From positions 930,001 through 994,000 of the forward strand of contig NZ_CP142422.1 in the NCBI RefSeq assembly GCF_035974275.1: a stretch of DNA of 64,000 nt, given 5' to 3'. The notes under the pieces are model-generated. The model saw only the letters and a program-made list of their open reading frames with translations. It searched no databases and had not been told where the DNA came from. The position numbers and the translations under genes were made by a program. Positions 1 through 64,000 of this stretch are shown one piece after another (position 1 is the stretch's first letter; every line of letters starts with the position of its first letter). This DNA is from Chryseobacterium sp. MYb264. GTDB lineage: Bacteria; Bacteroidota; Bacteroidia; Flavobacteriales; Weeksellaceae.

Positions 1-524
1 TTATCATGTTCATAACAAAGCTGGCATACTTCATCAAATCTCTTAACGACTCTCTCCCATTCTTCTTTTTGACTTGAAGTAAGTTCAGCATTCTTTCCGA
101 CTGCTTCATACAAATCAATTCTACCAAAAGCTGTAGGTTTAAAAACGATAAACGGAATAGCAGGATTTCCAACAGAAAATCTTACAATATCTTTGATCTC
201 TTTGCAAACAGCATCAAAAGTTGCCTCATCTTCCTTTCCTTCAATTGAATAGTCGAAAATGCTGCCAACTCCTCTTTTGAAAAGCTGCTTAACAACTTTC
301 ATACTTTCTTCCCGGGTTTCGCCACCGCAAAACTGCTCAAACAAAGTATTTTTTACAATTCCGGTAACGAAAGGAAAATCATTATGAACGGTGAAATTAA
401 GAACAGAAGTTCCGATTTTCGTAAGTGAGGGCTGTTCTATCATTTTGAACATCCAATACGCTTTCTTTAACTGGGCATCAGATTTATCTGCGAATGCAAC
501 TTTAGTATCGTTAAAAATGGGCAT
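1..524 (-). CDS. Proline dehydrogenase, N-terminal part (cut by window edge)
   Basis: The reading frame opens at an ATG ending at 524 and runs off the left edge with no stop, giving about 174 residues. It starts MPIFNDTKVAFADKSDAQLK and continues with a segment typical of Bacteroidota proline dehydrogenases (YWMFKMIEQPSLTKIG, then FDYSIEGKE, where the FAD-dependent TIM barrel begins). The family oxidises proline to pyrroline-5-carboxylate and passes electrons to the quinone pool. The catalytic C-terminal half is outside the window, so only the family is certain. It stands alone, with UbiA upstream on the same strand. Confidence 0.75.
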   Translation of the reverse strand, partial: MPIFNDTKVAFADKSDAQLKKAYWMFKMIEQPSLTKIGTSVLNFTVHNDFPFVTGIVKNTLFEQFCGGETREESMKVVKQLFKRGVGSIFDYSIEGKEDEATFDAVCKEIKDIVRFSVGNPAIPFIVFKPTAFGRIDLYEAVGKNAELTSSQKEEWERVVKRFDEVCQLCYEHD

Positions 525-589
525 TACTTTTATATAAATTTAGGTTTCGCAAATGTAAGAATAACCTCAGTGTTTTTAAAGGATTTTTT

Positions 590-1519
590 TTACAAATTAC
601 CTTCGATTCCACTTAAAAGCATGGCGATAATCCCGGCAAAAACCCAAAACCTTAAAATACTGAGTGCCAAAACTTTGCTCTTCCTTGAGTAATTAAGAAG
701 GAGATAAATGCAAAGAACCATTACGAAAAGACCTCCCGAAAAGTAATAAGACATAAATCCCAGAATACCCGTTTTGAGAATGAGCTTCATCGAGACGCCC
801 ATTGTAAAGATCAGTAGAGAAATAATAACCGTCTTTGTTGTCTTTTTACTAAAAAAGTTAGGGATTGTTGTATATCCAAATGTTTCATCTACTTTTCGTG
901 TTAAAGTATCTTTTACCAAATCAATACATAAAAGAATTAAGAAAAGAAAAATAGCCATCAGAAAGAGCTTCATTGAAAAAGTTTCATAATAAACCATCAT
1001 TCCAAAGAACGGATACAGTGTAAGACAGACAAAAGTAAAGTTATTCAGAATTAAAATACGGCTCAGTTTATGGCTGTAAAACCACATAAAAAACTGATAT
1101 ACCACAAAAAAAACAAAGACTTTATGCGAAATAAACCACGCTACCCCCAATGAGAGTACACTTAGAGTAACATAGGCATAGAGGAAATATTTCTGCTTGA
1201 TAAAACTTTGAATTCTTGTTCTGAAAGGCTTTATGAGATGATCTTTTTCAAAATCATAGAACTGGTTGATAATTCCTCCGGCCAAAATCGTTAACACTGT
1301 ACAGAAAATAATGCCGTGAACTTTAAAATCGAATACGAATTTTCTTAAGCTCTCCTCCTGATTAAACAGGAAAAAAGTAGAAACATACAGAGCGAAAGTT
1401 AGAAGTGCCGCTACGAAAAAGCGAGCTCCCAAAAGAAAGCCCACGAATTGTGAAAATCTGTAAAATAGAGATTTTTTAGCAATATTTTTATGTTGGAAAG
1501 TTTCTTTTTCAGAATTCAT
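590..1519 (-). CDS. UbiA family prenyltransferase
   Basis: A 309-residue integral membrane protein with about eight hydrophobic segments. Two Asp-rich motifs of the UbiA superfamily are visible: NQFYDFEKD near residue 85, which binds the prenyl diphosphate through Mg2+, and DLVKDTLTRKVDE near residue 200. These enzymes attach polyprenyl chains to aromatic or glycerol-phosphate acceptors in the inner membrane; the acceptor cannot be read from the sequence. The gene lies 10 bases after a mevalonate-type GHMP kinase, which suggests an isoprenoid operon. Membership is secure, substrate unknown. Confidence 0.85.
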   Translation of the reverse strand: MNSEKETFQHKNIAKKSLFYRFSQFVGFLLGARFFVAALLTFALYVSTFFLFNQEESLRKFVFDFKVHGIIFCTVLTILAGGIINQFYDFEKDHLIKPFRTRIQSFIKQKYFLYAYVTLSVLSLGVAWFISHKVFVFFVVYQFFMWFYSHKLSRILILNNFTFVCLTLYPFFGMMVYYETFSMKLFLMAIFLFLILLCIDLVKDTLTRKVDETFGYTTIPNFFSKKTTKTVIISLLIFTMGVSMKLILKTGILGFMSYYFSGGLFVMVLCIYLLLNYSRKSKVLALSILRFWVFAGIIAMLLSGIEGNL

Positions 1520-1529
1520 TCCAGCTTGT

Positions 1530-2456
1530 TTAGAATCTATAGATCACCTCTTTTTGGAAACCGTCCAGCATTTTTTCTGCTTTTTCATAATCTTTAGTAA
1601 AGCCTAAAATATAGCCACCACCTCCGCTTCCGCAAAGTTTTAAATAATAAGCATTAGAATCCAACCCTTTTTTCCAGATGTTAAAAATACTTTCCGGGAT
1701 CATCGGACTGAAATGTTCGTATGCCCAATGTGAAAGTTTTTTTAGATTTCTGAAGAAAGGATTCATATCTTTTTTAAGGAAAGCATCGATACATGCGTTG
1801 TTATAACGGATAAATTCCTCTTTTAATGTTTTTCTGAAACCTTCTGTTTTCATTTTTTCAAAGAAAATCTGAATCATCGGGCCTGTTTCCCCGGTAATTC
1901 CGGAATCGATCAAGAAAATTGCTCCTTTTCCCTGCTCACCGTCAGGAATTGAAACTTTATCTAAATTCTCTCTATTTTCGATAAGAATCGGCAGGTTCAT
2001 ATAGCAGATTAAAGGATCCATTCCTGAGCTTTTTCCATGGAAATAGCTTTCCATTTCGCCAAAAACAGCCTTTAAATTCTTTAAATTATCTTTAGAAATT
2101 GCTTCAGGATTATGCTTTTTTAATGAATATTTTTCAAAAATGGCAGCTACCAAAGCTCCAGAACTTCCAACTCCATATCCTTGCGGAATGTTGGAGTCAA
2201 AGAAAAGTCCGTCTGAAATATCCTGTTTGAACTTTTGTACATCTAATATAAAATCTTCCGGCAACTGCAAATTTGCCAGGAAGTCTGAATATTTTTGCAA
2301 ATGCCCGTTAGATTTTTTCTCGAATTCTGACCCGGAATCGGAAAACTTTAAAGTTCCCTTATAAAAGCTGTAGGGAACTACAAGCCCCTGAGAATCTTCT
2401 ATCATCCCGTATTCTCCGAACAGAATTATTTTAGCATAAAATAGAGGGTTTGTCAT
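1530..2456 (-). CDS. GHMP kinase, probably mevalonate kinase
   Basis: The protein is 308 residues from the chosen ATG, where it begins MTNPLFYAKIILFGEYGMI, the canonical GHMP N-terminus. A longer frame to 2510 would add 18 residues with no family match and is not preferred. The phosphate loop PQGYGVGSSGALVAA and the C-terminal glycine motif CGSGGGGYIL are both intact. GHMP kinases of this Bacteroidota type are usually annotated as mevalonate kinase, phosphorylating mevalonate on the route to isopentenyl diphosphate. The adjacent UbiA prenyltransferase fits that pathway. Other GHMP substrates cannot be excluded. Confidence 0.8.
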   Translation of the reverse strand: MTNPLFYAKIILFGEYGMIEDSQGLVVPYSFYKGTLKFSDSGSEFEKKSNGHLQKYSDFLANLQLPEDFILDVQKFKQDISDGLFFDSNIPQGYGVGSSGALVAAIFEKYSLKKHNPEAISKDNLKNLKAVFGEMESYFHGKSSGMDPLICYMNLPILIENRENLDKVSIPDGEQGKGAIFLIDSGITGETGPMIQIFFEKMKTEGFRKTLKEEFIRYNNACIDAFLKKDMNPFFRNLKKLSHWAYEHFSPMIPESIFNIWKKGLDSNAYYLKLCGSGGGGYILGFTKDYEKAEKMLDGFQKEVIYRF

Positions 2457-2578
2457 CTGACTAATAAATCTTTTTGCAAAGTTAAAAATTATTCCGCTGA
2501 ATATAAGCAAAATTTAAGCCGAAATTATAACAAATTTTAACAATTTATAATTACTGCATGATTAACTGTTTATAACGT

Positions 2579-2610
2579 AAAAAAAGAGACTCACCTTTCG
2601 GCCAGTCTCT
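2579..2610 (-). terminator. Rho-independent terminator of the UMF1 gene
   Basis: A 7-bp stem, AGAGACT at 2585-2591 with AGTCTCT at 2604-2610, is followed on the minus strand by a T run (A run 2579-2585 on plus). It lies just after the stop of the transporter gene. Confidence 0.75.
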
Positions 2611-2625
2611 ATTTATTTTATAAAA

Positions 2626-4116
2626 TTATAATGTATCTCTGTCTTTCATCATTTTGACTTTAAGAAAGCGGATGAGCACCAGTCCTACTGCGAAGAAAAT
2701 GGTCATCGACAATGCGGCATAGCGCATGTTATTAAAATGTTCAATCAGAGTTGCAAAGATGAATGTTCCCACAATAATGGCAATCTTTTCCAACACATCA
2801 TAGAAACTGAAGAACGTTGTGTTTTCCATTGAGTCTTCGGGAAGAAGCTTGGAATAGGTAGATCTTGACATGGCCTGAAGCCCTCCCATTACCAGTCCGA
2901 CAACCGCTGCAACTCCATAAAATTGGTACTCTACCGTCGGATTTTCTTTGTTAAGGAAATAGGCCCATAAACAGGCTATAATCCATAAAAAAATAGCAAT
3001 AGAGATCACGTTTTTATTTCCTATTTTTCTTGAAAGTCTTGAGAAAATTACAGCTCCGATAATAGCTTCGATCTGAATAACCAGTAAAGTACCTATCAAT
3101 TTATCCTGAGCCAGATTGATCTCGCTCTTTCCAAATAAGGTTGCCATGAGGAAAATAGTCTGCATTCCTACACTATAAAAGAAGAAACTTGAAAGAAAAA
3201 ATTTTAGATTCCGATCTTTAAACAGTAAATTTCCCGCTCTGAAAAGTTCATGAAAACTTTCTTTCGCAATGTCTTTATAAAAGCTTAGATTATCTTTTAA
3301 TACCTCGAAAAAACCGCCCTGCTCCTCGTGTTTTTTAAAGATATTTTTATAATTTAACAATACCAGATCTTTCGGTAATTTTTCTTTCACATCCCCAAAC
3401 TGAGGAAGATGTTTAAAGGTATACTGAGAAAACCCGAACCACCAGGCTCCAGTAAGCAAAAAGCTGATTCTTGTAAACAATAACTGCTGTGCCGCCCCTT
3501 TTGCAAAAACCTGGATTAGAAGTAAACAGATCACCACTAAAACAACGGAGCCTATATATCCGTAAACATATCCTTTTGCAGAAAGTGCATCCTGCTTATC
3601 TCTCGTAGCGATATCGGGTAAAAAAGAATTATAAAATACCAGACTTCCCCAGAACCCGACACTCGCCGTTATGCTGAACAGCAATCCTAAAAAGACGTTA
3701 TGCATTCCGGTAAACATCGCTAATCCCATACATGATGTTGCTCCCAAATAGCAGAAGAACTGGAGGAAAGATTTTTTATTCCCTATGGTATCTGCCAAAG
3801 ACGATAGAAAAGGAGAAAGTAAAACAACGATAAAGAAAGAGATCGTTAGTGAATACCCATACACTGCGTCCGGCTGATATTCTTTTCCGAAGATCTTAAT
3901 CAGATGTCTTACCGGTACATCGATCCAGGATTTTGTTTCTTCCACATATTCCTTTTTTTCATACGCTGTGGTAAGAATGGAATAGTAAATCGGGAAAATA
4001 GTAGAAGTAATGACCAAAGAGTACACGGAGTTGGCCCAGTCGTAAACCGCCCACGCCTTCATGATCTTTGGATTATTCTTTATGTGTTGAGTTTGTTGAT
4101 TCTCAATTTCAGACAT
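2626..4116 (-). CDS. MFS transporter of the UMF1 (Atg22-like) family
   Basis: A 496-residue polytopic protein with about 12 membrane segments. The N-terminal block MKAWAVYDWANSVYSL and the following ITSTIFPIYY are the hallmark of the UMF1/Atg22 branch of the major facilitator superfamily, and GGLQAMSRSTYSKLLPE in the second half is also characteristic. Yeast Atg22 exports amino acids from the vacuole; the bacterial substrate is not established. It is monocistronic, with its own terminator. Confidence 0.85.
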   Translation of the reverse strand: MSEIENQQTQHIKNNPKIMKAWAVYDWANSVYSLVITSTIFPIYYSILTTAYEKKEYVEETKSWIDVPVRHLIKIFGKEYQPDAVYGYSLTISFFIVVLLSPFLSSLADTIGNKKSFLQFFCYLGATSCMGLAMFTGMHNVFLGLLFSITASVGFWGSLVFYNSFLPDIATRDKQDALSAKGYVYGYIGSVVLVVICLLLIQVFAKGAAQQLLFTRISFLLTGAWWFGFSQYTFKHLPQFGDVKEKLPKDLVLLNYKNIFKKHEEQGGFFEVLKDNLSFYKDIAKESFHELFRAGNLLFKDRNLKFFLSSFFFYSVGMQTIFLMATLFGKSEINLAQDKLIGTLLVIQIEAIIGAVIFSRLSRKIGNKNVISIAIFLWIIACLWAYFLNKENPTVEYQFYGVAAVVGLVMGGLQAMSRSTYSKLLPEDSMENTTFFSFYDVLEKIAIIVGTFIFATLIEHFNNMRYAALSMTIFFAVGLVLIRFLKVKMMKDRDTL

Positions 4117-4964
4117 TTTAAATAAATATTAGATACACAAAAATATAAAAACCATTGAATATACGGTGGTTTTTATTTTCTTTAGTCGAAATTTTATTGT
4201 TTGGTTAAAGTTTGGATCTTAGTTTTACTTTATTTAGATGATTGTGTACGCTTCTTTTTTTTATTTGAATCTTTTATTTTGAATGCTGATCCTCAATTCG
4301 AGTGATTTTCTGTGAAAAATTGTATTGAGACGTTTGGGATAGAAAGACAGATATTATGCTTAGATTCACGGGTTCTCAATACATTTCTCTTCGCTACGCT
4401 ACGAAAAACACTCGAACTGACGGGAGATGTTTTTTTTGTACCTAATATCATTTTGTCTTTGAAATTTCCATTAAATTATTTAATCCTTTCAGGGTTATAT
4501 CATCATGGAATATGTATTCATCGGATTTTACCCGACGCTATTCATAGTAAACCACTTCGTGTTTTTATTAAGGTAAAGGCTGGAGAATAGAGGTCTTAAC
4601 TCTTCAAAATTACGCTGTTCAATGTAGTTCTATTTTACATTTTAACGTTTCCAACTTCGCTCTCGTTACTTTCACTTATTTACTTTGATGGTTTAGATAT
4701 ATTATACTGAGCGCGCATTTATCACCTGAGATCGATCAATAACATATACTACCAGATCAATAGGAACGGGCTTAAGTTCGTCTAAAAAGATGAGACTTCT
4801 AGAAAATTTATCATCGATTTCGACTAAAATCCCATCCGATTTGAAATTTTATGATTGGACGGAAACCCAATGCTATTGATGTGTACCATAGCCGTTATAA
4901 AATCGGACTCAGGTTGATAGGAAATTATTTGATGAGAGGAACAATATTGAAATGAATGACGACT
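4117..4964. other. Long intergenic region with degenerate repeats
   Basis: No convincing gene is present. The stretch contains an AT-rich leader of the UMF1 gene, a piece around 4365-4430 with CTTCGCTACGCTACGAAAAA typical of flavobacterial spacer repeats, and a REP-like element listed separately. An open frame at 4312-4590 is made of these repeats and is not considered coding. Confidence 0.6.
4449..4570 (+). repeat. REP-like intergenic repeat, copy 1
   Basis: This stretch matches 20560-20685 over most of its length: both contain ATTTTGTCTTT, CTTTCAGGGTTA, a small hairpin in CGG-TTTTA-CCCGACGCTATTCAT and then AAACCACTTCGTG. Two tandem short hairpins in the same order and orientation suggest an extragenic palindromic element. 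Confidence 0.6.
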
Positions 4965-5063
4965 TCCCTAGCCGTGATTGGAGTGGCATCCTTTTGGGTT
5001 GCGGGCGGAGCAAAGCGGAGCCCGTAACCCAAAAGATATAACGGAAAGCGCGATAAAGCTCCT
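4965..5063 (+). ncRNA. Structured intergenic element, Flavo-1-like, copy 1
   Basis: A long hairpin (TTTTGGGTTGCGGGC pairing with GCCCGTAACCCAAAA, one G-U) sits between a conserved left block (CTAGCC..GATTGGAGTGGCATCC) and right block (GATATAACGGAAAGCG..AAAGCTCCT). Three further copies at 15847, 42779 (minus strand) and 46652 share the outer blocks and differ in the hairpin. AGC..CCCG in the left block can pair with CGGG..GCT in the right block in the better-preserved copies. The layout resembles the Flavo-1 RNA motif of flavobacteria; this is from memory and not checked against a covariance model. Confidence 0.5.
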
Positions 5064-5092
5064 AAAAAACAATCATATTTTAATCTAAAAAC

Positions 5093-5124
5093 GAAAAAAT
5101 CCGGAAGCATGCACATCCGGATTT
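5093..5124 (-). terminator. Terminator of the thiolase operon
   Basis: An 8-bp stem, AATCCGGA at 5098-5105 with TCCGGATT at 5116-5123, is flanked on the minus-strand downstream side by a T run. It lies 23 bases past the thiolase stop. Confidence 0.8.
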
Positions 5125-5146
5125 TCATATTATTTGGAAATAATGA

Positions 5147-6325
5147 TTATATATTTTCAATCACGATCGCAGAAGCACCTCCACCTCCGTTACAGATAGC
5201 TGCGGCACCGTATTTACCACCGTTTTGCTTCAATACATTGATCAAAGTCACGATAATTCTTGAACCTGAACTTCCCAGTGGGTGACCAAGAGCCACTGCT
5301 CCACCGTTCACGTTTACTTTAGAAGCATCCAGTTTCAGGATCTGATTATTGGCAAGACCTACCACTGAAAAAGCTTCATTGAATTCAAAGAAATCGATGT
5401 CCGTCAGTTCTAAGTTTGCTTTTTTAAGGGCGATAGGCAAAGCTTTTGCCGGTGCTGTTGTGAAGTTTTCAGGCTCCTGAGCCGCATCAGCATAAGAAAT
5501 GATCTTTGCTAAAGGCTTTAATCCTAATTCTTCCATTTTTTCTTTAGAAACAAGGATCAACGCAGAAGCTCCGTCATTTAATGTAGAAGCATTGGCAGCG
5601 GTTACCGTTCCGTCTTCTTTTTTGAAAACTGTTGGTAATGTTGGTAATCTGTCGAAGTTTACCGCTTTATATTCTTCATCTTCAGCGAAAATGATTGGTT
5701 CTCCTTTTCTCTGAGGAATAGACACAGGAACTACCTCATCGGCAAATTTCCCTTCGCTCCATGCTTTTGCTGATCTTTTGTAAGATTCAATGGCAAAATT
5801 GTCCTGATCTTCTCTTGTAATATTATAATCTGTCGCACATTTTTCTGCGCAAACGCCCATGTGAACTTTGTTGTAAACGTCTGTAAGACCGTCAAGAACC
5901 ATTCCGTCAAGCATTTTCACATCGCCCAATTTCGTTGCGTTTCTTGCCTTATAATAATGAGGAACTGAAGACATATTTTCCATACCTCCGGCTACAATTA
6001 CCTCTGCATCACCAGCTTTGATAGCCTGTGCCGCCATCGTAACGGCTTTCATTCCTGAAGCACAAACTTTATTTACCGTAGTAGAAGGCGTTTCAATAGA
6101 AAGTCCGGCCCCTAAAGCAACCTGACGAGCTGGAGCTTGTCCTTCGCCCGCCTGCAATACATTGCCCATATAGATTTCCTGAACATTTTTAGGGTCTAAA
6201 CCAATCTTGTCTAATGCTCCTTTTACTGCAACGGAACCTAACTTTGTAGCCGGAACGGTTGATAAGCTTCCCAGAAAACTTCCCATAGGAGTTCTTATTG
6301 CGGAAACGATGAATACTTCTTTCAT
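5147..6325 (-). CDS. Thiolase, acetyl-CoA C-acetyltransferase type
   Basis: A 392-residue thiolase from the ATG giving MKEVFIVSAIRTPMGSFLG; the longer frame to 6358 adds 11 residues with no family match. The acylated nucleophile lies in NKVCASGMKAV (near residue 88), the histidine in NGGAVALGHPLGSSG (near 348) and the second cysteine in AICNGGGGASA near the C-terminus. The enzyme condenses or cleaves acetoacetyl-CoA and could serve both the mevalonate pathway and fatty-acid breakdown. It is last in a likely operon behind two small envelope proteins. Acetyl-CoA versus longer 3-ketoacyl-CoA preference cannot be read from the sequence. Confidence 0.9.
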   Translation of the reverse strand: MKEVFIVSAIRTPMGSFLGSLSTVPATKLGSVAVKGALDKIGLDPKNVQEIYMGNVLQAGEGQAPARQVALGAGLSIETPSTTVNKVCASGMKAVTMAAQAIKAGDAEVIVAGGMENMSSVPHYYKARNATKLGDVKMLDGMVLDGLTDVYNKVHMGVCAEKCATDYNITREDQDNFAIESYKRSAKAWSEGKFADEVVPVSIPQRKGEPIIFAEDEEYKAVNFDRLPTLPTVFKKEDGTVTAANASTLNDGASALILVSKEKMEELGLKPLAKIISYADAAQEPENFTTAPAKALPIALKKANLELTDIDFFEFNEAFSVVGLANNQILKLDASKVNVNGGAVALGHPLGSSGSRIIVTLINVLKQNGGKYGAAAICNGGGGASAIVIENI

Positions 6326-6381
6326 TTTTATAATTCTATTTGATTTTATTTGTATCAAGCCTTTGGGGCTTCTTTTTCTTT

Positions 6382-6837
6382 CTATTTTATGGCTTCCGGT
6401 ACCTTCATAATAACCAAATCAAAGGATTCTCCATTCAACTGGGAATTGATTTTAATAAGATTATCCTGGGTAGCCACCACTTTATTACTCACCACATCTC
6501 CTACTTTAATTGGATTATCTTTCTCTGTTTTTTCAAGAACAATGACTTTGTAATTACATTCGTCCACGAAAACCACGCTTGATTTAATAAAATCTTTTCC
6601 ATCATTATAATATTCCGTGTGAACATTATCTTTGATCGTCATGTACCAAAGGTTTTTCGGATAATTTGTTCTTAAGAATGTACCTTCCTTGATGTTGCTG
6701 CATTTGGTGGGATTATCTACCGGTTTTTGTTGGGCAACTTCTTTTTTAGCGGCAGTTTCTTTATTTTTTTTCTGAGCATTCATTTGTGAGGTTCCTGCAA
6801 CCAATGCTGCCACTGCGACTATTTTTAATAGATTCAT
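6382..6837 (-). CDS. Secreted protein of unknown function
   Basis: A 151-residue protein with a clear signal peptide (LLKIVAVAALVAGTSQMNAQ, cleavage after NAQ), then a Lys/Gln-rich linker and a small beta-rich domain with two cysteines (TKCSNIKEGTF and VDECNYKVIV). The domain contains WYMTIKDNVHTEYYNDGKD, which looks like a repeated-strand fold, but I do not recognise a family. It lies 12 bases after a small membrane protein and 56 bases before thiolase, so co-transcription is likely. Confidence 0.75.
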   Translation of the reverse strand: MNLLKIVAVAALVAGTSQMNAQKKNKETAAKKEVAQQKPVDNPTKCSNIKEGTFLRTNYPKNLWYMTIKDNVHTEYYNDGKDFIKSSVVFVDECNYKVIVLEKTEKDNPIKVGDVVSNKVVATQDNLIKINSQLNGESFDLVIMKVPEAIK

Positions 6838-6849
6838 ATCTGTGTTCGT

Positions 6850-7233
6850 TTATTTATTTTTATTTGTGACTAAAAGCATGATCAAAGCCCCTGAAAACTC
6901 GGCGATCCATCCCCATCTTAGTTTTACCACGCCGGCAAAGGTTTCCTGCCAGGATTTGAAGGGTAAAAAGCTGAAATACTGCATCGACTGCATTTTAACA
7001 GCAGCCAGTGTGAAAATGAATAATAAGATCAATAAAGCAGCAAAAATGCGGACGCTATTTTTTCCGTTATTCACAATACTGAACAGGGCGCCTGCAGATA
7101 AAATCCAACAAGCCATTGCTAAATAATGGTCGAGTTTCCAGTAATTCCAATTCCCGATAACAGGAACATGAACTAAGGGCAGAAAACTACCTACAATGAC
7201 CAATACTAAACCTAATAACTGAATATTTTTCAT
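6850..7233 (-). CDS. Small membrane protein, four predicted helices
   Basis: The protein is 127 residues from ATG 7233 (MKNIQLLGLVLVIVGSFLPL); a frame start at 7257 would add eight hydrophilic residues before the first helix. Helices are seen around residues 3-20, 38-56, 64-82 and 107-122. No family is recognised. It heads the operon that continues into the secreted protein and thiolase. Confidence 0.7.
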   Translation of the reverse strand: MKNIQLLGLVLVIVGSFLPLVHVPVIGNWNYWKLDHYLAMACWILSAGALFSIVNNGKNSVRIFAALLILLFIFTLAAVKMQSMQYFSFLPFKSWQETFAGVVKLRWGWIAEFSGALIMLLVTNKNK

Positions 7234-7534
7234 ATTTCTTAAAGAGCCAAAATACAAAAAAAATTACATTTCGGATATGTGTATTTCAAAATCAGTAGAA
7301 ATGCTTTCAAAGACAAAACTATTTCAAAACAATTCGTATAATTTTAATGATTTATTAATAAAAATTACACTTTATTAATTATTTAATATTTAATTATCTA
7401 AAGATTACGCTTATATAAAAATCCATTTCATTAAGTTTGATTCTTTATTTTAAAATTCCCTGGGCTTTTGTAAAAAAAAAGTTGCAATTTCTTTCGAAAA
7501 TGCAACTGTCCATTTTATTAATGAATGAAGCTAA
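7234..7534. other. AT-rich intergenic region
   Basis: This region has no gene. It carries the promoter area of the small membrane protein and, at its far end, the terminator of the nucleoside permease. Runs such as TTATTAATTATTTAATATTTAA make it very AT-rich. Confidence 0.5.
7472..7506 (-). terminator. Terminator of the nucleoside permease gene
   Basis: The stem GTTGCA at 7481-7486 pairs with TGCAAC at 7501-7506, extended by further A-T pairs, with nine A at 7472-7480 giving a minus-strand T tract. Confidence 0.8.
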
Positions 7535-8815
7535 TTAATGCTTTATGGCAGAAACTTCTTCGGGATTATGCTTGTGTTTGAAAATGAAAGCAAACAGAAT
7601 GGTGACAATGAGAGCATACCCTGCAAAAATATACCAAGAGGTTTGCCAGCCCTGAAGCTGTAAAGTGGGATCCGTCTGCGAAAATACATAGTGATTAACA
7701 ACTTCCTGAGCACCCAGCATACCGATAGTGGCCCCAAAACCGTTCGTCATCATCATAAAAACACCCTGTGCACTTGAACGGATGCTTTTATCTGTTTCTT
7801 TATCTACAAATAATGATCCTGAAACATTGAAAAAGTCAAATGCAATTCCATATACGATCATTGATAAAATAAACATCCATACTCCCCCCCCTGGATTTCC
7901 AAGACCGAAGAGTCCAAATCTAAGCACCCATGCAAACATAGCCATCAGCATTACTTTTTTAATACCGAACCTTTTTAAGAAAAAAGGAATTAAAAGAATG
8001 CAGACCGTTTCAGAAACCTGAGAAAGGGAAATCAGTGCATTGGCATGGTTAGCCCCCCATGAATTATTAAAGGAAGGAATATCTTTAAAACTTGTGATAA
8101 ATGGATTAGCATACCCGTTTGTGATCTGCAGAGACACTCCGAGTAACATTGAAAAGATAAAGAAAACAGCCATCTTTTTATCTTTGAATAAACTGAAAGC
8201 CTTTAATCCTAAAGCATCATAAAGACTCTTCTTTTCATTGCTTTTATTGGTAGGACATTCAGGAAGGGTAAAGGAATACAGAAATAATGCAACTCCCAGT
8301 ACGCCGGAAACAAAAAACTGAGAATAGTTATTTTGATATCCTGTAAAATCTACAAATAGCATTGCACAAATGAAACCTACAGTTCCAAAGGTACGAATTG
8401 GCGGAAATGCTTTAATGGTGTCAAAATTATTATTAACAAGCACCGTATAAGCAACTGAGTTTGAAAGCGCTATCGTTGGCATATAGAACATCACACTTAA
8501 ACTATACAGAAGAAATAGTTTAGAAAATTCTACATGAGCTCCCGCGGCCATTCCGTAATACCCGGCGGCGGACAGGAAACCGGCTGCCAGAAGATGACAG
8601 ATCCCCAGTAATCTCTGAGCCTGTATCCATCTATCTGCAATAATCCCCATTAAGGCAGGCATAAAAATAGAAACAATCCCCTGCATGGCATAGAAAAGTC
8701 CAATTTTAGACCCTAATCCCACTGAGCCTAAATAATTCCCCATAGAGGTTAAATATGCTCCCCAAACCGCAAACTGAAGAAAGCTCAGGATGGTAAGTCG
8801 TAGTTTTAAATTCAT
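7535..8815 (-). CDS. Nucleoside permease (NupG/NHS family MFS)
   Basis: A 426-residue MFS protein with about 12 helices. The start MNLKLRLTILSFLQFAVWGA and the loop LMGIIADRWIQAQRLLG are typical of nucleoside:H+ symporters of the NupG/XapB type. It lies 21 bases behind the bifunctional-nuclease gene, so the two are probably co-transcribed. Nucleoside transport is inferred from the family; specificity is unknown. Confidence 0.85.
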   Translation of the reverse strand: MNLKLRLTILSFLQFAVWGAYLTSMGNYLGSVGLGSKIGLFYAMQGIVSIFMPALMGIIADRWIQAQRLLGICHLLAAGFLSAAGYYGMAAGAHVEFSKLFLLYSLSVMFYMPTIALSNSVAYTVLVNNNFDTIKAFPPIRTFGTVGFICAMLFVDFTGYQNNYSQFFVSGVLGVALFLYSFTLPECPTNKSNEKKSLYDALGLKAFSLFKDKKMAVFFIFSMLLGVSLQITNGYANPFITSFKDIPSFNNSWGANHANALISLSQVSETVCILLIPFFLKRFGIKKVMLMAMFAWVLRFGLFGLGNPGGGVWMFILSMIVYGIAFDFFNVSGSLFVDKETDKSIRSSAQGVFMMMTNGFGATIGMLGAQEVVNHYVFSQTDPTLQLQGWQTSWYIFAGYALIVTILFAFIFKHKHNPEEVSAIKH

Positions 8816-8836
8816 AGTTCGTAAAAAATATCTCTT

Positions 8837-9436
8837 TTAATCAATTTTCTTTTTTCTCCTTTTTATTTCTTCCTGAATTTCTAAAGCGGTATCATAGTCT
8901 TCCTCCTTTACAGCTTCATCGAGTAATTTCTGAAGTTCTTCCATAGAAATGGATGTTAAACTGTCCTCGGCCTGTACGGTTTCTGAAAAAGACTGCTCTT
9001 CTTTTGCGACGTCCTCCAGTTCCAAAAGAATACCTGCCTCATTCAGCACCTGCTGAGTGGTAAAAATAGGAGCATCAAATCTCACGGCCATGGCCACAGC
9101 ATCTGAAGTTCTCGCATCAAGAATCAATTCTTCCTCATTGGCTTTATTCTTAAAATTGATGTTGGAAAAGAAAACGCCATCAACAATCTGATAAATGATA
9201 ACTGAAACCAATTCAAAATTGGTAGAGGTAATAAATTTTGTAAATAAGTCGTGCGTAAGTGGTCGCGGCGGATGAATATCCTTCTCCAGACCAAGAGAAA
9301 TGGATTGAGCTTCGAAATTTCCTATAACAACAGGTAATTTTATATGAGTTTCTTCATGTTCCAATAACAATGCGTACGCCCCTGATTGGGTCTGGCTGTA
9401 CGATATTCCGCGAATAATTAACTGTTTATAATCCAT
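8837..9436 (-). CDS. Bifunctional nuclease (BFN/DUF151) domain protein with UVR motif
   Basis: A 199-residue protein. Residues 1-130 form the BFN domain (LPVVIGNFEAQSISLGLE, then RPLTHDLF and DARTSDAVAMAVRF). The C-terminus from about 160 holds a UvrB/UvrC-type helical hairpin (LQKLLDEAVKEEDYDTALEI). A plant homologue has DNase and RNase activity; the bacterial role is not settled. This domain combination is common in Bacteroidota. Confidence 0.88.
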   Translation of the reverse strand: MDYKQLIIRGISYSQTQSGAYALLLEHEETHIKLPVVIGNFEAQSISLGLEKDIHPPRPLTHDLFTKFITSTNFELVSVIIYQIVDGVFFSNINFKNKANEEELILDARTSDAVAMAVRFDAPIFTTQQVLNEAGILLELEDVAKEEQSFSETVQAEDSLTSISMEELQKLLDEAVKEEDYDTALEIQEEIKRRKKKID

Positions 9437-9485
9437 AGCTACAAAGATAAATTAATTTTTCAAAGTAATTTTCACTTTTTTAGAC

Positions 9486-9512
9486 AAAAATAAAAGCCCG
9501 GAAGGGGCTTTT
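9486..9512 (-). terminator. Terminator of etfBA
   Basis: A perfect 8-bp stem (AAAAGCCC 9492-9499, GGGCTTTT 9505-9512) has a T-rich minus-strand tail. It lies downstream of etfA and upstream of the BFN gene. Confidence 0.75.
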
Positions 9513-9537
9513 ATATGTGAATTGTGAATTAACTTCG

Positions 9538-9606
9538 TTGTCAATTTTGCTTCGCAAGTGAATTTTCTAAAGTGCTTTAAAAATCAACAAATGAAACGAA
9601 TTGACT
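9538..9606. repeat. Dispersed repeat containing GCTTCGCAAGTGAATTTT, copy 1
   Basis: TTTTGCTTCGCAAGTGAATTTT here recurs in inverted orientation at 19315-19338 as AAAATTCACTTGCGAAGCAAAA, and both copies are flanked by variants of TGACAATTGA/TCAATTGACA. Both lie in short spacers just downstream of minus-strand genes. Confidence 0.6.
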
Positions 9607-9624
9607 ATTATCAATTGACATTTT

Positions 9625-10572
9625 TTATCCTTTAAGTGCTTTGATTTTTTCCGTTAATGCAGGAATGATCTGGAAAGCATCTCCCACAACTCCGTAATCT
9701 GCCGATTTGAAGAACGGTGCTTCTGCATCACTGTTGATAACTACGATAGTTTTAGAAGAGTTGACCCCAGCCAAATGCTGGATAGCTCCTGAAATACCAA
9801 CCGCAATGTAAAGGTTTGGAGAAATGGCTTTACCCGTTTGTCCCACGTGCTCATTGTGAGGTCTCCAACCGATGTCTGAAACTGGCTTAGAACAAGCAGT
9901 AGCAGCACCTAACACGTTTGCTAATTCTTCGATCATTCCCCAGTTTTCAGGACCCTTTAATCCTCTACCTGCAGAAACTACAATCTCAGCTTCTTTTAAA
10001 TCTAATTTTCCGGAACTCTGCTCGTGAGAAATCACTTTTGTGTCTTCATTAGCAACGGATAGGTTTTTTACCTCTTCAGAACCTGAAACTGTATTTTCTT
10101 TAACACCAAAAGCATTTTGAGATACGGTTAAGATAACTGCAGCTCCTTCAGATTTTGCATGCATGAAACCTTTTCCTGAGAAAGCTTTTCTTTTCACCTG
10201 GAACGGAGAAAGACTTTCCGGAGCTTCCAGAACATTTGTAATTAAAGAAGATCCGTTCATGATTGCCAGCATAGGAGCAATTGAAGAGGCATCTGTGGTG
10301 TGAGGGAAAACGATGACATTGCCGTTTGCCACTTCACTTACAGCCTGGGCATAAGCCTTAGCCGAGAAATTTTTAAGACCTTCATCTTTGATATTGATTA
10401 CGTTAGACGCTCCATATTTGTATAATAAATCTGAAGAATCTGTAGGGTTTACGGTAATTGCCGTAACGGTATCACCTGCCTGATCTGCCACCGCTTTAGC
10501 ATAAGAAACTGCCTCAAAAGCTGCTTTTTTGTAAACTCCGTTTATATTTTCTGCGTATACGAATACTGCCAT
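9625..10572 (-). CDS. etfA: Electron transfer flavoprotein alpha subunit
   Basis: A 315-residue EtfA/FixB protein. The FAD-binding C-terminal half carries [14 protein letters not shown], then [17 protein letters not shown] and [17 protein letters not shown], the family signature. With EtfB it takes electrons from acyl-CoA and other dehydrogenases and delivers them to ETF:quinone oxidoreductase. It follows etfB by 122 bases on the same strand and ends at a terminator. Confidence 0.95.
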
Positions 10573-10694
10573 GATTTTTTTTATTTAAAGTTTAAGGTTG
10601 AATATTCAAGGTCAATAGGATATTGTTAATGAAAAAAATTTTTCTTACAACAGCCATTTTACCTTAATTCTTTTTACTTTTTACTTGGTTCTTA

Positions 10695-11441
10695 TTAAAT
10701 TACTTTTGCCTCTTCGTGAAGTAATCTTACCAATTCATCCAAGTTATCTGCAGCAACCAATTTCACAGCAGCTCTTGGCGGTACACTGTCATAAGAAACA
10801 CCCTGAACTTTTACTTCAGAGGAAGTAGGCTCTACTACCTGCAAAGGTTTTGTTCTTGCAGACATAATCCCTCTCATGTTCGGAATAATCAAATCTTTTT
10901 CGTCTACCAATCCTTTCTGACCAGCAATTACAGCCGGTAATTTCACTGAAATAGTTTCTTTTCCGCCTTCAATTTCTCTTACTGCAGTGGCTTCATTTCC
11001 GTTTACGTCAAGACCAACAGACGCATTGACAAAAGGTTGGTTTAACAGCTGAGCAACCATCCCCGGAACAGAACCACCGTTATAATCGATCGATTCTTTA
11101 CCACAAAGAATTAAGTCATATCCGCCATTTTGAGCAACAGCAGCGATTTCTTTTGCGGTAGAATAGCTGTCTTTAGGATCAAGATTTACTCTTACTCCAT
11201 CGTTAGCACCGATTGCCAATGCCTTTCTGATAACGGGCTCTGTAGCAGTATCTCCTACATTGATAACGGTAACGGTAGCTCCCTGTGATTCCTGAAGTTT
11301 GATTGCTTTTGTTAAAGCAAACTCATCTAAAGGATTGATTACCCACTGGATTCCATTTTTGTCGAATGCAGACTTATCTGCAGTAAAGTTGATTTTGGAA
11401 GTAGTATCCGGAACACTACTGATACAAACTAATATTTTCAT
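10695..11441 (-). CDS. etfB: Electron transfer flavoprotein beta subunit
   Basis: A 248-residue EtfB/FixA protein starting MKILVCISSVPDTTSKI. The AMP-binding and partner-contact segment LAAVIAGQKGLVDE-like region (KLPAVIAGQKGLVDEKDL) and the recognition-loop region near residues 185-200 (IPNMRGIMSARTKPLQVVEP) are present. It is the first gene of the etfBA pair. A perfect palindrome about 140 bases upstream may be an operator. Confidence 0.95.
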   Translation of the reverse strand: MKILVCISSVPDTTSKINFTADKSAFDKNGIQWVINPLDEFALTKAIKLQESQGATVTVINVGDTATEPVIRKALAIGANDGVRVNLDPKDSYSTAKEIAAVAQNGGYDLILCGKESIDYNGGSVPGMVAQLLNQPFVNASVGLDVNGNEATAVREIEGGKETISVKLPAVIAGQKGLVDEKDLIIPNMRGIMSARTKPLQVVEPTSSEVKVQGVSYDSVPPRAAVKLVAADNLDELVRLLHEEAKVI

Positions 11442-11578
11442 ATGTTGTTCTTATTTTAGTTGTCAGACTCCACCTATGGGTTTTATCTGTACTACTTAGT
11501 TATTGATTTTACTTCCGCTTTGGTATTTCGGAAGCGATTTTAGTTTTAATTAATTTTTGCTAATATAAATAAAAAATA

Positions 11579-11596
11579 TATTATGCATGCATAATA
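11579..11596. promoter_or_regulatory. Perfect 18-bp palindrome upstream of etfBA
   Basis: TATTATGCATGCATAATA is an exact inverted repeat with no spacer, in the spacer between the SDR stop and the etfB start. It has no T tract or long loop, so it looks more like a dimer-binding operator than a terminator. The regulator is not known. Confidence 0.4.
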
Positions 11597-11630
11597 CTTA
11601 TTTTTTTATTATTCAGCGCATTAAAAGTAG

Positions 11631-12338
11631 TTATTTACCTGGTTGCGTGGCTCTAAACTCAATTTTACTAGGCAGAACTCTCGGATTCATTTTTAAAATA
11701 TCCAATACCAGATTCCCCATATCTTCGGGCTGAATCTTCCAGGCATCTTTTTCTGAAGGAATATTTCCGTTGAAATTGGTTGCCACCGAACCGGGCATAA
11801 TCACAGTAGATTTAATATTATATTTTCTAAGATCGATCATTGCCGCCTGTGTAAAGCCTACGACTCCGAATTTTGAAGCATTATAGCCTGTTCCGTTTTC
11901 AAAGAAATTAGCACCTGCGAGACTGGAAATGGTGATATAATACCCTTCTGTCTTTTTTAATTCTTCCACGGAGGCTTTTAAAGTATAGAAAACACCTGTT
12001 AAATTGGTTTCGATCATATCATTCCATTCTTCCGCAGAAAGTTGATCCACAGGCTTGAAAATTCCCAATCCGGCATTGGCAATTACAAAATCCAGTCTTC
12101 CGAATTTTTCTGTAATGTATTGTACCGCTTCTCCTTCACTTTCCAGGCTTCTGACATCAGACACAATCCCTAAAACATTTTCAGAATATTGTTTTAAATC
12201 CTGTTCAGCTTTCTCTACATCCTCTCTTTTTCTCCCGGAAAATGCGACTGAAACACCGTTTTCCAATAAAATCTTCGCAATACCGAAACCAACACCCTTA
12301 GTTCCTCCTGTTATATAGGCAACTTTATTTTCTATCAT
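11631..12338 (-). CDS. Short-chain dehydrogenase/reductase
   Basis: A 235-residue classical SDR. The nucleotide-binding TGGTKGVGFGIAK is at residues 10-22, NAGLG follows near residue 89, the catalytic Ser is in ITISSLAG and the Tyr/Lys pair in GYNASKFG. Arg in FSGRKRED favours NADPH. The substrate is unknown. The gene stands alone between the etfB spacer and a type IX pseudogene. Confidence 0.85.
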   Translation of the reverse strand: MIENKVAYITGGTKGVGFGIAKILLENGVSVAFSGRKREDVEKAEQDLKQYSENVLGIVSDVRSLESEGEAVQYITEKFGRLDFVIANAGLGIFKPVDQLSAEEWNDMIETNLTGVFYTLKASVEELKKTEGYYITISSLAGANFFENGTGYNASKFGVVGFTQAAMIDLRKYNIKSTVIMPGSVATNFNGNIPSEKDAWKIQPEDMGNLVLDILKMNPRVLPSKIEFRATQPGK

Positions 12339-12368
12339 AGTTTAAAAGATTAATTTTCCTAAAATAGC

Positions 12369-12395
12369 AAAAACGCCCCAATTGGAGCGTTTTTT
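12369..12395 (-). terminator. Terminator after the type IX relic
   Basis: An inverted repeat (AAAAACGCCCC with GGAGCGTTTTT, one mismatch) has A and T runs on both sides, so it could act on either strand. It lies 24 bases past the last in-frame stop of the relic. Confidence 0.6.
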
Positions 12396-12418
12396 TAACC
12401 TAACATTTGTCAGTTTAA

Positions 12419-13026
12419 TTATTTTTTAATGAATTTTTTAGAAGTCATACCCTCTTTTTTTTTCAAGTTCTAGGATATAATTTCCGGGTTGAAGATAGGT
12501 TACATTGATTTGATCTTTAGCAGAAATCGCATCTACTTTTCTTCCCAGCATATCGAAAATGCGCGTTTTAGTTACTTTTGAATCCGATTTGATGTGTAAA
12601 TAATCTGATACCGGATTTGAATAAATCGACAGTGACTTTTTTTTGCAGAAGTCTCGGAAGTTGCCAATATACCTTGAGTAATTTTAACGGTATCTATGAT
12701 AATTGATCTTCCACTGCTGTTGAATTCTCTGAAGTATATCTTCACATTTTGGCCAGCGTAAGCTGACACATCTATTGTTTTTGTAATAGCAACTTCATCT
12801 AATATAGGTGTATCTGATGCAGTAAGAACTGCCGATGTAGATAAAATGTAAACAACATAATTAGTATCTGCCGGTAATTGCCGTCGGCATCAAGATCCTG
12901 GCTTACCCAACCCGCTGGAAGCACAAAATATGTTCCAGATTCAAAAGTCTCTTCAAAAATAATTGTTTGTGCATTTATCATGGACATTGAAAAGTCTGCA
13001 ACTAAAAGTGGTAATAATCGTTTCAT
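12419..13026 (-). pseudogene. Decayed type IX-secreted protein (relic 1)
   Basis: An ATG at 13026 opens with a signal peptide and the start of an adhesin-like domain (TIIFEETFESG, then LPAGWVSQDLDADGNY), typical of choice-of-anchor J proteins. The frame is then lost near 12880. It resumes in another frame with a beta-sandwich end (DVSAYAGQNVKIYFREFNSS), shifts again in an 8-A run at 12636-12643 into a type IX sorting domain (SIYSNPVSDYLHIKS, then IFDMLGRKV and LQPGNYILELEKK), and shifts once more in a 9-A run near 12455 to end KKFIKK. Most of the passenger is missing. The sorting-domain pieces are certain; the original function is unknown. Confidence 0.8.
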
Positions 13027-13034
13027 AATAAAGT

Positions 13035-13145
13035 ATGTTGGATCAGTTTCAAAACTTGAGGGAGAAATTGTTAGATGTATTTTTTGCCACGAATGCACGA
13101 ATTTTTTATTTCCCACGGATCGCACAGATTTTCAGATGCTGTTGG
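13035..13145 (+). repeat. Dispersed repeat with CCACGAATGCACGAAT and CCCACGGATCGCACAGATT
   Basis: This stretch, including AGAAATTGTTAGATGTATTT and TTTTGCCACGAATGCACGAA, is repeated almost identically at 15190-15260 and in inverted orientation at 42700-42776. Its second half is a variant of the arms that flank the GxxExxY gene. Confidence 0.75.
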
Positions 13146-13251
13146 TATTTTTTTGCTTATCTTTTCCGGTCTTTTATCAATAGATTAGTTTTTAGAAATT
13201 TGATATATCTCTTCATACTGATTTTTAAATATTTGATAGAAATTTTGCATT

Positions 13252-13286
13252 AAAAAAAAAAAAAAACGCCTCTTTAGAGACGTTTT
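13252..13286 (-). terminator. Terminator after type IX relic 2
   Basis: The stem AAAAACGCCTCT/AGAGACGTTTTT (one mismatch) is followed on the minus strand by a 15-base T tract (A run 13252-13266). Confidence 0.8.
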
Positions 13287-13311
13287 TAATCAACCTTATG
13301 CTTGATAGGTT

Positions 13312-13558
13312 TTATTCTTTAATAATTTTTTTGCTAAACTTACCCTTTTCCGTGTTGATAATTAAAATGTAACTACCTGTTGGCAATTCGGAAAAGTTGA
13401 TAGATATTTTATCTTTTTTATCTTGAGGTAAAACTGTTTTTGCAGCTTTTCCAGATATATCAATAATACTTACAGACTGTATTTTAATAAGTAGTGGTTG
13501 CTTGGCCAAAAGACATTGCACTTAATGCCATTAGACCCGTAAGGAAAATTTTCTTCAT
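13312..13558 (-). pseudogene. Type IX-secreted protein reduced to its two ends (relic 2)
   Basis: From ATG 13558 a signal peptide is read (MKKIFLTGLMALSAMSFGQA) and stops within a few codons. In a second frame a complete type IX sorting domain follows at once: VSIIDISGKAAKTVL, INFSELPTGSYILII and the terminal SKKIIKE. The passenger is entirely absent, so this is an internal deletion that kept the export signal and the sorting signal. It has its own terminator, and the dipeptidase gene lies upstream. Confidence 0.8.
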
Positions 13559-13607
13559 AGTTATTATTATTTATAAGTTTTCCCCAAAAATAATAAATAT
13601 TTCTAAT

Positions 13608-13642
13608 AAAAAGCCTTAAAAAAATAAATTTTAAGGCTTTTA
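13608..13642 (-). terminator. Terminator of the dipeptidase gene
   Basis: The stem AAAAGCCTTAAAA pairs with TTTTAAGGCTTTT across a short AT loop, immediately after the dipeptidase stop. Confidence 0.8.
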
Positions 13643-13646
13643 GATC

Positions 13647-15026
13647 TTATTTAGAATAATTATCGAAAAACAGCGGGATACTTTCAATTCCCTTATAGAA
13701 ATTAAAGAGACCGTAATGTTCATTTGGAGAGTGGATGGCATCAGAATCTAGACCGAAGCCCATCAACACTGATTTAGCTCCTAAAACCTGTTCAAACATT
13801 GAAGTAATAGGAATACTTCCTCCTCCTCTGAATGGTAGAACTTCTTTTCCGAATGATGCTTCCATCGCTTTTTTAGCAGCCTGGAATTCTTTTGTGTCCG
13901 TTGGTAAAACATAAGGCATCCCTCCGTGGTGTGCTGTAATTTTCACTTTTACATTGTCCGGAGCGATTTTGTGGAAATATTTTGTGAATTTTTCCGTAAT
14001 CTCTTCAGGAGTCTGATAAGGAACCAAACGCATAGAAATTTTAGCAGAAGCCTTAGAAGGAATCACCGTTTTAGCACCTTCTCCTGTGTAACCGCCCCAA
14101 ATTCCGTTGCAATCTAAAGTCGGACGGATAGACGTTCTTTCAAGCGTTGTATAGCCTGCTTCGCCTTCTACTCCGCTCAATCCGATTGATTTTTTGAACT
14201 CTTCAGGATTGTCTTTCAACTTATTCATTTCAGCTCTTTCTTCGTCTGAAACATCTTCTACATTATCGTAGAACCCGTCAATAGTGATTTGTCCGTCTTC
14301 ATCGATCAATTTTGCAATCATTCTTGAAAGCACATGAATCGGGTTTGGAACTGCTCCTCCGTAAAGTCCTGAGTGCAAATCTCTGTTTGGACCTTCGATT
14401 TCAACTTCTACATAGCTCAAACCTCTTAAACCAGTGGTAACCGTTGGTTGCTCGTTGCTATAGATATGTGTATCAGAAATTAAGATACAGTCGCACGCTA
14501 ATTTCTCTTTGTTTTCATTGACAAAATCGCCTAAGCTTACAGACCCTACTTCTTCTTCACCTTCTAAAATGAATTTAACATTGCAAGGAAGTGCGTTCGT
14601 TTTCATCATCGCTTCAAAAGCCTTTAGATGCATAAAAAATTGACCCTTATCATCCGCAGAACCTCTTGCGAAGATTGCGCCGTCAGGGTGAAGCTCTGTT
14701 TTTTCGATATAGGGTTCAAAAGGAGGTTTTGTCCATAATTCCAAAGGATCAGCTGGCTGAACATCGTAATGTCCGTAAACCAAAACCGTCGGCAAGTCTT
14801 TATTTAAAATTTTTTCTCCGAAAACGATAGGATATCCCTTGGTCTGGCAAACTTCCACATTATCTGCTCCTGCATTTTTAAGGTATTCTGCCACCACGTC
14901 TGCACACTTCAATACATCATTTTTATACGCGGGATCTGCAGAAATAGAAGGAATTCTCAGTAACTCAAATAATTCATCCACGAAACGCTGTTTGTTTTCG
15001 TTGATGTAATTTAATGTCTCTTGCAT
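13647..15026 (-). CDS. M20-family dipeptidase
   Basis: A 459-residue zinc peptidase of the M20 clan. Metal and catalytic residues are recognisable in VLVYGHYDVQP (His and Asp), FARGSADDKGQ (bridging Asp), LEGEEEVGS (Glu pair) and ISDTHIYS, with a dimerisation domain in the middle (NRDLHSGLYGG) and the last ligand in DAIHSPNE near the C-terminus. Family members cleave dipeptides or acylated amino acids in the cytoplasm. It is a single gene with its own terminator. Confidence 0.9.
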   Translation of the reverse strand: MQETLNYINENKQRFVDELFELLRIPSISADPAYKNDVLKCADVVAEYLKNAGADNVEVCQTKGYPIVFGEKILNKDLPTVLVYGHYDVQPADPLELWTKPPFEPYIEKTELHPDGAIFARGSADDKGQFFMHLKAFEAMMKTNALPCNVKFILEGEEEVGSVSLGDFVNENKEKLACDCILISDTHIYSNEQPTVTTGLRGLSYVEVEIEGPNRDLHSGLYGGAVPNPIHVLSRMIAKLIDEDGQITIDGFYDNVEDVSDEERAEMNKLKDNPEEFKKSIGLSGVEGEAGYTTLERTSIRPTLDCNGIWGGYTGEGAKTVIPSKASAKISMRLVPYQTPEEITEKFTKYFHKIAPDNVKVKITAHHGGMPYVLPTDTKEFQAAKKAMEASFGKEVLPFRGGGSIPITSMFEQVLGAKSVLMGFGLDSDAIHSPNEHYGLFNFYKGIESIPLFFDNYSK

Positions 15027-15189
15027 TGTAAAATTTTGTTTTGCTAAAAGTAAAAAATTTGCCCCGCAGGAACAAACAAAAACGTATAATTTTCCTCAGG
15101 TTTTGAGTTATAACGAGGATGGAAGCTAGAAGTTGGAGGATTGAATGCTTGTTAAATCTTACAATTTTTATTTCTTTTTGTCTGATTTT

Positions 15190-15630
15190 CATGGATCAGT
15201 GTCAAAACTTGGGGAGAAATTGTTTAGATGTATTTTTTGCCACGAATGCACGAATTTTTTATTTCCTACAGATCGCAGATAGTGCTATTTCTGTTGGTTT
15301 TTCGCAAAGTCGCAAAGATATTTTTTAATATTTTATGTTTTTAAGGCGCAAGGATTTTAGCAAAGATAAAATTGGAGGCTGCATATTATCGCCACGAATG
15401 CACGAATTTTTTATTTCCTACAGATCGCAGATAGTGCTGTTTCTGTTGGTTTTTCGCAAAGGCGCAAAGATATTTTTTAATACTTTATGTTTTTAAGGCG
15501 CAAGGATTTTATCAAAGATAAAATTGAGGGCTGCATATTATCGCCACGAATGCACAAATACTTTTTATTTCCCACAGAATACACGGATTTTCACAGATAC
15601 TGCTGTTAATTTTTGTGGCTTCAACTTTAT
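15190..15630 (+). repeat. Tandem 152-bp repeat block of CCACGAATG/CGCAAAGG units
   Basis: Two copies of a 152-bp unit lie at 15239-15390 and 15391-15542, followed by a partial third. Each begins GCCACGAATGCACGAATTTT and contains CGCAAAGxCGCAAAGATATT and AAGGCGCAAGGATTTTA. The block ends with TTTCCCACAGAATACACGG, a relative of the GxxExxY cassette arm. It is non-coding; the units themselves contain internal near-duplications of 7-9 bases. Confidence 0.85.
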
Positions 15631-15846
15631 GGTCTTTTGTAATTAGAACGGCTTGATGAGCCTTAAAGCGGGAGTTGCCAAAAAACTTGGCGGTGCTTCG
15701 TGTTCAATATGTAAAGTGTAAGGAAAAGAATCTGCATCAATTGCAAAATCTGCGAGAGCAAAAAATTTCACCTTATATTATCTAAGCTTTTTTGCCTAGT
15801 CCCCAACTTTTGTACTTGATCTATTTTCATTATGAAAGACTTCACT
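15631..15846 (+). repeat. Spacer with AGAACGG repeat fragment
   Basis: AGAACGGCTTGATGAGCCTTAAAGCG here is the same family as AGAACGGTTTGGTGAGACTT near 53190 and its inverted copy near 42470. The rest of the spacer shows nothing convincing. Confidence 0.5.
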
Positions 15847-15974
15847 CCTTAGCCCCATTGCAGCGGATACCCCTCAACTGGGTGGCAGCGTTTTAACGAG
15901 GGAGGGTTTTAGGGGTGGCGCGCGCCGGAGAGATTAGGGGTGAGGAGTATGAGCGGAAAGCGGGAATAAGCTTC
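15847..15974 (+). ncRNA. Structured intergenic element, Flavo-1-like, copy 2
   Basis: The conserved outer blocks TTAGCCCCATTGCAGCGGAT and GAGCGGAAAGCGGGAATAAG are present, but the central hairpin is replaced by a longer, unrelated GC-rich insert (around ACTGGGTGGCAGCG to GGCGCGCGCCGG). CCCC..GC to GC..GGGA pairing of the ends is retained. Direction is the same as copies 1 and 4. Confidence 0.45.
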
Positions 15975-16006
15975 AAAAAAAATGTCCTACAATCTTGCAG
16001 GACATT
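15975..16006 (-). terminator. Terminator of the His-rich lipoprotein gene
   Basis: AATGTCCT at 15981-15988 pairs with AGGACATT at 15999-16006, and an A run at 15975-15982 provides the minus-strand T tract. Confidence 0.8.
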
Positions 16007-16027
16007 CTTTATATTGTTTACTAATAA

Positions 16028-16306
16028 TTAGTGTTCAGCTTTTGGAGCTTCTGCCTCAGCAGGTTTTGCAGCCGTTGCGCTGTCTGCTTTTGGAGCCACA
16101 GTCTCATGTTTCTCTGCAGTTGTCTCTTCTTTGTGAGCAGCAGCTCCATGACCGTGACCTTCTCCGCCACCTTGTACGTCCTCAGAATATCTGTCCGCTC
16201 CGGCACTTTCTTCAAGCTTAATGATGTTTTTATTTCCTCCAGCCTGAATTTTCTTGCAGCTAACAGCAACCGTAGCGATGGCTAAACATAGAACTAATTT
16301 TTTCAT
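16028..16306 (-). CDS. Small Ala/Glu/His-rich lipoprotein
   Basis: A 92-residue protein with a lipoprotein signal: MKKLVLCLAIATVAVSC, Cys17 being the lipidation site. The mature part is low-complexity and hydrophilic, with GGGEGHGHGAAAHKEE and a C-terminal PKADSATAAKPAEAE tail. The His-Gly cluster might bind metal, but this is inference. No family is recognised. It stands alone with its own terminator. Confidence 0.75.
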   Translation of the reverse strand: MKKLVLCLAIATVAVSCKKIQAGGNKNIIKLEESAGADRYSEDVQGGGEGHGHGAAAHKEETTAEKHETVAPKADSATAAKPAEAEAPKAEH

Positions 16307-16435
16307 ATGTAAAATTTATTTTTTTAAAGGTCTTTACGGAATCGCACGGATTGGCATAACTTCACCACAGGCAATTTCCCATTTCAATTTTTGATTGCCC
16401 AAAATTAAGAAATCCTACATTTTTCGGCAACATTT

Positions 16436-17584
16436 TTATACTGATTTTATGATTATTTTTCCTTTTTTGGATTGTGTAAAAATAAGGTAATTTTCACCAC
16501 CATCTTTTAATCCGTATTTTTTCTTGATTTCTTCAGGTTTTAAAGGATAATTTTTTGAAATAATATTAAACTGACTTTTCTTTTTAATCTGCTTAGCGTC
16601 AATAACTTCAATTTCCAAAATTCTTCCGGGAAAGTCTTTTATTTTTTCATTGGAAGTGTAAATATGAGTATTCGGATGAAGTTTTTTCAAGCCAAATTTT
16701 TCTGAAATTAAATTGAAAACTCCAGCTTTTAGCATTGAATTATTAGGAATATAGATGAAATTTTCAGGTTCATCGTATGTTGCATGAACATTTTCCTCTT
16801 CTCCAAACTTATAGGTAAAAGTAGATTCATCACTTTCCAGATTCACGCAATTGCAGGTAATTTCTCCTGTATTTTCCTTTGACAGAAAGACAACAACTTC
16901 TTTTACATCGTTCTTCAACGCAATAATATCAATCCTGAAAATGCTTGGTAAAACAGACACCAAATATTTTAAATCAATTAAAGGCGACAGTTTTATCACT
17001 ACTTCATTAGAAATCGACAATAATTTTTCCTGAATTTCAAGAATATTGGGTGACAAATCTTCCAATAGAAAGACCTTATTTTTATTATTATCTCTTCGCG
17101 CCGGATCGAGATAAATTACATCAAAAGCTTCTTTATTTTGATTCAGAAAATTTTCCAGTTTTTGATTAATAAACTTTGCTTTTTTTTCTAAAACCGTCCA
17201 ATTATGCTCAACAATTTCTAACAGTTCAGGATTTTGTTCAACTAAAGTTATTTCGCTGAAATTTTTGGATAAATAATAGGCATCAATTCCAAAACCGCTG
17301 GTTAAATCAATGAATTTTGTTCCTTCTAAAAGTTCTGATTTATATAAAGCTGTTTTTTCGGAGGAAGATTGTTCTAAACTTAATTGTGGCGGGAAAATTA
17401 TACCCTCTTTTAATAAAAACGGAAATTTCTTTTGTGCAACCTGTCTTCCCTTAATCTGCTGAACAATTTCCTGCATAGAAACTTCAGGAAACGGGGATTT
17501 TTTTAACAATAATGAGTGCAAGTCTGTGTTTAGATTTGCATTGATGTATTTTTGGACTTCTTGATTTAATATTGTTTTTCCCAC
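16436..17584 (-). CDS. Class I SAM-dependent methyltransferase with THUMP-like C-terminus
   Basis: A 382-residue protein. The SAM site is FIDLTSGFGIDAYYLSK followed by ITLVEQNPEL; the catalytic-loop motif is IYLDPARRD. The C-terminal 75 residues (PNTHIYTSNEKIKDFPGRIL, then a KKYGLKDGGENY segment) match the THUMP-like domain found behind such methyltransferases in Bacteroidota. Methylation of RNA is plausible but unproven. The only available start is a GTG inside the left inverted repeat of the GxxExxY cassette, with a TAA two codons further up; homologous alignment begins around LNQEVQKYINANLN, a few codons in. Confidence 0.8.
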   Translation of the reverse strand: MGKTILNQEVQKYINANLNTDLHSLLLKKSPFPEVSMQEIVQQIKGRQVAQKKFPFLLKEGIIFPPQLSLEQSSSEKTALYKSELLEGTKFIDLTSGFGIDAYYLSKNFSEITLVEQNPELLEIVEHNWTVLEKKAKFINQKLENFLNQNKEAFDVIYLDPARRDNNKNKVFLLEDLSPNILEIQEKLLSISNEVVIKLSPLIDLKYLVSVLPSIFRIDIIALKNDVKEVVVFLSKENTGEITCNCVNLESDESTFTYKFGEEENVHATYDEPENFIYIPNNSMLKAGVFNLISEKFGLKKLHPNTHIYTSNEKIKDFPGRILEIEVIDAKQIKKKSQFNIISKNYPLKPEEIKKKYGLKDGGENYLIFTQSKKGKIIIKSV

Positions 17585-17615
17585 GGATTACACAGATTTT
17601 CACAGATGATTATGG
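17580..17615 (+). repeat. Left 36-bp inverted repeat of the GxxExxY cassette
   Basis: TCCCACGGATTACACAGATT with TTCACAGATGATTATG matches the reverse complement of 18067-18102 at 35 of 36 positions. It overlaps the start of the methyltransferase gene. Degenerate copies without a gene occur at about 13100, 15570, 42520 and 53390. Confidence 0.9.
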
Positions 17616-17637
17616 ATATCACTCTGCTGAGATTTTA

Positions 17638-18021
17638 TTAATCTAAATTTCCATTTATTTTTCGGAAGATATTTTTAGCAATATAATCTGTATTGAAATT
17701 GACTAATATTCCCAACTTCATATCAGATAGTTTAAGATAAGTCAGCAATTGTTTATGATGAACTTCGCTAATTTCTTGGATTGATTTAATTTCTATAATT
17801 ACCTTGTTTTCAACAATAATGTCTGCAACAAAACTTGAATCAATAATAATATCTCTAAATTTTATAGACATTGGAACTTGATTCCGGACTTCTAATCCAT
17901 GACTTTCCAGTTCAAGCATTAAAACTTTTTCATAAACTTTCTCTAATAAACCAGGTCCTAATTCATTATAAATAGAAAATATCGATTTTCTGATATAAAA
18001 ACTTATCTCATTTTCTTTCAC
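17638..18021 (-). CDS. GxxExxY protein (PD-(D/E)xK nuclease-fold family)
   Basis: A 127-residue protein with the family motif G24-L-L-E27-K-V-Y30 in ELGPGLLEKVYEKVL. The candidate nuclease triad follows as Asp67 (VADIIVEN) and Glu77-x-Lys79 (VIIEIKSI), then VHHKQLLTYLKLSD and GILVNFN. The family is widespread and often multicopy; its biochemical role has not been settled as far as I know. The gene lies inside a 523-bp unit bounded by 36-bp inverted repeats and separates the methyltransferase from mutA. The catalytic residues look intact. Confidence 0.9.
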   Translation of the reverse strand: MKENEISFYIRKSIFSIYNELGPGLLEKVYEKVLMLELESHGLEVRNQVPMSIKFRDIIIDSSFVADIIVENKVIIEIKSIQEISEVHHKQLLTYLKLSDMKLGILVNFNTDYIAKNIFRKINGNLD

Positions 18022-18066
18022 CGTAATGTGTTTTTTGTGTTTATAAAATTTTCAAAGAATAATATT

Positions 18067-18102
18067 CATAATCATTTGTGAAAATCTGTGTAATCCGTGG
18101 GA
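18067..18102 (-). repeat. Right 36-bp inverted repeat of the GxxExxY cassette
   Basis: CATAATCATTTGTGAAAATC with TGTGTAATCCGTGGGA is the inverted partner of 17580-17615 with one mismatch. It ends 10 bases before the stop of mutA, on the downstream side of that gene. Confidence 0.9.
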
Positions 18103-18111
18103 AGCAAAAAG

Positions 18112-19263
18112 TTATTCAAACATTTCCGCCCAACGAACCGGTTTAATTTCCTTTTCGTTGTATAATTCTTCTACGGACTTTTTAACGTCTAATTTCGGAT
18201 ATAAATTCACTCCGATCAGCTTTATTTTGCCTTCTTCAACCCATTTTTGCTCTTCAACAGCATGATCGTAGATTTTCTTCTGGATAATTCCTTGCTTTAA
18301 AAGTTCAAGGTAACCTCCTGCTTCTTCAATTTCTACGAACAAAGCCCAAGATTTTTCTGCAATCTGCTGCGTAATATCTTCTATATAATAACTTCCGTTT
18401 GAAGCATCTTCAAAGACATTAATAATACTTTCATAAGCCAAAACAATCTGCTGTTTGAAAGAAATTTCTTCCGAATTATCTGTAGATCTGTCAACTAAAT
18501 AATTATTACTGAAAACTGCATCTGCGCCGCCAATCATAGCAGAGGCCAGCTCTAAAGTCGAACGGATCAGGTTGTTTTCATTATCAGCAACCGCTTTATT
18601 TCGCAACGAAGTTTCTGCAAAAATGTATGGAATTTCGTCTAAGTTATATTCTTTTGAGAGTTGATTGAAAACCATTTTAAATGCTCTCAGTTTTGCCATT
18701 TCGAAGAAATAATTTCCTCCGACAGCAATTCTGAAAATCAGTTTATATAAAATTTCCGAGCCATATACTTCAACCAGTTCTTTTGTTTTTGCCAAAGCAA
18801 TTCCTAATTGCTGGTAAATGGCTGCTCCGGCATTTTGATGAAGAGAAATATCTACGCAAACGTTTCTTCTAAACTGTTTTGCCAATAATTCTTTCACTAA
18901 CTGATCATTAATCGTAGCTTCTTTTTCCTCAAAAACATCAATTAACGAAAAATACTGATCTTCTTCTTTCGGACTGATGTGTCCCGCCAGATCAATATTA
19001 TTCACGAAAATAGTTTTCTGTTCAAGGTTTTCTACATTCTGATCCAAAATAAAGGCAAATACATCCTCTTCTAAACTTTCGTGATATCTTGACACCAAAT
19101 GCGTGCTTTCTTCGATTTTTGGAAGGTTTACCAAAGACTTTTCTACCGAATCATAAAAAGGTTTCACTACAATTCCTTCCAGATTTTCTTTTGAAAGAAT
19201 TGAGTAAATATCATCAGTTTTAAGTTGTTTTTTAACTAGATCTTCCCAGGCTGTATTTGACAT
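18112..19263 (-). CDS. mutA: Methylmalonyl-CoA mutase small subunit
   Basis: The protein has 383 residues from the ATG giving MSNTAWEDLVKKQLKTDD; a frame start at 19293 adds ten residues without family match. It is recognisable by VDISLHQNAGAAIYQQLGIA and LFRIAVGGNYFFEMAKLRAF, the substrate-domain barrel of the mutase. There is no cobalamin-binding DxHxxG domain, as expected for a non-catalytic partner, although it is short for the subunit. The large subunit is not in the window. Its downstream spacer holds the GxxExxY cassette. Confidence 0.85.
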   Translation of the reverse strand: MSNTAWEDLVKKQLKTDDIYSILSKENLEGIVVKPFYDSVEKSLVNLPKIEESTHLVSRYHESLEEDVFAFILDQNVENLEQKTIFVNNIDLAGHISPKEEDQYFSLIDVFEEKEATINDQLVKELLAKQFRRNVCVDISLHQNAGAAIYQQLGIALAKTKELVEVYGSEILYKLIFRIAVGGNYFFEMAKLRAFKMVFNQLSKEYNLDEIPYIFAETSLRNKAVADNENNLIRSTLELASAMIGGADAVFSNNYLVDRSTDNSEEISFKQQIVLAYESIINVFEDASNGSYYIEDITQQIAEKSWALFVEIEEAGGYLELLKQGIIQKKIYDHAVEEQKWVEEGKIKLIGVNLYPKLDVKKSVEELYNEKEIKPVRWAEMFE

Positions 19264-19279
19264 TGATTTTTTTTTGGAG

Positions 19280-19353
19280 TTGTGAATTGTCAATCCGCTT
19301 TGTTTGTCAATTTAAAAATTCACTTGCGAAGCAAAATTCACTATTGACAATTG
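19280..19353. repeat. Dispersed repeat containing CACTTGCGAAGC, copy 2
   Basis: AAAATTCACTTGCGAAGCAAAA is the inverted match of 9541-9562. The copy is bracketed by TGAATTGTCAAT and ATTGACAATTGA. It fills the mutA-ftsB spacer. Confidence 0.6.
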
Positions 19354-19361
19354 ATAAAAAT

Positions 19362-19718
19362 TTATTTTTTCGCCACCTTCGTACTGTCCACTACCAGAAT
19401 AAAGATTTCTTCATCCGGCTTTTTCATGAAATAATTTTCTCTTGCGTATTTTTCTTTTTCAGATTTATTGTTCATCAATTTTTTATAAAACGCGTCATTT
19501 TTTTCGTATTCGGTTTTATAATATTGAAGTTGTTCTTCGTATTTGTTAATCTCGCCATTCAGCTCATTGATTACCAAAAACGAAGTTTTATCAAAGAAAA
19601 TCATCCAGACCAGAAACATACCAATAGTAATGGTATACTTATTCAGAACATATTTCTGAATAATTTTGAAAGTCTCAGACTTTGGCTGAATGTCTTTAAT
19701 AAGTTTGTTTTCTTTCAT
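19362..19718 (-). CDS. FtsB/DivIC-like septum formation initiator
   Basis: A 118-residue bitopic protein: a cytoplasmic N-terminus, one membrane helix (YTITIGMFLVWMIFF, about residues 29-45), then a coiled coil (ELNGEINKYEEQLQYYKTEY) and a C-terminal YARENYFMKKPDEEIFIL segment characteristic of FtsB/DivIC. It acts in the divisome with FtsL and FtsQ. It starts one base after the stop of udk, so the two are translationally coupled. Confidence 0.88.
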   Translation of the reverse strand: MKENKLIKDIQPKSETFKIIQKYVLNKYTITIGMFLVWMIFFDKTSFLVINELNGEINKYEEQLQYYKTEYEKNDAFYKKLMNNKSEKEKYARENYFMKKPDEEIFILVVDSTKVAKK

Positions 19719-19719
19719 T

Positions 19720-20334
19720 TTAATGTTTTCTCAACGAATTTTTAATAACAGTTGTTAAAAAATCAATCGCTACGGAATTTTGTCGCATGTTGGGAATAAT
19801 TAAATCGGCTTCGTTTTTAGACGGTTCGATAAATTCCTGATGCATGGGTTTCAATGTGGTCTGATAACGGTGTAAAACTTCACTTAAATCACGTCCCCTA
19901 TCTTGTGTATCCCTCCTAATCCTTCGAATTAACCTCTCATCAGAATCGGCATGCACGAATACTTTTAAATCAAATTCCTTTAGCAATTCTTTGTTGGTAA
20001 GAACCAAAATTCCTTCTACCACCAATACATTTCTAGGCTCTACAGTAACGTGATCTCCTGTTCTGCCATGGGTTACAAAGCTGTAAATAGGCTGTTCAAT
20101 GGGTTCGTTGCTTTTCAACGCTTTTACATGCTGTATCAACAAATCAAAATCGATGGATTTTGGGTGATCATAATTTAAAGCTTCTCTTTCTGTAAGCGTA
20201 AGATTATGATTATCATGATAATAATTATCCTGAGAAAGGATATTCATTCCTTCGATATCAAGCTGTTGAAGTATCTTGTCAACAACCGTAGTTTTGCCGG
20301 ATCCTGTACCTCCTGCAATTCCTATTACAAGCAT
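19720..20334 (-). CDS. udk: Uridine kinase
   Basis: A 204-residue P-loop kinase with Walker A GIAGGTGSGKTT at residues 5-16, then SQDNYYHD and YDHPKSIDFDLL, and the lid RRIRRDTQDRGRDL. It phosphorylates uridine and cytidine in pyrimidine salvage. It is first in the udk-ftsB-mutA run. Confidence 0.93.
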   Translation of the reverse strand: MLVIGIAGGTGSGKTTVVDKILQQLDIEGMNILSQDNYYHDNHNLTLTEREALNYDHPKSIDFDLLIQHVKALKSNEPIEQPIYSFVTHGRTGDHVTVEPRNVLVVEGILVLTNKELLKEFDLKVFVHADSDERLIRRIRRDTQDRGRDLSEVLHRYQTTLKPMHQEFIEPSKNEADLIIPNMRQNSVAIDFLTTVIKNSLRKH

Positions 20335-20811
20335 TCTTATTTGTTTCTTTATAGTTTTTACAAATATACTATTTTATTTAAAAGGTGGAAAAAGGATGCG
20401 AGAAGATGCATGCTTTTTTAAACAAAATTTTCATATGTTAGGCCTTCTGTATTTTTCTTTTTAACGCTGAGATCGCTAAGAAAATCATTTAGCACAGTGA
20501 ATATTTTTAGCTCGCAAGGGCGCTTTGCTCAACAAATGATAGCGACGTTTTAATTATACCATTTTGTCTTTAAGATTTTCTTTAAATTATTTAACTCTTT
20601 CAGGGTTACATAATTATAAAACATGCGTATTCATCGGGTTTCACCTGACGCTATTCATATTAAACCACTTCGTGGTTTTTTGGTAAATTTATAACAAAAA
20701 GAATATTAATAGTCATTAAGTCGTTTGACTCCGTCGAAATATTATTCATCGACTCAAAGGAAATACTTCACGATTTCATTTGTAAAAATCAACGGAGATT
20801 TCAATTTTAAC
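20335..20811. other. Intergenic region with repeats
   Basis: No gene is visible. The stretch around 20455-20540 (TCGCAAGGGCGCTTTGCTCA, CAAATGATAGCGACG) resembles the start of the 42363 repeat. The REP-like copy follows, and TTTGACTCCGTCGAAATATT near 20730 recurs near 53520. Confidence 0.5.
20560..20685 (+). repeat. REP-like intergenic repeat, copy 2
   Basis: Matches 4449-4570. The hairpin is better preserved here as CGGGTTTCACCTGACGCTATTC, followed by ACCACTTCGTGGT, a perfect small hairpin. Confidence 0.6.
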
Positions 20812-20838
20812 AAAAAAATCCGACATTACTGCCGGATT
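20812..20838 (-). terminator. Terminator of clpS
   Basis: AATCCG at 20817-20822 pairs with CGGATT at 20833-20838, with a seven-base A run on the downstream side for the minus strand. Confidence 0.75.
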
Positions 20839-20841
20839 CTG

Positions 20842-21147
20842 TTATACTATTTCGCTTGTTAATTCTCTTGAAATAAGTCTTTCATGCATAGGTTTTAAAA
20901 CATCTAAAGAGCCTGTTTTTACTGTGCATTTGCCTTTGTAATGCACCAACATGGTACATTGCTCGGCCTGTTCTAAGGTATGCTTGCAAATTTCGATCAA
21001 ACAATCGATTACAAAATCAAAAGTATGAATATCGTCATTATGCAACACCAATTTATACACTTCATCCGTATCGTCCAGCACCAGCACTTCTTCTTCATAC
21101 TGACGTTTCGGATTGTCGTAATCTTTTATACTGTTATAAAAAAACAT
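20842..21147 (-). CDS. clpS: ATP-dependent Clp protease adaptor ClpS
   Basis: A 101-residue protein with the ClpS core: YKLVLHNDDIHTFDFVI for the N-degron pocket and CTMLVHYKGKCTVKTG in the second half, ending in ERLISRELTSEIV. ClpS delivers N-degron substrates to ClpAP or ClpCP. It lies 14 bases downstream of the CorC/CNNM gene. Confidence 0.93.
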   Translation of the reverse strand: MFFYNSIKDYDNPKRQYEEEVLVLDDTDEVYKLVLHNDDIHTFDFVIDCLIEICKHTLEQAEQCTMLVHYKGKCTVKTGSLDVLKPMHERLISRELTSEIV

Positions 21148-21161
21148 TTTTCTTAATTCTT

Positions 21162-22520
21162 TTAAACTTCGCCTATTTTTTCGGCTAAATCATTGATATT
21201 ATTTGGCGCTTCATACACCAATTCCACAAGCTCAACGCTTTTATTATTCATTTTCAAGATCTTGAAATGATAATTTTCCATGTCAAACTCCTGATTTTCT
21301 TCAGGAATATCTTCCAATGCGTGAAGAATAAATCCGGCTAATGAATTGTACTCACTTTCCTCTGAAAGCGGTAGTTTTTTAGGTAAAAATTCATTGATCT
21401 CATCCAAAGGCTGAGTGGCCTGTACCCAATAGGTATTTTCGGCAATTTTATCAACAATTTTCTCTTCATCGTCTTCTTCATCCTGAATTTCACCCACCAA
21501 TTCCTCTAAAATATCTTCAAGAGTAATGATACCTTCCGTTCCACCAAACTCATCGATAACAATCGCTAAATGCTGTTTCTTCTGCTGGAAAATCTTCAAT
21601 AGATCCGAGATCTTTTTGCTTCCAACTACGAAAAAAGCATCACGCATCAGTTCTTTAAGATCTTCGTGATTCAGCTCACCTTTTCTCTTTACAAATTCTC
21701 TAATGATCTCTTTCGTGTATAAAATACCGATCACATTATCGATAGAATCAACATACACCGGAATTCTGGAATATCCGCTTTCCATGATTTTGTTGATGAT
21801 CTCATTGATATCTTCTTCAAAATCGATCGATGTAATATTCTGACGAGGAACCATGATCTGTTTTGCCGAGTGATCTGTAAAATCAAAGGCATTTTTAATG
21901 ATCTCATAGTTTTCCTCCTCAATTTCGCCGCTGTCTGCACTTTGTTTTACCAACAACTGCAATTCTTCAGTAGAGTGAATCTCCTGTTCGGAAGCCGGGT
22001 GAATTTTAATTAATCTTAAAAATCCGTTCGACATCAAATTCATCAACCAGATAAATGGTTTGAAAACAGTATAGAAAACTCTCAACGGCACTGCTGTAGC
22101 CATTGTAGTAGCTTCTGATTTTCTGATCGCGATTGATTTCGGAATTAATTCCCCAAAAACAATATGCATTACTGTAATTAATACAAAACTTACAACAACT
22201 GAAATTGTTGTGATCGTTGTTTGAGCCATTTCTACATTCAGAGACTGAAAAATGCTTTCCACAACGTGGTGTAAGGCGCTTTCTCCCACCCAACCTAAGG
22301 CTAGTGAAGCCAATGTAATCCCCAGCTGCGTTGCCGACAGGTATTCATCAAGATGCTTAATGATATGCTCTGCCTGCTTCGCCATAGAGTTACCTTCGGC
22401 TGCTTTTAATTGGATTTGAGAATAACGAACTTTAACAATTGAAAATTCTGCGGCTACGAAAAAGCCATTAAGTAAAACAAGTAATAAGGCTAGCAAAAGC
22501 CTGACTATGTCCGAGTCCAT
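21162..22520 (-). CDS. CNNM/CorC-type transporter-associated protein (hemolysin family)
   Basis: A 452-residue protein with three parts: a DUF21 membrane domain with about four helices (LLLALLLVLLNGFFVAAEFS at the start), a pair of CBS domains around residues 200-335 (IMVPRQNITSIDF, IVIDEFGGTEGIITLEDILE) and a C-terminal CorC_HlyC domain (LPLSEESEYNSLAGFIL). The family is linked to Mg2+/Co2+ handling; the name hemolysin is historical. It probably forms a transcript with clpS. Confidence 0.88.
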   Translation of the reverse strand: MDSDIVRLLLALLLVLLNGFFVAAEFSIVKVRYSQIQLKAAEGNSMAKQAEHIIKHLDEYLSATQLGITLASLALGWVGESALHHVVESIFQSLNVEMAQTTITTISVVVSFVLITVMHIVFGELIPKSIAIRKSEATTMATAVPLRVFYTVFKPFIWLMNLMSNGFLRLIKIHPASEQEIHSTEELQLLVKQSADSGEIEEENYEIIKNAFDFTDHSAKQIMVPRQNITSIDFEEDINEIINKIMESGYSRIPVYVDSIDNVIGILYTKEIIREFVKRKGELNHEDLKELMRDAFFVVGSKKISDLLKIFQQKKQHLAIVIDEFGGTEGIITLEDILEELVGEIQDEEDDEEKIVDKIAENTYWVQATQPLDEINEFLPKKLPLSEESEYNSLAGFILHALEDIPEENQEFDMENYHFKILKMNNKSVELVELVYEAPNNINDLAEKIGEV

Positions 22521-22570
22521 TTAGAAATTATATAATTTATTCTTACAAAGATATACAAAATAAAAATAAC

Positions 22571-22600
22571 AAAAAAAGCATTGAGATACCCAATGCTTTT
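22571..22600 (-). terminator. Terminator of the ATP synthase operon
   Basis: A perfect 10-bp stem, AAAAGCATTG at 22574-22583 with CAATGCTTTT at 22591-22600, lies 26 bases after the atpG stop, with an A run extending the minus-strand T tract. Confidence 0.85.
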
Positions 22601-22625
22601 AATATTTTGTTAAAAATGTAATTTC

Positions 22626-23495
22626 TTACGAATTTTTCAAGGCTTCTGCTCCGGAAACGATCTCTAAGATTTCGTTTGTAATAGCAGCCTGTCTTGCTTT
22701 GTTGTAGAAGATCACAAGATCATTTTTCAAGGCCTGCGCGTTGTCTGTTGCTTTGTGCATTGCAGTCATTCTCGCTCCGTGTTCAGATGCAACTGAATCT
22801 AAGATTGCTTTGAAAACCTGAGTTTTAATAGATTTCGGAATCAAATTATCTAAGATTTCCGCTTTATTTGGCTCAAAAATATAATCTGTCTCTACTTGAG
22901 ATTCTGTAGTATCTACCTCTTCCATAGAAATAGGAAGAAGTTTTTCTGTAGTTACTTCCTGAGTAGCAGCATTGACGAATTTATTGTAAATAACATATAC
23001 TTCATCAAATTTACCTTCAGTAAAGCTTTTCATAACACCTTCTGTAACATGTGCTACTGTATCAAAGTTCAAATTATCAAAAACTGAACTTGCGTTAGCA
23101 TATACTGTACGTGTTTTTCTTACCGCATCGTACGCTTTTTTACCAATAGAAAGAACTTCTACCTCGTATTGAGAATTGTTCTGAAACTGGGCATTAAGCT
23201 CTTTTACGATAGATGAGTTGAAAGCTCCCGCCAAACCTCTGTTTGAAGTAACAGCGATGAAAAGTACTCTTTTAACCTCTCTTTTTTGAGCATAAACAGA
23301 AACCTGATCAGGATCTGAGCTAGAATTTACATTCTCGATCAATTCCTGCAATTTTTCAGAATAAGGTCTCAACATTACGATGGCATCCTGTGCTTTTTTA
23401 AGTTTCGCAGCGGAAACCATTTTCATAGCACGTGTAATCTGCATCGTAGATGAAATTGACGATATTCTACCTCGTATTTCTTTTAAGTTTGCCAT
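22626..23495 (-). CDS. atpG: ATP synthase F1 gamma subunit
   Basis: A 289-residue gamma subunit. The N-terminal helix MANLKEIRGRISSISSTMQI and the C-terminal helix ending RQAAITNEILEIVSGAEAL form the rotor coiled coil; the central Rossmann-like part holds VTSNRGLAGAFNSS. It is the last gene of the operon. Genes for beta and epsilon do not follow, as is usual in Bacteroidota, where they are encoded elsewhere. Confidence 0.96.
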   Translation of the reverse strand: MANLKEIRGRISSISSTMQITRAMKMVSAAKLKKAQDAIVMLRPYSEKLQELIENVNSSSDPDQVSVYAQKREVKRVLFIAVTSNRGLAGAFNSSIVKELNAQFQNNSQYEVEVLSIGKKAYDAVRKTRTVYANASSVFDNLNFDTVAHVTEGVMKSFTEGKFDEVYVIYNKFVNAATQEVTTEKLLPISMEEVDTTESQVETDYIFEPNKAEILDNLIPKSIKTQVFKAILDSVASEHGARMTAMHKATDNAQALKNDLVIFYNKARQAAITNEILEIVSGAEALKNS

Positions 23496-23524
23496 TAATT
23501 TTGGTTCAAGGTTTAAGGTCTAAA

Positions 23525-23561
23525 GTTTAAGGTTTAAAACATTTAATTCTAAACCTTAAAC
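23525..23561. repeat. Inverted repeat in the atpA-atpG spacer
   Basis: GTTTAAGGTTTA at 23525-23536 pairs perfectly with TAAACCTTAAAC at 23550-23561, preceded by further GGTTTAAGG-like motifs. It has no T tract, so it is not an obvious terminator; AT-rich spacer repeats of this kind occur also before rplI. Confidence 0.5.
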
Positions 23562-23571
23562 ATTGAATTTT

Positions 23572-25149
23572 TTAGTTATATTTAGAAGCTAAATCGTTAG
23601 CAGCCTGCTTAAGAACGCTAGTAATATCGTTATCGATTTTTCCAGCTTTAATAGCAGCCATTGTTTCTGGGTGCTTAGATCTTAGGAACTCGATATATTC
23701 TACCTGGAATTCTTTTACTTTTTTGATAGGAACGTTTCTCATTAAGTTTTCTGTTCCGGCATATACCATTGCTACCTGACTATCTACAGGAAGTGGTGCA
23801 TTTACCGGCTGCTTAAGGATTTCTACGTTTCTTTCTCCTTTAGAGATTACTGCTAAAGTAGAAGCATCAAGGTCTGAACCGAATTTCGCGAACGCTTCCA
23901 GTTCTTTATACTGAGCCTGATCTAACTTAAGAGTACCAGACACTTTTTTCATTGATTTGATCTGAGCATTACCTCCTACTCTCGATACAGAGATACCTAC
24001 GTTGATCGCAGGACGAACCCCTGAGTTGAACAAGTCAGACTCCAAGAAGATCTGTCCGTCTGTAATAGAGATTACGTTTGTTGGGATATACGCAGAAACG
24101 TCACCCGCCTGAGTTTCAATGATTGGAAGTGCCGTTAATGAACCGCCACCTTTTACGATTGGCTTTAAAGATTCTGGTAAATCGTTCATTTGGCTAGCAA
24201 TTTTATCATCAGCGATTACTTTTGCCGCTCTTTCCAATAATCTTGAGTGAAGATAGAAAACGTCTCCAGGATAAGCCTCACGTCCCGGTGGTCTTCTCAA
24301 TAGTAGAGAAAGCTCACGGTAAGCTACCGCTTGTTTAGATAAATCATCATAAACGATCAAAGCTGGTCTACCAGTATCTCTGAAGAACTCACCGATAGAA
24401 GCACCTGCCATTGCAGAATATACCTGCATTGGAACTGGATCTGATGCGTTAGCTGCAACGATTACAGTATATGCCAAAGCTCCTTTATCAGAAAGCGTTT
24501 TAACGATTTGTGCTACAGTAGAAGCCTTCTGACCGATAGCAACATATATACAATATACAGGCTTACCTGCATCAAAGAATTCTTTTTGGTTGATGATCGT
24601 ATCGATCGCAACAGTAGTTTTACCTGTCTGTCTGTCACCAATGATAAGCTCTCTCTGACCTCTTCCTACAGGAATCATCGCATCAATTGCAACAATACCA
24701 GTTTGTAAAGGCTCAGTTACCGGCTGTCTGAAGATAACTCCGGGAGCTTTTCTTTCTAATGGCATTTCATATAAATCCCCAGTAATAGGACCTTTACCAT
24801 CGATAGGGTTACCAAGAGTATCTACTACTCTACCTAACATTCCTTCTCCTACTTTAATAGAAGAGATTCTGTTTGTTCTTCTTACTGTATCTCCTTCTTT
24901 TACTAATTTACTTTCACCTAATAAAGCAACACCTACGTTGTCTTCTTCAAGGTTTAGTACAATACCTTCTACATCGCTAGCAAACTTCACCAACTCACCG
25001 TATTGTACATTTTCTAACCCGTATACACGAGCAATACCATCACCGATGGTTAAAACTGTACCTACTTCCTCAACGTTTGATTGAGTATCGAAGTTGGCCA
25101 ATTGCTGTTTTAAGATCGCAGATACTTCTGCCGGATTTATTTCTGCCAT
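23572..25149 (-). CDS. atpA: ATP synthase F1 alpha subunit
   Basis: A 525-residue alpha subunit. The P-loop [15 protein letters not shown] is near residue 170 and the arginine-finger region is [15 protein letters not shown] near residue 370. The N-terminal beta-barrel holds [15 protein letters not shown]. Length and motifs are those of a functional subunit. Confidence 0.97.
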
Positions 25150-25167
25150 TGTATGGTTGTTTTTTTC

Positions 25168-25707
25168 TTAATTTAATTGAAAATCTTTTTTCACTTGGTT
25201 TAATTTCGCTTTCACAGAAGCATCTACCTGCTGGTCTCCTACTCTTAAAATGTATCCTCCTAAAATCGAAGGGTTTACATTTACTGTAAGATCAAAATTA
25301 GCATCTGCTTTTACTAAGCTTGTAGATTTTAAAATCTGCTCGATATTCTCCTTTGTCAATTCAGTCGCAGTTGTTAAAGTAATTCTCTTAACACCATTGA
25401 TGTCTTCCACTTTATTGATGAATTCCTGAGCAATGTTCTTCAGTTGATTTTCACGACCTTGCTTAATAACAAGTGTGATTAAATTCTGAGAAGAAACAGA
25501 TAAACCTTTAAATATTTCGTTTGCTACTTCTACTTTCTTTTTAGAATCGATGTAAGGCGTAAGAAAAAATCTGTTCAAATCTTTAGATTCGTTCATGATC
25601 TTCACCACATCTTTCATTTCAGAAAATACAGTAGCCGTTTGCCCTGATTCGTTTGTAAAATCAAGTAAACCTTGTGCGTATCTTTTAGCTACTTTAGATG
25701 TAAGCAT
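25168..25707 (-). CDS. atpH: ATP synthase F1 delta subunit
   Basis: A 179-residue delta/OSCP subunit: N-terminal helical bundle (SKVAKRYAQGLLDFTNESG) and C-terminal beta part with ILGGYILRVGDQQVDASVKA, the family signature. It links the F1 head to the peripheral stalk. It begins three bases after atpF ends. Confidence 0.93.
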   Translation of the reverse strand: MLTSKVAKRYAQGLLDFTNESGQTATVFSEMKDVVKIMNESKDLNRFFLTPYIDSKKKVEVANEIFKGLSVSSQNLITLVIKQGRENQLKNIAQEFINKVEDINGVKRITLTTATELTKENIEQILKSTSLVKADANFDLTVNVNPSILGGYILRVGDQQVDASVKAKLNQVKKDFQLN

Positions 25708-25709
25708 TC

Positions 25710-26204
25710 TTAGTTAAGGTTAGATTTGTTTATATAATTTTGAACTAATTCGTTTTGAGCCTCGCTGTTATCAAGCTTTTGCTTCAAGATAGATTCTGCG
25801 ATGTTTACAGATAAAGTACCAATTGTAGTTTTGATGTCTGCCATAGCAGCATTTTTCTCAGCATTGATAGATTGTCTTGCCGCTTCGATCAATTTTTCTC
25901 CTTCAGCTTTTGCAGCATCTTTAGCTTCACCTACGATTCTGTCTTTGATCTCTCTAGCTTCTTTTAGGATAGCATCTCTTTCGATCTTAGCCTCACGCAT
26001 AATTCTTTCGTTGTCAGCTTTAAGATCTTCCATTTCTTTTTTAGCCAATTTAGCCTGGTTAAGAGCATCCTGAATATTGTCTTCTCTTGTTTTTACAGCG
26101 CTAAGAATAGGCTTCCATGCTAAAGATTTAAGAAGAACCACTAGTAATAAAAATACTACAGCTGTCCAGAAAATATTACCAATTGAAGGAGTTAATAAGT
26201 CCAT
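25710..26204 (-). CDS. atpF: ATP synthase F0 subunit B
   Basis: A 164-residue subunit with one N-terminal membrane helix (FWTAVVFLLLVVLLKSLAW) and a long charged coiled coil rich in Ala, Glu and Lys (about residues 35-150). It forms the peripheral stator stalk. The leader spacer carries a strong inverted repeat, listed separately. Confidence 0.94.
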   Translation of the reverse strand: MDLLTPSIGNIFWTAVVFLLLVVLLKSLAWKPILSAVKTREDNIQDALNQAKLAKKEMEDLKADNERIMREAKIERDAILKEAREIKDRIVGEAKDAAKAEGEKLIEAARQSINAEKNAAMADIKTTIGTLSVNIAESILKQKLDNSEAQNELVQNYINKSNLN

Positions 26205-26248
26205 TTTATATTCAATTATTATTTTTAATTTGTTTTAACTTTTTTAAA

Positions 26249-26281
26249 AGAATTCTACAAACCAACCGTTTGTAGAATTCT
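26249..26281 (-). promoter_or_regulatory. Strong hairpin between atpE and atpF
   Basis: A perfect 14-bp inverted repeat, AGAATTCTACAAAC and GTTTGTAGAATTCT, with a 5-base loop lies 9 bases after the atpE stop. Only four T follow on the minus strand before A residues, so it is at most a partial terminator; mRNA 3'-end protection for the many-copy c subunit is the likelier role. Confidence 0.6.
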
Positions 26282-26290
26282 GTTTGTTTA

Positions 26291-26500
26291 CTATCCGTTT
26301 CCTAGTAATGCTACTACGATACCGAATAGACCAGCACCCTCGATAAGAGCCGCTGCGATAATCATTGCAGTTTGGATTTTTCCTGATTGCTCTGGTTGTC
26401 TTGCAATACCTTCCATTGCGCTACCACCAATTTTACCAATTCCCAATCCTACACCAAGAACTGCTAAACCAGCTCCGATTGCTGCGATACTACCTGTCAT
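26291..26500 (-). CDS. atpE: ATP synthase F0 subunit C
   Basis: A 69-residue hairpin of two membrane helices. The polar loop is ARQPEQSGK (Arg34-Gln35-Pro36) and the ion-binding carboxylate is Glu54 in AAALIEGAGLFG. The first helix has GLGIGKIGG and lacks the Gln and Ser/Thr pattern of Na+-binding rings, so proton coupling is likely. Confidence 0.96.
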   Translation of the reverse strand: MTGSIAAIGAGLAVLGVGLGIGKIGGSAMEGIARQPEQSGKIQTAMIIAAALIEGAGLFGIVVALLGNG

Positions 26501-26555
26501 AATATTATATATTTAAAAAGTTATTTTATTTCTTAATTTGTTTTTTGTCACTTTT

Positions 26556-27635
26556 TTAGTGGTGATCGTGGTGAGGCTCCTCAACCGCAGATCCGATAAA
26601 CAATGCTGTTAACATTGTAAAGATATAAGCCTGTAATGCTGCTACCAATACTTCCAACACATAGATAAATAATGATAAACCTAATGATACCGGAGTAATA
26701 GCATACGTTTGCATGATGAAGATCAACGCGATCAAACTCATGATGATGATGTGTCCTGCCGTCATGTTAGCAAAAAGACGAATCATCAATGCGAAAGGCT
26801 TAGTAATAATTCCTAATAATTCTACAGGAACCAAGATAATGTAAACCAAGATCTTTCCTGCGAAAGGCATGTTGCTTCCTAGTGGATCGAACATGTGCAT
26901 CCAATATGTTTTTCTACCGCTTAAGTTCACAATTAGTAAAGTGAATACCGCTAAAACCATTGTGAAAGCAATGTTACCAGTTGTATTTGCTGCTCCCGGA
27001 AGTAATCCTAAGATGTTAAGAACCCAGATGAACAAGAATAAAGTAACCAAATAAGGTACATATTTCTGATATCTTACAGATCCAATATTTTGAAGAGCGA
27101 TTTCGTCTCTTACGAAAACTACGATCGGCTCGATAAACTTAGCAATTCCTGAAGGAACCTGAGATTTTTTATAACTTGAAGCTGAAGCAAGACCAATAAT
27201 TAATAAGATCACTGCAGCTAATAACATTTGTGCAACAACTTTAGTAATAGAGAAGTCTAAAGGAACATCATTTGTTGGGTGACCTTCGTGCATATCCAAC
27301 GTTCCGTTTGCATCTGTTGCGTAGATTTTATTGTGGAATACTTTGTAAAATTTACCATCCACTTCTGCAACATTCTCCTCCTCGTGTCCGAATTTTTCTG
27401 AACTGAAAACTTTCAACCCATTATCCCATAAAATTACAGGCAAAGAAATTCCTACAGAATTGTGACCTTCACCCCAAAGATGCCAATTGTGAGCATCTGC
27501 AATATGGTGCATAATAAATGGAACAGGATTGTACTTTTCCTCTTTTACGGTTTCCGTACTTCCTTCATGTGTTTCTGCAAAGCCGAAGCAGAAAACAATT
27601 AGATGCAGGACGATTAACAGTTTTTTAAAACTCAT
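26556..27635 (-). CDS. atpB: ATP synthase F0 subunit A
   Basis: A 359-residue subunit, longer than the usual ~270. Residues 1-20 look like a signal peptide (LLIVLHLIVFCFGFAETHEG) followed by about 110 periplasmic residues before the first core helix, a layout common in Bacteroidota. The essential arginine lies in LMIRLFANMTAGH, and the C-terminus is His-rich (EEPHHDHH). It lies 85 bases after the small DUF6168-type protein. Confidence 0.95.
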   Translation of the reverse strand: MSFKKLLIVLHLIVFCFGFAETHEGSTETVKEEKYNPVPFIMHHIADAHNWHLWGEGHNSVGISLPVILWDNGLKVFSSEKFGHEEENVAEVDGKFYKVFHNKIYATDANGTLDMHEGHPTNDVPLDFSITKVVAQMLLAAVILLIIGLASASSYKKSQVPSGIAKFIEPIVVFVRDEIALQNIGSVRYQKYVPYLVTLFLFIWVLNILGLLPGAANTTGNIAFTMVLAVFTLLIVNLSGRKTYWMHMFDPLGSNMPFAGKILVYIILVPVELLGIITKPFALMIRLFANMTAGHIIIMSLIALIFIMQTYAITPVSLGLSLFIYVLEVLVAALQAYIFTMLTALFIGSAVEEPHHDHH

Positions 27636-27720
27636 AACTAGATTCTATTTCTAAAATTTTTGCAAAAATATAAAATTATATTCTATTTTTAGTAATTCTT
27701 TAATTTATTATGACATGATA

Positions 27721-28089
27721 TTAGTCTTGTTTTTTCACCAGCCTAAGAACAAAAAAAACTTCTATTATAAGGTAAATCCAGTATATAATGAAGTAGGGCA
27801 CGATATTTAGCCTAAAATCCTTCTGGAAAAGTGCAATGTATCCCATCGCAAAAAATTTAAAAACTACAAATCCAAGAAAAATAAATCCTATAATATTCTT
27901 TTTTTCTAAGGCAAAAACGATTAAAATCGTTAATAAACCGATGAACGTAATAAAAAACATCAGAAAATGAATTTTGAAATTAAGATTTAAAATCCCATTC
28001 TCCATTAACAGATATTGCGAAGCAAATAATACCGCGGACAACAATAAAAATAATCCCAGTCCTTTAAAAACAATTGTAGCCTTTTCCAT
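27721..28089 (-). CDS. Small membrane protein upstream of atpB (DUF6168-like)
   Basis: The protein is 122 residues from ATG 28089 (MEKATIVFKGLGLFLLL); the frame extends six residues further but with no support. Four hydrophobic helices are seen, the last ending FVLRLVKKQD. It occupies the atpI position as first gene of the ATP synthase run but does not look like AtpI. I recall such proteins as DUF6168 in flavobacterial atp operons; function unknown. A TAnnTTTG box (TAGTTTTG, 28096-28103) lies just upstream on the minus strand. Confidence 0.75.
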   Translation of the reverse strand: MEKATIVFKGLGLFLLLSAVLFASQYLLMENGILNLNFKIHFLMFFITFIGLLTILIVFALEKKNIIGFIFLGFVVFKFFAMGYIALFQKDFRLNIVPYFIIYWIYLIIEVFFVLRLVKKQD

Positions 28090-28355
28090 TGGCTGCAAAA
28101 CTACCAAAATTTATTAATATCCTTATATATATGGTAGGAAATAAAAAAGGGAAACCTTTTTAAGTTAAAAGTAGAAAGTAAAAAGAGCCAAGTGTGTGAG
28201 GTGATTGGAAGCGGGAGGATGGAAGATTGGGGTTACGCATAGTCAAAAAAACAAAACTTTCTCTTTTTCGTTGAGTTTTTGGCTTTCAGAAGATTTCTTA
28301 TCTCAAACTAAGGTTATTTAATTTATCTTTGAGAGATGCACCTTCTATCCTATTT

Positions 28356-30185
28356 ATGATGAAAATATTTTTACAATTAACTCTATTCTTAGTAAGCACC
28401 ACGATGTGCTCTCAACAAAATATTACCAGTAAGCAAATCAATGAAAATCTCGATATTGAAGCATTTTCACAATCTTCTGAAGATAAAAATATATTGAAAG
28501 GAAATGTTTTTTCTGTAAAAAATTATACTTCTGACAGCAATCAGAAAAAATCAAAAGATGATAAGATACTTGAAGGAAAAACGTTGCACTTGGTAAATCA
28601 CACTATTTACAGAAAGGATGGCAGAAGAAGTTTCCGAAAAGAAATTTCAGGAAGCAGTCTTTCAACTTCAACCTATTATTATAATGAATCTTCCGAAAAT
28701 TTAGTTTTAAAAGAAGATGAATATGATAGCGAATATGGGAAATCTCAATATTCAAATTGGTTTTTCTACGATAAAAACCAAATCGTTTCTGAGGAAATTA
28801 GACTAGAAAAAAATGGAACAAAAACATCTTTAAGTAATTATACAAGGTACAAAATACAAGATTCTGCAAGTCAGAAAACAATAACCGTTTCTCAGATTGG
28901 TTCAGACAGTCTTTCGAGTCCTGACAAAATCTATATTTTCGATCAAAAAAATTTAACAAAGATAAATCCGCTTTACCAGTCTAAAGTTCAAAAATTATCC
29001 TTACTGAACGATGTTTATAAACTTTATGAAATTGAAAATTATGTTGTTGAAGGCAGAAAAGTTTATTTTAAATATGATAAAAAAGGTCATATGATATCAG
29101 AGATTTGGTACAATGAAAAAGGATTAGAAAATAAAACTGAATTCACTTATAATACTGATTATACAGAAACTATAGAATCTGATTATCATCTTTTGGGAAC
29201 TGAAATCTCTTCAAAAAACTATAAAAAGTACGATCAATACGCTAATCTGACTTTTAGCCAAACCAAATATTATGATGGTTCAATAGGAAGTGTCGAGGAA
29301 TTTGAATATCAATATGACAAAGAAGGAAACTGGATTGTAAAAAAGAAATTTTACAGCGAAGCAAATAAAGGAATTATCGGAAAGAAAAATCTGACTTCTA
29401 TTGAAATCCGGGAAATTGAATATTACACAAAAGATCAGCAACAAAAGAATAATAAACTTCCGCAAATACCGGAAATCATTAATAAAATAAGAGAAACACT
29501 CCCTGAAATTACACAGGAAAAAGATTCTTATCTGAATGAGAAAAAACGTGCCATCGAAAATAATTCTTACGATTCGGAAATCACTGTAAAAGAATCTGAT
29601 GATATTAAGAGTTTCACGCCAAAATATTGGGAATTAAAAGAAATTGCTTATGGAAATTTAGATGATGATGAAAACGACGAAGCTGCCGCAGTTTACGAAA
29701 TGCCAAATACAGATCGTGAAGATGCAGAACAAGTACTTGCCATTTATAAAAAACAAGATGGAAAGTGGAAAATCATTTATCAGACTTCTGCCCCACTACT
29801 TTCGTCACAAAGCGGTGGAATGATGGGAAATCCCTTCAACGGAATTTCTATTGCTAAAAAATGCATCGTCATCAATCATTTTGGAGGAAGCAGAGATAAA
29901 TGGGAATATACGCATCGTTATCGTTTTCAGCACAGCGATTGGTATCTCATCGGTGCATCGGCAAGTTTTGGTGCCCCGTGTGATAAGATGGTAAAATTCG
30001 ACTATAATATTAGCACTGGCGATGCTACTTATCAGAAAACAGTTGAAAATTGCGACAATGGAGAGAAAAAAATACTACAATCTCAAAAACTAAATAAAAA
30101 AATAGCACCTCCTAAAATGAACGACGTGATTCCCGGAGATTCTACTTTTAAATTCCCGAATGTGAAAAATGAAATTTATTATTAA
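28356..30185 (+). CDS. Large secreted protein of unknown function
   Basis: A 609-residue protein with a signal peptide (MMKIFLQLTLFLVSTTMCSQ); ATG codons at 28356 and 28359 are both possible, and the TTG at 28329 is unlikely. Residues 70-370 consist of beta-rich segments with YNESSENLVLKEDEYDSEYG-like and KYDKKGHMISEIWYNEKG-like units, recalling YD-type repeats. The last 180 residues (AYGNLDDDENDEAAAVYEM, then KWKIIYQTSAPLL) resemble the FG-GAP/VCBS-like domains seen in secreted proteins. No family is confirmed and no sorting domain is present. Confidence 0.7.
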   Translation: MMKIFLQLTLFLVSTTMCSQQNITSKQINENLDIEAFSQSSEDKNILKGNVFSVKNYTSDSNQKKSKDDKILEGKTLHLVNHTIYRKDGRRSFRKEISGSSLSTSTYYYNESSENLVLKEDEYDSEYGKSQYSNWFFYDKNQIVSEEIRLEKNGTKTSLSNYTRYKIQDSASQKTITVSQIGSDSLSSPDKIYIFDQKNLTKINPLYQSKVQKLSLLNDVYKLYEIENYVVEGRKVYFKYDKKGHMISEIWYNEKGLENKTEFTYNTDYTETIESDYHLLGTEISSKNYKKYDQYANLTFSQTKYYDGSIGSVEEFEYQYDKEGNWIVKKKFYSEANKGIIGKKNLTSIEIREIEYYTKDQQQKNNKLPQIPEIINKIRETLPEITQEKDSYLNEKKRAIENNSYDSEITVKESDDIKSFTPKYWELKEIAYGNLDDDENDEAAAVYEMPNTDREDAEQVLAIYKKQDGKWKIIYQTSAPLLSSQSGGMMGNPFNGISIAKKCIVINHFGGSRDKWEYTHRYRFQHSDWYLIGASASFGAPCDKMVKFDYNISTGDATYQKTVENCDNGEKKILQSQKLNKKIAPPKMNDVIPGDSTFKFPNVKNEIYY

Positions 30186-30270
30186 TTCAAAACTTTTTAA
30201 ATATCAATCATCTCAAGGTTATTAAAGAGAAAATTGTTACTTTTGCAAACCATATAATATATATAATAGT

Positions 30271-31632
30271 ATGTTTAATAGTTTACAGGATAAATTAGAC
30301 AAAGCACTTCATAATATTTCCGGGCGTGGAAAAATCACCGAGATCAACGTTGCGGAAACCGTAAAAGAAATTCGTAGAGCATTGGTAGACGCCGATGTTA
30401 ACTATAAAGTTGCCAAAGATCTTACTAAAAGAGTTCAGGATAAAGCACTAGGACAAGACGTTCTTACATCGCTTACACCGGGACAGTTGATGACGAAAAT
30501 CGTTCACGACGAATTGGTAGATTTAATGGGTGGTTCTCAGGAAGGAATCAACCTTTCAGGAAAACCTTCTGTGATTTTAATTGCAGGTCTTCAGGGTTCT
30601 GGTAAGACTACTTTCTCAGGAAAATTAGCAAATTATCTAAAGACAAAAAGAAATAAAAAACCTCTTTTGGTAGCATGTGACGTTTATCGTCCGGCTGCGA
30701 TCGACCAGCTAAAAGTTTTGGGTGGGCAAATCGGGGTTCCCGTTTTCACAGAAGAAGGTTCTATGGATCCTTCAAGCATCTCTCAAAATGCAATTAATTT
30801 TGCTAAAGCTAATGGTCACGACGTAGTAATCGTAGATACCGCAGGTCGTTTAGCGATCGATGAGCAGATGATGAAGGAAATTAAAACCGTTCACTCTGTT
30901 ATTGCGCCTAATGAAACTCTTTTCGTTGTAGATTCAATGACGGGACAGGATGCGGTGAATACTGCAAAAGCGTTCAACGATACATTGAATTTTGACGGGG
31001 TTGTTTTAACGAAATTAGACGGTGATACTCGTGGTGGAGCTGCTTTAACGATTCGTTCTGTGGTTGAAAAACCAATCAAATTCATCTCTACAGGTGAGAA
31101 AATGGAAGCTTTAGACCTTTTCTACCCTGAAAGAATGGCAGACAGAATCTTGGGAATGGGAGACGTTGTTTCCTTGGTAGAAAGAGCTCAGGAGCAGTTT
31201 GACGAAGAGGAAGCAAAAAAACTTCACAAGAAAATCGCTAAAAACGAGTTTGGTTTTGATGATTTCTTAAAACAAATCAATCAAATCAAAAAAATGGGGA
31301 ATATGAAGGATTTGATGGGAATGATTCCTGGTGTTGGAAAAGCCATTAAAGATGTTGAAATCAGCGATGACGCATTCAAACACATTGAAGCGATCATCCA
31401 TTCTATGACTCCGGACGAAAGAAGAAGACCTTCTATTATCAATACGCAAAGAAAAAACAGAATTGCTAAAGGTGCGGGAAGAAAAATTGAAGACGTAAAC
31501 CAATTGATGAAGCAATTCGACCAGATGGGTAAAATGATGAAGATGATGCAAGGCCCTCAAGGTAAGCAAATGATGCAAATGATGAGCAAAATGCCAAATA
31601 TGCCTGGAATGGGCGGAATGTTCGGCAAATAA
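30271..31632 (+). CDS. ffh: Signal recognition particle protein Ffh
   Basis: A 453-residue SRP GTPase: N domain, G domain with GLQGSGKTTFSGKLA, DTAGRLAIDEQMM and TKLDGDTRGGAALT, and the Met-rich M domain ending MMSKMPNMPGMGGMFGK. It binds 4.5S RNA and signal sequences at the ribosome. The TM2 gene follows in the same direction. Confidence 0.97.
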   Translation: MFNSLQDKLDKALHNISGRGKITEINVAETVKEIRRALVDADVNYKVAKDLTKRVQDKALGQDVLTSLTPGQLMTKIVHDELVDLMGGSQEGINLSGKPSVILIAGLQGSGKTTFSGKLANYLKTKRNKKPLLVACDVYRPAAIDQLKVLGGQIGVPVFTEEGSMDPSSISQNAINFAKANGHDVVIVDTAGRLAIDEQMMKEIKTVHSVIAPNETLFVVDSMTGQDAVNTAKAFNDTLNFDGVVLTKLDGDTRGGAALTIRSVVEKPIKFISTGEKMEALDLFYPERMADRILGMGDVVSLVERAQEQFDEEEAKKLHKKIAKNEFGFDDFLKQINQIKKMGNMKDLMGMIPGVGKAIKDVEISDDAFKHIEAIIHSMTPDERRRPSIINTQRKNRIAKGAGRKIEDVNQLMKQFDQMGKMMKMMQGPQGKQMMQMMSKMPNMPGMGGMFGK

Positions 31633-31680
31633 GCAACCCAAACACAACACACCAAATAAACATTTTTAAAATATTACACT

Positions 31681-31950
31681 ATGGAAACTTATGAAAAGCA
31701 AGGAAATTACGTTCCTCAACCTTACAAGTCTGAAAAGAAAATAACAGCGGGAATTTTGGGAATTCTACTAGGCGGATTTGGAGTGCATAAATTTTATTTA
31801 GGCTACACCAAAGCGGGTATTATTCAATTATTATTAAGCTTGTTATGTATTGGCGGACTTATCGGTTTAATTGAGGGAATTATTTACCTTACAAAATCTG
31901 ATGAGGAATTTGACAGAACCTACGTTCAGAACCAAAAAGAATGGTTTTAA
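31681..31950 (+). CDS. TM2 domain membrane protein
   Basis: An 89-residue protein with a TM2 domain: KKITAGILGILLGGFGVHKF followed by YLGYTKAGIIQLLL and IEGIIYLTKSDEEFDRTY. The two-helix domain is common in bacteria; function is unknown. It lies 48 bases after ffh. Confidence 0.85.
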   Translation: METYEKQGNYVPQPYKSEKKITAGILGILLGGFGVHKFYLGYTKAGIIQLLLSLLCIGGLIGLIEGIIYLTKSDEEFDRTYVQNQKEWF

Positions 31951-31978
31951 GCTAATTGAATTGTCATTTCAAAATAAT

Positions 31979-32008
31979 AAAACCGACTCAAAAATGAGTC
32001 GGTTTTTT
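31979..32008. terminator. Bidirectional terminator between TM2 and beta-barrel genes
   Basis: A perfect 12-bp stem, AAAACCGACTCA and TGAGTCGGTTTT, with A and T runs on both sides lies between convergent genes. Confidence 0.88.
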
Positions 32009-32033
32009 CGTTTTTAGCTTTAAAATAACCAGA

Positions 32034-32666
32034 TTATTTATCAGATTTCTGAGCTTTAGCTTTGATGAAGTAAGAGAAACCTACGTTTACACCGAAGTTA
32101 TTTCTTGTTGTTTTAACCTCTGTATTAAGAACGGTATTCTTAGTGTAGAACTGATCAAAACCAAGTCCTAAATTGATTCCTAAAGACGGTGTAGCCATAT
32201 ACGTTACACCAGCTTTAGCCTTCCACGTTAAACCATCATTTTTAGCATCTGCATTAAAAGCAGCCCCAGAAGAAAGACTGTATTTTTCTTTATAAGTAGC
32301 ATACCCGATACCCGCTCCTACGAATGGGAAAAATTTACTTCCTGTATTGAAATAATACGTTGCAGTTGGCATTACAGAAAATGTAGTATTTGTTAATTTA
32401 TCTCCGTCAAACTTGTTTGTATTGCTGTTGAATCCTAAATCAATTCCTACAGCCAAACCGTCGATTACGAAATATCCTACAGAAGGAGTAATAGAAAAGT
32501 TAGAGATTTTAGGCCCGTCGTTAGACTCTCCATTAGCTTTCACAGTAGAGCTTTGAGCGTTGAATCCTAACCCTGTGTTTCCGCTGATTACCCAGTCTCC
32601 TTTTGTCATTTGTGCATTTGACAATCCGAAAAGTGCCACAGCACCCGCTAATAATAATTTTTTCAT
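32034..32666 (-). CDS. Outer membrane beta-barrel protein, paralogue C
   Basis: A 210-residue protein with signal peptide MKKLLLAGAVALFGLSNAQ and alternating strands ending FGVNVGFSYFIKAKAQKSDK. It is the last of three intact paralogues sharing this leader, and belongs to the small outer-membrane beta-barrel (porin-like) group of Bacteroidota. Function is unknown. Confidence 0.85.
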   Translation of the reverse strand: MKKLLLAGAVALFGLSNAQMTKGDWVISGNTGLGFNAQSSTVKANGESNDGPKISNFSITPSVGYFVIDGLAVGIDLGFNSNTNKFDGDKLTNTTFSVMPTATYYFNTGSKFFPFVGAGIGYATYKEKYSLSSGAAFNADAKNDGLTWKAKAGVTYMATPSLGINLGLGFDQFYTKNTVLNTEVKTTRNNFGVNVGFSYFIKAKAQKSDK

Positions 32667-32702
32667 AGTTTTAATAATTTAAAGTATTAATTTGTTTATA
32701 TC

Positions 32703-33383
32703 TTATTGTTGATTATCTTTTTTATTGATCACATATTTTACCCCAAAGCTTACTGAAGAGAGATTCAACCCAAATTTTGAGTTATTCGCAGCTTTATCAA
32801 GATCTTTATACTTAAATCTGTCATATCCAAGCTCTCCTATTGTCGCTTCAACAGACCAATTTTTATTGATAAAATAATCCAATCCCGGCTTGATGTTTAC
32901 CCCAACAGAAGCAAACTTATATTCCGCAGATTGTGTATCCTCATACACGCTACCCGACATAAAATCTGTAGTCTGAGCTTTTATTTCAGTCTCGGTCTTA
33001 CCTACACGAACCGGAACTTCCAACTGTCCGAAGAAATACAATTTGTCAGATAAAGTCCAGTATTTCCTTACAAACGGAGCGATAACAAAACTTGGTTCTT
33101 TCGTTATAAATTCAACATTCATCGTATAGCTCCCTCCGTTAAAAGTTTGATTTGATATTCTTTTAGTATGCGAAAATCCCCAGCTTGCCCCTACCGCTAA
33201 ATTAGGCGCTACAAAAACACCTACACTTGGTAAAATTTTAAATTCCTTCTTGCTATCGTTGGTATTTTTATCTTCGTTTTTAGAATAATTTACCTGTCCT
33301 GAAATATAAACAGCTCCTCTGTTGATCTGAGCATTTGATAACCCAAAAAGTGTAATAGCAACTGCTAATATTAGTTTTTTCAT
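32703..33383 (-). CDS. Outer membrane beta-barrel protein, paralogue B
   Basis: A 226-residue protein with leader MKKLILAVAITLFGLSNAQ, then GAVYISGQVNYSKNED and SVGVFVAPNLAVGASWGFSH, closely parallel to paralogue A (TTYLSGTVNFSSNED, VGYFVGTNLAVGVGVGY). Both share RKYWTLSDKLYFFGQL-like and DYFINKNWSVEATIGELGY-like segments, so they are recent duplicates. No function is known. Confidence 0.85.
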   Translation of the reverse strand: MKKLILAVAITLFGLSNAQINRGAVYISGQVNYSKNEDKNTNDSKKEFKILPSVGVFVAPNLAVGASWGFSHTKRISNQTFNGGSYTMNVEFITKEPSFVIAPFVRKYWTLSDKLYFFGQLEVPVRVGKTETEIKAQTTDFMSGSVYEDTQSAEYKFASVGVNIKPGLDYFINKNWSVEATIGELGYDRFKYKDLDKAANNSKFGLNLSSVSFGVKYVINKKDNQQ

Positions 33384-33486
33384 GAATTAGTTTTAAATAT
33401 TTAAAGCTTAAAAATTTAGTATAAAAGCTTTCTTTTTATGTTGATTTTATTTATTGAGAACGTACTCTATCGCTTGGAATAGACGT

Positions 33487-33579
33487 CTACGGTATGGAAA
33501 TATAGACTGTTTCACCATAGACCTGAGCATTCGAACGCCCGAAAAGTGTGATAACACCTGTAAGAAATGTTTTATTCAT
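33487..33579 (-). pseudogene. Remnant of a fourth beta-barrel paralogue
   Basis: Thirty codons, MNKTFLTGVITLFGRSNAQV then YGETVYISIP and a stop, align with the leader and first strand of paralogues A and B. Nothing of the barrel follows, so only the 5' end survives. Confidence 0.7.
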
Positions 33580-33605
33580 GGTTTAAGTTTAGTTTTTATA
33601 TGGAG

Positions 33606-33636
33606 AAAAAGTCCCAAGAAAAATCTCAGGACTTTT
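33606..33636 (-). terminator. Terminator of beta-barrel paralogue A
   Basis: AAAAGTCC at 33607-33614 pairs with GGACTTTT at 33629-33636, 28 bases past the stop of paralogue A. Confidence 0.75.
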
Positions 33637-33664
33637 AGCTTTTTCAGCTTATATGTTTTGTTTA

Positions 33665-34273
33665 TTATTTAGCAAAAACATATTTAACACCGATTCCTAC
33701 TGACGCTAAGTCAAGACCGAAGTTATAGTTGTTTATACTTTTAGCATCTTTATATTTGAAGTTGCTATATCCAAACTCTCCGATTGTAGCCTCGATAGTC
33801 CAGTTTTTGTTCAAGAAATAATCTAAACCTGGCTTAACAGCAACACCGAATGAGTTAAATTTATCTTTTGATGAAGTAGAAACGTTTGCTACAGTAGCTT
33901 CGTTTTTATCGCTTCCAAACTCCATAGGAACTGAAAGTTGTCCGAAGATGTATAATTTCTCACCTAAAGTCCAGTATTTTCTTACGAAAGGCTCAACAAC
34001 AAAAGCTGATTTAGTAAATTTTGTATTTGTCACATCATTTTCTACTTTATTTGTAGACTGAGTGTAACCTACACCAACCCCAACTGCTAAGTTAGTACCA
34101 ACGAAATAACCCACTGTAGGAACTAATGTTAGTTTGTCGATTTTTCTGTCTGTATTATTATCCTCGTTTGAAGAAAAATTTACAGTTCCAGACAAATATG
34201 TAGTTCCTTTAGCGATTTGAGCGTTTGATAAACCGAAAAGTGCAATAGCACCTGCTAATAATACTTTTTTCAT
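33665..34273 (-). CDS. Outer membrane beta-barrel protein, paralogue A
   Basis: A 202-residue protein with leader MKKVLLAGAIALFGLSNAQ and strands including KLTLVPTVGYFVGTNLAVGV and RKYWTLGEKLYIFGQLSVPM, ending GLDLASVGIGVKYVFAK (aromatic C-terminal strand). It is the first gene of the array. Confidence 0.86.
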   Translation of the reverse strand: MKKVLLAGAIALFGLSNAQIAKGTTYLSGTVNFSSNEDNNTDRKIDKLTLVPTVGYFVGTNLAVGVGVGYTQSTNKVENDVTNTKFTKSAFVVEPFVRKYWTLGEKLYIFGQLSVPMEFGSDKNEATVANVSTSSKDKFNSFGVAVKPGLDYFLNKNWTIEATIGEFGYSNFKYKDAKSINNYNFGLDLASVGIGVKYVFAK

Positions 34274-34592
34274 TTTTAAAAAATTTTAATACTTTCTGAG
34301 GGCAAAATTACAGTGGTACCCGCTAATATTAAAATTTGTTAATGTGATTAATATCATTGATGAATATTGGTAATTTTCGATAATAAACCGTATTAATTAA
34401 AGCACTTTGATTTTTTCTCAATATTTTGAATGAAAAGACAACAATTTTTCAACTGTAGTTGAAAAACGTTTACTTTATTAAATCTTAATATAACGATAAA
34501 TTCAAGTTAAAATCAAGGTTTTTGGCCTTTAAAATTAAGCTTAATATGTTAAAATTAATTCTTCTTAACATAAAATTTCATGCCAATTCAAT
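34274..34592. other. AT-rich spacer upstream of the beta-barrel array
   Basis: No gene is present. It holds the likely promoter region of paralogue A and a perfect 10-bp inverted repeat around 34445-34466 (TTTTTCAACT-GT-AGTTGAAAAA), which could be an attenuator or operator. Confidence 0.45.
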
Positions 34593-34620
34593 AAAAAAAG
34601 CGGAACAAATCTTGTCCCGC
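34593..34620 (-). terminator. Terminator after the barrel relic
   Basis: GCGGAACA at 34600-34607 pairs with TGTCCCGC at 34613-34620 with one mismatch, followed by a minus-strand T run. Confidence 0.65.
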
Positions 34621-34646
34621 CTTGTATTTTTAAGATTTTAATGCTC

Positions 34647-34832
34647 TTAGTTTCCTCCAAATTTGAAACCTACACCGATTTGTGCAAAGCTATTCGTTAC
34701 TTTTCCATCTCCAGCATCTTTCGCAAGATTAGAAATACCATAATTGTATCTAGCATCGAAGATTAATCCGTTTTCCAGCCTATATTCTGCACCAATAAAA
34801 GGAGTAATATTCAATTTCTTATAAATACCTGA
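34647..34832 (-). pseudogene. C-terminal remnant of a porin-like beta-barrel
   Basis: The frame reads KKLNITPFIGAEYRLENG, then LIFDARYNYGISNLAKDAG and TNSFAQIGVGFKFGGN before the stop, the last strands of a PorT-like outer membrane barrel. A stop occurs just upstream and no start or leader is found, so the 5' two-thirds are gone. It differs from paralogues A-C. Confidence 0.7.
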
Positions 34833-34934
34833 TCATTCTCAATCCAGGAATGTTCAGGCCTCCGTCATATAGTTTTTGCTTTAGCAGAGAACAGCTATTC
34901 CAAAGTCAGCCGATCCTTTTTTGCTCAGAAAGAC

Positions 34935-34968
34935 AAAAGCGAAGTTAACCCGTAATGGACTTCGCTTT
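34935..34968 (-). terminator. Terminator of phoH
   Basis: AAAGCGAAGT pairs with ACTTCGCTTT across a 13-base loop, with A/T runs, 33 bases past the PhoH stop. Confidence 0.75.
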
Positions 34969-35000
34969 ATTTATTTTAAAAGGTATACTTTATTAACGCC

Positions 35001-35960
35001 CTAATCATTTCGCTGTCTCTTGTCTTCAGCGTTATAAGCCAGAATAATTTTCTTTACAACAGGGTGTCTTACCACATCTTCTTCTGTTAAATGCACAAAA
35101 CCGATCTCCTTAACATCCTTCAGGATTCTCATTGCTTCTTTTAATCCGGATTGTTGCTTTGGCGGCAAATCTACCTGACTAGGATCCCCCGTAATAATAA
35201 ATTTCGCATTCATACCCATTCTTGTTAAAAACATTTTCATCTGAGAATGCGTGGTATTTTGGGCTTCATCCAAAATTACAAAAGCATCATCCAGCGTCCT
35301 ACCTCTCATAAAAGCCAATGGTGCCACCTCAATCACTTTTTTCTCGATAAAACCTTCCAGTTTTTCATGAGGAATCATATCACGAAGCGCATCATACAAA
35401 GGCTGTAAATAAGGATCCAATTTCTCCTTTAAATCACCCGGCAAAAACCCTAAACTCTCCCCCGCTTCCACTGCCGGTCTGGTTAGAACAATCCTTTTGA
35501 CCGACTTATCCCGCAGGGCTTTTGCGGCCAAAGCCACACTGGTATATGTTTTTCCGGTTCCCGCAGGTCCTATGGCAAAAACCATATCTTTTTTCTCAGT
35601 TTCTTTTACTAATTTTTTAAGATTGGTGGTTTTAGCCTTAATAACTTTACCGTTTACCCCTTTTACGATAATATCCTGGTCAAAAACCAATTGTTTTTCG
35701 TTTTCGTCTTTCAGATTGAGAATATTTTCAACGTCTTTAAGATCAATCGAATTATTTTTTGAAATAAATTTTACGATATCATCCAGTTTTTGTTTAAATA
35801 TATCTAAAGCCTCCTGATTACCCATCGCAAAGATATAATGATCTCTCCCTGTAATTTTAAGCGTCGGAAAGCTTGATTTTATCAAATTGAAATATTGGTT
35901 ATTAACTCCATAGAAGATTTTCGCATCGATATCTTCCAAATCATATGTTAATTCAAACAT
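35001..35960 (-). CDS. PhoH family ATPase
   Basis: A 319-residue protein with a P-loop in AIGPAGTGKTYTSVALAA near residue 130 and a Walker B in DAFVILDEAQNTTHSQMK. The N-terminal KH-like part (about residues 1-100) and the length match the bacterial PhoH (PhoL/YbeZ) family, often linked to RNA metabolism. It is divergent from the S-adenosylmethionine hydrolase-like gene. Confidence 0.9.
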   Translation of the reverse strand: MFELTYDLEDIDAKIFYGVNNQYFNLIKSSFPTLKITGRDHYIFAMGNQEALDIFKQKLDDIVKFISKNNSIDLKDVENILNLKDENEKQLVFDQDIIVKGVNGKVIKAKTTNLKKLVKETEKKDMVFAIGPAGTGKTYTSVALAAKALRDKSVKRIVLTRPAVEAGESLGFLPGDLKEKLDPYLQPLYDALRDMIPHEKLEGFIEKKVIEVAPLAFMRGRTLDDAFVILDEAQNTTHSQMKMFLTRMGMNAKFIITGDPSQVDLPPKQQSGLKEAMRILKDVKEIGFVHLTEEDVVRHPVVKKIILAYNAEDKRQRND

Positions 35961-36092
35961 GCAGTATTTTTATTTTTAGATTTTAAATTTAAAGCTTTTT
36001 TTGAAATTTATATCAAATTCTTTTCCATATTATTTCGGGCTTTCTTTTTATTTTAGATAAATTTGCAGTATTCGATTATTTCACTTCTATAC

Positions 36093-36920
36093 ATGTCAAT
36101 AATAACCCTAACTTCAGATTTCGGAAATTTGGATTACAGAGTAGCCGCTCTGAAAGGCAGTATCCTGTCTCTAAACCAGAAGGTTAATATTGTTGATATT
36201 ACTCACGATATTCAGGCTTTCAACCTTGTACAGACTTCGTACATTGTAAGAAATGCCTACAAACACTTTCCGAAAGGTACCATTCACATTCTTTCCGTTG
36301 ACAGTTTTCAGCATAAATCACGGAAAAATATTGTCTATAAATCCGCCGGCCATTATTTTATCGCTGCAGATAACGGACTTTTAAGTTTAATTTTTTTTGA
36401 TATTAAACCCGAAGCCATGTATGAAATCACCCTCAACAATAGGTTTGACGATGTCGTCAGCTTTACCTCGATGGATGTTTTTGTACCGGCAGCCGTACAT
36501 TTGGCCAATGGAGGACTTCCTGAAGTTATCGGCAGGAAGATTGAGCATGCCAAGCAGCTTTTGTTTCCTAAACCCGTGTATAATGAATCCGAAAAAATGA
36601 TTATTGGAGAGGTTACCTATATTGATAATTTCGGAAATATAATATCAAATATCGGTAAAGAATTTTTTGAAGGAATTGGAAAAGGATATGAAAATTTCAG
36701 GATAAAATTCAGAAATCTGGCGCTTTCAAAAGTGTTTTCCAGTCATACGGAAGTCGTTTCAGATTGGGATCGGGAAACTGAATTTCACGGACAGTCGGCA
36801 GCCATTTTCAATGACAGTCAGCTTTTAGAGTTAACGATCTATAAAGGAAGTAAAAAAAACGGAGCCAAGTCTCTGTTTGGAATGAATGTAGGAGAAAAAA
36901 TTTACATTGAATTTTCCTAA
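36093..36920 (+). CDS. SAM hydrolase/hydroxide adenosyltransferase (DUF62)
   Basis: A 275-residue protein from ATG 36093 (MSIITLTSDFGNLDYRVAAL); the frame continues ten residues upstream without support. TLTSDFG, VDITHDIQAFN, SVDSFQ and FIAADNGLLS mark the fold, and IDNFGNIISNI the C-terminal barrel. Homologues convert S-adenosylmethionine to adenosine and methionine or act as fluorinase relatives. A TAAATTTG box is at 36058-36065. Confidence 0.87.
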   Translation: MSIITLTSDFGNLDYRVAALKGSILSLNQKVNIVDITHDIQAFNLVQTSYIVRNAYKHFPKGTIHILSVDSFQHKSRKNIVYKSAGHYFIAADNGLLSLIFFDIKPEAMYEITLNNRFDDVVSFTSMDVFVPAAVHLANGGLPEVIGRKIEHAKQLLFPKPVYNESEKMIIGEVTYIDNFGNIISNIGKEFFEGIGKGYENFRIKFRNLALSKVFSSHTEVVSDWDRETEFHGQSAAIFNDSQLLELTIYKGSKKNGAKSLFGMNVGEKIYIEFS

Positions 36921-36955
36921 AATTTAATATTTCATAAAAAAATCGATTTTTTTTA

Positions 36956-36963
36956 TATATTTG
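36956..36963 (+). promoter_or_regulatory. Candidate -7 box of the E2 gene
   Basis: TATATTTG fits the Bacteroidota consensus TAnnTTTG and lies 21 bases before the E2 start codon. No clear TTG box is seen at -33. Confidence 0.45.
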
Positions 36964-36983
36964 TCAAAATCTAAAAATTAAAA

Positions 36984-38273
36984 ATGGCAGAATACAAATT
37001 ATTGCTTCCTTCCATGGGAGAAGGGGTTATGGAAGCGACAATTATCACTTGGTTGTTCAACGAAGGCGATAGTGTAAAGGAAGATGATTCCGTAGTAGAA
37101 ATTGCAACAGATAAGGTAGATTCAGACGTTCCGACACCCGTTTCGGGGAAAATTGTAAAGATTTTAAAACAGAAGGACGAGGTTGCAAAAGTAGGTGAAG
37201 CCATTGCTATTTTAGAAATTGAAGGTGAAGGTGAAAATACGGTAAAAGCGGAAACTCCGGTGGCTGCACCAGATGCTGAAACCTTAAAAACCATCGAACA
37301 GCCGCTACAGGTTGCTGCTTCTACAGAGTTTTCGGGAGATCTTTATCTCTCTCCTCTTGTAAAATCAATCGCACAACAGGAAAATATTTCTGAAACTGAA
37401 CTTAAATCTATCAAAGGAAGCGGTTTAGAAGGAAGAATTACCAAAGAAGATATTTTAGCTTACGTAAGCAACAGAGGAAACCAGCCTGCTCCACAGGTGG
37501 GGGCTACGGTAGCTTCTCAACCCGTTGCAACTTCAGCTCCGGCGGCTACCATTACTGCTGCTGCAGGTGATGAGATCATTCCGATGGACAGAATGAGAAA
37601 GATCATCGCTGAAAACATGGTGAAAGCCAAACAAATTGCTCCTCACGTTACTTCTTTCATTGAAACAGACGTAACCAACGTTGTAAAATGGAGAGCTAAA
37701 AACAAAGATATGTTTGAAAAGCGTGAAGGTGAAAAACTGACGTTCATGCCTATCTTCGTAAAAGCGATCGTAAAAGCAATTCAGGATTTCCCAATGATCA
37801 ATGTTTCTATCAGCGGAGATAATATTATTAAAAAGAAAAATATCAATATCGGTATGGCAACCGCCTTACCAGACGGTAATTTAATTGTTCCTGTTATTAA
37901 AAATGCAGATCAGTTATCACTTTCAGGTCTTGCAAAAGCCATCAATGATTTAGCTTACAGAGCGAGAAATAAGAAATTAAGACCTGAAGATACTCAGGGA
38001 GCGACCTATACGATCTCTAACGTAGGAAGCTTTGGAAACCTAATGGGAACCCCTATTATTCCTCAGCCTCAGGTAGCCATTATGGCAATCGGAGCCATCG
38101 TAAAAAAACCGGCTGTTCTTGAAACGAAAGATGGAGATGTGATTGCAATTCGTCAGTTGATGTTCATGTCTCACTCCTATGACCACAGAGTGGTAGACGG
38201 ATCTCTTGGCGGAATGATGCTGAAGCATGTTCACGATTACCTTGAAAACTGGGATCTGAACACCGAAATATAA
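36984..38273 (+). CDS. 2-oxoacid dehydrogenase E2, probably branched-chain type
   Basis: A 429-residue dihydrolipoyl acyltransferase. A lipoyl domain (EIATDKVDSDVPTPV, lipoylated Lys near 45) is followed by a flexible Ala/Pro linker, an E1/E3-binding domain (YLSPLVKSIAQQENISETEL, KGSGLEGRITKEDI) and the catalytic domain ending SHSYDHRVVDGSLGG. It stands apart from sucAB and resembles branched-chain rather than pyruvate E2. No E1 or E3 is adjacent. Confidence 0.85.
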   Translation: MAEYKLLLPSMGEGVMEATIITWLFNEGDSVKEDDSVVEIATDKVDSDVPTPVSGKIVKILKQKDEVAKVGEAIAILEIEGEGENTVKAETPVAAPDAETLKTIEQPLQVAASTEFSGDLYLSPLVKSIAQQENISETELKSIKGSGLEGRITKEDILAYVSNRGNQPAPQVGATVASQPVATSAPAATITAAAGDEIIPMDRMRKIIAENMVKAKQIAPHVTSFIETDVTNVVKWRAKNKDMFEKREGEKLTFMPIFVKAIVKAIQDFPMINVSISGDNIIKKKNINIGMATALPDGNLIVPVIKNADQLSLSGLAKAINDLAYRARNKKLRPEDTQGATYTISNVGSFGNLMGTPIIPQPQVAIMAIGAIVKKPAVLETKDGDVIAIRQLMFMSHSYDHRVVDGSLGGMMLKHVHDYLENWDLNTEI

Positions 38274-38388
38274 GTAATGAATAATTGGTAATGAGTAATT
38301 TTCACTTGCTGCTGATTGATTATAAATGATTAATGATAAGCGATAAATGATACAACTATCATGTTGAGCTTCTCGAAATCTGCAAAAT

Positions 38389-38418
38389 AAAACCTTCGAA
38401 TTTTTTCGGAGGTTTTTT
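38389..38418 (+). terminator. Terminator of the E2 gene
   Basis: The stem AAACCTTCGAA/TTCGGAGGTTT (one mismatch) is followed by a T run, about 115 bases past the stop. Confidence 0.7.
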
Positions 38419-38521
38419 ATTTGATAAGAGTGAAAAAATTTATATCTATTCCGGCAGGCGATGTAATATAATATGATCATCAACTATCTTACAATAAAAT
38501 AACAACCAATAGCCTCAAAAC

Positions 38522-38804
38522 ATGAAACACATTCATCTGACCGCTTTCACTTTAAATATATCGGCAATCGCTTTTTCGCAGCAAAACAATCAGTTTAAAT
38601 TGATTGACAACTATGCTAAAGAAGCTATTAAAGCCAATCAGATTCCCGGTCTGGCCATTGGTGTGATAAAAGACGGGAAAGTGATTTTTGAGCAATATTA
38701 CGAAACAGAAAATCTGGAAGATGCTAAAAAAGTGAGCGCAAATTCAATGTTTAGAATCGGCAGGGATGATTGCTGAAATAGAGGATTTGATGAAAAATAA
38801 TTAA
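38522..38804 (+). pseudogene. Serine hydrolase (beta-lactamase fold) reduced to its two ends
   Basis: The start reads as a signal peptide (TAFTLNISAIAFSQQ) then IDNYAKEAIKANQIPGLAIG, VIKDGKVIFEQYYETENL and SANSMFRIG, the N-terminus of a class C-related serine hydrolase just before the SxxK motif. The sequence then jumps to GMIAEIEDLMKNN, a typical C-terminal end in a different frame. The whole catalytic core is missing, so it is a deletion relic. Confidence 0.75.
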
Positions 38805-39229
38805 AGCTTTGTTGGTTGATAACAAAGACGTAACGTTTTTTAATATTAAAATTGTTCTAAGGCACAAAGCACTTCGACAGGCTCACTGTGACATTTCTAA
38901 TACTAAATTTTTATTACAAAAAATATGCAGTTTTAAATTTTATCGAAGATAAAATCTTTGTGCCTTAAAATACGTTCAACACGAATTCAATCTTGCGCCT
39001 TCGCGATTAACCAACAACATTTAAACAATTCTATAAAATCAATCTCAACAAAAGTTGGGATTTTTTTATTTGCAAATTTTAATTAAATAATTTTATCTTT
39101 AGAACAAAACTGATCAATGTTTAAAGTTGAATTTTAAACTAATTATAAATCAGTTTAATGAATGATACATCAGAACACAGATTAGAAGATTGATAATTTA
39201 ACCGTATTTTTGCCCCTCAAAATTAGCAA
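38805..39229. other. Intergenic region with repeat fragments
   Basis: No gene. It contains AAGGCACAAAGCACTTCGAC and TTTATCGAAGATAAAATCTT (a small perfect hairpin), both variants of spacer repeats seen near 15350 and 42600, and an inverted repeat AATCTCAACAAAAGTTGGGATT with a T run at about 39045-39068. A TATTTTTG box lies at 39205-39212 before the channel gene. Confidence 0.5.
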
Positions 39230-40588
39230 ATGTTGAAAATTTTCACCCTCATCCGACGAAGTCTTAAAAAATCCTTCGACAACATCCGCAACGAACAACT
39301 GAAACTGAATATGCTTCAGGCAATCCCTTTTTGGATAGGCTCAGTCATTACCGGCTTTATTGCCGTGATGTATGCTCAGTTATTTGCGTGGGGGGAAAAC
39401 TTGCTTCATTTTATACTGAATTGGCATGCCTGGATGATCTTCATTATTGCCCCGATTGGCTTTGTACTTTCGTGGTGGCTGGTGAAAGAATTTGCACCCA
39501 ACGCCAAAGGAAGCGGAATTCCTCAGGTAATGGCAGCTGTAGAATTGGCAAATCCGAAGGAGCATAGAAAAATCCGAAGTTTATTAAGCTTAAAAATCAT
39601 TGTCTTAAAAATCATTTCTTCCGTTGTTTTAGTTATTGGCGGTGGCGCGGTGGGTCGTGAAGGCCCGACCATTCAGATTGCGGGTTCTGTTTTCAGAAAA
39701 GTAAACGAATACCTTCCGGAATGGTGGCCGAAAATATCAAAGAAAAACATGATTATGACGGGCGCGGCAGCCGGATTGGCAGCAGCATTTAACACTCCTC
39801 TGGGCGGAATTGTTTTTGCCGTTGAAGAGCTTTCAAAGACCCACATCAATTATTTTAAAACAGCTTTATTTACCGCAGTTATCATCGCAGGGCTAACAGC
39901 TCAGACGTTGGCAGGCTCCTATTTATATTTAGGATACCCCAAAACACATGATGTCTCTCTCATGGTCATGTTTCCTATTATTTTAGTTGCGGGCATCGCA
40001 GGTATCTTGGCCAGCCAGCTTTCTGTAACCATGTTAAAAATGAACGACTGGAAAAAAAGAAAATTAAAAACGGACAGAGCCAATGTTTTATTTCTGGTAG
40101 CTTGTGCTTTAATCATAGCTTCTATTGCTTATTTTATCAATCAGGAAATTCTGGGCTCCGGAAAGGAAATTATGGAACGGGTGCTCTTCACAAAAAATAA
40201 ACATGAAGAATGGTATGTCCCTATTTTAAGAATGCTGGGTCCTGCCCTATCCTTTACCTCCGGAGGGGCAGGCGGAATTTTTGCACCGGCTTTAACGGCC
40301 GGAGCAAGCATTGGATCTGTAATTTCAGGAGCAATTCATTTAACTCCCAACGAAACAAATGTGGTGGTGCTGGCGGGAATGGTGGCCTTTTTAACAGGCA
40401 TTACCCGTGCGCCATTTACCTCTGCGATCATTGTGCTGGAAATGACGGACAGGCATTCTTTAATCTTTCATTTAATGCTTGGAGGCATGGTTTCTTCCAT
40501 TGCTTCGATTCTGGTAAGCAGACATTCTCTGTATGATATCATTAAAGTGAATTTTCTGACAGAAATAAGAGAGGAAAAAGATAAATAA
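39230..40588 (+). CDS. ClC-type chloride channel/antiporter
   Basis: A 452-residue ClC protein with the ion-path motifs GSGIPQV near 97, [11 protein letters not shown] near 140 (gating Glu present) and [15 protein letters not shown] near 345. No CBS domains follow the membrane part. The gating glutamate suggests channel or Cl-/H+ exchanger activity; the internal proton glutamate was not located. Bacterial members help acid resistance or anion balance. Confidence 0.92.
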
Positions 40589-40684
40589 AGGACACGATTT
40601 TTATTTTAAGGTGATTCGTAGGATTCTGATATGCAACGACTCTCAATCTGAGAACGGCAACCCGTACAAATATTGTCCGATCTA

Positions 40685-40715
40685 TTGCATATTACAAATA
40701 AATTCTCTACTTTTG
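40685..40715 (+). promoter_or_regulatory. Promoter of the rpsF operon
   Basis: TTG at 40685-40687 and TACTTTTG at 40708-40715 with a 20-base spacer match the Bacteroidota -33/-7 consensus (TTG and TAnnTTTG). The position supports ATG 40749 as the start, since the box would lie inside a longer reading. Confidence 0.7.
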
Positions 40716-40748
40716 CACCTCGAAATAATTAACAAATTTTTTAACATT

Positions 40749-41090
40749 ATGAACAATTACGAAACTGTTTTCATTTTAACTCCCGTTCTATCTGAAGCTC
40801 AGGTGGAGGAAGCAGTGAACAAGTATGTAGATCTTATCAAAGAAAAGAACTGCGAAATCGTTGCTAAAGAAAACTGGGGATTAAAAAAATTAGCGTACCC
40901 AATCCAATTGAAAAAGAATGGGTTCTATACTTTAATCGAATTTAAAGGTGAAGGTTCTGTAGTTGCTGATTTAGAATTAGCATTCAAACGTGACGAGAGA
41001 GTAATCCGTTACCTTACTACAAAACTAGACAAGCATGCTGTAGAGTACGCTGTAACAAGAAGAGCTAAAGTAAAAGCAGCTAAAGCTTAA
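40749..41090 (+). CDS. rpsF: 30S ribosomal protein bS6
   Basis: The protein has 113 residues from ATG 40749 ([20 protein letters not shown]); an in-frame extension to 40611 covers the promoter and is not used. The core [20 protein letters not shown] and [15 protein letters not shown] are typical. It heads rpsF-rpsR-rplI. Confidence 0.96.
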
Positions 41091-41122
41091 TTAATTAACC
41101 CAATTTTTAAAAAAGACAAGAC

Positions 41123-41425
41123 ATGGCAATAGATGATATGGCTAAACAAGCCTCAGCTGGAGGAGAATCAGAAGTAAAATTCCTTACTCCACTTGATATC
41201 AATACAAAATCTGAAAAGAAATATTGTAGATTCAAAAAATTCGGAATTAAGCACGTTGATTACAAAGATGCTGATTTCTTATTACAGTTCGTAAACGAGC
41301 AAGGTAAAATCTTACCAAGAAGATACACTGGAACTTCTTTAAAATACCAAAGAAAAGTTTCTGCTGCGATCAAAAGAGCAAGACACCTTTCTTTACTACC
41401 TTACGTAGCTGACTTATTGAAATAA
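41123..41425 (+). CDS. rpsR: 30S ribosomal protein bS18
   Basis: A 100-residue bS18 with an N-terminal extension before [19 protein letters not shown]; the RNA-binding [20 protein letters not shown] and [12 protein letters not shown] end are conserved. It lies 32 bases after rpsF. Confidence 0.96.
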
Positions 41426-41504
41426 GACAAAATAAATAAAAGAAGAGCGCAATCTCTTCTTTTGTTGCTGAATAAATAATTAATTCTAACTTAATTTAGA
41501 TTGA

Positions 41505-41570
41505 TAGATTTCAGATTTTAGATTTCAGACTTAATGTCTAATATCTAGCATCTAATATCTAACATCTAGA
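41505..41570 (+). repeat. 14-bp tandem AT-rich repeats before rplI
   Basis: AGATTTCAGATTTT is followed by AGATTTCAGACTTA, then TCTAATATCTAGCA by TCTAATATCTAACA and a partial third, so two related 14-bp units are each repeated. They sit in the 165-base rpsR-rplI spacer. Confidence 0.75.
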
Positions 41571-41590
41571 TCCTAAAAAAGGACAACAAC

Positions 41591-42109
41591 ATGAAAATTA
41601 TCCTAAAACAAGACGTAGAAAACTTAGGTCTTGAATTCGATACCGTAAATGTAAAAAACGGTTATGCCAGAAACTTCCTAATCCCTCAAGGATTCGCACT
41701 TTTAGCTACTCCTAAGAACATTGCAGCTCTTGAAGCTACTTTGGAGGCTAGAAAAGAAGAAGAAGCTAAATTAATCGCTGCTGCTAACGCTGTCGTTGAT
41801 CAATTGAAGAAAACTTCTATTACTATCCCTGCAAAAGTAGGATCTGGTGATAAATTATTCGGATCTATCAACAATGCAGATCTTTCTGCTGCTCTTGCTA
41901 AAGCTGGAGTTTCTGTAGAGAAGAAATATATCAGAATCCCTGGGAACACTATCAAGAGAACTGGTAAAGTAACTGCTAACATCAGATTACACAGAAACGT
42001 TGAGTACAACTTCGAATTCGATATCGTATCTGACGCTCCAGTTGAAGCTCCTAAACCAGCTGCTCCTAAAGCTAAAGTTGAAGAAACTCCTTCTACTGAA
42101 GAAGCTTAA
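41591..42109 (+). CDS. rplI: 50S ribosomal protein bL9
   Basis: A 172-residue bL9: LGLEFDTVNVKNGYARNFLI is the conserved N-terminal domain; the C-terminal domain ends near residue 148 and is followed by an extra Ala/Pro/Lys/Glu tail (APKPAAPKAKVEETPSTEEA). It lies at the end of the operon before a strong terminator. Confidence 0.96.
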   Translation: MKIILKQDVENLGLEFDTVNVKNGYARNFLIPQGFALLATPKNIAALEATLEARKEEEAKLIAAANAVVDQLKKTSITIPAKVGSGDKLFGSINNADLSAALAKAGVSVEKKYIRIPGNTIKRTGKVTANIRLHRNVEYNFEFDIVSDAPVEAPKPAAPKAKVEETPSTEEA

Positions 42110-42138
42110 TCAAAAAGAGATTTTTCTCAAATATACAG

Positions 42139-42166
42139 AACCACTTCTTTTGAAGTGGTTTTTTTA
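42139..42166 (+). terminator. Terminator of rpsF-rpsR-rplI
   Basis: A 9-bp stem AACCACTTC/GAAGTGGTT with a T run follows 30 bases after rplI. Confidence 0.88.
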
Positions 42167-42362
42167 TGTAATTGCGAGGAGCCAAGTGACGAAGCAATCT
42201 CTATCTTTATAATCTTTTAGGGATCCGTATTAAAACTTGGAGAGTAAACAGAAAGTTTGTCACCCCCGTAGGGATCTTAGAAAATAGGGCTAGAACAATT
42301 CTTACTTTTCTCTTTAACGCTATCGATCGCTAAAGCTTTACCTCTCATTTTGAATATTTCCT

Positions 42363-42500
42363 TTCGCAACGGCGTTTTACTCAGCAAATGATAGCCCTGC
42401 TGTATGCTTTTATTATTTGAACACAAAGTTCTCAAAAGTTATTTACTACTACTCGTTTTAAGGCTCACCAAGCCGTTCTATTGATAAAAGATCGAGAAGG
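42363..42500 (+). repeat. Long dispersed repeat, copy inverted to 53172-53310
   Basis: From TTCGCAACGGCGTT through CAGCAAATGATAGCCCTGCT and TATTATTTGAACACAAAGT to ACTACTACTCGTTTTAAGGC and CCGTTCTA, it matches the reverse complement of 53183-53309 with only a handful of differences. Similarity seems to extend into the RHS-associated fragment beyond (ATAAAAGATCG against ATAAAAGACCG). Confidence 0.85.
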
Positions 42501-42778
42501 TTAAGCAATAAAAATCAACAGCAGAATCTGTGAAAATCCGTGTATTCTGTGGGAAATAAAAAGTATTTTTGCATTCGTGGCGATAATATGCAGCCCTCAA
42601 TTTTATCTTTGATAAAATCCTTGCGCCTTAAAAACATAAAGTATTAAAAATATCTTTGCGGCTTCGCAAAAAACCAACAGAGGAAGCAATGGTTCGATCT
42701 GTGCCAAATAAAATATTGGTGCATTCGTGGCAAAAGGAAAATATCTAAACAATTTCTCTCCAAATTGATCATTTTTAG
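42501..42778 (-). repeat. Inverted set of CCACGAATG/cassette-arm repeats
   Basis: Read on the minus strand it carries CCACGAATGCACCAATAT, AAGGCGCAAGGATTTTATC and TTTCCCACAGAATACACGGA, the same blocks as 15190-15600. It is a scrambled, inverted copy ending next to the Flavo-1-like element. Confidence 0.75.
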
Positions 42779-42846
42779 AAGCTATTTCCCGCTTTCCATT
42801 ACAATCTTTTTTTTCAAAAAAGGATTTTCATTGCAATCGGGGCTAG
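42779..42846 (-). ncRNA. Structured intergenic element, Flavo-1-like, copy 3
   Basis: On the minus strand it reads CTAGCCCCGATTGCAATG, a short hairpin ATCCTTTTTTGAAAAAAAAG and GGAAAGCGGGAAATAGCTTC. The GCGGGCGGAGC insert of copies 1 and 4 is absent, so this is a minimal form. Confidence 0.5.
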
Positions 42847-42957
42847 AATTTCAGTCATTAAATCAAATGACAGCCAAATATTTTGCTCGATTGAAGATCA
42901 TATTTTTGTCATAATTTTTGAAGATCCTCAAACACAAAAACTCTCCCACTCTCAAAC

Positions 42958-43758
42958 TTAATCGCCTCTCAGCTTTTGCAGATACTCCGTCGGCGGAATT
43001 CCGATTACCTTCTTAAAAATATTACTGAAGGACGATAAGCTGTTATACCCTACCATCATTGAAATTTCGTACATATTATACTTATCTTCGAGCATAAGCT
43101 CCAATGAACGGGTAATGCGTAATGCACGCAGGAAACGAACGTAATTCATGCCCAGAATCTCTTTAAACTTTCTAGATAGAGTTCTTGTACTCATTCCGAA
43201 TTCTTTCGCGGTAGATTCTATCGTTAAGGGTTTTTCAAGGTTCGCATGAATATACTTCGCAATTTTCAGCAGCGTTTCATCCTGCGGAAAAGGATGCTGA
43301 ACAGGAAATGCCATTTTTTTTTCTCTTTTTTGTGGCAAAATACCTTTTAATGCTTTAAGGAAATAGTATTTATTTACATCTTTCTTTGTGATTTTACCAT
43401 CCCAACCTTTTGTGTGTAAAATCATTTCCCTTAACAGGTGACTTACCGAATAAATATTAATTTCATCAAAAAAGCCATCTTCAGTTTCTTCTTTTTTGAA
43501 ATAAAAATTAAAAAGATCAACACTGTGGCTGGTGGAAAAAATATAGTGCGGAGTACCTGCCGGAATCCACATAAAACATCTCGCCGGAAGATACCAGTGT
43601 TTCTGATCCGTAAAAATATGTACAATACCGCCTTCTGCGTACACCATCTGTGCAGAACTGTGATGATGGATCTCTGTTTTTATCCCTCCTGAGAGAACAT
43701 TATACACATAAAATTCGGCGTCATCTTCTTCGACGGCTCCAAAATGACTGTTATTCAT
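42958..43758 (-). CDS. AraC-family transcriptional regulator
   Basis: A 266-residue regulator: an N-terminal cupin-like sensing domain (VLSGGIKTEIHHHSSAQMVY with a His cluster, and WYLPARCFMWIPAGTPHYIF) and two C-terminal helix-turn-helix units (TIESTAKEFGMSTRTLSRKF, ISMMVGYNSLSSFSNIFKKV). It is divergent from the efflux genes with a 138-base gap and probably regulates them. Confidence 0.9.
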   Translation of the reverse strand: MNNSHFGAVEEDDAEFYVYNVLSGGIKTEIHHHSSAQMVYAEGGIVHIFTDQKHWYLPARCFMWIPAGTPHYIFSTSHSVDLFNFYFKKEETEDGFFDEINIYSVSHLLREMILHTKGWDGKITKKDVNKYYFLKALKGILPQKREKKMAFPVQHPFPQDETLLKIAKYIHANLEKPLTIESTAKEFGMSTRTLSRKFKEILGMNYVRFLRALRITRSLELMLEDKYNMYEISMMVGYNSLSSFSNIFKKVIGIPPTEYLQKLRGD

Positions 43759-43847
43759 GAAATAAAGGTAAGAAGAAAATTTTCAATTTGGCGTAAATGA
43801 TAAAATCTTTTTCTGTTTTCACAAATCAAGGGCAGGCGTATGCATTG

Positions 43848-43855
43848 TAAATTTG
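43848..43855 (+). promoter_or_regulatory. Candidate -7 box of the efflux operon
   Basis: TAAATTTG fits TAnnTTTG, 41 bases before the chosen TolC start. The -33 region is poor, as expected for an activator-dependent promoter near an AraC gene (inference). Confidence 0.45.
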
Positions 43856-43896
43856 CAGTATCAAAATCATTCCTTCAAAAAATCTTTAATTTAATT

Positions 43897-45234
43897 ATGA
43901 ATATGATATTTAACGCATGCAGATATCAGTGCATGGCGTTGTGCTTATTACTGATAAGCTATAATGTACAATCACAAGTGATCGATTTCCAGCATCTTGC
44001 TTTACAGGAAGCTATAGAGATTGGCTTAAAGAATAACAAGAATATTAAAATAAGCCATTTAAAAAACGAAATGTCCGAGACCAAAGAGAAGGATCTTAAG
44101 ATGGAAAAACTACCGGACATTGAATTTCACACAAGCTATAATCAGGTGACCAATCTTTTCCAGCATGAAGGAGGCGTTTTTTCAAAAGCGACAAAATACA
44201 ATATCATCAACGGGATGTATGATTTTACGCTTTCTGCTTCCATTCCGGTGTATATGGGTGGAAAAATCAAAAATACAGAGAAAAAAGCGGCTATTGACAC
44301 CGAAATTTCTTCATTAAAAACCCATTTGGACGAAAGACAGCTGAAAATGGAAATTATTACAGCTTTCCTTCAGATCCATCATTTAAAAGAGCAACAAAGC
44401 CTTATTAATGATAAAATGAAAGAAGATTCTGTGAACATCAGACAGGTAAAATCATTGAAAGCAAACGGCGTGGTGACCGTGAATGAAGTGCTGAGAACCT
44501 CTTTACAACTTTCTAATCACAAAATGAGCTGGACGGAGCTGGACAACGATATTCAGATTGCAGAACATAAATTGAAAACGATCCTTTCTCTTCCCGAAAC
44601 TCAGGAAATGCACGTAGACACTGAAGATTTGATTTCAGAAAATACAGAAATCCCTTATGTGGATGAACTCACGGAAACTGCTTTACATAAAAATGAATCA
44701 GTCGAAATGGCGAGTAAAAATCTTTCGCTTAAACAGTTGGATCAAAAAATTACAAAAGCGAATTATTTACCGAAAATTACCGCAGGTGGAGAATATTTTT
44801 TAAAGTATCCGAATATGATGTTCTTTCCTCCCGAGCCTTACGCTTATCGCTTAGGAATGTTGGGAGTCAACCTTACCTACCCTATCGAAAGTTTGTATAA
44901 AAATAAATACAAAATGCAGGAATCAAGGGAAAATATAAGCCTCGCCAAACTTCAGATTGAAGAAAATGAGGAAAATATAAGACATAAGGTATATGAAGCG
45001 TATAAAAAATTCGAAGAGACCGATCAAAAGGTAAAAATTTCAGAAGAAGCGATTACTCAGGCAAAAGAAAACTACAGAATTGTAAGAACGAAATATGCCA
45101 ACAAACTAAGCTTAATCACCGAACTGATCGATGCCGACAACGCTTATCTTGAAGCACAGTCGAACCTTATTTCCGTAAAAATCAACAGACAACTTAAATA
45201 TTATCAACTCCAATACACGATTGGAAACTTATAA
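43897..45234 (+). CDS. TolC-family outer membrane efflux protein
   Basis: A 445-residue protein from ATG 43897 (MNMIFNACRYQCMALCLLLI, signal ending QSQ); upstream in-frame residues overlap the promoter. FQHLALQEAIEIGLKNNKNI opens the repeat and long coiled-coil helices follow, with conserved AKENYRIVRTKYANKLSLIT and LIDADNAYLEAQSNLI. It forms the exit duct for the HlyD-MFS pair downstream. Confidence 0.9.
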   Translation: MNMIFNACRYQCMALCLLLISYNVQSQVIDFQHLALQEAIEIGLKNNKNIKISHLKNEMSETKEKDLKMEKLPDIEFHTSYNQVTNLFQHEGGVFSKATKYNIINGMYDFTLSASIPVYMGGKIKNTEKKAAIDTEISSLKTHLDERQLKMEIITAFLQIHHLKEQQSLINDKMKEDSVNIRQVKSLKANGVVTVNEVLRTSLQLSNHKMSWTELDNDIQIAEHKLKTILSLPETQEMHVDTEDLISENTEIPYVDELTETALHKNESVEMASKNLSLKQLDQKITKANYLPKITAGGEYFLKYPNMMFFPPEPYAYRLGMLGVNLTYPIESLYKNKYKMQESRENISLAKLQIEENEENIRHKVYEAYKKFEETDQKVKISEEAITQAKENYRIVRTKYANKLSLITELIDADNAYLEAQSNLISVKINRQLKYYQLQYTIGNL

Positions 45235-45239
45235 AAACT

Positions 45240-46286
45240 ATGGCACAGAAGCAATTAACACGAAAAGAAAAAAGAATTAACAAAACGATTACTTTACTGG
45301 CGTGGATCCTTATTATCAGTGGGATTACAGGGATGGTGAGCTTTTATCTTTTTTCGAGAAAAAACGTGACCACCAACGATGCGCAGATCGAACAATATAT
45401 CACCCCTGTTTCAAGCAAAGTTTCGGGTTTCATTAAAATCATTAAGTTTAACGAAAATCAGTTTGTTCATAAAGGGGATACTTTGATTGTGATTGATAAT
45501 CGTGAATTCGTTAATCAGGTGAAAATGGCAGAAGCTAATCTTCATGCCAATTCAGAAAATATCAGCACCATTGAAAGCGGTGTGAGCACGAAAGCAAGTG
45601 ACACGAAAATCATTGACGCTAAAATAGCCTCGGCAAAGATCGATATCTGGAGAACGGAACAGGATTTTAAGAGATACAGAAACCTCGTAGACGAAGATGC
45701 GGCAACCGAGCAGCAATTTGAAAATGTAAAAGCTTCTTATGAACAGGCAAAAGCGAACCTTTTAGCACTTGACCAGCAAAAAAATGCCGTGAGAGCCAGT
45801 GTTAATGAGCAGGAAACGAAAGTGGCTCCCGTAAAAAGTCAGATTCAGCAAAGCTCTGCCAGTCTGAATAATGCTAAACTTTTCCTTTCTTACACCGTGG
45901 TTACTGCACCTTACGATGGATGGGTGGGTAAAAAGACCATTCAGGAAGGGCAATTAATCAAAGAAGGTCAGGCTTTGGTGCAAATTGTAAGCAAAGAAAA
46001 ATGGATCATCGCGAATTATAAAGAAACGCAGTTGGGACAGATTGACCAAAATAAAGAAGTTATCATTACTGCGGATGCCTATCCTGATGTTGAATTCAAA
46101 GGAAAAATACTTTCGGTGTCTCCGGCTTCAGGTTCGCAGTTTTCATTGGTAAAACCGGATAATGCAACAGGAAATTTCGTAAAAATCGAACAACGATTTC
46201 CAGTGAAAATTATTCTCGATAAAAATCAGAATAACGAAAAACTACTTTCCGGAATGAATGTTCTGGTGAGTGCGAAGAAGATATAG
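45240..46286 (+). CDS. HlyD/EmrA-type membrane fusion protein
   Basis: A 348-residue periplasmic adaptor with an N-terminal membrane anchor (TLLAWILIISGITGMVSFYL), lipoyl halves (TTNDAQIEQYITPVSSKVSG and VVTAPYDGWVGKKTIQEGQL) and a coiled-coil hairpin between. EmrA-like features fit an MFS partner. It begins 5 bases after tolC. Confidence 0.92.
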   Translation: MAQKQLTRKEKRINKTITLLAWILIISGITGMVSFYLFSRKNVTTNDAQIEQYITPVSSKVSGFIKIIKFNENQFVHKGDTLIVIDNREFVNQVKMAEANLHANSENISTIESGVSTKASDTKIIDAKIASAKIDIWRTEQDFKRYRNLVDEDAATEQQFENVKASYEQAKANLLALDQQKNAVRASVNEQETKVAPVKSQIQQSSASLNNAKLFLSYTVVTAPYDGWVGKKTIQEGQLIKEGQALVQIVSKEKWIIANYKETQLGQIDQNKEVIITADAYPDVEFKGKILSVSPASGSQFSLVKPDNATGNFVKIEQRFPVKIILDKNQNNEKLLSGMNVLVSAKKI

Positions 46287-46294
46287 AGTTTGAG

Positions 46295-46390
46295 GGTTTT
46301 AGGGTTTTAGAGTTTTAGAGTTTTAGAGTTTTAGAGTTTTAGAGTTTTAGAGTTTTAGAGTTTTAGAGTTTTAGAGTTTTAGAGTTTTAG
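46295..46390 (+). repeat. Octamer tandem repeat, 12 copies of AGTTTTAG
   Basis: Twelve perfect-phase 8-base units (two GGTTTTAG then ten AGTTTTAG) occupy exactly 96 bases after hlyD. Units this uniform are prone to length change by slippage. Confidence 0.92.
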
Positions 46391-46651
46391 CAAAAATAAT
46401 AGATACGACAATCTTTCACATGATCTCATCTTCAAATTTTAAAATTAAATTATTTTTTTAGCGAAAGGGCAAAACGCAAATTGCAAATCTGCGAATTTTT
46501 TCTTGAGCATATTTGTTATTTACCTTTTACTTTTTTTTACACCCTGCTTTTTGTCTTTTCGCTTTTTTTATTCATAATAATTTAGTTTAAACTTAAAAAA
46601 ATGATGTCCGAAAATTCCTGTTTAATAATGAATAGTTGAGGGAGAGTACAC
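46391..46651. other. AT-rich spacer between adaptor and MFS gene
   Basis: No gene. Pyrimidine-rich stretches around 46500-46570 and nothing else convincing; the region separates the two halves of the efflux system. Confidence 0.45.
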
Positions 46652-46751
46652 AGCCCTAGCCCCGATTGCAACGGCATCCTTTTTTGTTGCGGGCGGAGCG
46701 AAGCGGAGCCCATAACAAAAAAGATATAGTGGAAAGCGGGAAAAAGCTCCT
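46652..46751 (+). ncRNA. Structured intergenic element, Flavo-1-like, copy 4
   Basis: The best-preserved copy: CCTAGCCCCGATTGCAACGG, the hairpin CTTTTTTGTTGCGGGC with GCCCATAACAAAAAAG, and ATATAGTGGAAAGCGGG with AAAAAGCTCCT. It lies in the hlyD-MFS gap, about 70 bases before the MFS start. Confidence 0.55.
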
Positions 46752-46823
46752 AAAAAAGTTTTAAAAAATTCAATATAAAAACACATTAGGTAATCTTCAC
46801 GGATTCACCTTTTAAAGAAAATC

Positions 46824-48386
46824 ATGCAACACAATACAGTTTATCATCAATGGGTACCACAATGGCTGAAACTGCCGCTTCTGATTTTGGCGCTGTTTCC
46901 CCACCTGATGTTGTTGTCGCTTTTGCACTCCAATAGCGCCTTCACATCTTCTTTTATGGATGTAGATTCAGACGACATCCAATACTTAATGATTTTGATG
47001 TACGGGACATTTGTGGTTACCCTTTTAGTTATACAGCGGTTTATGGCGTATTTCAGCGTAAAATATTATACGTTGCTCATGTCTTCCGTTTCTATTCTTA
47101 TCCTTTACGGGCTTTCAGTAACGAGCGATTACCATATTATTCTGGTGATCCGCTTTCTGGAAGGGGTTTTCGGAGTAATGGAAGGTGCCATTTTCCTGCC
47201 GCTGATTGTCGCCGAGCTCAAAACGAGACATGCCAAGGAGATCGCCTACACTTTTATGTATACGATTATACTTACAGGCGGAACCTTGACGACCTCACTC
47301 ATGAAATCCAGCATTGAAGATTATGACTTTAAGCATATGATCCTTATGATGGTTTATTTCCATGTTTTTGTGTTGATTATTGCTTTTGCGATCTTCAATA
47401 AAAACAGATTTTTTCCTAAAAAACCTTTGTATCAGTTAGATATTACAAGTTGGTTCCTACTTTGGGGATGCCTGCAAGCGGGTGGCTATGCTTTAATTTA
47501 CGGGAAAAGATTAATGTGGTTTGAATCTGATATTATCATTCTTTGCTTTCTCATTTTTTTGCTATTCGGAGGATTATTTATGTTAAAACAGAGAAATCAG
47601 CCGCGTCCTTTCTTTCATTTTGAAGTATTCAGTTCAAAAAATCTGATTGCCGGAGTGATTCTGTTTTTTATCTTTTACATTCTCCGAGCTTCTGTCAATA
47701 ATGTGTACAGCATCATGGCAACGGTCTGGAAATGGCCGTGGGACTATATTGTAGAAATCCAGTATTGGAATGTGGCAGGAAGTCTTTTGGGTGTGTTTGC
47801 ATCGGCTTTATGTATTACGAAAGGCGCTTCATCACGTTTGGTTTTCTTTACAGGATTTATGATTCTTGCGATTGATTGTGCGTGGTTTACCTATACTTTT
47901 TATCCCGATACGACCCTGCCAACGATTTGTCCGCCACTTTTTCTTCAGGGTGTAGGTCAGGGACTTCTTTTCACGCCTTTGGTTTTCTTTTTAATTGCCG
48001 GAATGCCCGAAAAATACGTTTCTAACGCAACCGCGGTGGGAACGGCAACAAGGTTCTGGACAACTGCCATTGGATATGCGTTGATGCAGAATTTGATGTT
48101 ATTTTTAACATTAAAACATTCCGATTCGCTGAGTTCAGACTTTACAGATACCAATCCTCTGTTTTATTCCCAGTGGAATCAGGTTTTTGGAGCTCAGATT
48201 GCTAAACTTCCTGTTAATGAATCCATATCGATGACGGCAGGAGCTTTTAAGGCTAAAATTAACGCCCAGGCCATTCTGCTTTCCAATATGGAAATATTCA
48301 CAGGATTGTTTTGGCTTGCTTTAATCACTGCATTTGTGATTTTATTGTATCATCCGGTGAAAATTGCGGTGAGGAATATAATGTGA
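46824..48386 (+). CDS. MFS drug:H+ antiporter (EmrB/DHA2-like)
   Basis: A 520-residue protein with about 14 helices. The first-half loop IRFLEGVFGVMEGAIFLPLI resembles motif C-type sequences of the DHA2 group, and the genetic context (AraC regulator, TolC, HlyD) supports an EmrAB-TolC-type exporter. It is 537 bases after hlyD; whether it is co-transcribed is unclear. Confidence 0.83.
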   Translation: MQHNTVYHQWVPQWLKLPLLILALFPHLMLLSLLHSNSAFTSSFMDVDSDDIQYLMILMYGTFVVTLLVIQRFMAYFSVKYYTLLMSSVSILILYGLSVTSDYHIILVIRFLEGVFGVMEGAIFLPLIVAELKTRHAKEIAYTFMYTIILTGGTLTTSLMKSSIEDYDFKHMILMMVYFHVFVLIIAFAIFNKNRFFPKKPLYQLDITSWFLLWGCLQAGGYALIYGKRLMWFESDIIILCFLIFLLFGGLFMLKQRNQPRPFFHFEVFSSKNLIAGVILFFIFYILRASVNNVYSIMATVWKWPWDYIVEIQYWNVAGSLLGVFASALCITKGASSRLVFFTGFMILAIDCAWFTYTFYPDTTLPTICPPLFLQGVGQGLLFTPLVFFLIAGMPEKYVSNATAVGTATRFWTTAIGYALMQNLMLFLTLKHSDSLSSDFTDTNPLFYSQWNQVFGAQIAKLPVNESISMTAGAFKAKINAQAILLSNMEIFTGLFWLALITAFVILLYHPVKIAVRNIM

Positions 48387-48471
48387 TTTTTAAATTTATC
48401 GGATTTACTTGCAACTATTGATGCTTTTATAAAAGTTGCTAAACTTAAAGATATTTCGGCACTATAAGATA

Positions 48472-48505
48472 GAAATCCCCATCGTAAATTACGATGGGGA
48501 TTCTT
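48472..48505 (+). terminator. Terminator of the MFS gene
   Basis: An extended palindrome, AATCCCCATCGTAA and TTACGATGGGGATT, followed by TTCTTATTAT, lies about 85 bases after the stop. It is followed by a second hairpin ATCACGGATTGTAAATCCGTGAT at about 48514-48537. Confidence 0.7.
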
Positions 48506-48527
48506 ATTATCTAATCACGGATTGTAA

Positions 48528-48644
48528 ATCCGTGATATTGGGGAACTTGCAGAAAAGTCTCAAGTGAGTAATAAAAGCCTTTCTCGCTATGAGTTGGGAA
48601 GCAGTATTCCCCTCGCTACCGCACGATTGCATCGTGTGGTTTAA
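48528..48644 (+). pseudogene. Fragment of an XRE-family helix-turn-helix protein
   Basis: The frame reads IRDIGELAEKSQVSNKSLSR then YELGSSIPLATA before a stop, a clear HTH_3 recognition segment with no start. The preceding stretch near 48425-48465 (IDAFIKVAKLKDISAL) could be a C-terminal piece of a related protein. Two strong hairpins separate them. It is a remnant. Confidence 0.6.
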
Positions 48645-48771
48645 TAACCAAAATCTTTTTAAATATTTAGCAAAACTTATGAAATATACCCCCAGGATTC
48701 TAGAACTTATAATGAGGACTCATCATTATATTTTTATAAAGATAAAAACTTTTAAAAAATTATTGGATAAT

Positions 48772-48802
48772 AAAAATGCCACACGAAAGGATTCGTGCGG
48801 CA
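48772..48802 (-). terminator. Terminator of the candidate immunity gene
   Basis: GCCACACGAA at 48778-48787 pairs with TTCGTGCGGC at 48792-48801 (one mismatch), with a short A run on the minus-strand exit side. Confidence 0.65.
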
Positions 48803-48811
48803 GCGGGGGAG

Positions 48812-49267
48812 TTATTTGTATAACAGTAGATTATATTTGATTATATCATCTTTTAATTTATTATATAGAATATTTTCATATTTATTACTAATAAAACATT
48901 TTGTGTTCACAGGATATTCTTTTGATTTTATAACTTCATTTTGCTTTATTTGATATCCCAAAAGATCACCATCTAACTCCATGCATTTATCCATCTCATA
49001 ATTATCATTTAAATTGATACTAGAGATATCCACTGGTTTTTCAACCAATTCTTCCTTTTTATCTAAGATCTTGTTTTTAGAAGTGAGAGTATAAATAATA
49101 ACCTTATCATTTGAATAAGACCATACAATCTTTCGATTTATGTAAGTAGAGGTTATATAAAAAACATTGCCATTATTCATGTACAAATCACTGATAATAT
49201 CTTTCTTTTTGCTTATAGCACATGATGTTATCATAAAAAATAATGTCAATAACAATAGAAATTTCAT
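48812..49267 (-). CDS. Small lipoprotein, candidate immunity protein
   Basis: The protein has 151 residues from ATG 49267 (MKFLLLLTLFFMITSC), with a lipobox in MITSC. The longer frame to 49312 overlaps the RHS gene end and puts 15 residues before the leader. The mature part is polar with ISDLYMNNGNVFYITSTYIN and KCMELDGDLLGYQIKQNEVI, and I recognise no family. It starts 13 bases after the RHS toxin gene on the same strand, the usual place for an immunity gene; a lipid-anchored periplasmic inhibitor is inferred. The region is AT-rich, unlike the RHS core. Confidence 0.75.
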   Translation of the reverse strand: MKFLLLLTLFFMITSCAISKKKDIISDLYMNNGNVFYITSTYINRKIVWSYSNDKVIIYTLTSKNKILDKKEELVEKPVDISSINLNDNYEMDKCMELDGDLLGYQIKQNEVIKSKEYPVNTKCFISNKYENILYNKLKDDIIKYNLLLYK

Positions 49268-49280
49268 TCTATAATTTGAA

Positions 49281-52200
49281 CTATTTGCCCAAAACCTTTT
49301 TAAATGTTGCATATGGTATTGTTAATATTGATTTCTGTCTATTATAAAAAGTAACTTTTTGATCTCTAGCTCCAACCACAAAAGTGTTACCTCTAAATCC
49401 TCTTGACATTAATGTGCCTTGAAAAGCTTTATCTGATGGAGAAGGCGTAGATGCCCCTAGTTGTAAATCTCCAACTTTTTTATCAGGATGAACATGCCAC
49501 CAATATTCTAAATTCGAAGCGTTTAAAGGAATGTTTTGAGATCCATTAATTTTAAATGGTGATATCGTAGCTCTAGCCCCAATCGTTTCACCATCATCAT
49601 TTTTTATTTCTTCAGCTCCAGCTCCAGCATCCCATCTAGTTGCATTAGTATCTTTTTTATTTGCATGCCCTCCATGTTCAAGCTTTTCTGAAACAGTATC
49701 ATTTACAGAATCTACAATATCACCTGCAACTCCATCTGTTGGAAGTTTAATGACTTTTTCATTTTCTGCAAGAGATCCTGTATAATTCTCTCCTTTTTTG
49801 GTAGCTTTTTTGACCTCACTCTCTACCTTTCCTTGTACAATGTAAGCTTTGTTATCTGTTTTTCCGTCATCACCAATTTTTTCACCTTTTTTATTATAAA
49901 TAGGATCATCAAATTCCATAGACATTCTTCCATCCGGATCAATAAACCTAATAGGATTATTAAATGCATAATTATAAGGACTATGACGAGTCATTTGTTC
50001 CGCGAACGGATCCACTACTCCCCATCTCCCTAAATCTGGCATATAGAACCTTGCTCCATAATCGTACATTCCCGTCTCCCGTTGCAGCTCCTTCCCATTA
50101 TAGCGATAAGTATAGCTCAACATTCCTGATGAAAAACTTGATCTTATATGCATTAATCCAAAAGGATAATAGTTACTTTCATCAAGAACTTCTATGCCGC
50201 TGCCATTGTTAAGATAGCTCATTCTCACATTTCCTAAATGATCGGTATAGTTGTAAATATACTTATTTTTTACAAAATCGAAATACCCTTCAGAATTAGG
50301 AACAAACTGAAGCACATATCCGGAATCACTTCCCTGCTGTGCGGTATTGGACTTATTGTATTTTCGTTCATATTGAAAGCCATCCAAATACTCTACATAG
50401 GTTAAATCGGCAGTGTAAGGATTGACAAAACTAACGGTCTTCTCCAATTTTACTCCATCTGATCGATATTTATGAGTGATCATATTTCCCTCAAAACTGC
50501 CCAAGCCTTTTCTTTGAAGCATATTGATGCTGGATGGTAAATTTAAATAGTTGTAGACAATTTCATTTATCATTTTATCTTTATGAACCTTGATATTCCC
50601 ATTATCATCATACTCAATTTGATTTGGGGTGGCTAAATAAGGATACCCGAGAGAATTTTGTGAAATATCTTTTACAGAAATCAAACGGTTTCCAACATAG
50701 CTGTAATCAAGGTTATCAATCAGCATAGCAACTCCATTGGTCGTATGTTTTGTATTCCTATTCAAATGGACGATGTTTCCATTGAGATCATATTGCGGGG
50801 CCTCACTATAAAATTCATTCACTGGCGTTGCTGCCAATGGTTCAATATAAGCTCCGTAAATAAGTCGGTTAAGCCCATCATATTGATAAGAATAATTTTT
50901 TAGAACTCCATCGCTTGCCGCTTTCCAGTTCACTTGCGATATATTTCCGTTAAACCTGGCGAATGAATATCCTGCAATAGGATCAGGGTCTGCATATTTT
51001 ATTTCGTACCCAAACAATTTCCCGTTCAGATTCTTAGGATCATTAATCCTGGTCATCCATCCCCGGATATTATAGGCGTAATCAATACTTTGAAGCGGCG
51101 AGGCAGCATTCGTTCCGCCCACTTTCTTATTTTCAAGCTGCGAAAGCTCGTTGTATTTATTTTGGGCTAAAATCTCCTCAGGCTGGCTATCCACCTTGTG
51201 TTTATGAACCAATAAACGATTCTGATGGTCATACTCAAAACTTTCGATAATTAACTTTTCCGCATCGGTGGCCAGTCTTTTATGCTGAGTAGAAACAATC
51301 TGTATATTCCCCGAAAAATCAAGCTGTCTTTCTACATTGGTATATCCTCCCAGGTGATTAAAAATGTATTCCCTGATAGGCCGTCCTTTCAGGTCATAGT
51401 AGAAATAGGTTTTTGTCCAGCCGTCATCCTCAATATTTTTCACCAGTTTAATCACCGGGAGACCTTTCGTGCTTCTGTCATATTGCTGAGGGCTGGAGGG
51501 TAAAACATCCTGATTCCATACTTTCGACGGAAAAGGGTCGCCTGTAAAATAAGCATCATAATAATTAACCGTCAAAATAGTAAAATTAGACTGATTGGGA
51601 TAGGCACCACTTTTAGTGTAATACACATCTATTCCGTTACTGTTCCAGCTTGCAGATGTTCTTGACTCGTTCGCAGAGCCAAAGCTTTCAACAGCCGCGA
51701 CATGCTGAATTCTTCCTGAAGCACTATATGATATTCCCGTATAAACAGGTCTTGAAAACTGATCATATTTGGTAAAAAGCCATTGATTTTTTTCTCTTAA
51801 ATTGGCATCCTGTGTTAAGACCAACCGATCCTGTTTATCATACACCATATACTCCCAGCCTTTACCGGGAAGCTTCTTTTCTACCAAACGGTTTCTGCCA
51901 TCGTATTTATATTGGTAGCAAAGGTTATTGAGGGTAGCTTCATCAGTAGCTCCTGAAACAGCCGCTAGAGGTGAAATTACATACGCCAGCTGGTTATAGT
52001 CATTGTACACATAATACGTGTCGACATTTTCAGTTCCATTTATTTTTCTTACCAGTAAAGTCTGTCCCTGACCGTTTTTAAACTCAATCGTTTTGTTTCC
52101 ATCTTCATCCGTCACCGTGTTTTTGTACAACTGTGCAGCACCATAAGATCCTGACAAAGTAATGCTTGAAGTAAAAGTTGTATAATTAAAGGTGGCCACA

Positions 52201-52685
52201 TATTTTTTCACTTCTCCGGCAGTATTTGCTTCATAGCTTAATTTCACGGGCTTATTATTCCAGTCATTTCCGACGGCTCTCTGCTCAAGAAGCCTGTCCA
52301 ATGGAGAGTCTTCCAGCGTTTTCTCCGAGAAGATCTTTTCTCCTCCATACGCTGAAACGGCATTTCCCAACGGATTGGGGACAATAGCACCATTCAGGGT
52401 ATTTCCCTGAGGAATGGGAAGATAATCTTTCACCTGCCTGCCAAAACCATCATACTCAATAGGCGTCACAACATCTCTGCCCAATGGAGAAGCTTTGACG
52501 TTTACCACCTGCTTGGGTCTTCCCAAACCGTCAAAATACTGAACCGTTTCTGATGTTTTTGTAGCTGTTGTTCCGTTATAATCCAGATAGGTTTTGGTGT
52601 ATACGTAATTTTCTGTGGTACTCAGCTGGGCTTCGGCAAAGCCTGAAAGCAGCAAAGCACCTATGGGGATTAAGAATTTTTTCAT
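49281..52685 (-). CDS. Secreted RHS-repeat protein with C-terminal JAB-type toxin domain
   Basis: A 1134-residue protein. Signal peptide MKKFLIPIGALLLSGFAEAQ; N-terminal DUF6443-type region (YFDGLGRPKQVVNVKASPLG, YDGFGRQVKDYLPI); YD/RHS repeats through about residue 860; the RHS-associated core LQRETGMYDYGARFYMPDLG, RWGVVDPFAEQ, then NYAFNNPIRFIDPDG near 919. The variable tail (920-1134) has the JAMM/JAB metalloprotease pattern: candidate Glu in EKLEHGGHAN, His-x-His in WWHVHPDKK (about 1064-1066) and SPSD (about 1082-1085). This tail matches JAB-like toxins of polymorphic toxin systems; peptidase activity and target are inferred. Confidence 0.9.
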   Translation of the reverse strand: MKKFLIPIGALLLSGFAEAQLSTTENYVYTKTYLDYNGTTATKTSETVQYFDGLGRPKQVVNVKASPLGRDVVTPIEYDGFGRQVKDYLPIPQGNTLNGAIVPNPLGNAVSAYGGEKIFSEKTLEDSPLDRLLEQRAVGNDWNNKPVKLSYEANTAGEVKKYVATFNYTTFTSSITLSGSYGAAQLYKNTVTDEDGNKTIEFKNGQGQTLLVRKINGTENVDTYYVYNDYNQLAYVISPLAAVSGATDEATLNNLCYQYKYDGRNRLVEKKLPGKGWEYMVYDKQDRLVLTQDANLREKNQWLFTKYDQFSRPVYTGISYSASGRIQHVAAVESFGSANESRTSASWNSNGIDVYYTKSGAYPNQSNFTILTVNYYDAYFTGDPFPSKVWNQDVLPSSPQQYDRSTKGLPVIKLVKNIEDDGWTKTYFYYDLKGRPIREYIFNHLGGYTNVERQLDFSGNIQIVSTQHKRLATDAEKLIIESFEYDHQNRLLVHKHKVDSQPEEILAQNKYNELSQLENKKVGGTNAASPLQSIDYAYNIRGWMTRINDPKNLNGKLFGYEIKYADPDPIAGYSFARFNGNISQVNWKAASDGVLKNYSYQYDGLNRLIYGAYIEPLAATPVNEFYSEAPQYDLNGNIVHLNRNTKHTTNGVAMLIDNLDYSYVGNRLISVKDISQNSLGYPYLATPNQIEYDDNGNIKVHKDKMINEIVYNYLNLPSSINMLQRKGLGSFEGNMITHKYRSDGVKLEKTVSFVNPYTADLTYVEYLDGFQYERKYNKSNTAQQGSDSGYVLQFVPNSEGYFDFVKNKYIYNYTDHLGNVRMSYLNNGSGIEVLDESNYYPFGLMHIRSSFSSGMLSYTYRYNGKELQRETGMYDYGARFYMPDLGRWGVVDPFAEQMTRHSPYNYAFNNPIRFIDPDGRMSMEFDDPIYNKKGEKIGDDGKTDNKAYIVQGKVESEVKKATKKGENYTGSLAENEKVIKLPTDGVAGDIVDSVNDTVSEKLEHGGHANKKDTNATRWDAGAGAEEIKNDDGETIGARATISPFKINGSQNIPLNASNLEYWWHVHPDKKVGDLQLGASTPSPSDKAFQGTLMSRGFRGNTFVVGARDQKVTFYNRQKSILTIPYATFKKVLGK

Positions 52686-52691
52686 CGAATA

Positions 52692-53190
52692 TTAGTTTTT
52701 ATAGTTGTATTTGAATTCTTTTAATAATTTACCGGTCTGGTTCTGTTCTCTGATTTCCATTAAACGGTTCGCAGAATCATATACATAGACTTCACGGACT
52801 CCCGATGGAGGGGTGATGCTGCGGACACCAATTAAAGGATCGTAGGTGTACGTCGTGATTTGAGTGTCAATTAACCTTAAACTTTTACGAAGTGTATCTA
52901 GTTTGCTGATTAAATCTGCTTCTGTAATTTCTGGCTGAAGATTATAGGCTGATGGATTGGCATCTTTCTCAGAAGCCAAAACAATATCTGAAACCAAAGA
53001 CGGAACCACTGTCATGAGCTGAGTATAAGTAATCCCATTAATTTTAGCTACGGGCTGAGTACTGTTGTACCCCCAGATAATAGATACCGGAATCCCATCT
53101 TTTGTCGTGTACTGCTGTAAATTACCCTTAGAATCCTTTAGATGATATCGTTGATTTTCTATGTTTAACCTTTGCGGTCTTTTATAGGTA
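52692..53190 (-). pseudogene. C-terminal fragment of an RHS-partner protein
   Basis: An open frame runs from the stop at 52692 upstream through EYKNYNYKFEKLLKG-type residues: YVYDSANRLMEIREQNQTGK near the end, then TTYTYDPLIGVRSITPPSGV, DGIPVSIIWGYNSTQPVAKI and TYKRPQRLNIENQRYHLKDS. It is the typical end of the large protein encoded upstream of DUF6443 RHS genes in Chryseobacterium. The frame enters the dispersed repeat at about 53185 and no start is found; an ATG at 53015 would give a 107-residue remnant. The 5' end has been lost. Confidence 0.72.
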
Positions 53191-53310
53191 GAACGGTTTG
53201 GTGAGACTTAAAACGAGTAGTAGTAAATAACCTTTGAGGACTTTGTGTTCAAATAATAAAAGCATACAGCAGGGCTATCATTTGCTGAGTAGAACGCCGT
53301 TGCGAACGGA
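53172..53310 (-). repeat. Long dispersed repeat, copy inverted to 42363-42500
   Basis: The same blocks as at 42363 in opposite orientation: AGAACGGTTTGGTGAGACTT, ACGAGTAGTAGTAAATAACC, ACAGCAGGGCTATCATTTGC. It abuts and truncates the RHS-partner fragment. Confidence 0.85.
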
Positions 53311-53677
53311 AAATCAGCAGTATCATTTAAAAATATCGTGGCGAACTTGGTGTTAGAAATAATGATTTGCCACGAATGCACGAATATTTTACATCCCACA
53401 TATTACTCAGATTTCGCAGATTTAGAACCCATTAGTAGAAAACAGAAACTTACGTGTGCTTCTATGTAGCTTGACTTTAAACGTTAGTAACTAAAGTGTT
53501 AAAAAACTTTTGTTACTTTTGACTACGTCGAAATATCATTCATCGAATGAAAGGAGCTAATCTTCTAACATTATATCAAGTAAAAAATCTGGCCTCCGTT
53601 AGGAAGCATCGTTCATAAATAAACTTTCATTCTCAATTTTAGGCAGAAAATTTGCTATAATTCCTGAAATTTGCTTT
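53311..53677. other. Spacer with CCACGAATG and TCGAAATAT repeat fragments
   Basis: TTTGCCACGAATGCACGAAT at 53368 and CCCACATATTACTCAGATTT after it are degenerate cassette-arm units. TTTGACTACGTCGAAATATC near 53518 repeats TTTGACTCCGTCGAAATATT near 20730. No gene is seen. Confidence 0.55.
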
Positions 53678-55039
53678 ATGGAAATTCAGGAGGTCATATC
53701 AAAACAAAAAGAATTTTTTAATACGAACCAGACGAAAAATATCCGTTTCAGAAAAATGTATCTTGAAAAACTTCGGGATGTCATTATACAAAACGAAAAT
53801 CTTTTATATGAAGCCATCTACAAAGATTTTGGAAAGTCTACGTTTGATACATTCACTACTGAAATTTCTTTTATTTTAAATGATATCAACTATTATCTCA
53901 AAAATTTAAAATCGCTTTCAAAACCTAAAAAAGTTAGGACTAATCTGGTAAATCAGCTCGGAAAAAGTAGAATTTATTGCGAGCCATTAGGGAATATTCT
54001 GGTCATCGGAGCTTGGAATTATCCATATCAATTATCCCTCTCTCCTATCATTGCCGCATTGGCAGCCGGAAATTGTTGTATTTTAAAGCCTAGTGAAATT
54101 GCAGAAAATACGATGAAAGCAATGGTAAAAATCATTAATGAAAATTTTCCAGCTGAATATCTATACGCTTTTGAAGGAGGAATTGATGAAACCACAGAAT
54201 TGTTACAACTGAAATTTGATAAAATATTTTTTACAGGTAGTACTAAAGTTGGAAAAATTGTTTACGAAGCTGCTGCAAAAAATCTAACTCCTGTTACGCT
54301 GGAATTAGGCGGGAAATCTCCCACTATCATTAGTAAAGAAGCCAATCTTGAAGTAGCTGCCAAAAGAATTGTCTGGGGAAAATTTTTAAATGCCGGACAA
54401 ACCTGTGTTGCTCCGGATTATTTGTTAGTCGAAGAATCCGTTAAGGAGCAGTTTTTGGAAATGCTTCGAAAATATATTCAGGAATTTAAATATAAACCAA
54501 ATTCAGAACATTACACCAGAATTATTAACCAAAGGAATTTTGAAAGATTGATCAAGCTTATCAATAAGGATAAAATTTACTTCGGAGGAAATTTCGATAA
54601 AGAAAAATTATTTATAGAACCTACGCTTTTAACGGACGTTAACTGGAACGATGATGTAATGCAGGAAGAGATTTTCGGACCTATTCTACCCGTCATTTCT
54701 TTTACCAATTTCAATATCGTATTGAATGAAATAATAGAATTAGAAAAGCCTCTGGCTGCGTATTTATTCACTAATAATTCAGAAGAAAAAGAAATTTTTA
54801 AGCAGAAATTTTCCTTTGGCGGAGGCTGTATCAATGATGTCATGATGCATTTAGGAAATGAAAATCTTCCGTTTGGAGGCGTTGGAAATTCAGGAATTGG
54901 AAATTATCACGGTAAATTCGGTTTTGAAACCTTTTCACATCAAAAAGCTATTCTTGAAAGAGCAACTTGGGGCGAACCGAATATTAAATATCCACCTTAT
55001 TCTGAGAAAAAATTAAGCTGGATTAAAAAATTAATGTAA
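53678..55039 (+). CDS. Aldehyde dehydrogenase (family 3-like)
   Basis: A 453-residue ALDH with catalytic Cys in NAGQTCVAPDYLL, Glu in TLELGGKSPTIISK, and nucleotide-binding FFTGSTKVGKIV. FGGVGNSGIGNYHGKFGFET near the C-terminus is characteristic of family 3. It oxidises medium or long aldehydes to acids. The C-terminal tail is hydrophilic, with no obvious membrane anchor. Confidence 0.9.
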   Translation: MEIQEVISKQKEFFNTNQTKNIRFRKMYLEKLRDVIIQNENLLYEAIYKDFGKSTFDTFTTEISFILNDINYYLKNLKSLSKPKKVRTNLVNQLGKSRIYCEPLGNILVIGAWNYPYQLSLSPIIAALAAGNCCILKPSEIAENTMKAMVKIINENFPAEYLYAFEGGIDETTELLQLKFDKIFFTGSTKVGKIVYEAAAKNLTPVTLELGGKSPTIISKEANLEVAAKRIVWGKFLNAGQTCVAPDYLLVEESVKEQFLEMLRKYIQEFKYKPNSEHYTRIINQRNFERLIKLINKDKIYFGGNFDKEKLFIEPTLLTDVNWNDDVMQEEIFGPILPVISFTNFNIVLNEIIELEKPLAAYLFTNNSEEKEIFKQKFSFGGGCINDVMMHLGNENLPFGGVGNSGIGNYHGKFGFETFSHQKAILERATWGEPNIKYPPYSEKKLSWIKKLM

Positions 55040-55112
55040 TTAATCCCGAAATAGGGATTTGTAATAATAATGTTGTATTTTTATTCTTGTTAAATCAAAT
55101 AAGCATAACATT

Positions 55113-55298
55113 ATGAAAAAATTAAAAAAATTATCACGAGAGCAGTTAAAAAATGTCTCAGGTGGGGGATCTTGTACAGGAACCTGTTCAGACGGATCTT
55201 TTGTTTATGTAAGCTCATGTACATCATGCATTAGCTATTCTGGGGGAGCTGCTTGCTATAATTCTCACGAAGAAAGCATCTATGTTGAAACTTGCTAA
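55113..55298 (+). CDS. Cys-rich peptide with double-glycine leader (bacteriocin-like)
   Basis: A 61-residue precursor. The leader KKLKKLSREQLKNVSGGG is a ComC/bacteriocin-type leader, with the likely cleavage after the Gly-Gly near residues 17-18. The core carries six cysteines at 21, 25, 36, 39, 48 and 61, rich in Ser and Gly. No peptidase-ABC exporter or modification gene is in the window. Function as bacteriocin, signal or small exported peptide is open. Confidence 0.72.
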   Translation: MKKLKKLSREQLKNVSGGGSCTGTCSDGSFVYVSSCTSCISYSGGAACYNSHEESIYVETC

Positions 55299-55329
55299 AA
55301 AAAAGGCTGCCCTTTATTGGACAGCCTTA
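55297..55329. terminator. Bidirectional terminator between peptide and thioredoxin genes
   Basis: AAGGCTGCCC pairs with GGACAGCCTT around a short loop, with A and T runs on both sides; the two flanking genes converge here. Confidence 0.8.
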
Positions 55330-55337
55330 CATTTTTA

Positions 55338-55907
55338 TTAAATTTTTCCCGTTTTAAAAAAAGTTTCTACTTTTTCTTTATCATATCCATTTTCTTTTTC
55401 TAAAACTCTACTATCTTTAAGAATATGAATCATTTTTCCATTATCATCTAAAATAATAAAAAATGGATAACCTTGTTTTTCTTTTATATTAATATATTGA
55501 GCAAAAGTCTTTTCATTTTTATTGTCCGGAGAATAATTTAAATGATAATATAGATAATTTTTATCTACAATTTCTTTTAATTCTGGTGTAGACTGAACAA
55601 AATTATTAAATCTCAAGCACCAAATACACCAGTTTCCACCTGCTTGAATTAAAATTTTCTTATTTTCTTTTTGAGCCTGCGCCACAAGCTTTTTAATATC
55701 TGCCTGTGCATCTGCTTTCGGATCATAAGGTTTTGGTAATTTCGCCTTCTCTTCTGCTGATTTTTTCTTTGCTTCTAATTCTGCTGCATCCGATTTTACC
55801 AATAATGCTTTGTCCGCAGAATTTTTGCTTTCTGCAGGTTTATTTGTAGTCTGAGCCCAAGCCATTGTGCTTAGAGCCAAAACAGCTACCAACGACAATT
55901 TTTTCAT
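55338..55907 (-). CDS. Periplasmic thioredoxin-like protein
   Basis: A 189-residue protein with signal peptide KKLSLVAVLALSTMAWAQ, a charged coiled-coil-like linker (residues 30-80) and a thioredoxin fold with Cys94-Ile-Trp-Cys97 in GGNWCIWCLRF, then YLYYHLNYSPDN and KEKQGYPFFIILDDNGKMIH (cis-Pro in GYPFF). A periplasmic disulfide role is likely; the partner is unknown. Confidence 0.85.
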   Translation of the reverse strand: MKKLSLVAVLALSTMAWAQTTNKPAESKNSADKALLVKSDAAELEAKKKSAEEKAKLPKPYDPKADAQADIKKLVAQAQKENKKILIQAGGNWCIWCLRFNNFVQSTPELKEIVDKNYLYYHLNYSPDNKNEKTFAQYINIKEKQGYPFFIILDDNGKMIHILKDSRVLEKENGYDKEKVETFFKTGKI

Positions 55908-55970
55908 AACATAAAAGTAAAAAAATAATACTTATTATCAGCAAAAATAGAACCATAATTTTATTATCAC

Positions 55971-55978
55971 TAAATTTG
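55971..55978 (+). promoter_or_regulatory. Candidate -7 box of the acyltransferase gene
   Basis: TAAATTTG fits TAnnTTTG, 9 bases before the start codon, implying a very short leader. Confidence 0.4.
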
Positions 55979-55986
55979 CCTGTTTT

Positions 55987-56871
55987 ATGAATTTCCTAAT
56001 CAAAATACTATATCTAATCTCCAAGATGCCGTTAAAAATATTATATATTTTTTCGGATATTATGTTTTTTTTAAATTACTACTTTGTTGGATATAGAAAA
56101 AATGTAATCACGCAAAATTTAAAAAATTCGTTTCCTCATAAATCGGACGAGGAAATTGAAGAAATCAAGAAAAAATTCTATCGTAATTTTTCGGATTATC
56201 TCGTGGAAACTGTTAAATCTTTCAGTATTTCAGAGACCGAATCACGTGTACGAATGCAGCACATCAATCAGGAACTTTTTCAGGAAGCCAAAGAAGAAGG
56301 CAAAAATGTCATTATGCTGGCTGGGCATGTCTTTAACTGGGAATGGATCAACGCTTTTGCAAAAGTCATTCCTCAGGACCATTGTCATCCTGTTTACAGA
56401 AAAGTAAACAGCGATTTTTGGGAAAATCAGATGAAGAAGGTCCGAAATAAGTTCGGAAATGAAGCACTGGAAGCAAATGAGGTCATTCGAAATATCTTAA
56501 GGAATAAAAACAACGGAAGTTCTGCTTATATGTTTGTGGCAGATCAGACTCCCCATTTTGCGAGTGTCACTTATGGTTTGGAATTTTTAAACCAGAGAAC
56601 CCCTGTATTTTTAGGCTATGATAAATTAGCTACCCGATTGGATCTTGCTTTTATTTATTGTGAAATGAAAAAAGTAAAGCGTGGTTTTTATCAGGTAAAC
56701 TATCACAGAATTTATCCTGATGGTGAAAAATTCGAAGAATATGAAGTGGTAAAAAAATTCCACAAATTACTGGAGAATACACTTAATAAACGTCCCGACA
56801 ATTACTTATGGTCCCACAGAAAGTGGAAATATCAGGATTCGATCAAAACCTACGGGTCAGAAAAAAATTAA
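55987..56871 (+). CDS. LpxL/HtrB-type lipid A acyltransferase family
   Basis: A 294-residue protein with an N-terminal hydrophobic helix and the family motif VIMLAGHVFNWEW (His and acidic residue of the HX4D/E pair), then YMFVADQTPHFASVTYG and YLWSHRKWKYQ near the end. It transfers an acyl chain to lipid A or a related glycolipid at the inner membrane. The GT2 gene starts 7 bases later. Confidence 0.9.
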   Translation: MNFLIKILYLISKMPLKILYIFSDIMFFLNYYFVGYRKNVITQNLKNSFPHKSDEEIEEIKKKFYRNFSDYLVETVKSFSISETESRVRMQHINQELFQEAKEEGKNVIMLAGHVFNWEWINAFAKVIPQDHCHPVYRKVNSDFWENQMKKVRNKFGNEALEANEVIRNILRNKNNGSSAYMFVADQTPHFASVTYGLEFLNQRTPVFLGYDKLATRLDLAFIYCEMKKVKRGFYQVNYHRIYPDGEKFEEYEVVKKFHKLLENTLNKRPDNYLWSHRKWKYQDSIKTYGSEKN

Positions 56872-56878
56872 ATTGAAA

Positions 56879-57856
56879 ATGTCAAAAAAAATTGCTGTTG
56901 TCATATTAAACTGGAATGGAAAAAGCTGGCTTGAAAAATTTGTCCCAGACGTTATTCTTCATTCTGAGAATGCAGATGTTTATGTAATTGATAATTTTTC
57001 AACGGATGATTCGATTGATTTTTTACAGACCAACTTTCAGTCAGTAAATATTATTCAGAATGATAAGAATTATGGTTTTGCAGGAGGTTATAATGAAGGT
57101 TTAAAGCATATTGAAGCTGAATATTATTGCCTGCTTAATTCCGATGTAGAAGTTACCGAAAACTGGATTGAACCTGCTTTAAATTTATTTGAAAAAGATT
57201 CATCGATTTCTGCAATTCAGCCTAAAATTTTATCATTCAACAATAAAAATTATTTTGAGTTTGCCGGAGCTGCTGGTGGTTTAATTGATAATCTAGGCTA
57301 TCCTTACTGCCGCGGAAGAGTTTTTGATGATGTGGAAGAAGATAAGGGGCAATATAATGACGAAACAGAAATTTTCTGGGCTTCAGGGTGTTGCTTTTTT
57401 ATCCGTTCTAAAGATTTTTGGGAACAGAAAGGTTTTGATGAGAGATTTTTTGCCCATCAGGAAGAAATTGATCTTTGCTGGAGATTGATCAATTCAGGAA
57501 AGAAAATTTTTTACACCGGAAAATCTACCGTTTATCATGTAGGAGGTGGGACATTGAACAAACAAAGCGCTCAGAAAACGTACTTAAACATCAGAAATAA
57601 CCTTTCCATGATGTTGAAAAATTTACCGTTCCCAAAGTTGATTTGGCTAATATTTTTCAGATTATGTTTAGATGGTATTGCTTCTATTTATTTTGCTTTC
57701 AAAAACGGATTTTCTCATCTTTGGGCAGTGGCAAGGGCTCATTTTGCATTCTACGGTCAGGCTTCAGGAACTTGGAAACGTCGACAAAAGCATCAGAAAG
57801 AAAACTTTTATCAAACAAAATGGTTAATATTTAAACATTTTTTAGGAGGAAAGTAA
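56879..57856 (+). CDS. Family 2 glycosyltransferase
   Basis: A 325-residue protein from ATG 56879 (MSKKIAVVILNWNGKSWLEK); a TTG two codons earlier is unlikely. VYVIDNFSTDDSIDFL, CLLNSDVEV (DxD-like), ASGCCFFIRSKDF and HQEEIDLCWRL mark the GT-A fold of the rhamnosyltransferase-like GT2 group. The C-terminal part may sit at the membrane. It is coupled to the acyltransferase, which suggests envelope glycolipid assembly. Confidence 0.88.
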   Translation: MSKKIAVVILNWNGKSWLEKFVPDVILHSENADVYVIDNFSTDDSIDFLQTNFQSVNIIQNDKNYGFAGGYNEGLKHIEAEYYCLLNSDVEVTENWIEPALNLFEKDSSISAIQPKILSFNNKNYFEFAGAAGGLIDNLGYPYCRGRVFDDVEEDKGQYNDETEIFWASGCCFFIRSKDFWEQKGFDERFFAHQEEIDLCWRLINSGKKIFYTGKSTVYHVGGGTLNKQSAQKTYLNIRNNLSMMLKNLPFPKLIWLIFFRLCLDGIASIYFAFKNGFSHLWAVARAHFAFYGQASGTWKRRQKHQKENFYQTKWLIFKHFLGGK

Positions 57857-57936
57857 AAATTTAATATTAAAGATTTAATGCTATGACTTATAACATTAAC
57901 TATAAAACAATACACCTTAAACTCTAAATAAATAAT

Positions 57937-58491
57937 ATGGATTTTTGTGCAATAGATTTCGAAACTGCGACTCATGACAGAAGTTCTGCGTGTGAAATTG
58001 GCGTTTGTATTGTGCAAGACTCAAAGATTGTGGAAACCAAAACATGGCTGATAAAACCGCCTAGTTTTCCTTATTTCAATCCGTTTAATATTCAAGTTCA
58101 TGGTATTCGTCCGGAAGATGTAAAAGACGCTCCAACGTTCGATGAAGTTTGGTATGAAGTTCAGGAAATGGTGTACGGAACATTGATGATTGCTCACAAT
58201 GCTGGTTTCGATGCCGGGGTTTTACGTGGTTGCCTGCAGCATTATGGCATGTTTACCCCTAATATTAATTACCTGTGTAGCATTCAGTTGGCAAAAAAAT
58301 CGTGGAATTATTTGCCTAAATATGGTTTAAAACAATTGGCAGATTACCACCAAATCAAATTCAATCACCACAGGGCGGGTGATGATGCTGAAGTTTGTGC
58401 CAAAATATCTCTTTTAGCCTTTGAAAAGCTTTTTCTTACAAGCAATGAAGAGGTTTCAGAATACATGAAACTGAAGATTAAAAAGCTTTAA
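57937..58491 (+). CDS. DnaQ-like 3'-5' exonuclease
   Basis: A 184-residue exonuclease with motif I DFCAIDFETATHD, motif II MIAHNAGFDAGVL and motif III HHRAGDDAEVCAKI, all DEDDh residues present. It is likely a proofreading or repair exonuclease in the family of DNA polymerase III epsilon, but the chromosomal dnaQ may lie elsewhere. Confidence 0.87.
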   Translation: MDFCAIDFETATHDRSSACEIGVCIVQDSKIVETKTWLIKPPSFPYFNPFNIQVHGIRPEDVKDAPTFDEVWYEVQEMVYGTLMIAHNAGFDAGVLRGCLQHYGMFTPNINYLCSIQLAKKSWNYLPKYGLKQLADYHQIKFNHHRAGDDAEVCAKISLLAFEKLFLTSNEEVSEYMKLKIKKL

Positions 58492-58539
58492 TTTTCTTGA
58501 TCAATACTACACTTGCCTCTTTTAACTTTTTCCTTTAAA

Positions 58540-58929
58540 TTAATTACTCAAAACCTCGGACAGCAAGTTGAATTTCGGAATATCTATTTCAAAATTCTCC
58601 TGTGTTTCCGTATTAATGACAAGGTATTTTCCGCTCATATTTCCTACACCGGAGCGGAGCATCACATTGGAAAAGTAGGCAAAATTTTCACCGGATTGTA
58701 TCTCGGGAGTTAATCCTATTACTCCGTCGCCGATGATCTCTGTATACCCGAAACCTACATCAAAAATAAGCCATTTTCTTTTCAATACTTTAATAGGAAA
58801 ATCTCCTTCATTTTCAATGGTTATATTGTATTTGAAAACATAACGGTTTTCAGACGGGTAACTGTTCTTGCTATCATATTCAGGAATTACTGAAACTTTG
58901 ATATTTGAAGTTATCTTTTGAAACATCAT
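58540..58929 (-). CDS. apaG: ApaG family protein
   Basis: A 129-residue ApaG: YNITIENEGDFPIKVLKRKW, VGFGYTEIIGDGVIGLTPEI and GENFAYFSNVMLRSGVGNMS reproduce the conserved beta-sandwich. Its partner role in Co2+/Mg2+ handling is inferred from other bacteria. ATGs at 58929 and 58926 are both possible. The stop is near the convergent end of the exonuclease gene. Confidence 0.92.
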   Translation of the reverse strand: MMFQKITSNIKVSVIPEYDSKNSYPSENRYVFKYNITIENEGDFPIKVLKRKWLIFDVGFGYTEIIGDGVIGLTPEIQSGENFAYFSNVMLRSGVGNMSGKYLVINTETQENFEIDIPKFNLLSEVLSN

Positions 58930-58952
58930 CTTTAGTATTTTCTTAATATATA

Positions 58953-58982
58953 CAAAAATCTCGCCTTTTTTAAGGCGAGATT
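58953..58982 (-). terminator. Terminator of sucAB
   Basis: A perfect 11-bp stem AATCTCGCCTT/AAGGCGAGATT lies 30 bases past the sucB stop, with A residues on the minus-strand exit. Confidence 0.85.
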
Positions 58983-59011
58983 GTAAAGATATATTATAAT
59001 TTTATTAAAAT

Positions 59012-60259
59012 CTATAATCCAAGGCCTTTTCTTTCGTCTCCACCCAATAGAGTTTCAACAGGATTGTCAATACCTTCTTTTACCGCAACAAGGAATCCTA
59101 CAGACTCTTTACCGTCGATAATTCTGTGGTCATAAGACATCGCAACATACATCATTGGACGAATTACAACTTGCCCATCAACAGCAACCGGTCTCTGGAT
59201 AATGTTGTGCATACCAAGGATTGCAGATTGAGGAGGGTTAATGATCGGCGTAGAAAGCATAGATCCGAAAGTACCACCATTCGTAATTGTGAAAGTACCA
59301 CCAGTCATTTCGTCAACCGTGATTTTTCCGTCTCTAACTTTGATCGCAAGATCTTTGATATTTCCTTCAACGTTAGCGAAAGACATGTTTTCTGCATTTC
59401 TCAATACAGGAACCATTAATCCTTTAGGACCAGAAACTGCAATTGAAATATCACAGAAATCATAGTTTACTTTGAAATCTCCGTCGATAGATGCATTTAC
59501 ATCCGGATACATCTGTAATGCTCTTGTAACCGCTTTAGTGAAGAAAGACATGAAACCAAGACCTACTCCGTGTTTTTGACCGAATTCTTCTTTATATAAT
59601 TTTCTTAGTCTAAAGATCTCAGACATGTCAACCTCGTTAAAAGTCGTTAACATTGCTGTTTCATTCTTTACAGAAACCAATCTCTGAGCGATTTTTCTTC
59701 TAAGAACTGAAAGTTTAGTAGTTGTTGTAGATCTAGAACCTGTAGCTGTCATCGGGCTTCCTCCTAATGCAGGAACAGCCGCCAATTCAGCATCAGATTT
59801 AGAGATTCTTCCGTCTCTTCCAGAACCTGAAACCTGAGAAGCATCGATGCCTTTTTCGTCAAGAATTTTCTTAGCCGCAGGAGATGGAGCTCCCGTTGCA
59901 TACGTTTGAGGTGCAGCAGCAGGTTTTGGAGCTTCTTGCTTAGCCGGTTCAGCTGCTTTAGGAGCCTCCTCTTGTTTTGGAGCTTCAGCAGCAGGAGCAG
60001 CGCTACCCGCAGGTTTAGCAGCATCCATATCGATTAAACAAACCACTTGTCCTACTTGTACCACGTCACCTTCTTCAGCTTTCAAAGTAATAATACCGCT
60101 TTGCTCAGCAGGCAATTCAAGAGTCGCTTTGTCTGAATCTACTTCAGCGATGGGTTGATCTTTTTCTACATAATCACCATCTTTCACAAGCCAAGTTGCA
60201 ATTTCAACTTCTGTTATTGATTCGCCCGGTGAAGGAACTTTCATTTCTAAAACTGACAT
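59012..60259 (-). CDS. sucB: 2-oxoglutarate dehydrogenase E2 (dihydrolipoyl succinyltransferase)
   Basis: A 415-residue E2: lipoyl domain with [17 protein letters not shown] (Lys near 43), an Ala/Pro linker (about 85-120), subunit-binding domain ([29 protein letters not shown]) and catalytic domain ending [15 protein letters not shown]. It follows sucA with 36 bases between and supplies succinyl-CoA to the TCA cycle. Confidence 0.95.
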
Positions 60260-60295
60260 ATCGTATTTTATTTTTTTATTAATTATTAATTTTTA

Positions 60296-63106
60296 TTAAG
60301 CTGTTACAGGTCTTTTTACAGGAGCATCATTCGTATCAAATACTCTGTTGATTACTGCATTTTGATTTTTTTCAAACATTTTGTGACTTCCCGGAGCCGG
60401 AGCACCACTTGGAACAGGAGCAATAACGTTGATTCCCGTTTCTCTGAAGTTTCTTAAGATATAAGACCAAGCGCCCATATTTTCAGGTTCTTCCTGAGCC
60501 CATACCAATTCTTTTCTGCTTGAATATTTTTCGAAGATCGCATCGATCGCATCAACTTGAAGCGGATACAACTGTTCGAATCTTATCAATGCGATATTTT
60601 CAGCATTTAATTCTTCTTTCTTAGCCAATAATTCGAAGTATAATTTACCTGAACAAAGTACTAATTTTTCAACTTTTTTAGGATCAGCAGTTGGATCATC
60701 TAAGATTGGCTGGAATCCTTTGTTTGAGAAATCTTCAAGCGGAGAAACCACTTTTGGATGTCTTAACAATGATTTCGGACTCATCACGATTAACGGCTTT
60801 CTGAATGACCATTTCAACTGTCTTCTCAACAAGTGGAAATAGTTGGCAGGCGAAGTGATGTTCGCTACCACCATATTTTCGTTAGCACAAAGTGTTAAGA
60901 ATCTTTCCAGTCTTGCAGAAGAGTGTTCTGCACCCTGCCCTTCCGAACCGTGAGGCAATAACATTACCAAACCGTCCTGAATTTTCCATTTTTCTTCTGC
61001 AGCAGCTAAATATTGGTCAACGATAATTTGCGCACCGTTCACGAAATCTCCGAACTGAGCTTCCCAAATCGTTAAAGTATTAGGAGATGCCATTGCATAA
61101 CCATAATCGAAACCAAGAACTCCATACTCAGAAAGGTGAGAGTTGAAAACATCAAATCTGCTTTCAGAAACTTCTCTTAATGGTACATATTCTTCTTCCG
61201 TATCTTCAGTTTTTACCACTGCATGTCTGTGAGAGAAAGTACCTCTTTCCACATCTTCACCGGAAATTCTTACGTTGTGACCTTCCACCAAAAGTGTAGC
61301 ATACGCCAACCACTCACCAAGAGCCCAATCTAAATTGTTACCCTCGATTGCTTTAATTCTGTTTTCGAAAAGTCTTGTAATTTTATTTAAGAACTTTTTA
61401 TCAGCCGGAAGTGTTGACATTTTAAGAGCCAGTTCTTTCAGCTTAGCTAAGTCATATGTTGTATCTACAGGCTGTTGAACGGCACCTCTTTTTCCAATTG
61501 GATAGTTTGTCCAGTCTTCTGCCATGAAAACGTCCATTACGTTTTTCTCAATTTCTTTAGAAGCATCAAAATCTTTATCTAAAAGACCTTTGAAATCTGC
61601 CTCCATTTTAGCAATTACGTCATTTGAAGTAATGCTGTCCTTAAGCAATTTATCTTTATAAATCTCTCTTGGGTTTGGATGCTTAGAAATTAATTTATAT
61701 AAGTTAGGTTGAGTAAATCTTGGTTCATCACCTTCGTTGTGACCATATTTTCTATATCCTAATAGATCGATGTAAACATCTTTTCCGAATTTAGCTCTGA
61801 AATCAGCAGCAAAGTGAATTGCATGAACTACCGCCTCTGCATCGTCTGCATTTACGTGCATTACAGGAGATTCTGTAACTTTTGCAATGTCTGTACAGTA
61901 CGTAGAAGATCTTGCATCCATATAGTTCGTTGTAAACGAAACCTGGTTGTTAACCACGATATGAACTGTACCTCCCGTTCTGTAACCTTCCAAAGTCATC
62001 ATCTGAGCAACTTCGTAAGCGATCCCCTGCCCAGCGATTGCACCATCACCATGAATGATGATCGGTAAAACTTTAGCATAATCTTTATACTTATCATCCA
62101 CTTTTGCACGGCAAATTCCTTCTACAAGAGCTGCTACCGTTTCAAGGTGAGATGGGTTCGGAGTCAAGTTAATAGACACCTCTTCTCCTGAAGCTGTTTT
62201 GATTTTTTTAGATGAACCCAAGTGATATTTAACATCTCCAGAGAATACATCTTCTTCAAATTCTTTTCCTTCAAATTCTGAGAAAATCTGCTTGTAAGAT
62301 TTACCGAAAATGTTGGTCAACACGTTCAATCTACCTCTGTGAGCCATTCCCAACACCACTTCGTCTACTCCCAATTGAGAAGATCTTGAGATCAACTGAT
62401 CTAAAGCTGGAATTAAAGTTTCACCACCTTCCAGTGAGAATCTTTTTTGTCCTACGAATTTTGTGTGAAGGTAGTTTTCAAAAGCAACAGCCTGATTTAA
62501 TTTTAATAAAATCTCTGTTTTTTCGTTTGCTGAAAGATTCGGATGGTTTTCGTTTACCTGCAACCATCTTTTGATAAAATCTTTCTCCTCAACATTGTTG
62601 ATATGCATGTATTCAACCCCGATAGAATCACAGTAAATAGTCTCTAAACGAGTTACGATTTCCTGTAAAGTAGCAGGCTCTTTGAACCCGATTTCTACAG
62701 CACCGTTGAATTTTGTATTTAAATCTGAGCTACTAAGACCGAAATTTTCGATATCTAAAGTAGGAGTATAATGTCTTCTTTCTCTAACTGGGTTTGTTTT
62801 TGTGAACAAATGCCCTCTTGTCCTGTACGCCTCAATAAGGTTGACTACCTTAAACTCTTTCTTGATGTGCTCAGGAACTTCTCCGTTTGCTGCTGCCTGA
62901 GTTGCCTGCTTTACAGGAGCTGAAGCGGCCGAGGCCTGAACGTATTGGATGTTTTCGTCGTCACCATAGGTCTCCAAAGCAAAATCAAAGCCTTGAAAGA
63001 AGGCTTTCCATGATGGTTCTAAAGAGTCCGGGTATTTTAAGTACTGTTGGTATAAATCCTCAATTAACTGAGAATGAGCTGCGTTTAGGAATGAAAATCT
63101 GTCCAT
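60296..63106 (-). CDS. sucA: 2-oxoglutarate dehydrogenase E1
   Basis: A 936-residue E1: MDRFSFLNAAHSQLIEDLYQ is the E2-binding N-terminus, VVLGMAHRGRLNVLTNIFGK and LTPNPSHLETVAALVEG the active-site segments, IIHGDGAIAGQGIAYEV the ThDP site, and LLPHGSEGQGAEHSSARLER the C-terminal transketolase-like part. It decarboxylates 2-oxoglutarate on ThDP. A TAAATTTG-type box at 63153-63160 (minus strand) precedes it. Confidence 0.96.
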   Translation of the reverse strand: MDRFSFLNAAHSQLIEDLYQQYLKYPDSLEPSWKAFFQGFDFALETYGDDENIQYVQASAASAPVKQATQAAANGEVPEHIKKEFKVVNLIEAYRTRGHLFTKTNPVRERRHYTPTLDIENFGLSSSDLNTKFNGAVEIGFKEPATLQEIVTRLETIYCDSIGVEYMHINNVEEKDFIKRWLQVNENHPNLSANEKTEILLKLNQAVAFENYLHTKFVGQKRFSLEGGETLIPALDQLISRSSQLGVDEVVLGMAHRGRLNVLTNIFGKSYKQIFSEFEGKEFEEDVFSGDVKYHLGSSKKIKTASGEEVSINLTPNPSHLETVAALVEGICRAKVDDKYKDYAKVLPIIIHGDGAIAGQGIAYEVAQMMTLEGYRTGGTVHIVVNNQVSFTTNYMDARSSTYCTDIAKVTESPVMHVNADDAEAVVHAIHFAADFRAKFGKDVYIDLLGYRKYGHNEGDEPRFTQPNLYKLISKHPNPREIYKDKLLKDSITSNDVIAKMEADFKGLLDKDFDASKEIEKNVMDVFMAEDWTNYPIGKRGAVQQPVDTTYDLAKLKELALKMSTLPADKKFLNKITRLFENRIKAIEGNNLDWALGEWLAYATLLVEGHNVRISGEDVERGTFSHRHAVVKTEDTEEEYVPLREVSESRFDVFNSHLSEYGVLGFDYGYAMASPNTLTIWEAQFGDFVNGAQIIVDQYLAAAEEKWKIQDGLVMLLPHGSEGQGAEHSSARLERFLTLCANENMVVANITSPANYFHLLRRQLKWSFRKPLIVMSPKSLLRHPKVVSPLEDFSNKGFQPILDDPTADPKKVEKLVLCSGKLYFELLAKKEELNAENIALIRFEQLYPLQVDAIDAIFEKYSSRKELVWAQEEPENMGAWSYILRNFRETGINVIAPVPSGAPAPGSHKMFEKNQNAVINRVFDTNDAPVKRPVTA

Positions 63107-63230
63107 TATTACAGTTTATCTGTTATTAAAATTTGTTTGTCGAATTAAGCTTCAAATTTAATAAAAAAAACCGAGTTAAAACAGCCTTTAAAGTATTAAA
63201 AAAACTATAAAAAAAATAAATTCAGAAATC

Positions 63231-64000
63231 TTACTTAAACACTGATAATGAGAGCTTCATATTGACCTCCTGCCCCTCCATTGGGCGTTCTACAAAAGTC
63301 TGATATATATCACCAAAACGCATCTCTTCTTTTTTGGCTTTCTGAATTAATTGTTGTATAGCTTTCACTCTTCCTTCATACGTTCCTTTGTAATACATCA
63401 CGTAATTCTCTGTCGCATTTATCGTTCTGAAACTAAAGTTATTATCCGTAAGGCCGAATTTTTTAGATAAAGGAATGGCGATATAGTAAGAAACTTCTTT
63501 GTCTTTATAATTATCAGCATCCGTAATCATCAGCGGGTACCCGAATTCGTCGTCTTTTTTACCAAGATCCATCGTTACATAATTATAAACTTTATTATAA
63601 TTAATCACAATATTCTTATATAAAGCATCTTTTTTATTGGATGTACTCACGTTAATTCCTAATAATAGTTGTGAATCTTCTTTTTCCACCATCAGGCTGT
63701 CATATTTTATGGCAGCCATTTTATTATCCTTTTCTACTTTATTGCCTAAAACGTTTTTAAGATTCGTCATGCTTTTATCAATATTTTCAGCAAAACGGTC
63801 TTCCGTCCAAAAATTTTCAACTCTTCGGAAGACGGATAATTTCGGAGTACTTACGTACCATATAATCTGTGTCTTTTCGGGAGCAATCGGTTTAAATTTA
63901 ACATCAACTAAAGTGGGGTTTTCGTTTTCGTCCTCAAAAAGCTGATATCTTAACGTTTTATTTACATTCTGATATCTGATGAACATTTCACCATCCGTAT
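63231..64000 (-). CDS. SRPBCC/GyrI-like domain protein, C-terminal part (cut by window edge)
   Basis: The frame enters from the right edge, with an in-frame Met at 63986 but open codons before it, so the true start lies outside. IIWYVSTPKLSVFRRVENFW and ENIDKSMTNLKNVLGNKVE suggest the end of a SRPBCC domain, and the C-terminus (YVMYYKGTYEGRVKAIQQLI, FVERPMEGQEV) a GyrI-like fold. Function is unknown; ligand binding is a guess from the family. Confidence 0.65.
   Translation of the reverse strand, partial: TDGEMFIRYQNVNKTLRYQLFEDENENPTLVDVKFKPIAPEKTQIIWYVSTPKLSVFRRVENFWTEDRFAENIDKSMTNLKNVLGNKVEKDNKMAAIKYDSLMVEKEDSQLLLGINVSTSNKKDALYKNIVINYNKVYNYVTMDLGKKDDEFGYPLMITDADNYKDKEVSYYIAIPLSKKFGLTDNNFSFRTINATENYVMYYKGTYEGRVKAIQQLIQKAKKEEMRFGDIYQTFVERPMEGQEVNMKLSLSVFK

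Follow-up and report, generated by a model that had tools for sequence, protein, structure and literature searches.

A GxxExxY nuclease-fold gene of Chryseobacterium and its inverted word-array arms suggest a so far unrecognised gene–repeat system

The GxxExxY locus and its two arms

The window analysed here is a 64,000-nt stretch of the genome of Chryseobacterium sp. MYb264 (contig NZ_CP142422.1, positions 930,001 to 994,000). It holds a short gene for a GxxExxY protein, framed by two inverted repeats, here called arms, and set between two neighbours that border a conserved site:

16436–17584, (-) strand: neighbour, SAM-dependent methyltransferase-like gene (PG_1098_Fer, Thump_like), one border of the conserved site
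17578–17614, (+) strand: downstream arm, an inverted copy of the upstream arm
17638–18021, (-) strand: GxxExxY gene of clade A, 127 aa, GTG start
18067–18103, (-) strand: type-A upstream arm, lying 5' of the gene and reading inwards CCACGGAT-TA-CACAGAT-TTT-CACAAAT
18112–19293, (-) strand: neighbour, methylmalonyl-CoA mutase small subunit-like gene (mutA), the other border

The first-pass annotation had described this gene as framed by inverted repeats matching at 35 of 36 positions, and the framing is confirmed, with 36 identities over 37. A repeat search also pairs the arms as an inverted repeat (75 nt at 80%), and local alignment of one flank of the gene against the other scores 81, whereas none of 300 shuffles exceeds 34. 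The outer end of the downstream arm overlaps the GTG listed as the start of the neighbouring open reading frame (16436–17584).

In profile searches the window protein matches TIGR04256 (8.3e-39, 132.6 bits against a cut-off of 35) and PF13366 (PDDEXK_3; 5.3e-39, 133.7 bits against a cut-off of 22), and these are its only profile matches. The predicted model has a pLDDT of 94.5 and its structural relatives are PD-(D/E)xK proteins; the core fold (in the model) and the D...ExK residues (in the sequence) are both present, which places the protein among them. As first noted, the gene keeps the candidate PD-(D/E)xK residues; E27, D67, E77, K79 and Q91 are present, and the first four of these are found in 176 of 176 GxxExxY rows. 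With clade medians of dN/dS between 0.035 and 0.095, the GxxExxY family is under purifying selection and its PD-(D/E)xK active site is invariant.

The window genome (G000; 5.23 Mb, one contig) carries six GxxExxY genes, each of a different clade. The other five paralogues are 30–50% identical to the window protein, and G000 has no near-identical copies at several sites of the kind seen for a classical insertion sequence. In the literature searched, which excludes subscription journals and preprints, we found neither a description of the function of GxxExxY proteins nor a report of their association with word-array arms; GxxExxY is named in passing in the available text of PMC8934634 and mentioned in that of PMC12085832.

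Arms around other GxxExxY genes

A TIGR04256 match is present in 56 of 60 genus genomes, in one to nine copies each. The genus set, drawn from the genus search and from the paralogues of G000 itself, comprises 96 rows and 95 distinct genes (L003 and L031 are the same). Thirty rows are the best matches per genome, which mostly form a clade of their own (clade R), and 60 are the next among the matches listed, so low-scoring copies are under-represented. Arms were called where the flanks held an inverted pair with an alignment score of at least 30. By this measure, arms are found at 48 of the 96 genus rows against 2 of 384 offset pairs; in two of the 48 (L064 and L098) the arms face the opposite way. 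The cross-phylum set consisted of the best 80 of 509 loci in named genomes, and arms are found at 50 of the 78 testable loci compared with 3 of 405 offset pairs, with positive loci in Bacteroidota, Cyanobacteriota, Acidobacteriota, Chloroflexota, Verrucomicrobiota, Pseudomonadota and Ignavibacteriota.

When the genus and the other phyla are pooled, arms frame 96 of 170 testable GxxExxY genes and 7 of 333 control genes. The arms are therefore neither absent from most GxxExxY genes of the genus nor equally frequent beside other genes, the two outcomes that the first-pass annotation had set against its proposal. Arm framing of GxxExxY genes is general and extends beyond the window locus. It does not extend to clade R, where arms are found at 0 of 26 rows (25 distinct genes; L003 and others among L027–L053); without this clade, the pooled count is 96 of 144. 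Clade R occupies one conserved site in the genus with its active site intact, and is possibly domesticated.

GxxExxY genes are rare on plasmids, with matches in 6 of 72,556 records at the sensitivity of the search used. Four of the six copies score at least 30, including modest scores of 36, 33 and 45, and add Gemmatimonadota (L395) to the list of phyla. In L395, a Gemmatirosa plasmid, a complete inverted arm pair lies on each side of the GxxExxY gene, and a Sphingomonas copy in this set lies between fabD and fabG.

Arm architecture and protein clade

The arms differ in sequence and share, as judged by eye, a common plan, in which a T/A-rich lead is combined with repeats of a 7-bp word, frequently four arranged as two pairs. 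Words include CACAGAT, CGCAAAG, CGCAATG, CACGGAG and CACAAAAG. For autocorrelation we combined one arm from each genus clade with the arms of the cross-phylum loci, 47 in all; peaks lie at lags of 9–10, 12, 21–23 and 32, beside lags of 1–2, with lag 22 reaching a z of 10.0 against shuffles that keep single-base content only. Six single arms of different types show no strong hairpins (z from 2.11 to -1.73) and no palindromic REP core. As a positive control, Y1_Tnp genes of the genus have their own, different inverted arms at 20 of 30 loci (score at least 30), many with palindromic cores by eye, and of two such arms folded (z of -1.08 and -3.68) one is clearly a hairpin.

To compare words with proteins, arms were typed by eye and placed on a tree of the 96 genus rows. 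Over the 42 rows that carry one of six types, the word type changes five times, the minimum for six types; the remaining rows, 6 with some other type and 48 without a type, are not part of this count. Nearly every clade occupies one orthologous site in the genus (the exceptions are clade G, with two sites, and L006). With orthologous clades of this kind, the match seen in the genus could by itself reflect shared descent. Among locus pairs with unrelated flanks (1009 of 1081), protein identity and arm similarity are correlated with a rho of 0.323, a value reached in 1 of 2000 permutations, run without a control for base composition. Word type changes with protein clade.

Dispersed gene-less arms

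The window was scanned for type-A arms with the pattern CCACRGATTNCACRGATTTNCACRGAT, for which the reversed-pattern control gave 0 matches. Together with two type-D cores, the dispersed arms are:

13113–13139, (+) strand: degenerate type-A arm, 5 mismatches; its mosaic cluster also holds a CACGAATGCACGAAT repeat at 13086–13106
15300–15319, (+) strand: type-D arm core, CGCAAAGTCGCAAAG, 2 mismatches
15452–15471, (+) strand: second type-D arm core, 1 mismatch, 152 bp on from the first
15572–15598, (+) strand: type-A arm, 1 mismatch, in the mosaic cluster 15239–15658
42526–42552, (-) strand: type-A arm, 1 mismatch, in the mosaic cluster 42363–42731
53396–53422, (+) strand: very degenerate type-A-like arm, 7 mismatches and very weak, in the mosaic cluster 53175–53422

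The first-pass annotation had placed copies of the window arm at about 13100, 15570, 42520 and 53390. All four are present, the last very weakly, but they are parts of mosaic clusters with other arm types rather than simple lone arms. The dispersed copies are intergenic if open reading frames of at least 120 aa are counted; frames of 101 and 108 aa overlap the copy at 13.1 kb. A clade-D gene is found elsewhere in G000 (L004). By eye, the clusters (13086–13195, 15239–15658, 42363–42731 and 53175–53422) contain several arm types in a recurring order, and they share a tail like CGGTCTTTTATCAATAGAACGG.

Across G000, 64 type-A sites are found at up to 3 mismatches and none with the control, in keeping with the swarm of gene-less arms first proposed. 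These sites are strongly strand-skewed (52 forward and 12 reverse). Over 60 genus genomes, type-A sites number 0–81 per genome and are present in 57, with controls of 0. With the two arms of the gene itself removed, the median is 22 in the 22 genomes with a clade-A gene against 10 in the 37 without (p = 5e-4, uncorrected for phylogeny); with phylogeny taken into account, 29 genomes give only 7 independent pairs, too few for any statistical power, of which 2.7 go the same way and 0.8 the other (p = 0.625). Type-A sites also occur in three of the four genomes without a TIGR04256 match (17 in G019, 18 in G040, 18 in G043 and 0 in G029). The arms in these three are relics or have another driver, and count against the REPIN/RAYT-like reading set out below.

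Three words from other loci were searched in one set of 15 genomes, with reversed controls of 0. The Nostoc word occurs only in two Nostoc genomes (22 and 11 sites), the Dyadobacter word only in two genomes (9 and 2) and the CACGGAG word only in one (9); each is thus absent from 13–14 of the 15 and confined to genomes whose GxxExxY gene bears it. After subtraction of two apparent own-arm sites per genome, 20 and 9, 7 and 0, and 7 sites remain, one of the two Dyadobacter genomes having its own arm pair only.

Gene-less arms also occur as inverted pairs, both in the genus (L172 and L173) and among the word matches in the 15 genomes, beside solo arms and direct tandem clusters. At genus loci, type A (n = 58 sites) gives 21 inward, 6 direct, 0 outward and 31 unpaired, and type E (n = 22) gives 9, 1, 0 and 12, both inflated by the picking of loci for a pair or a gene. 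The same inflation applies to type D (n = 13; 6 inward, 3 direct, 1 outward, 3 none) and type B (n = 19; 0, 1, 1 and 17), and for types B, C and D the reversed controls match as well. Among 112 loci picked regardless of arms there are one type-A and two type-E pairs, all inward.

History of the sites

At the window site, between mutA and the methyltransferase gene, the GxxExxY gene is present in 22 of 59 resolved genomes (the 60 except G039) and absent in 37; at least 3 of the 22 copies carry a stop or frameshift. We read by eye the seven shortest of the 37 gene-less sites. In one (L150) both arms survive together with the 3' end of the gene; the other six have an arm-like remnant beside the methyltransferase gene. 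These remnants overlap a possible GTG start of the methyltransferase gene, and a few of the bases may be preserved by that gene in its own right.

The two clade G sites were each viewed in 30 genomes, and the upstream border was found in 15 (site 1) and 21 (site 2). The gene is present in some, internally deleted in others (L368, L374 and L378) and replaced by gene-less pairs in L375 and L377 (site 1) and L340 (site 2). Site 1 of G008 is clean of gene and arms, a state in which gain and loss are indistinguishable. The search for empty sites advised in the first-pass annotation thus yielded a clean site for clade G, but no clean pre-insertion site among the seven read at the window locus. Some gene-less pairs are internal-deletion derivatives, as seen for L150, L368, L374 and L378 and for these loci only.

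The place of the L172 pair, readable at 26 of 30 loci, gives presence or absence rather than direction. By eye, the pair is clearly present in L305, L311, L312, L313, L316 and L317, and absent from the orthologous place in several other species (L321, L324, L329, L333 and L334), where 2–4 nt lie between a stop codon and a conserved motif. No target-site duplication was seen by eye at the gene-less window sites or at the L172 place, where the flanks are much diverged. Tests for concerted evolution of the two arms gave p values of 0.011 (A), 0.007 (D), 0.14 (B), 0.73 (C) and 0.95 (E), which we set aside because the segments were trimmed by within-locus alignment.

To the first-pass annotation the cassette had looked like an autonomous unit. 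This is not supported: with the exceptions of clade G and L006 each clade keeps to one orthologous site, from which some genomes have lost it, the paralogues are only 30–50% identical, plasmid copies are rare, and all seven gene-less sites read have remnants. A recently mobile autonomous transposon is accordingly rejected for the genus.

Another inverted pair, roughly CTTCGRCTCCGCTCAGNATGACA, occurs at the gene-less mutA site in L135, L144, L153 and L155–L157; no pair of this type was found within 1.5 kb of 30 Y1_Tnp loci.

TIGR02436 genes with similar arms

The three highest-scoring of the seven arm-bearing control genes (scores of at least 36) are TIGR02436 four-helix-bundle genes. Among the loci examined, TIGR02436 homologues have arms in 5 of 8 cases; three of these are the discovery cases, and the five include the weak sequence matches L065 and L073. 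On plasmids, where 36 records have a TIGR02436 match, arms are found at 6 of 6 copies examined. The genes lying between inverted word arrays, with words such as GTTCAGT and GCAGGGGA, include:

L218, 736–1107: TIGR02436 gene
L226, 930–1259: TIGR02436 gene
L232, 740–1117: TIGR02436 gene
L401–L406: TIGR02436 genes

Either arms of this word-array kind arose by convergence in two protein families, or such arrays are recognised by a factor common to both. The TIGR02436 arms are a complication and may be the larger finding. Two of the plasmid records label the gene as S23 ribosomal protein, and the available text of PMC4990558 uses the term selfish element for a 23S rRNA intervening sequence that carries an S23 gene.

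Comparison with known repeat systems

In the available accounts (PMC8049555, PMC3116915), REPIN/RAYT systems have resident, vertically inherited and diverse single genes that are rare or unseen on plasmids; inverted arms lie by the gene, gene-less pairs and solo arms are dispersed, and repeats also occur without the gene. The GxxExxY genes are likewise resident and vertical, with one copy per type (except for the two sites of clade G, and L006), and rare on plasmids. Their arms lie on both sides of the gene and are of a type that follows the protein clade, clade R excepted (0 of 26), while gene-less inverted doublets and solo arms are dispersed in genomes with GxxExxY and arms also occur in genomes without it. 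A REP/RAYT-like arrangement, as first suggested, is supported over coincidence (96 of 170 against 7 of 333). Unlike the RAYTs, which are HUH Y1 enzymes, GxxExxY proteins have a PD-(D/E)xK nuclease fold, and their arms are non-palindromic arrays of 7-bp words, whereas the Y1_Tnp arms of the genus are REP-like. Because a Y1 enzyme and a palindromic REP were both looked for and not found, we do not file the GxxExxY system under REPIN/RAYT.

MITEs are internal-deletion derivatives of DNA transposons. The inverted pairs without a gene resemble them, as do the intermediates in which parts of the gene are left. Unlike MITEs, they have no multicopy, near-identical autonomous element in G000, and no target-site duplication was noticed.

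The TAACTGA heptamer repeats of Beggiatoaceae, also reported from Cyanobacteria and some Bacteroidetes, resemble GxxExxY arms as direct heptamer repeats that are mostly intergenic. In the available part of that account (PMC4679880) each set consists of a single unvarying word and lies in most cases upstream of a start codon, with a single inverted repeat reported and, unlike the GxxExxY arms, no framing of a gene.

Interpretation and alternatives

Most GxxExxY clades have inverted arms of iterated 7-bp words. Gene and arms are co-inherited, the words are specific to the clade and the dispersal to the genome, deletion derivatives occur, and the active site is constrained. We consider that this is probably a REPIN/RAYT-like system of two parts, with the window locus as its source gene, resident and inherited vertically. 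Here, GxxExxY multimers would bind the cognate word array on double-stranded DNA, with two word pairs per arm and words 9–10 bp apart, about one helical turn. The protein would then pair the two inverted arms and cut or nick there. Now and then gene-less arm pairs might be excised and copied to another place, with the gene-bearing copy remaining where it is, and paralogues may diverge through a change of the recognised word. Counting against this reading are the armless clade R with its kept active site, the similar arms of the unrelated TIGR02436 family, the Dyadobacter genome with its own arm pair only, the powerless phylogeny-aware comparison of gene presence and arm number, and the lack of a target-site duplication visible by eye and of a shown recent jump.

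The GxxExxY gene could instead be a tenant, with another enzyme of the host or of an element reading the word arrays and moving or maintaining whatever lies between them. The TIGR02436 genes, which are not nucleases by family and are framed by inverted word arrays too (5 of 8, and 6 of 6 plasmid copies), are consistent with this, as is the persistence of arms in three genomes where no GxxExxY gene was detected, but word type follows GxxExxY clade, and on balance we think such tenancy unlikely. Y1_Tnp enzymes in particular are judged an unlikely driver because they have arms of their own (20 of 30) and A–E arms lie within 1.5 kb of only 1 of 30 of their loci. That the protein is a homing-like selfish nuclease, cutting gene-less arm-like sites into which repair copies the cassette, would suit the predicted PD-(D/E)xK fold, the coexistence in the genus of gene-bearing and gene-less states of the same site and the presence of clade G at two sites; it is improbable, as a clean target is less common among the gene-less sites read than remnants of a deletion or of arms, and no gene has occupied many arm sites in a genome, the six paralogues of G000 each being of a different clade. 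Least probable, and in our judgement very unlikely, is that the arms are operators or terminators of the gene and the dispersed copies other regulated promoters or mRNA-stabilising repeats. The arms do lie close to the gene ends, and the dispersed window copies are intergenic if frames below 120 aa are ignored; against this, the downstream arm repeats the upstream one in inverted orientation, inverted pairs without a gene occur, as do mosaic clusters, one and the same intergenic place may hold the L172 pair or lack it, and the six single arms lack strong hairpins.

Returning to the REPIN/RAYT-like reading, a general class can be sketched, which we advance tentatively and with more doubt than confidence: a resident GxxExxY or TIGR02436 protein, inverted arrays of a protein-specific 7–8 bp word, and gene-less arrays that are kept. 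Such a class might be the source of much unexplained short interspersed intergenic repeat content in Bacteroidota, Cyanobacteria and other phyla, with a modular, word-by-word recognition of DNA by GxxExxY. Genes of the GxxExxY family are widespread, and the link between clade and word array gives them a testable function, the recognition of cognate arms. If true, a class of intergenic repeats in several phyla would be explained, and a second, independent REPIN-like lifestyle would rest on a nuclease fold, a fold for which we know of no such lifestyle. The natural variety of words with conserved spacing would also be a ready set for learning a protein–DNA recognition code.

As a separate observation, a tandem array in which no framed gene was identified lies at 46263–46406 of the window; its 8-bp unit is AGTTTTAG, and it is word-array-like in appearance.
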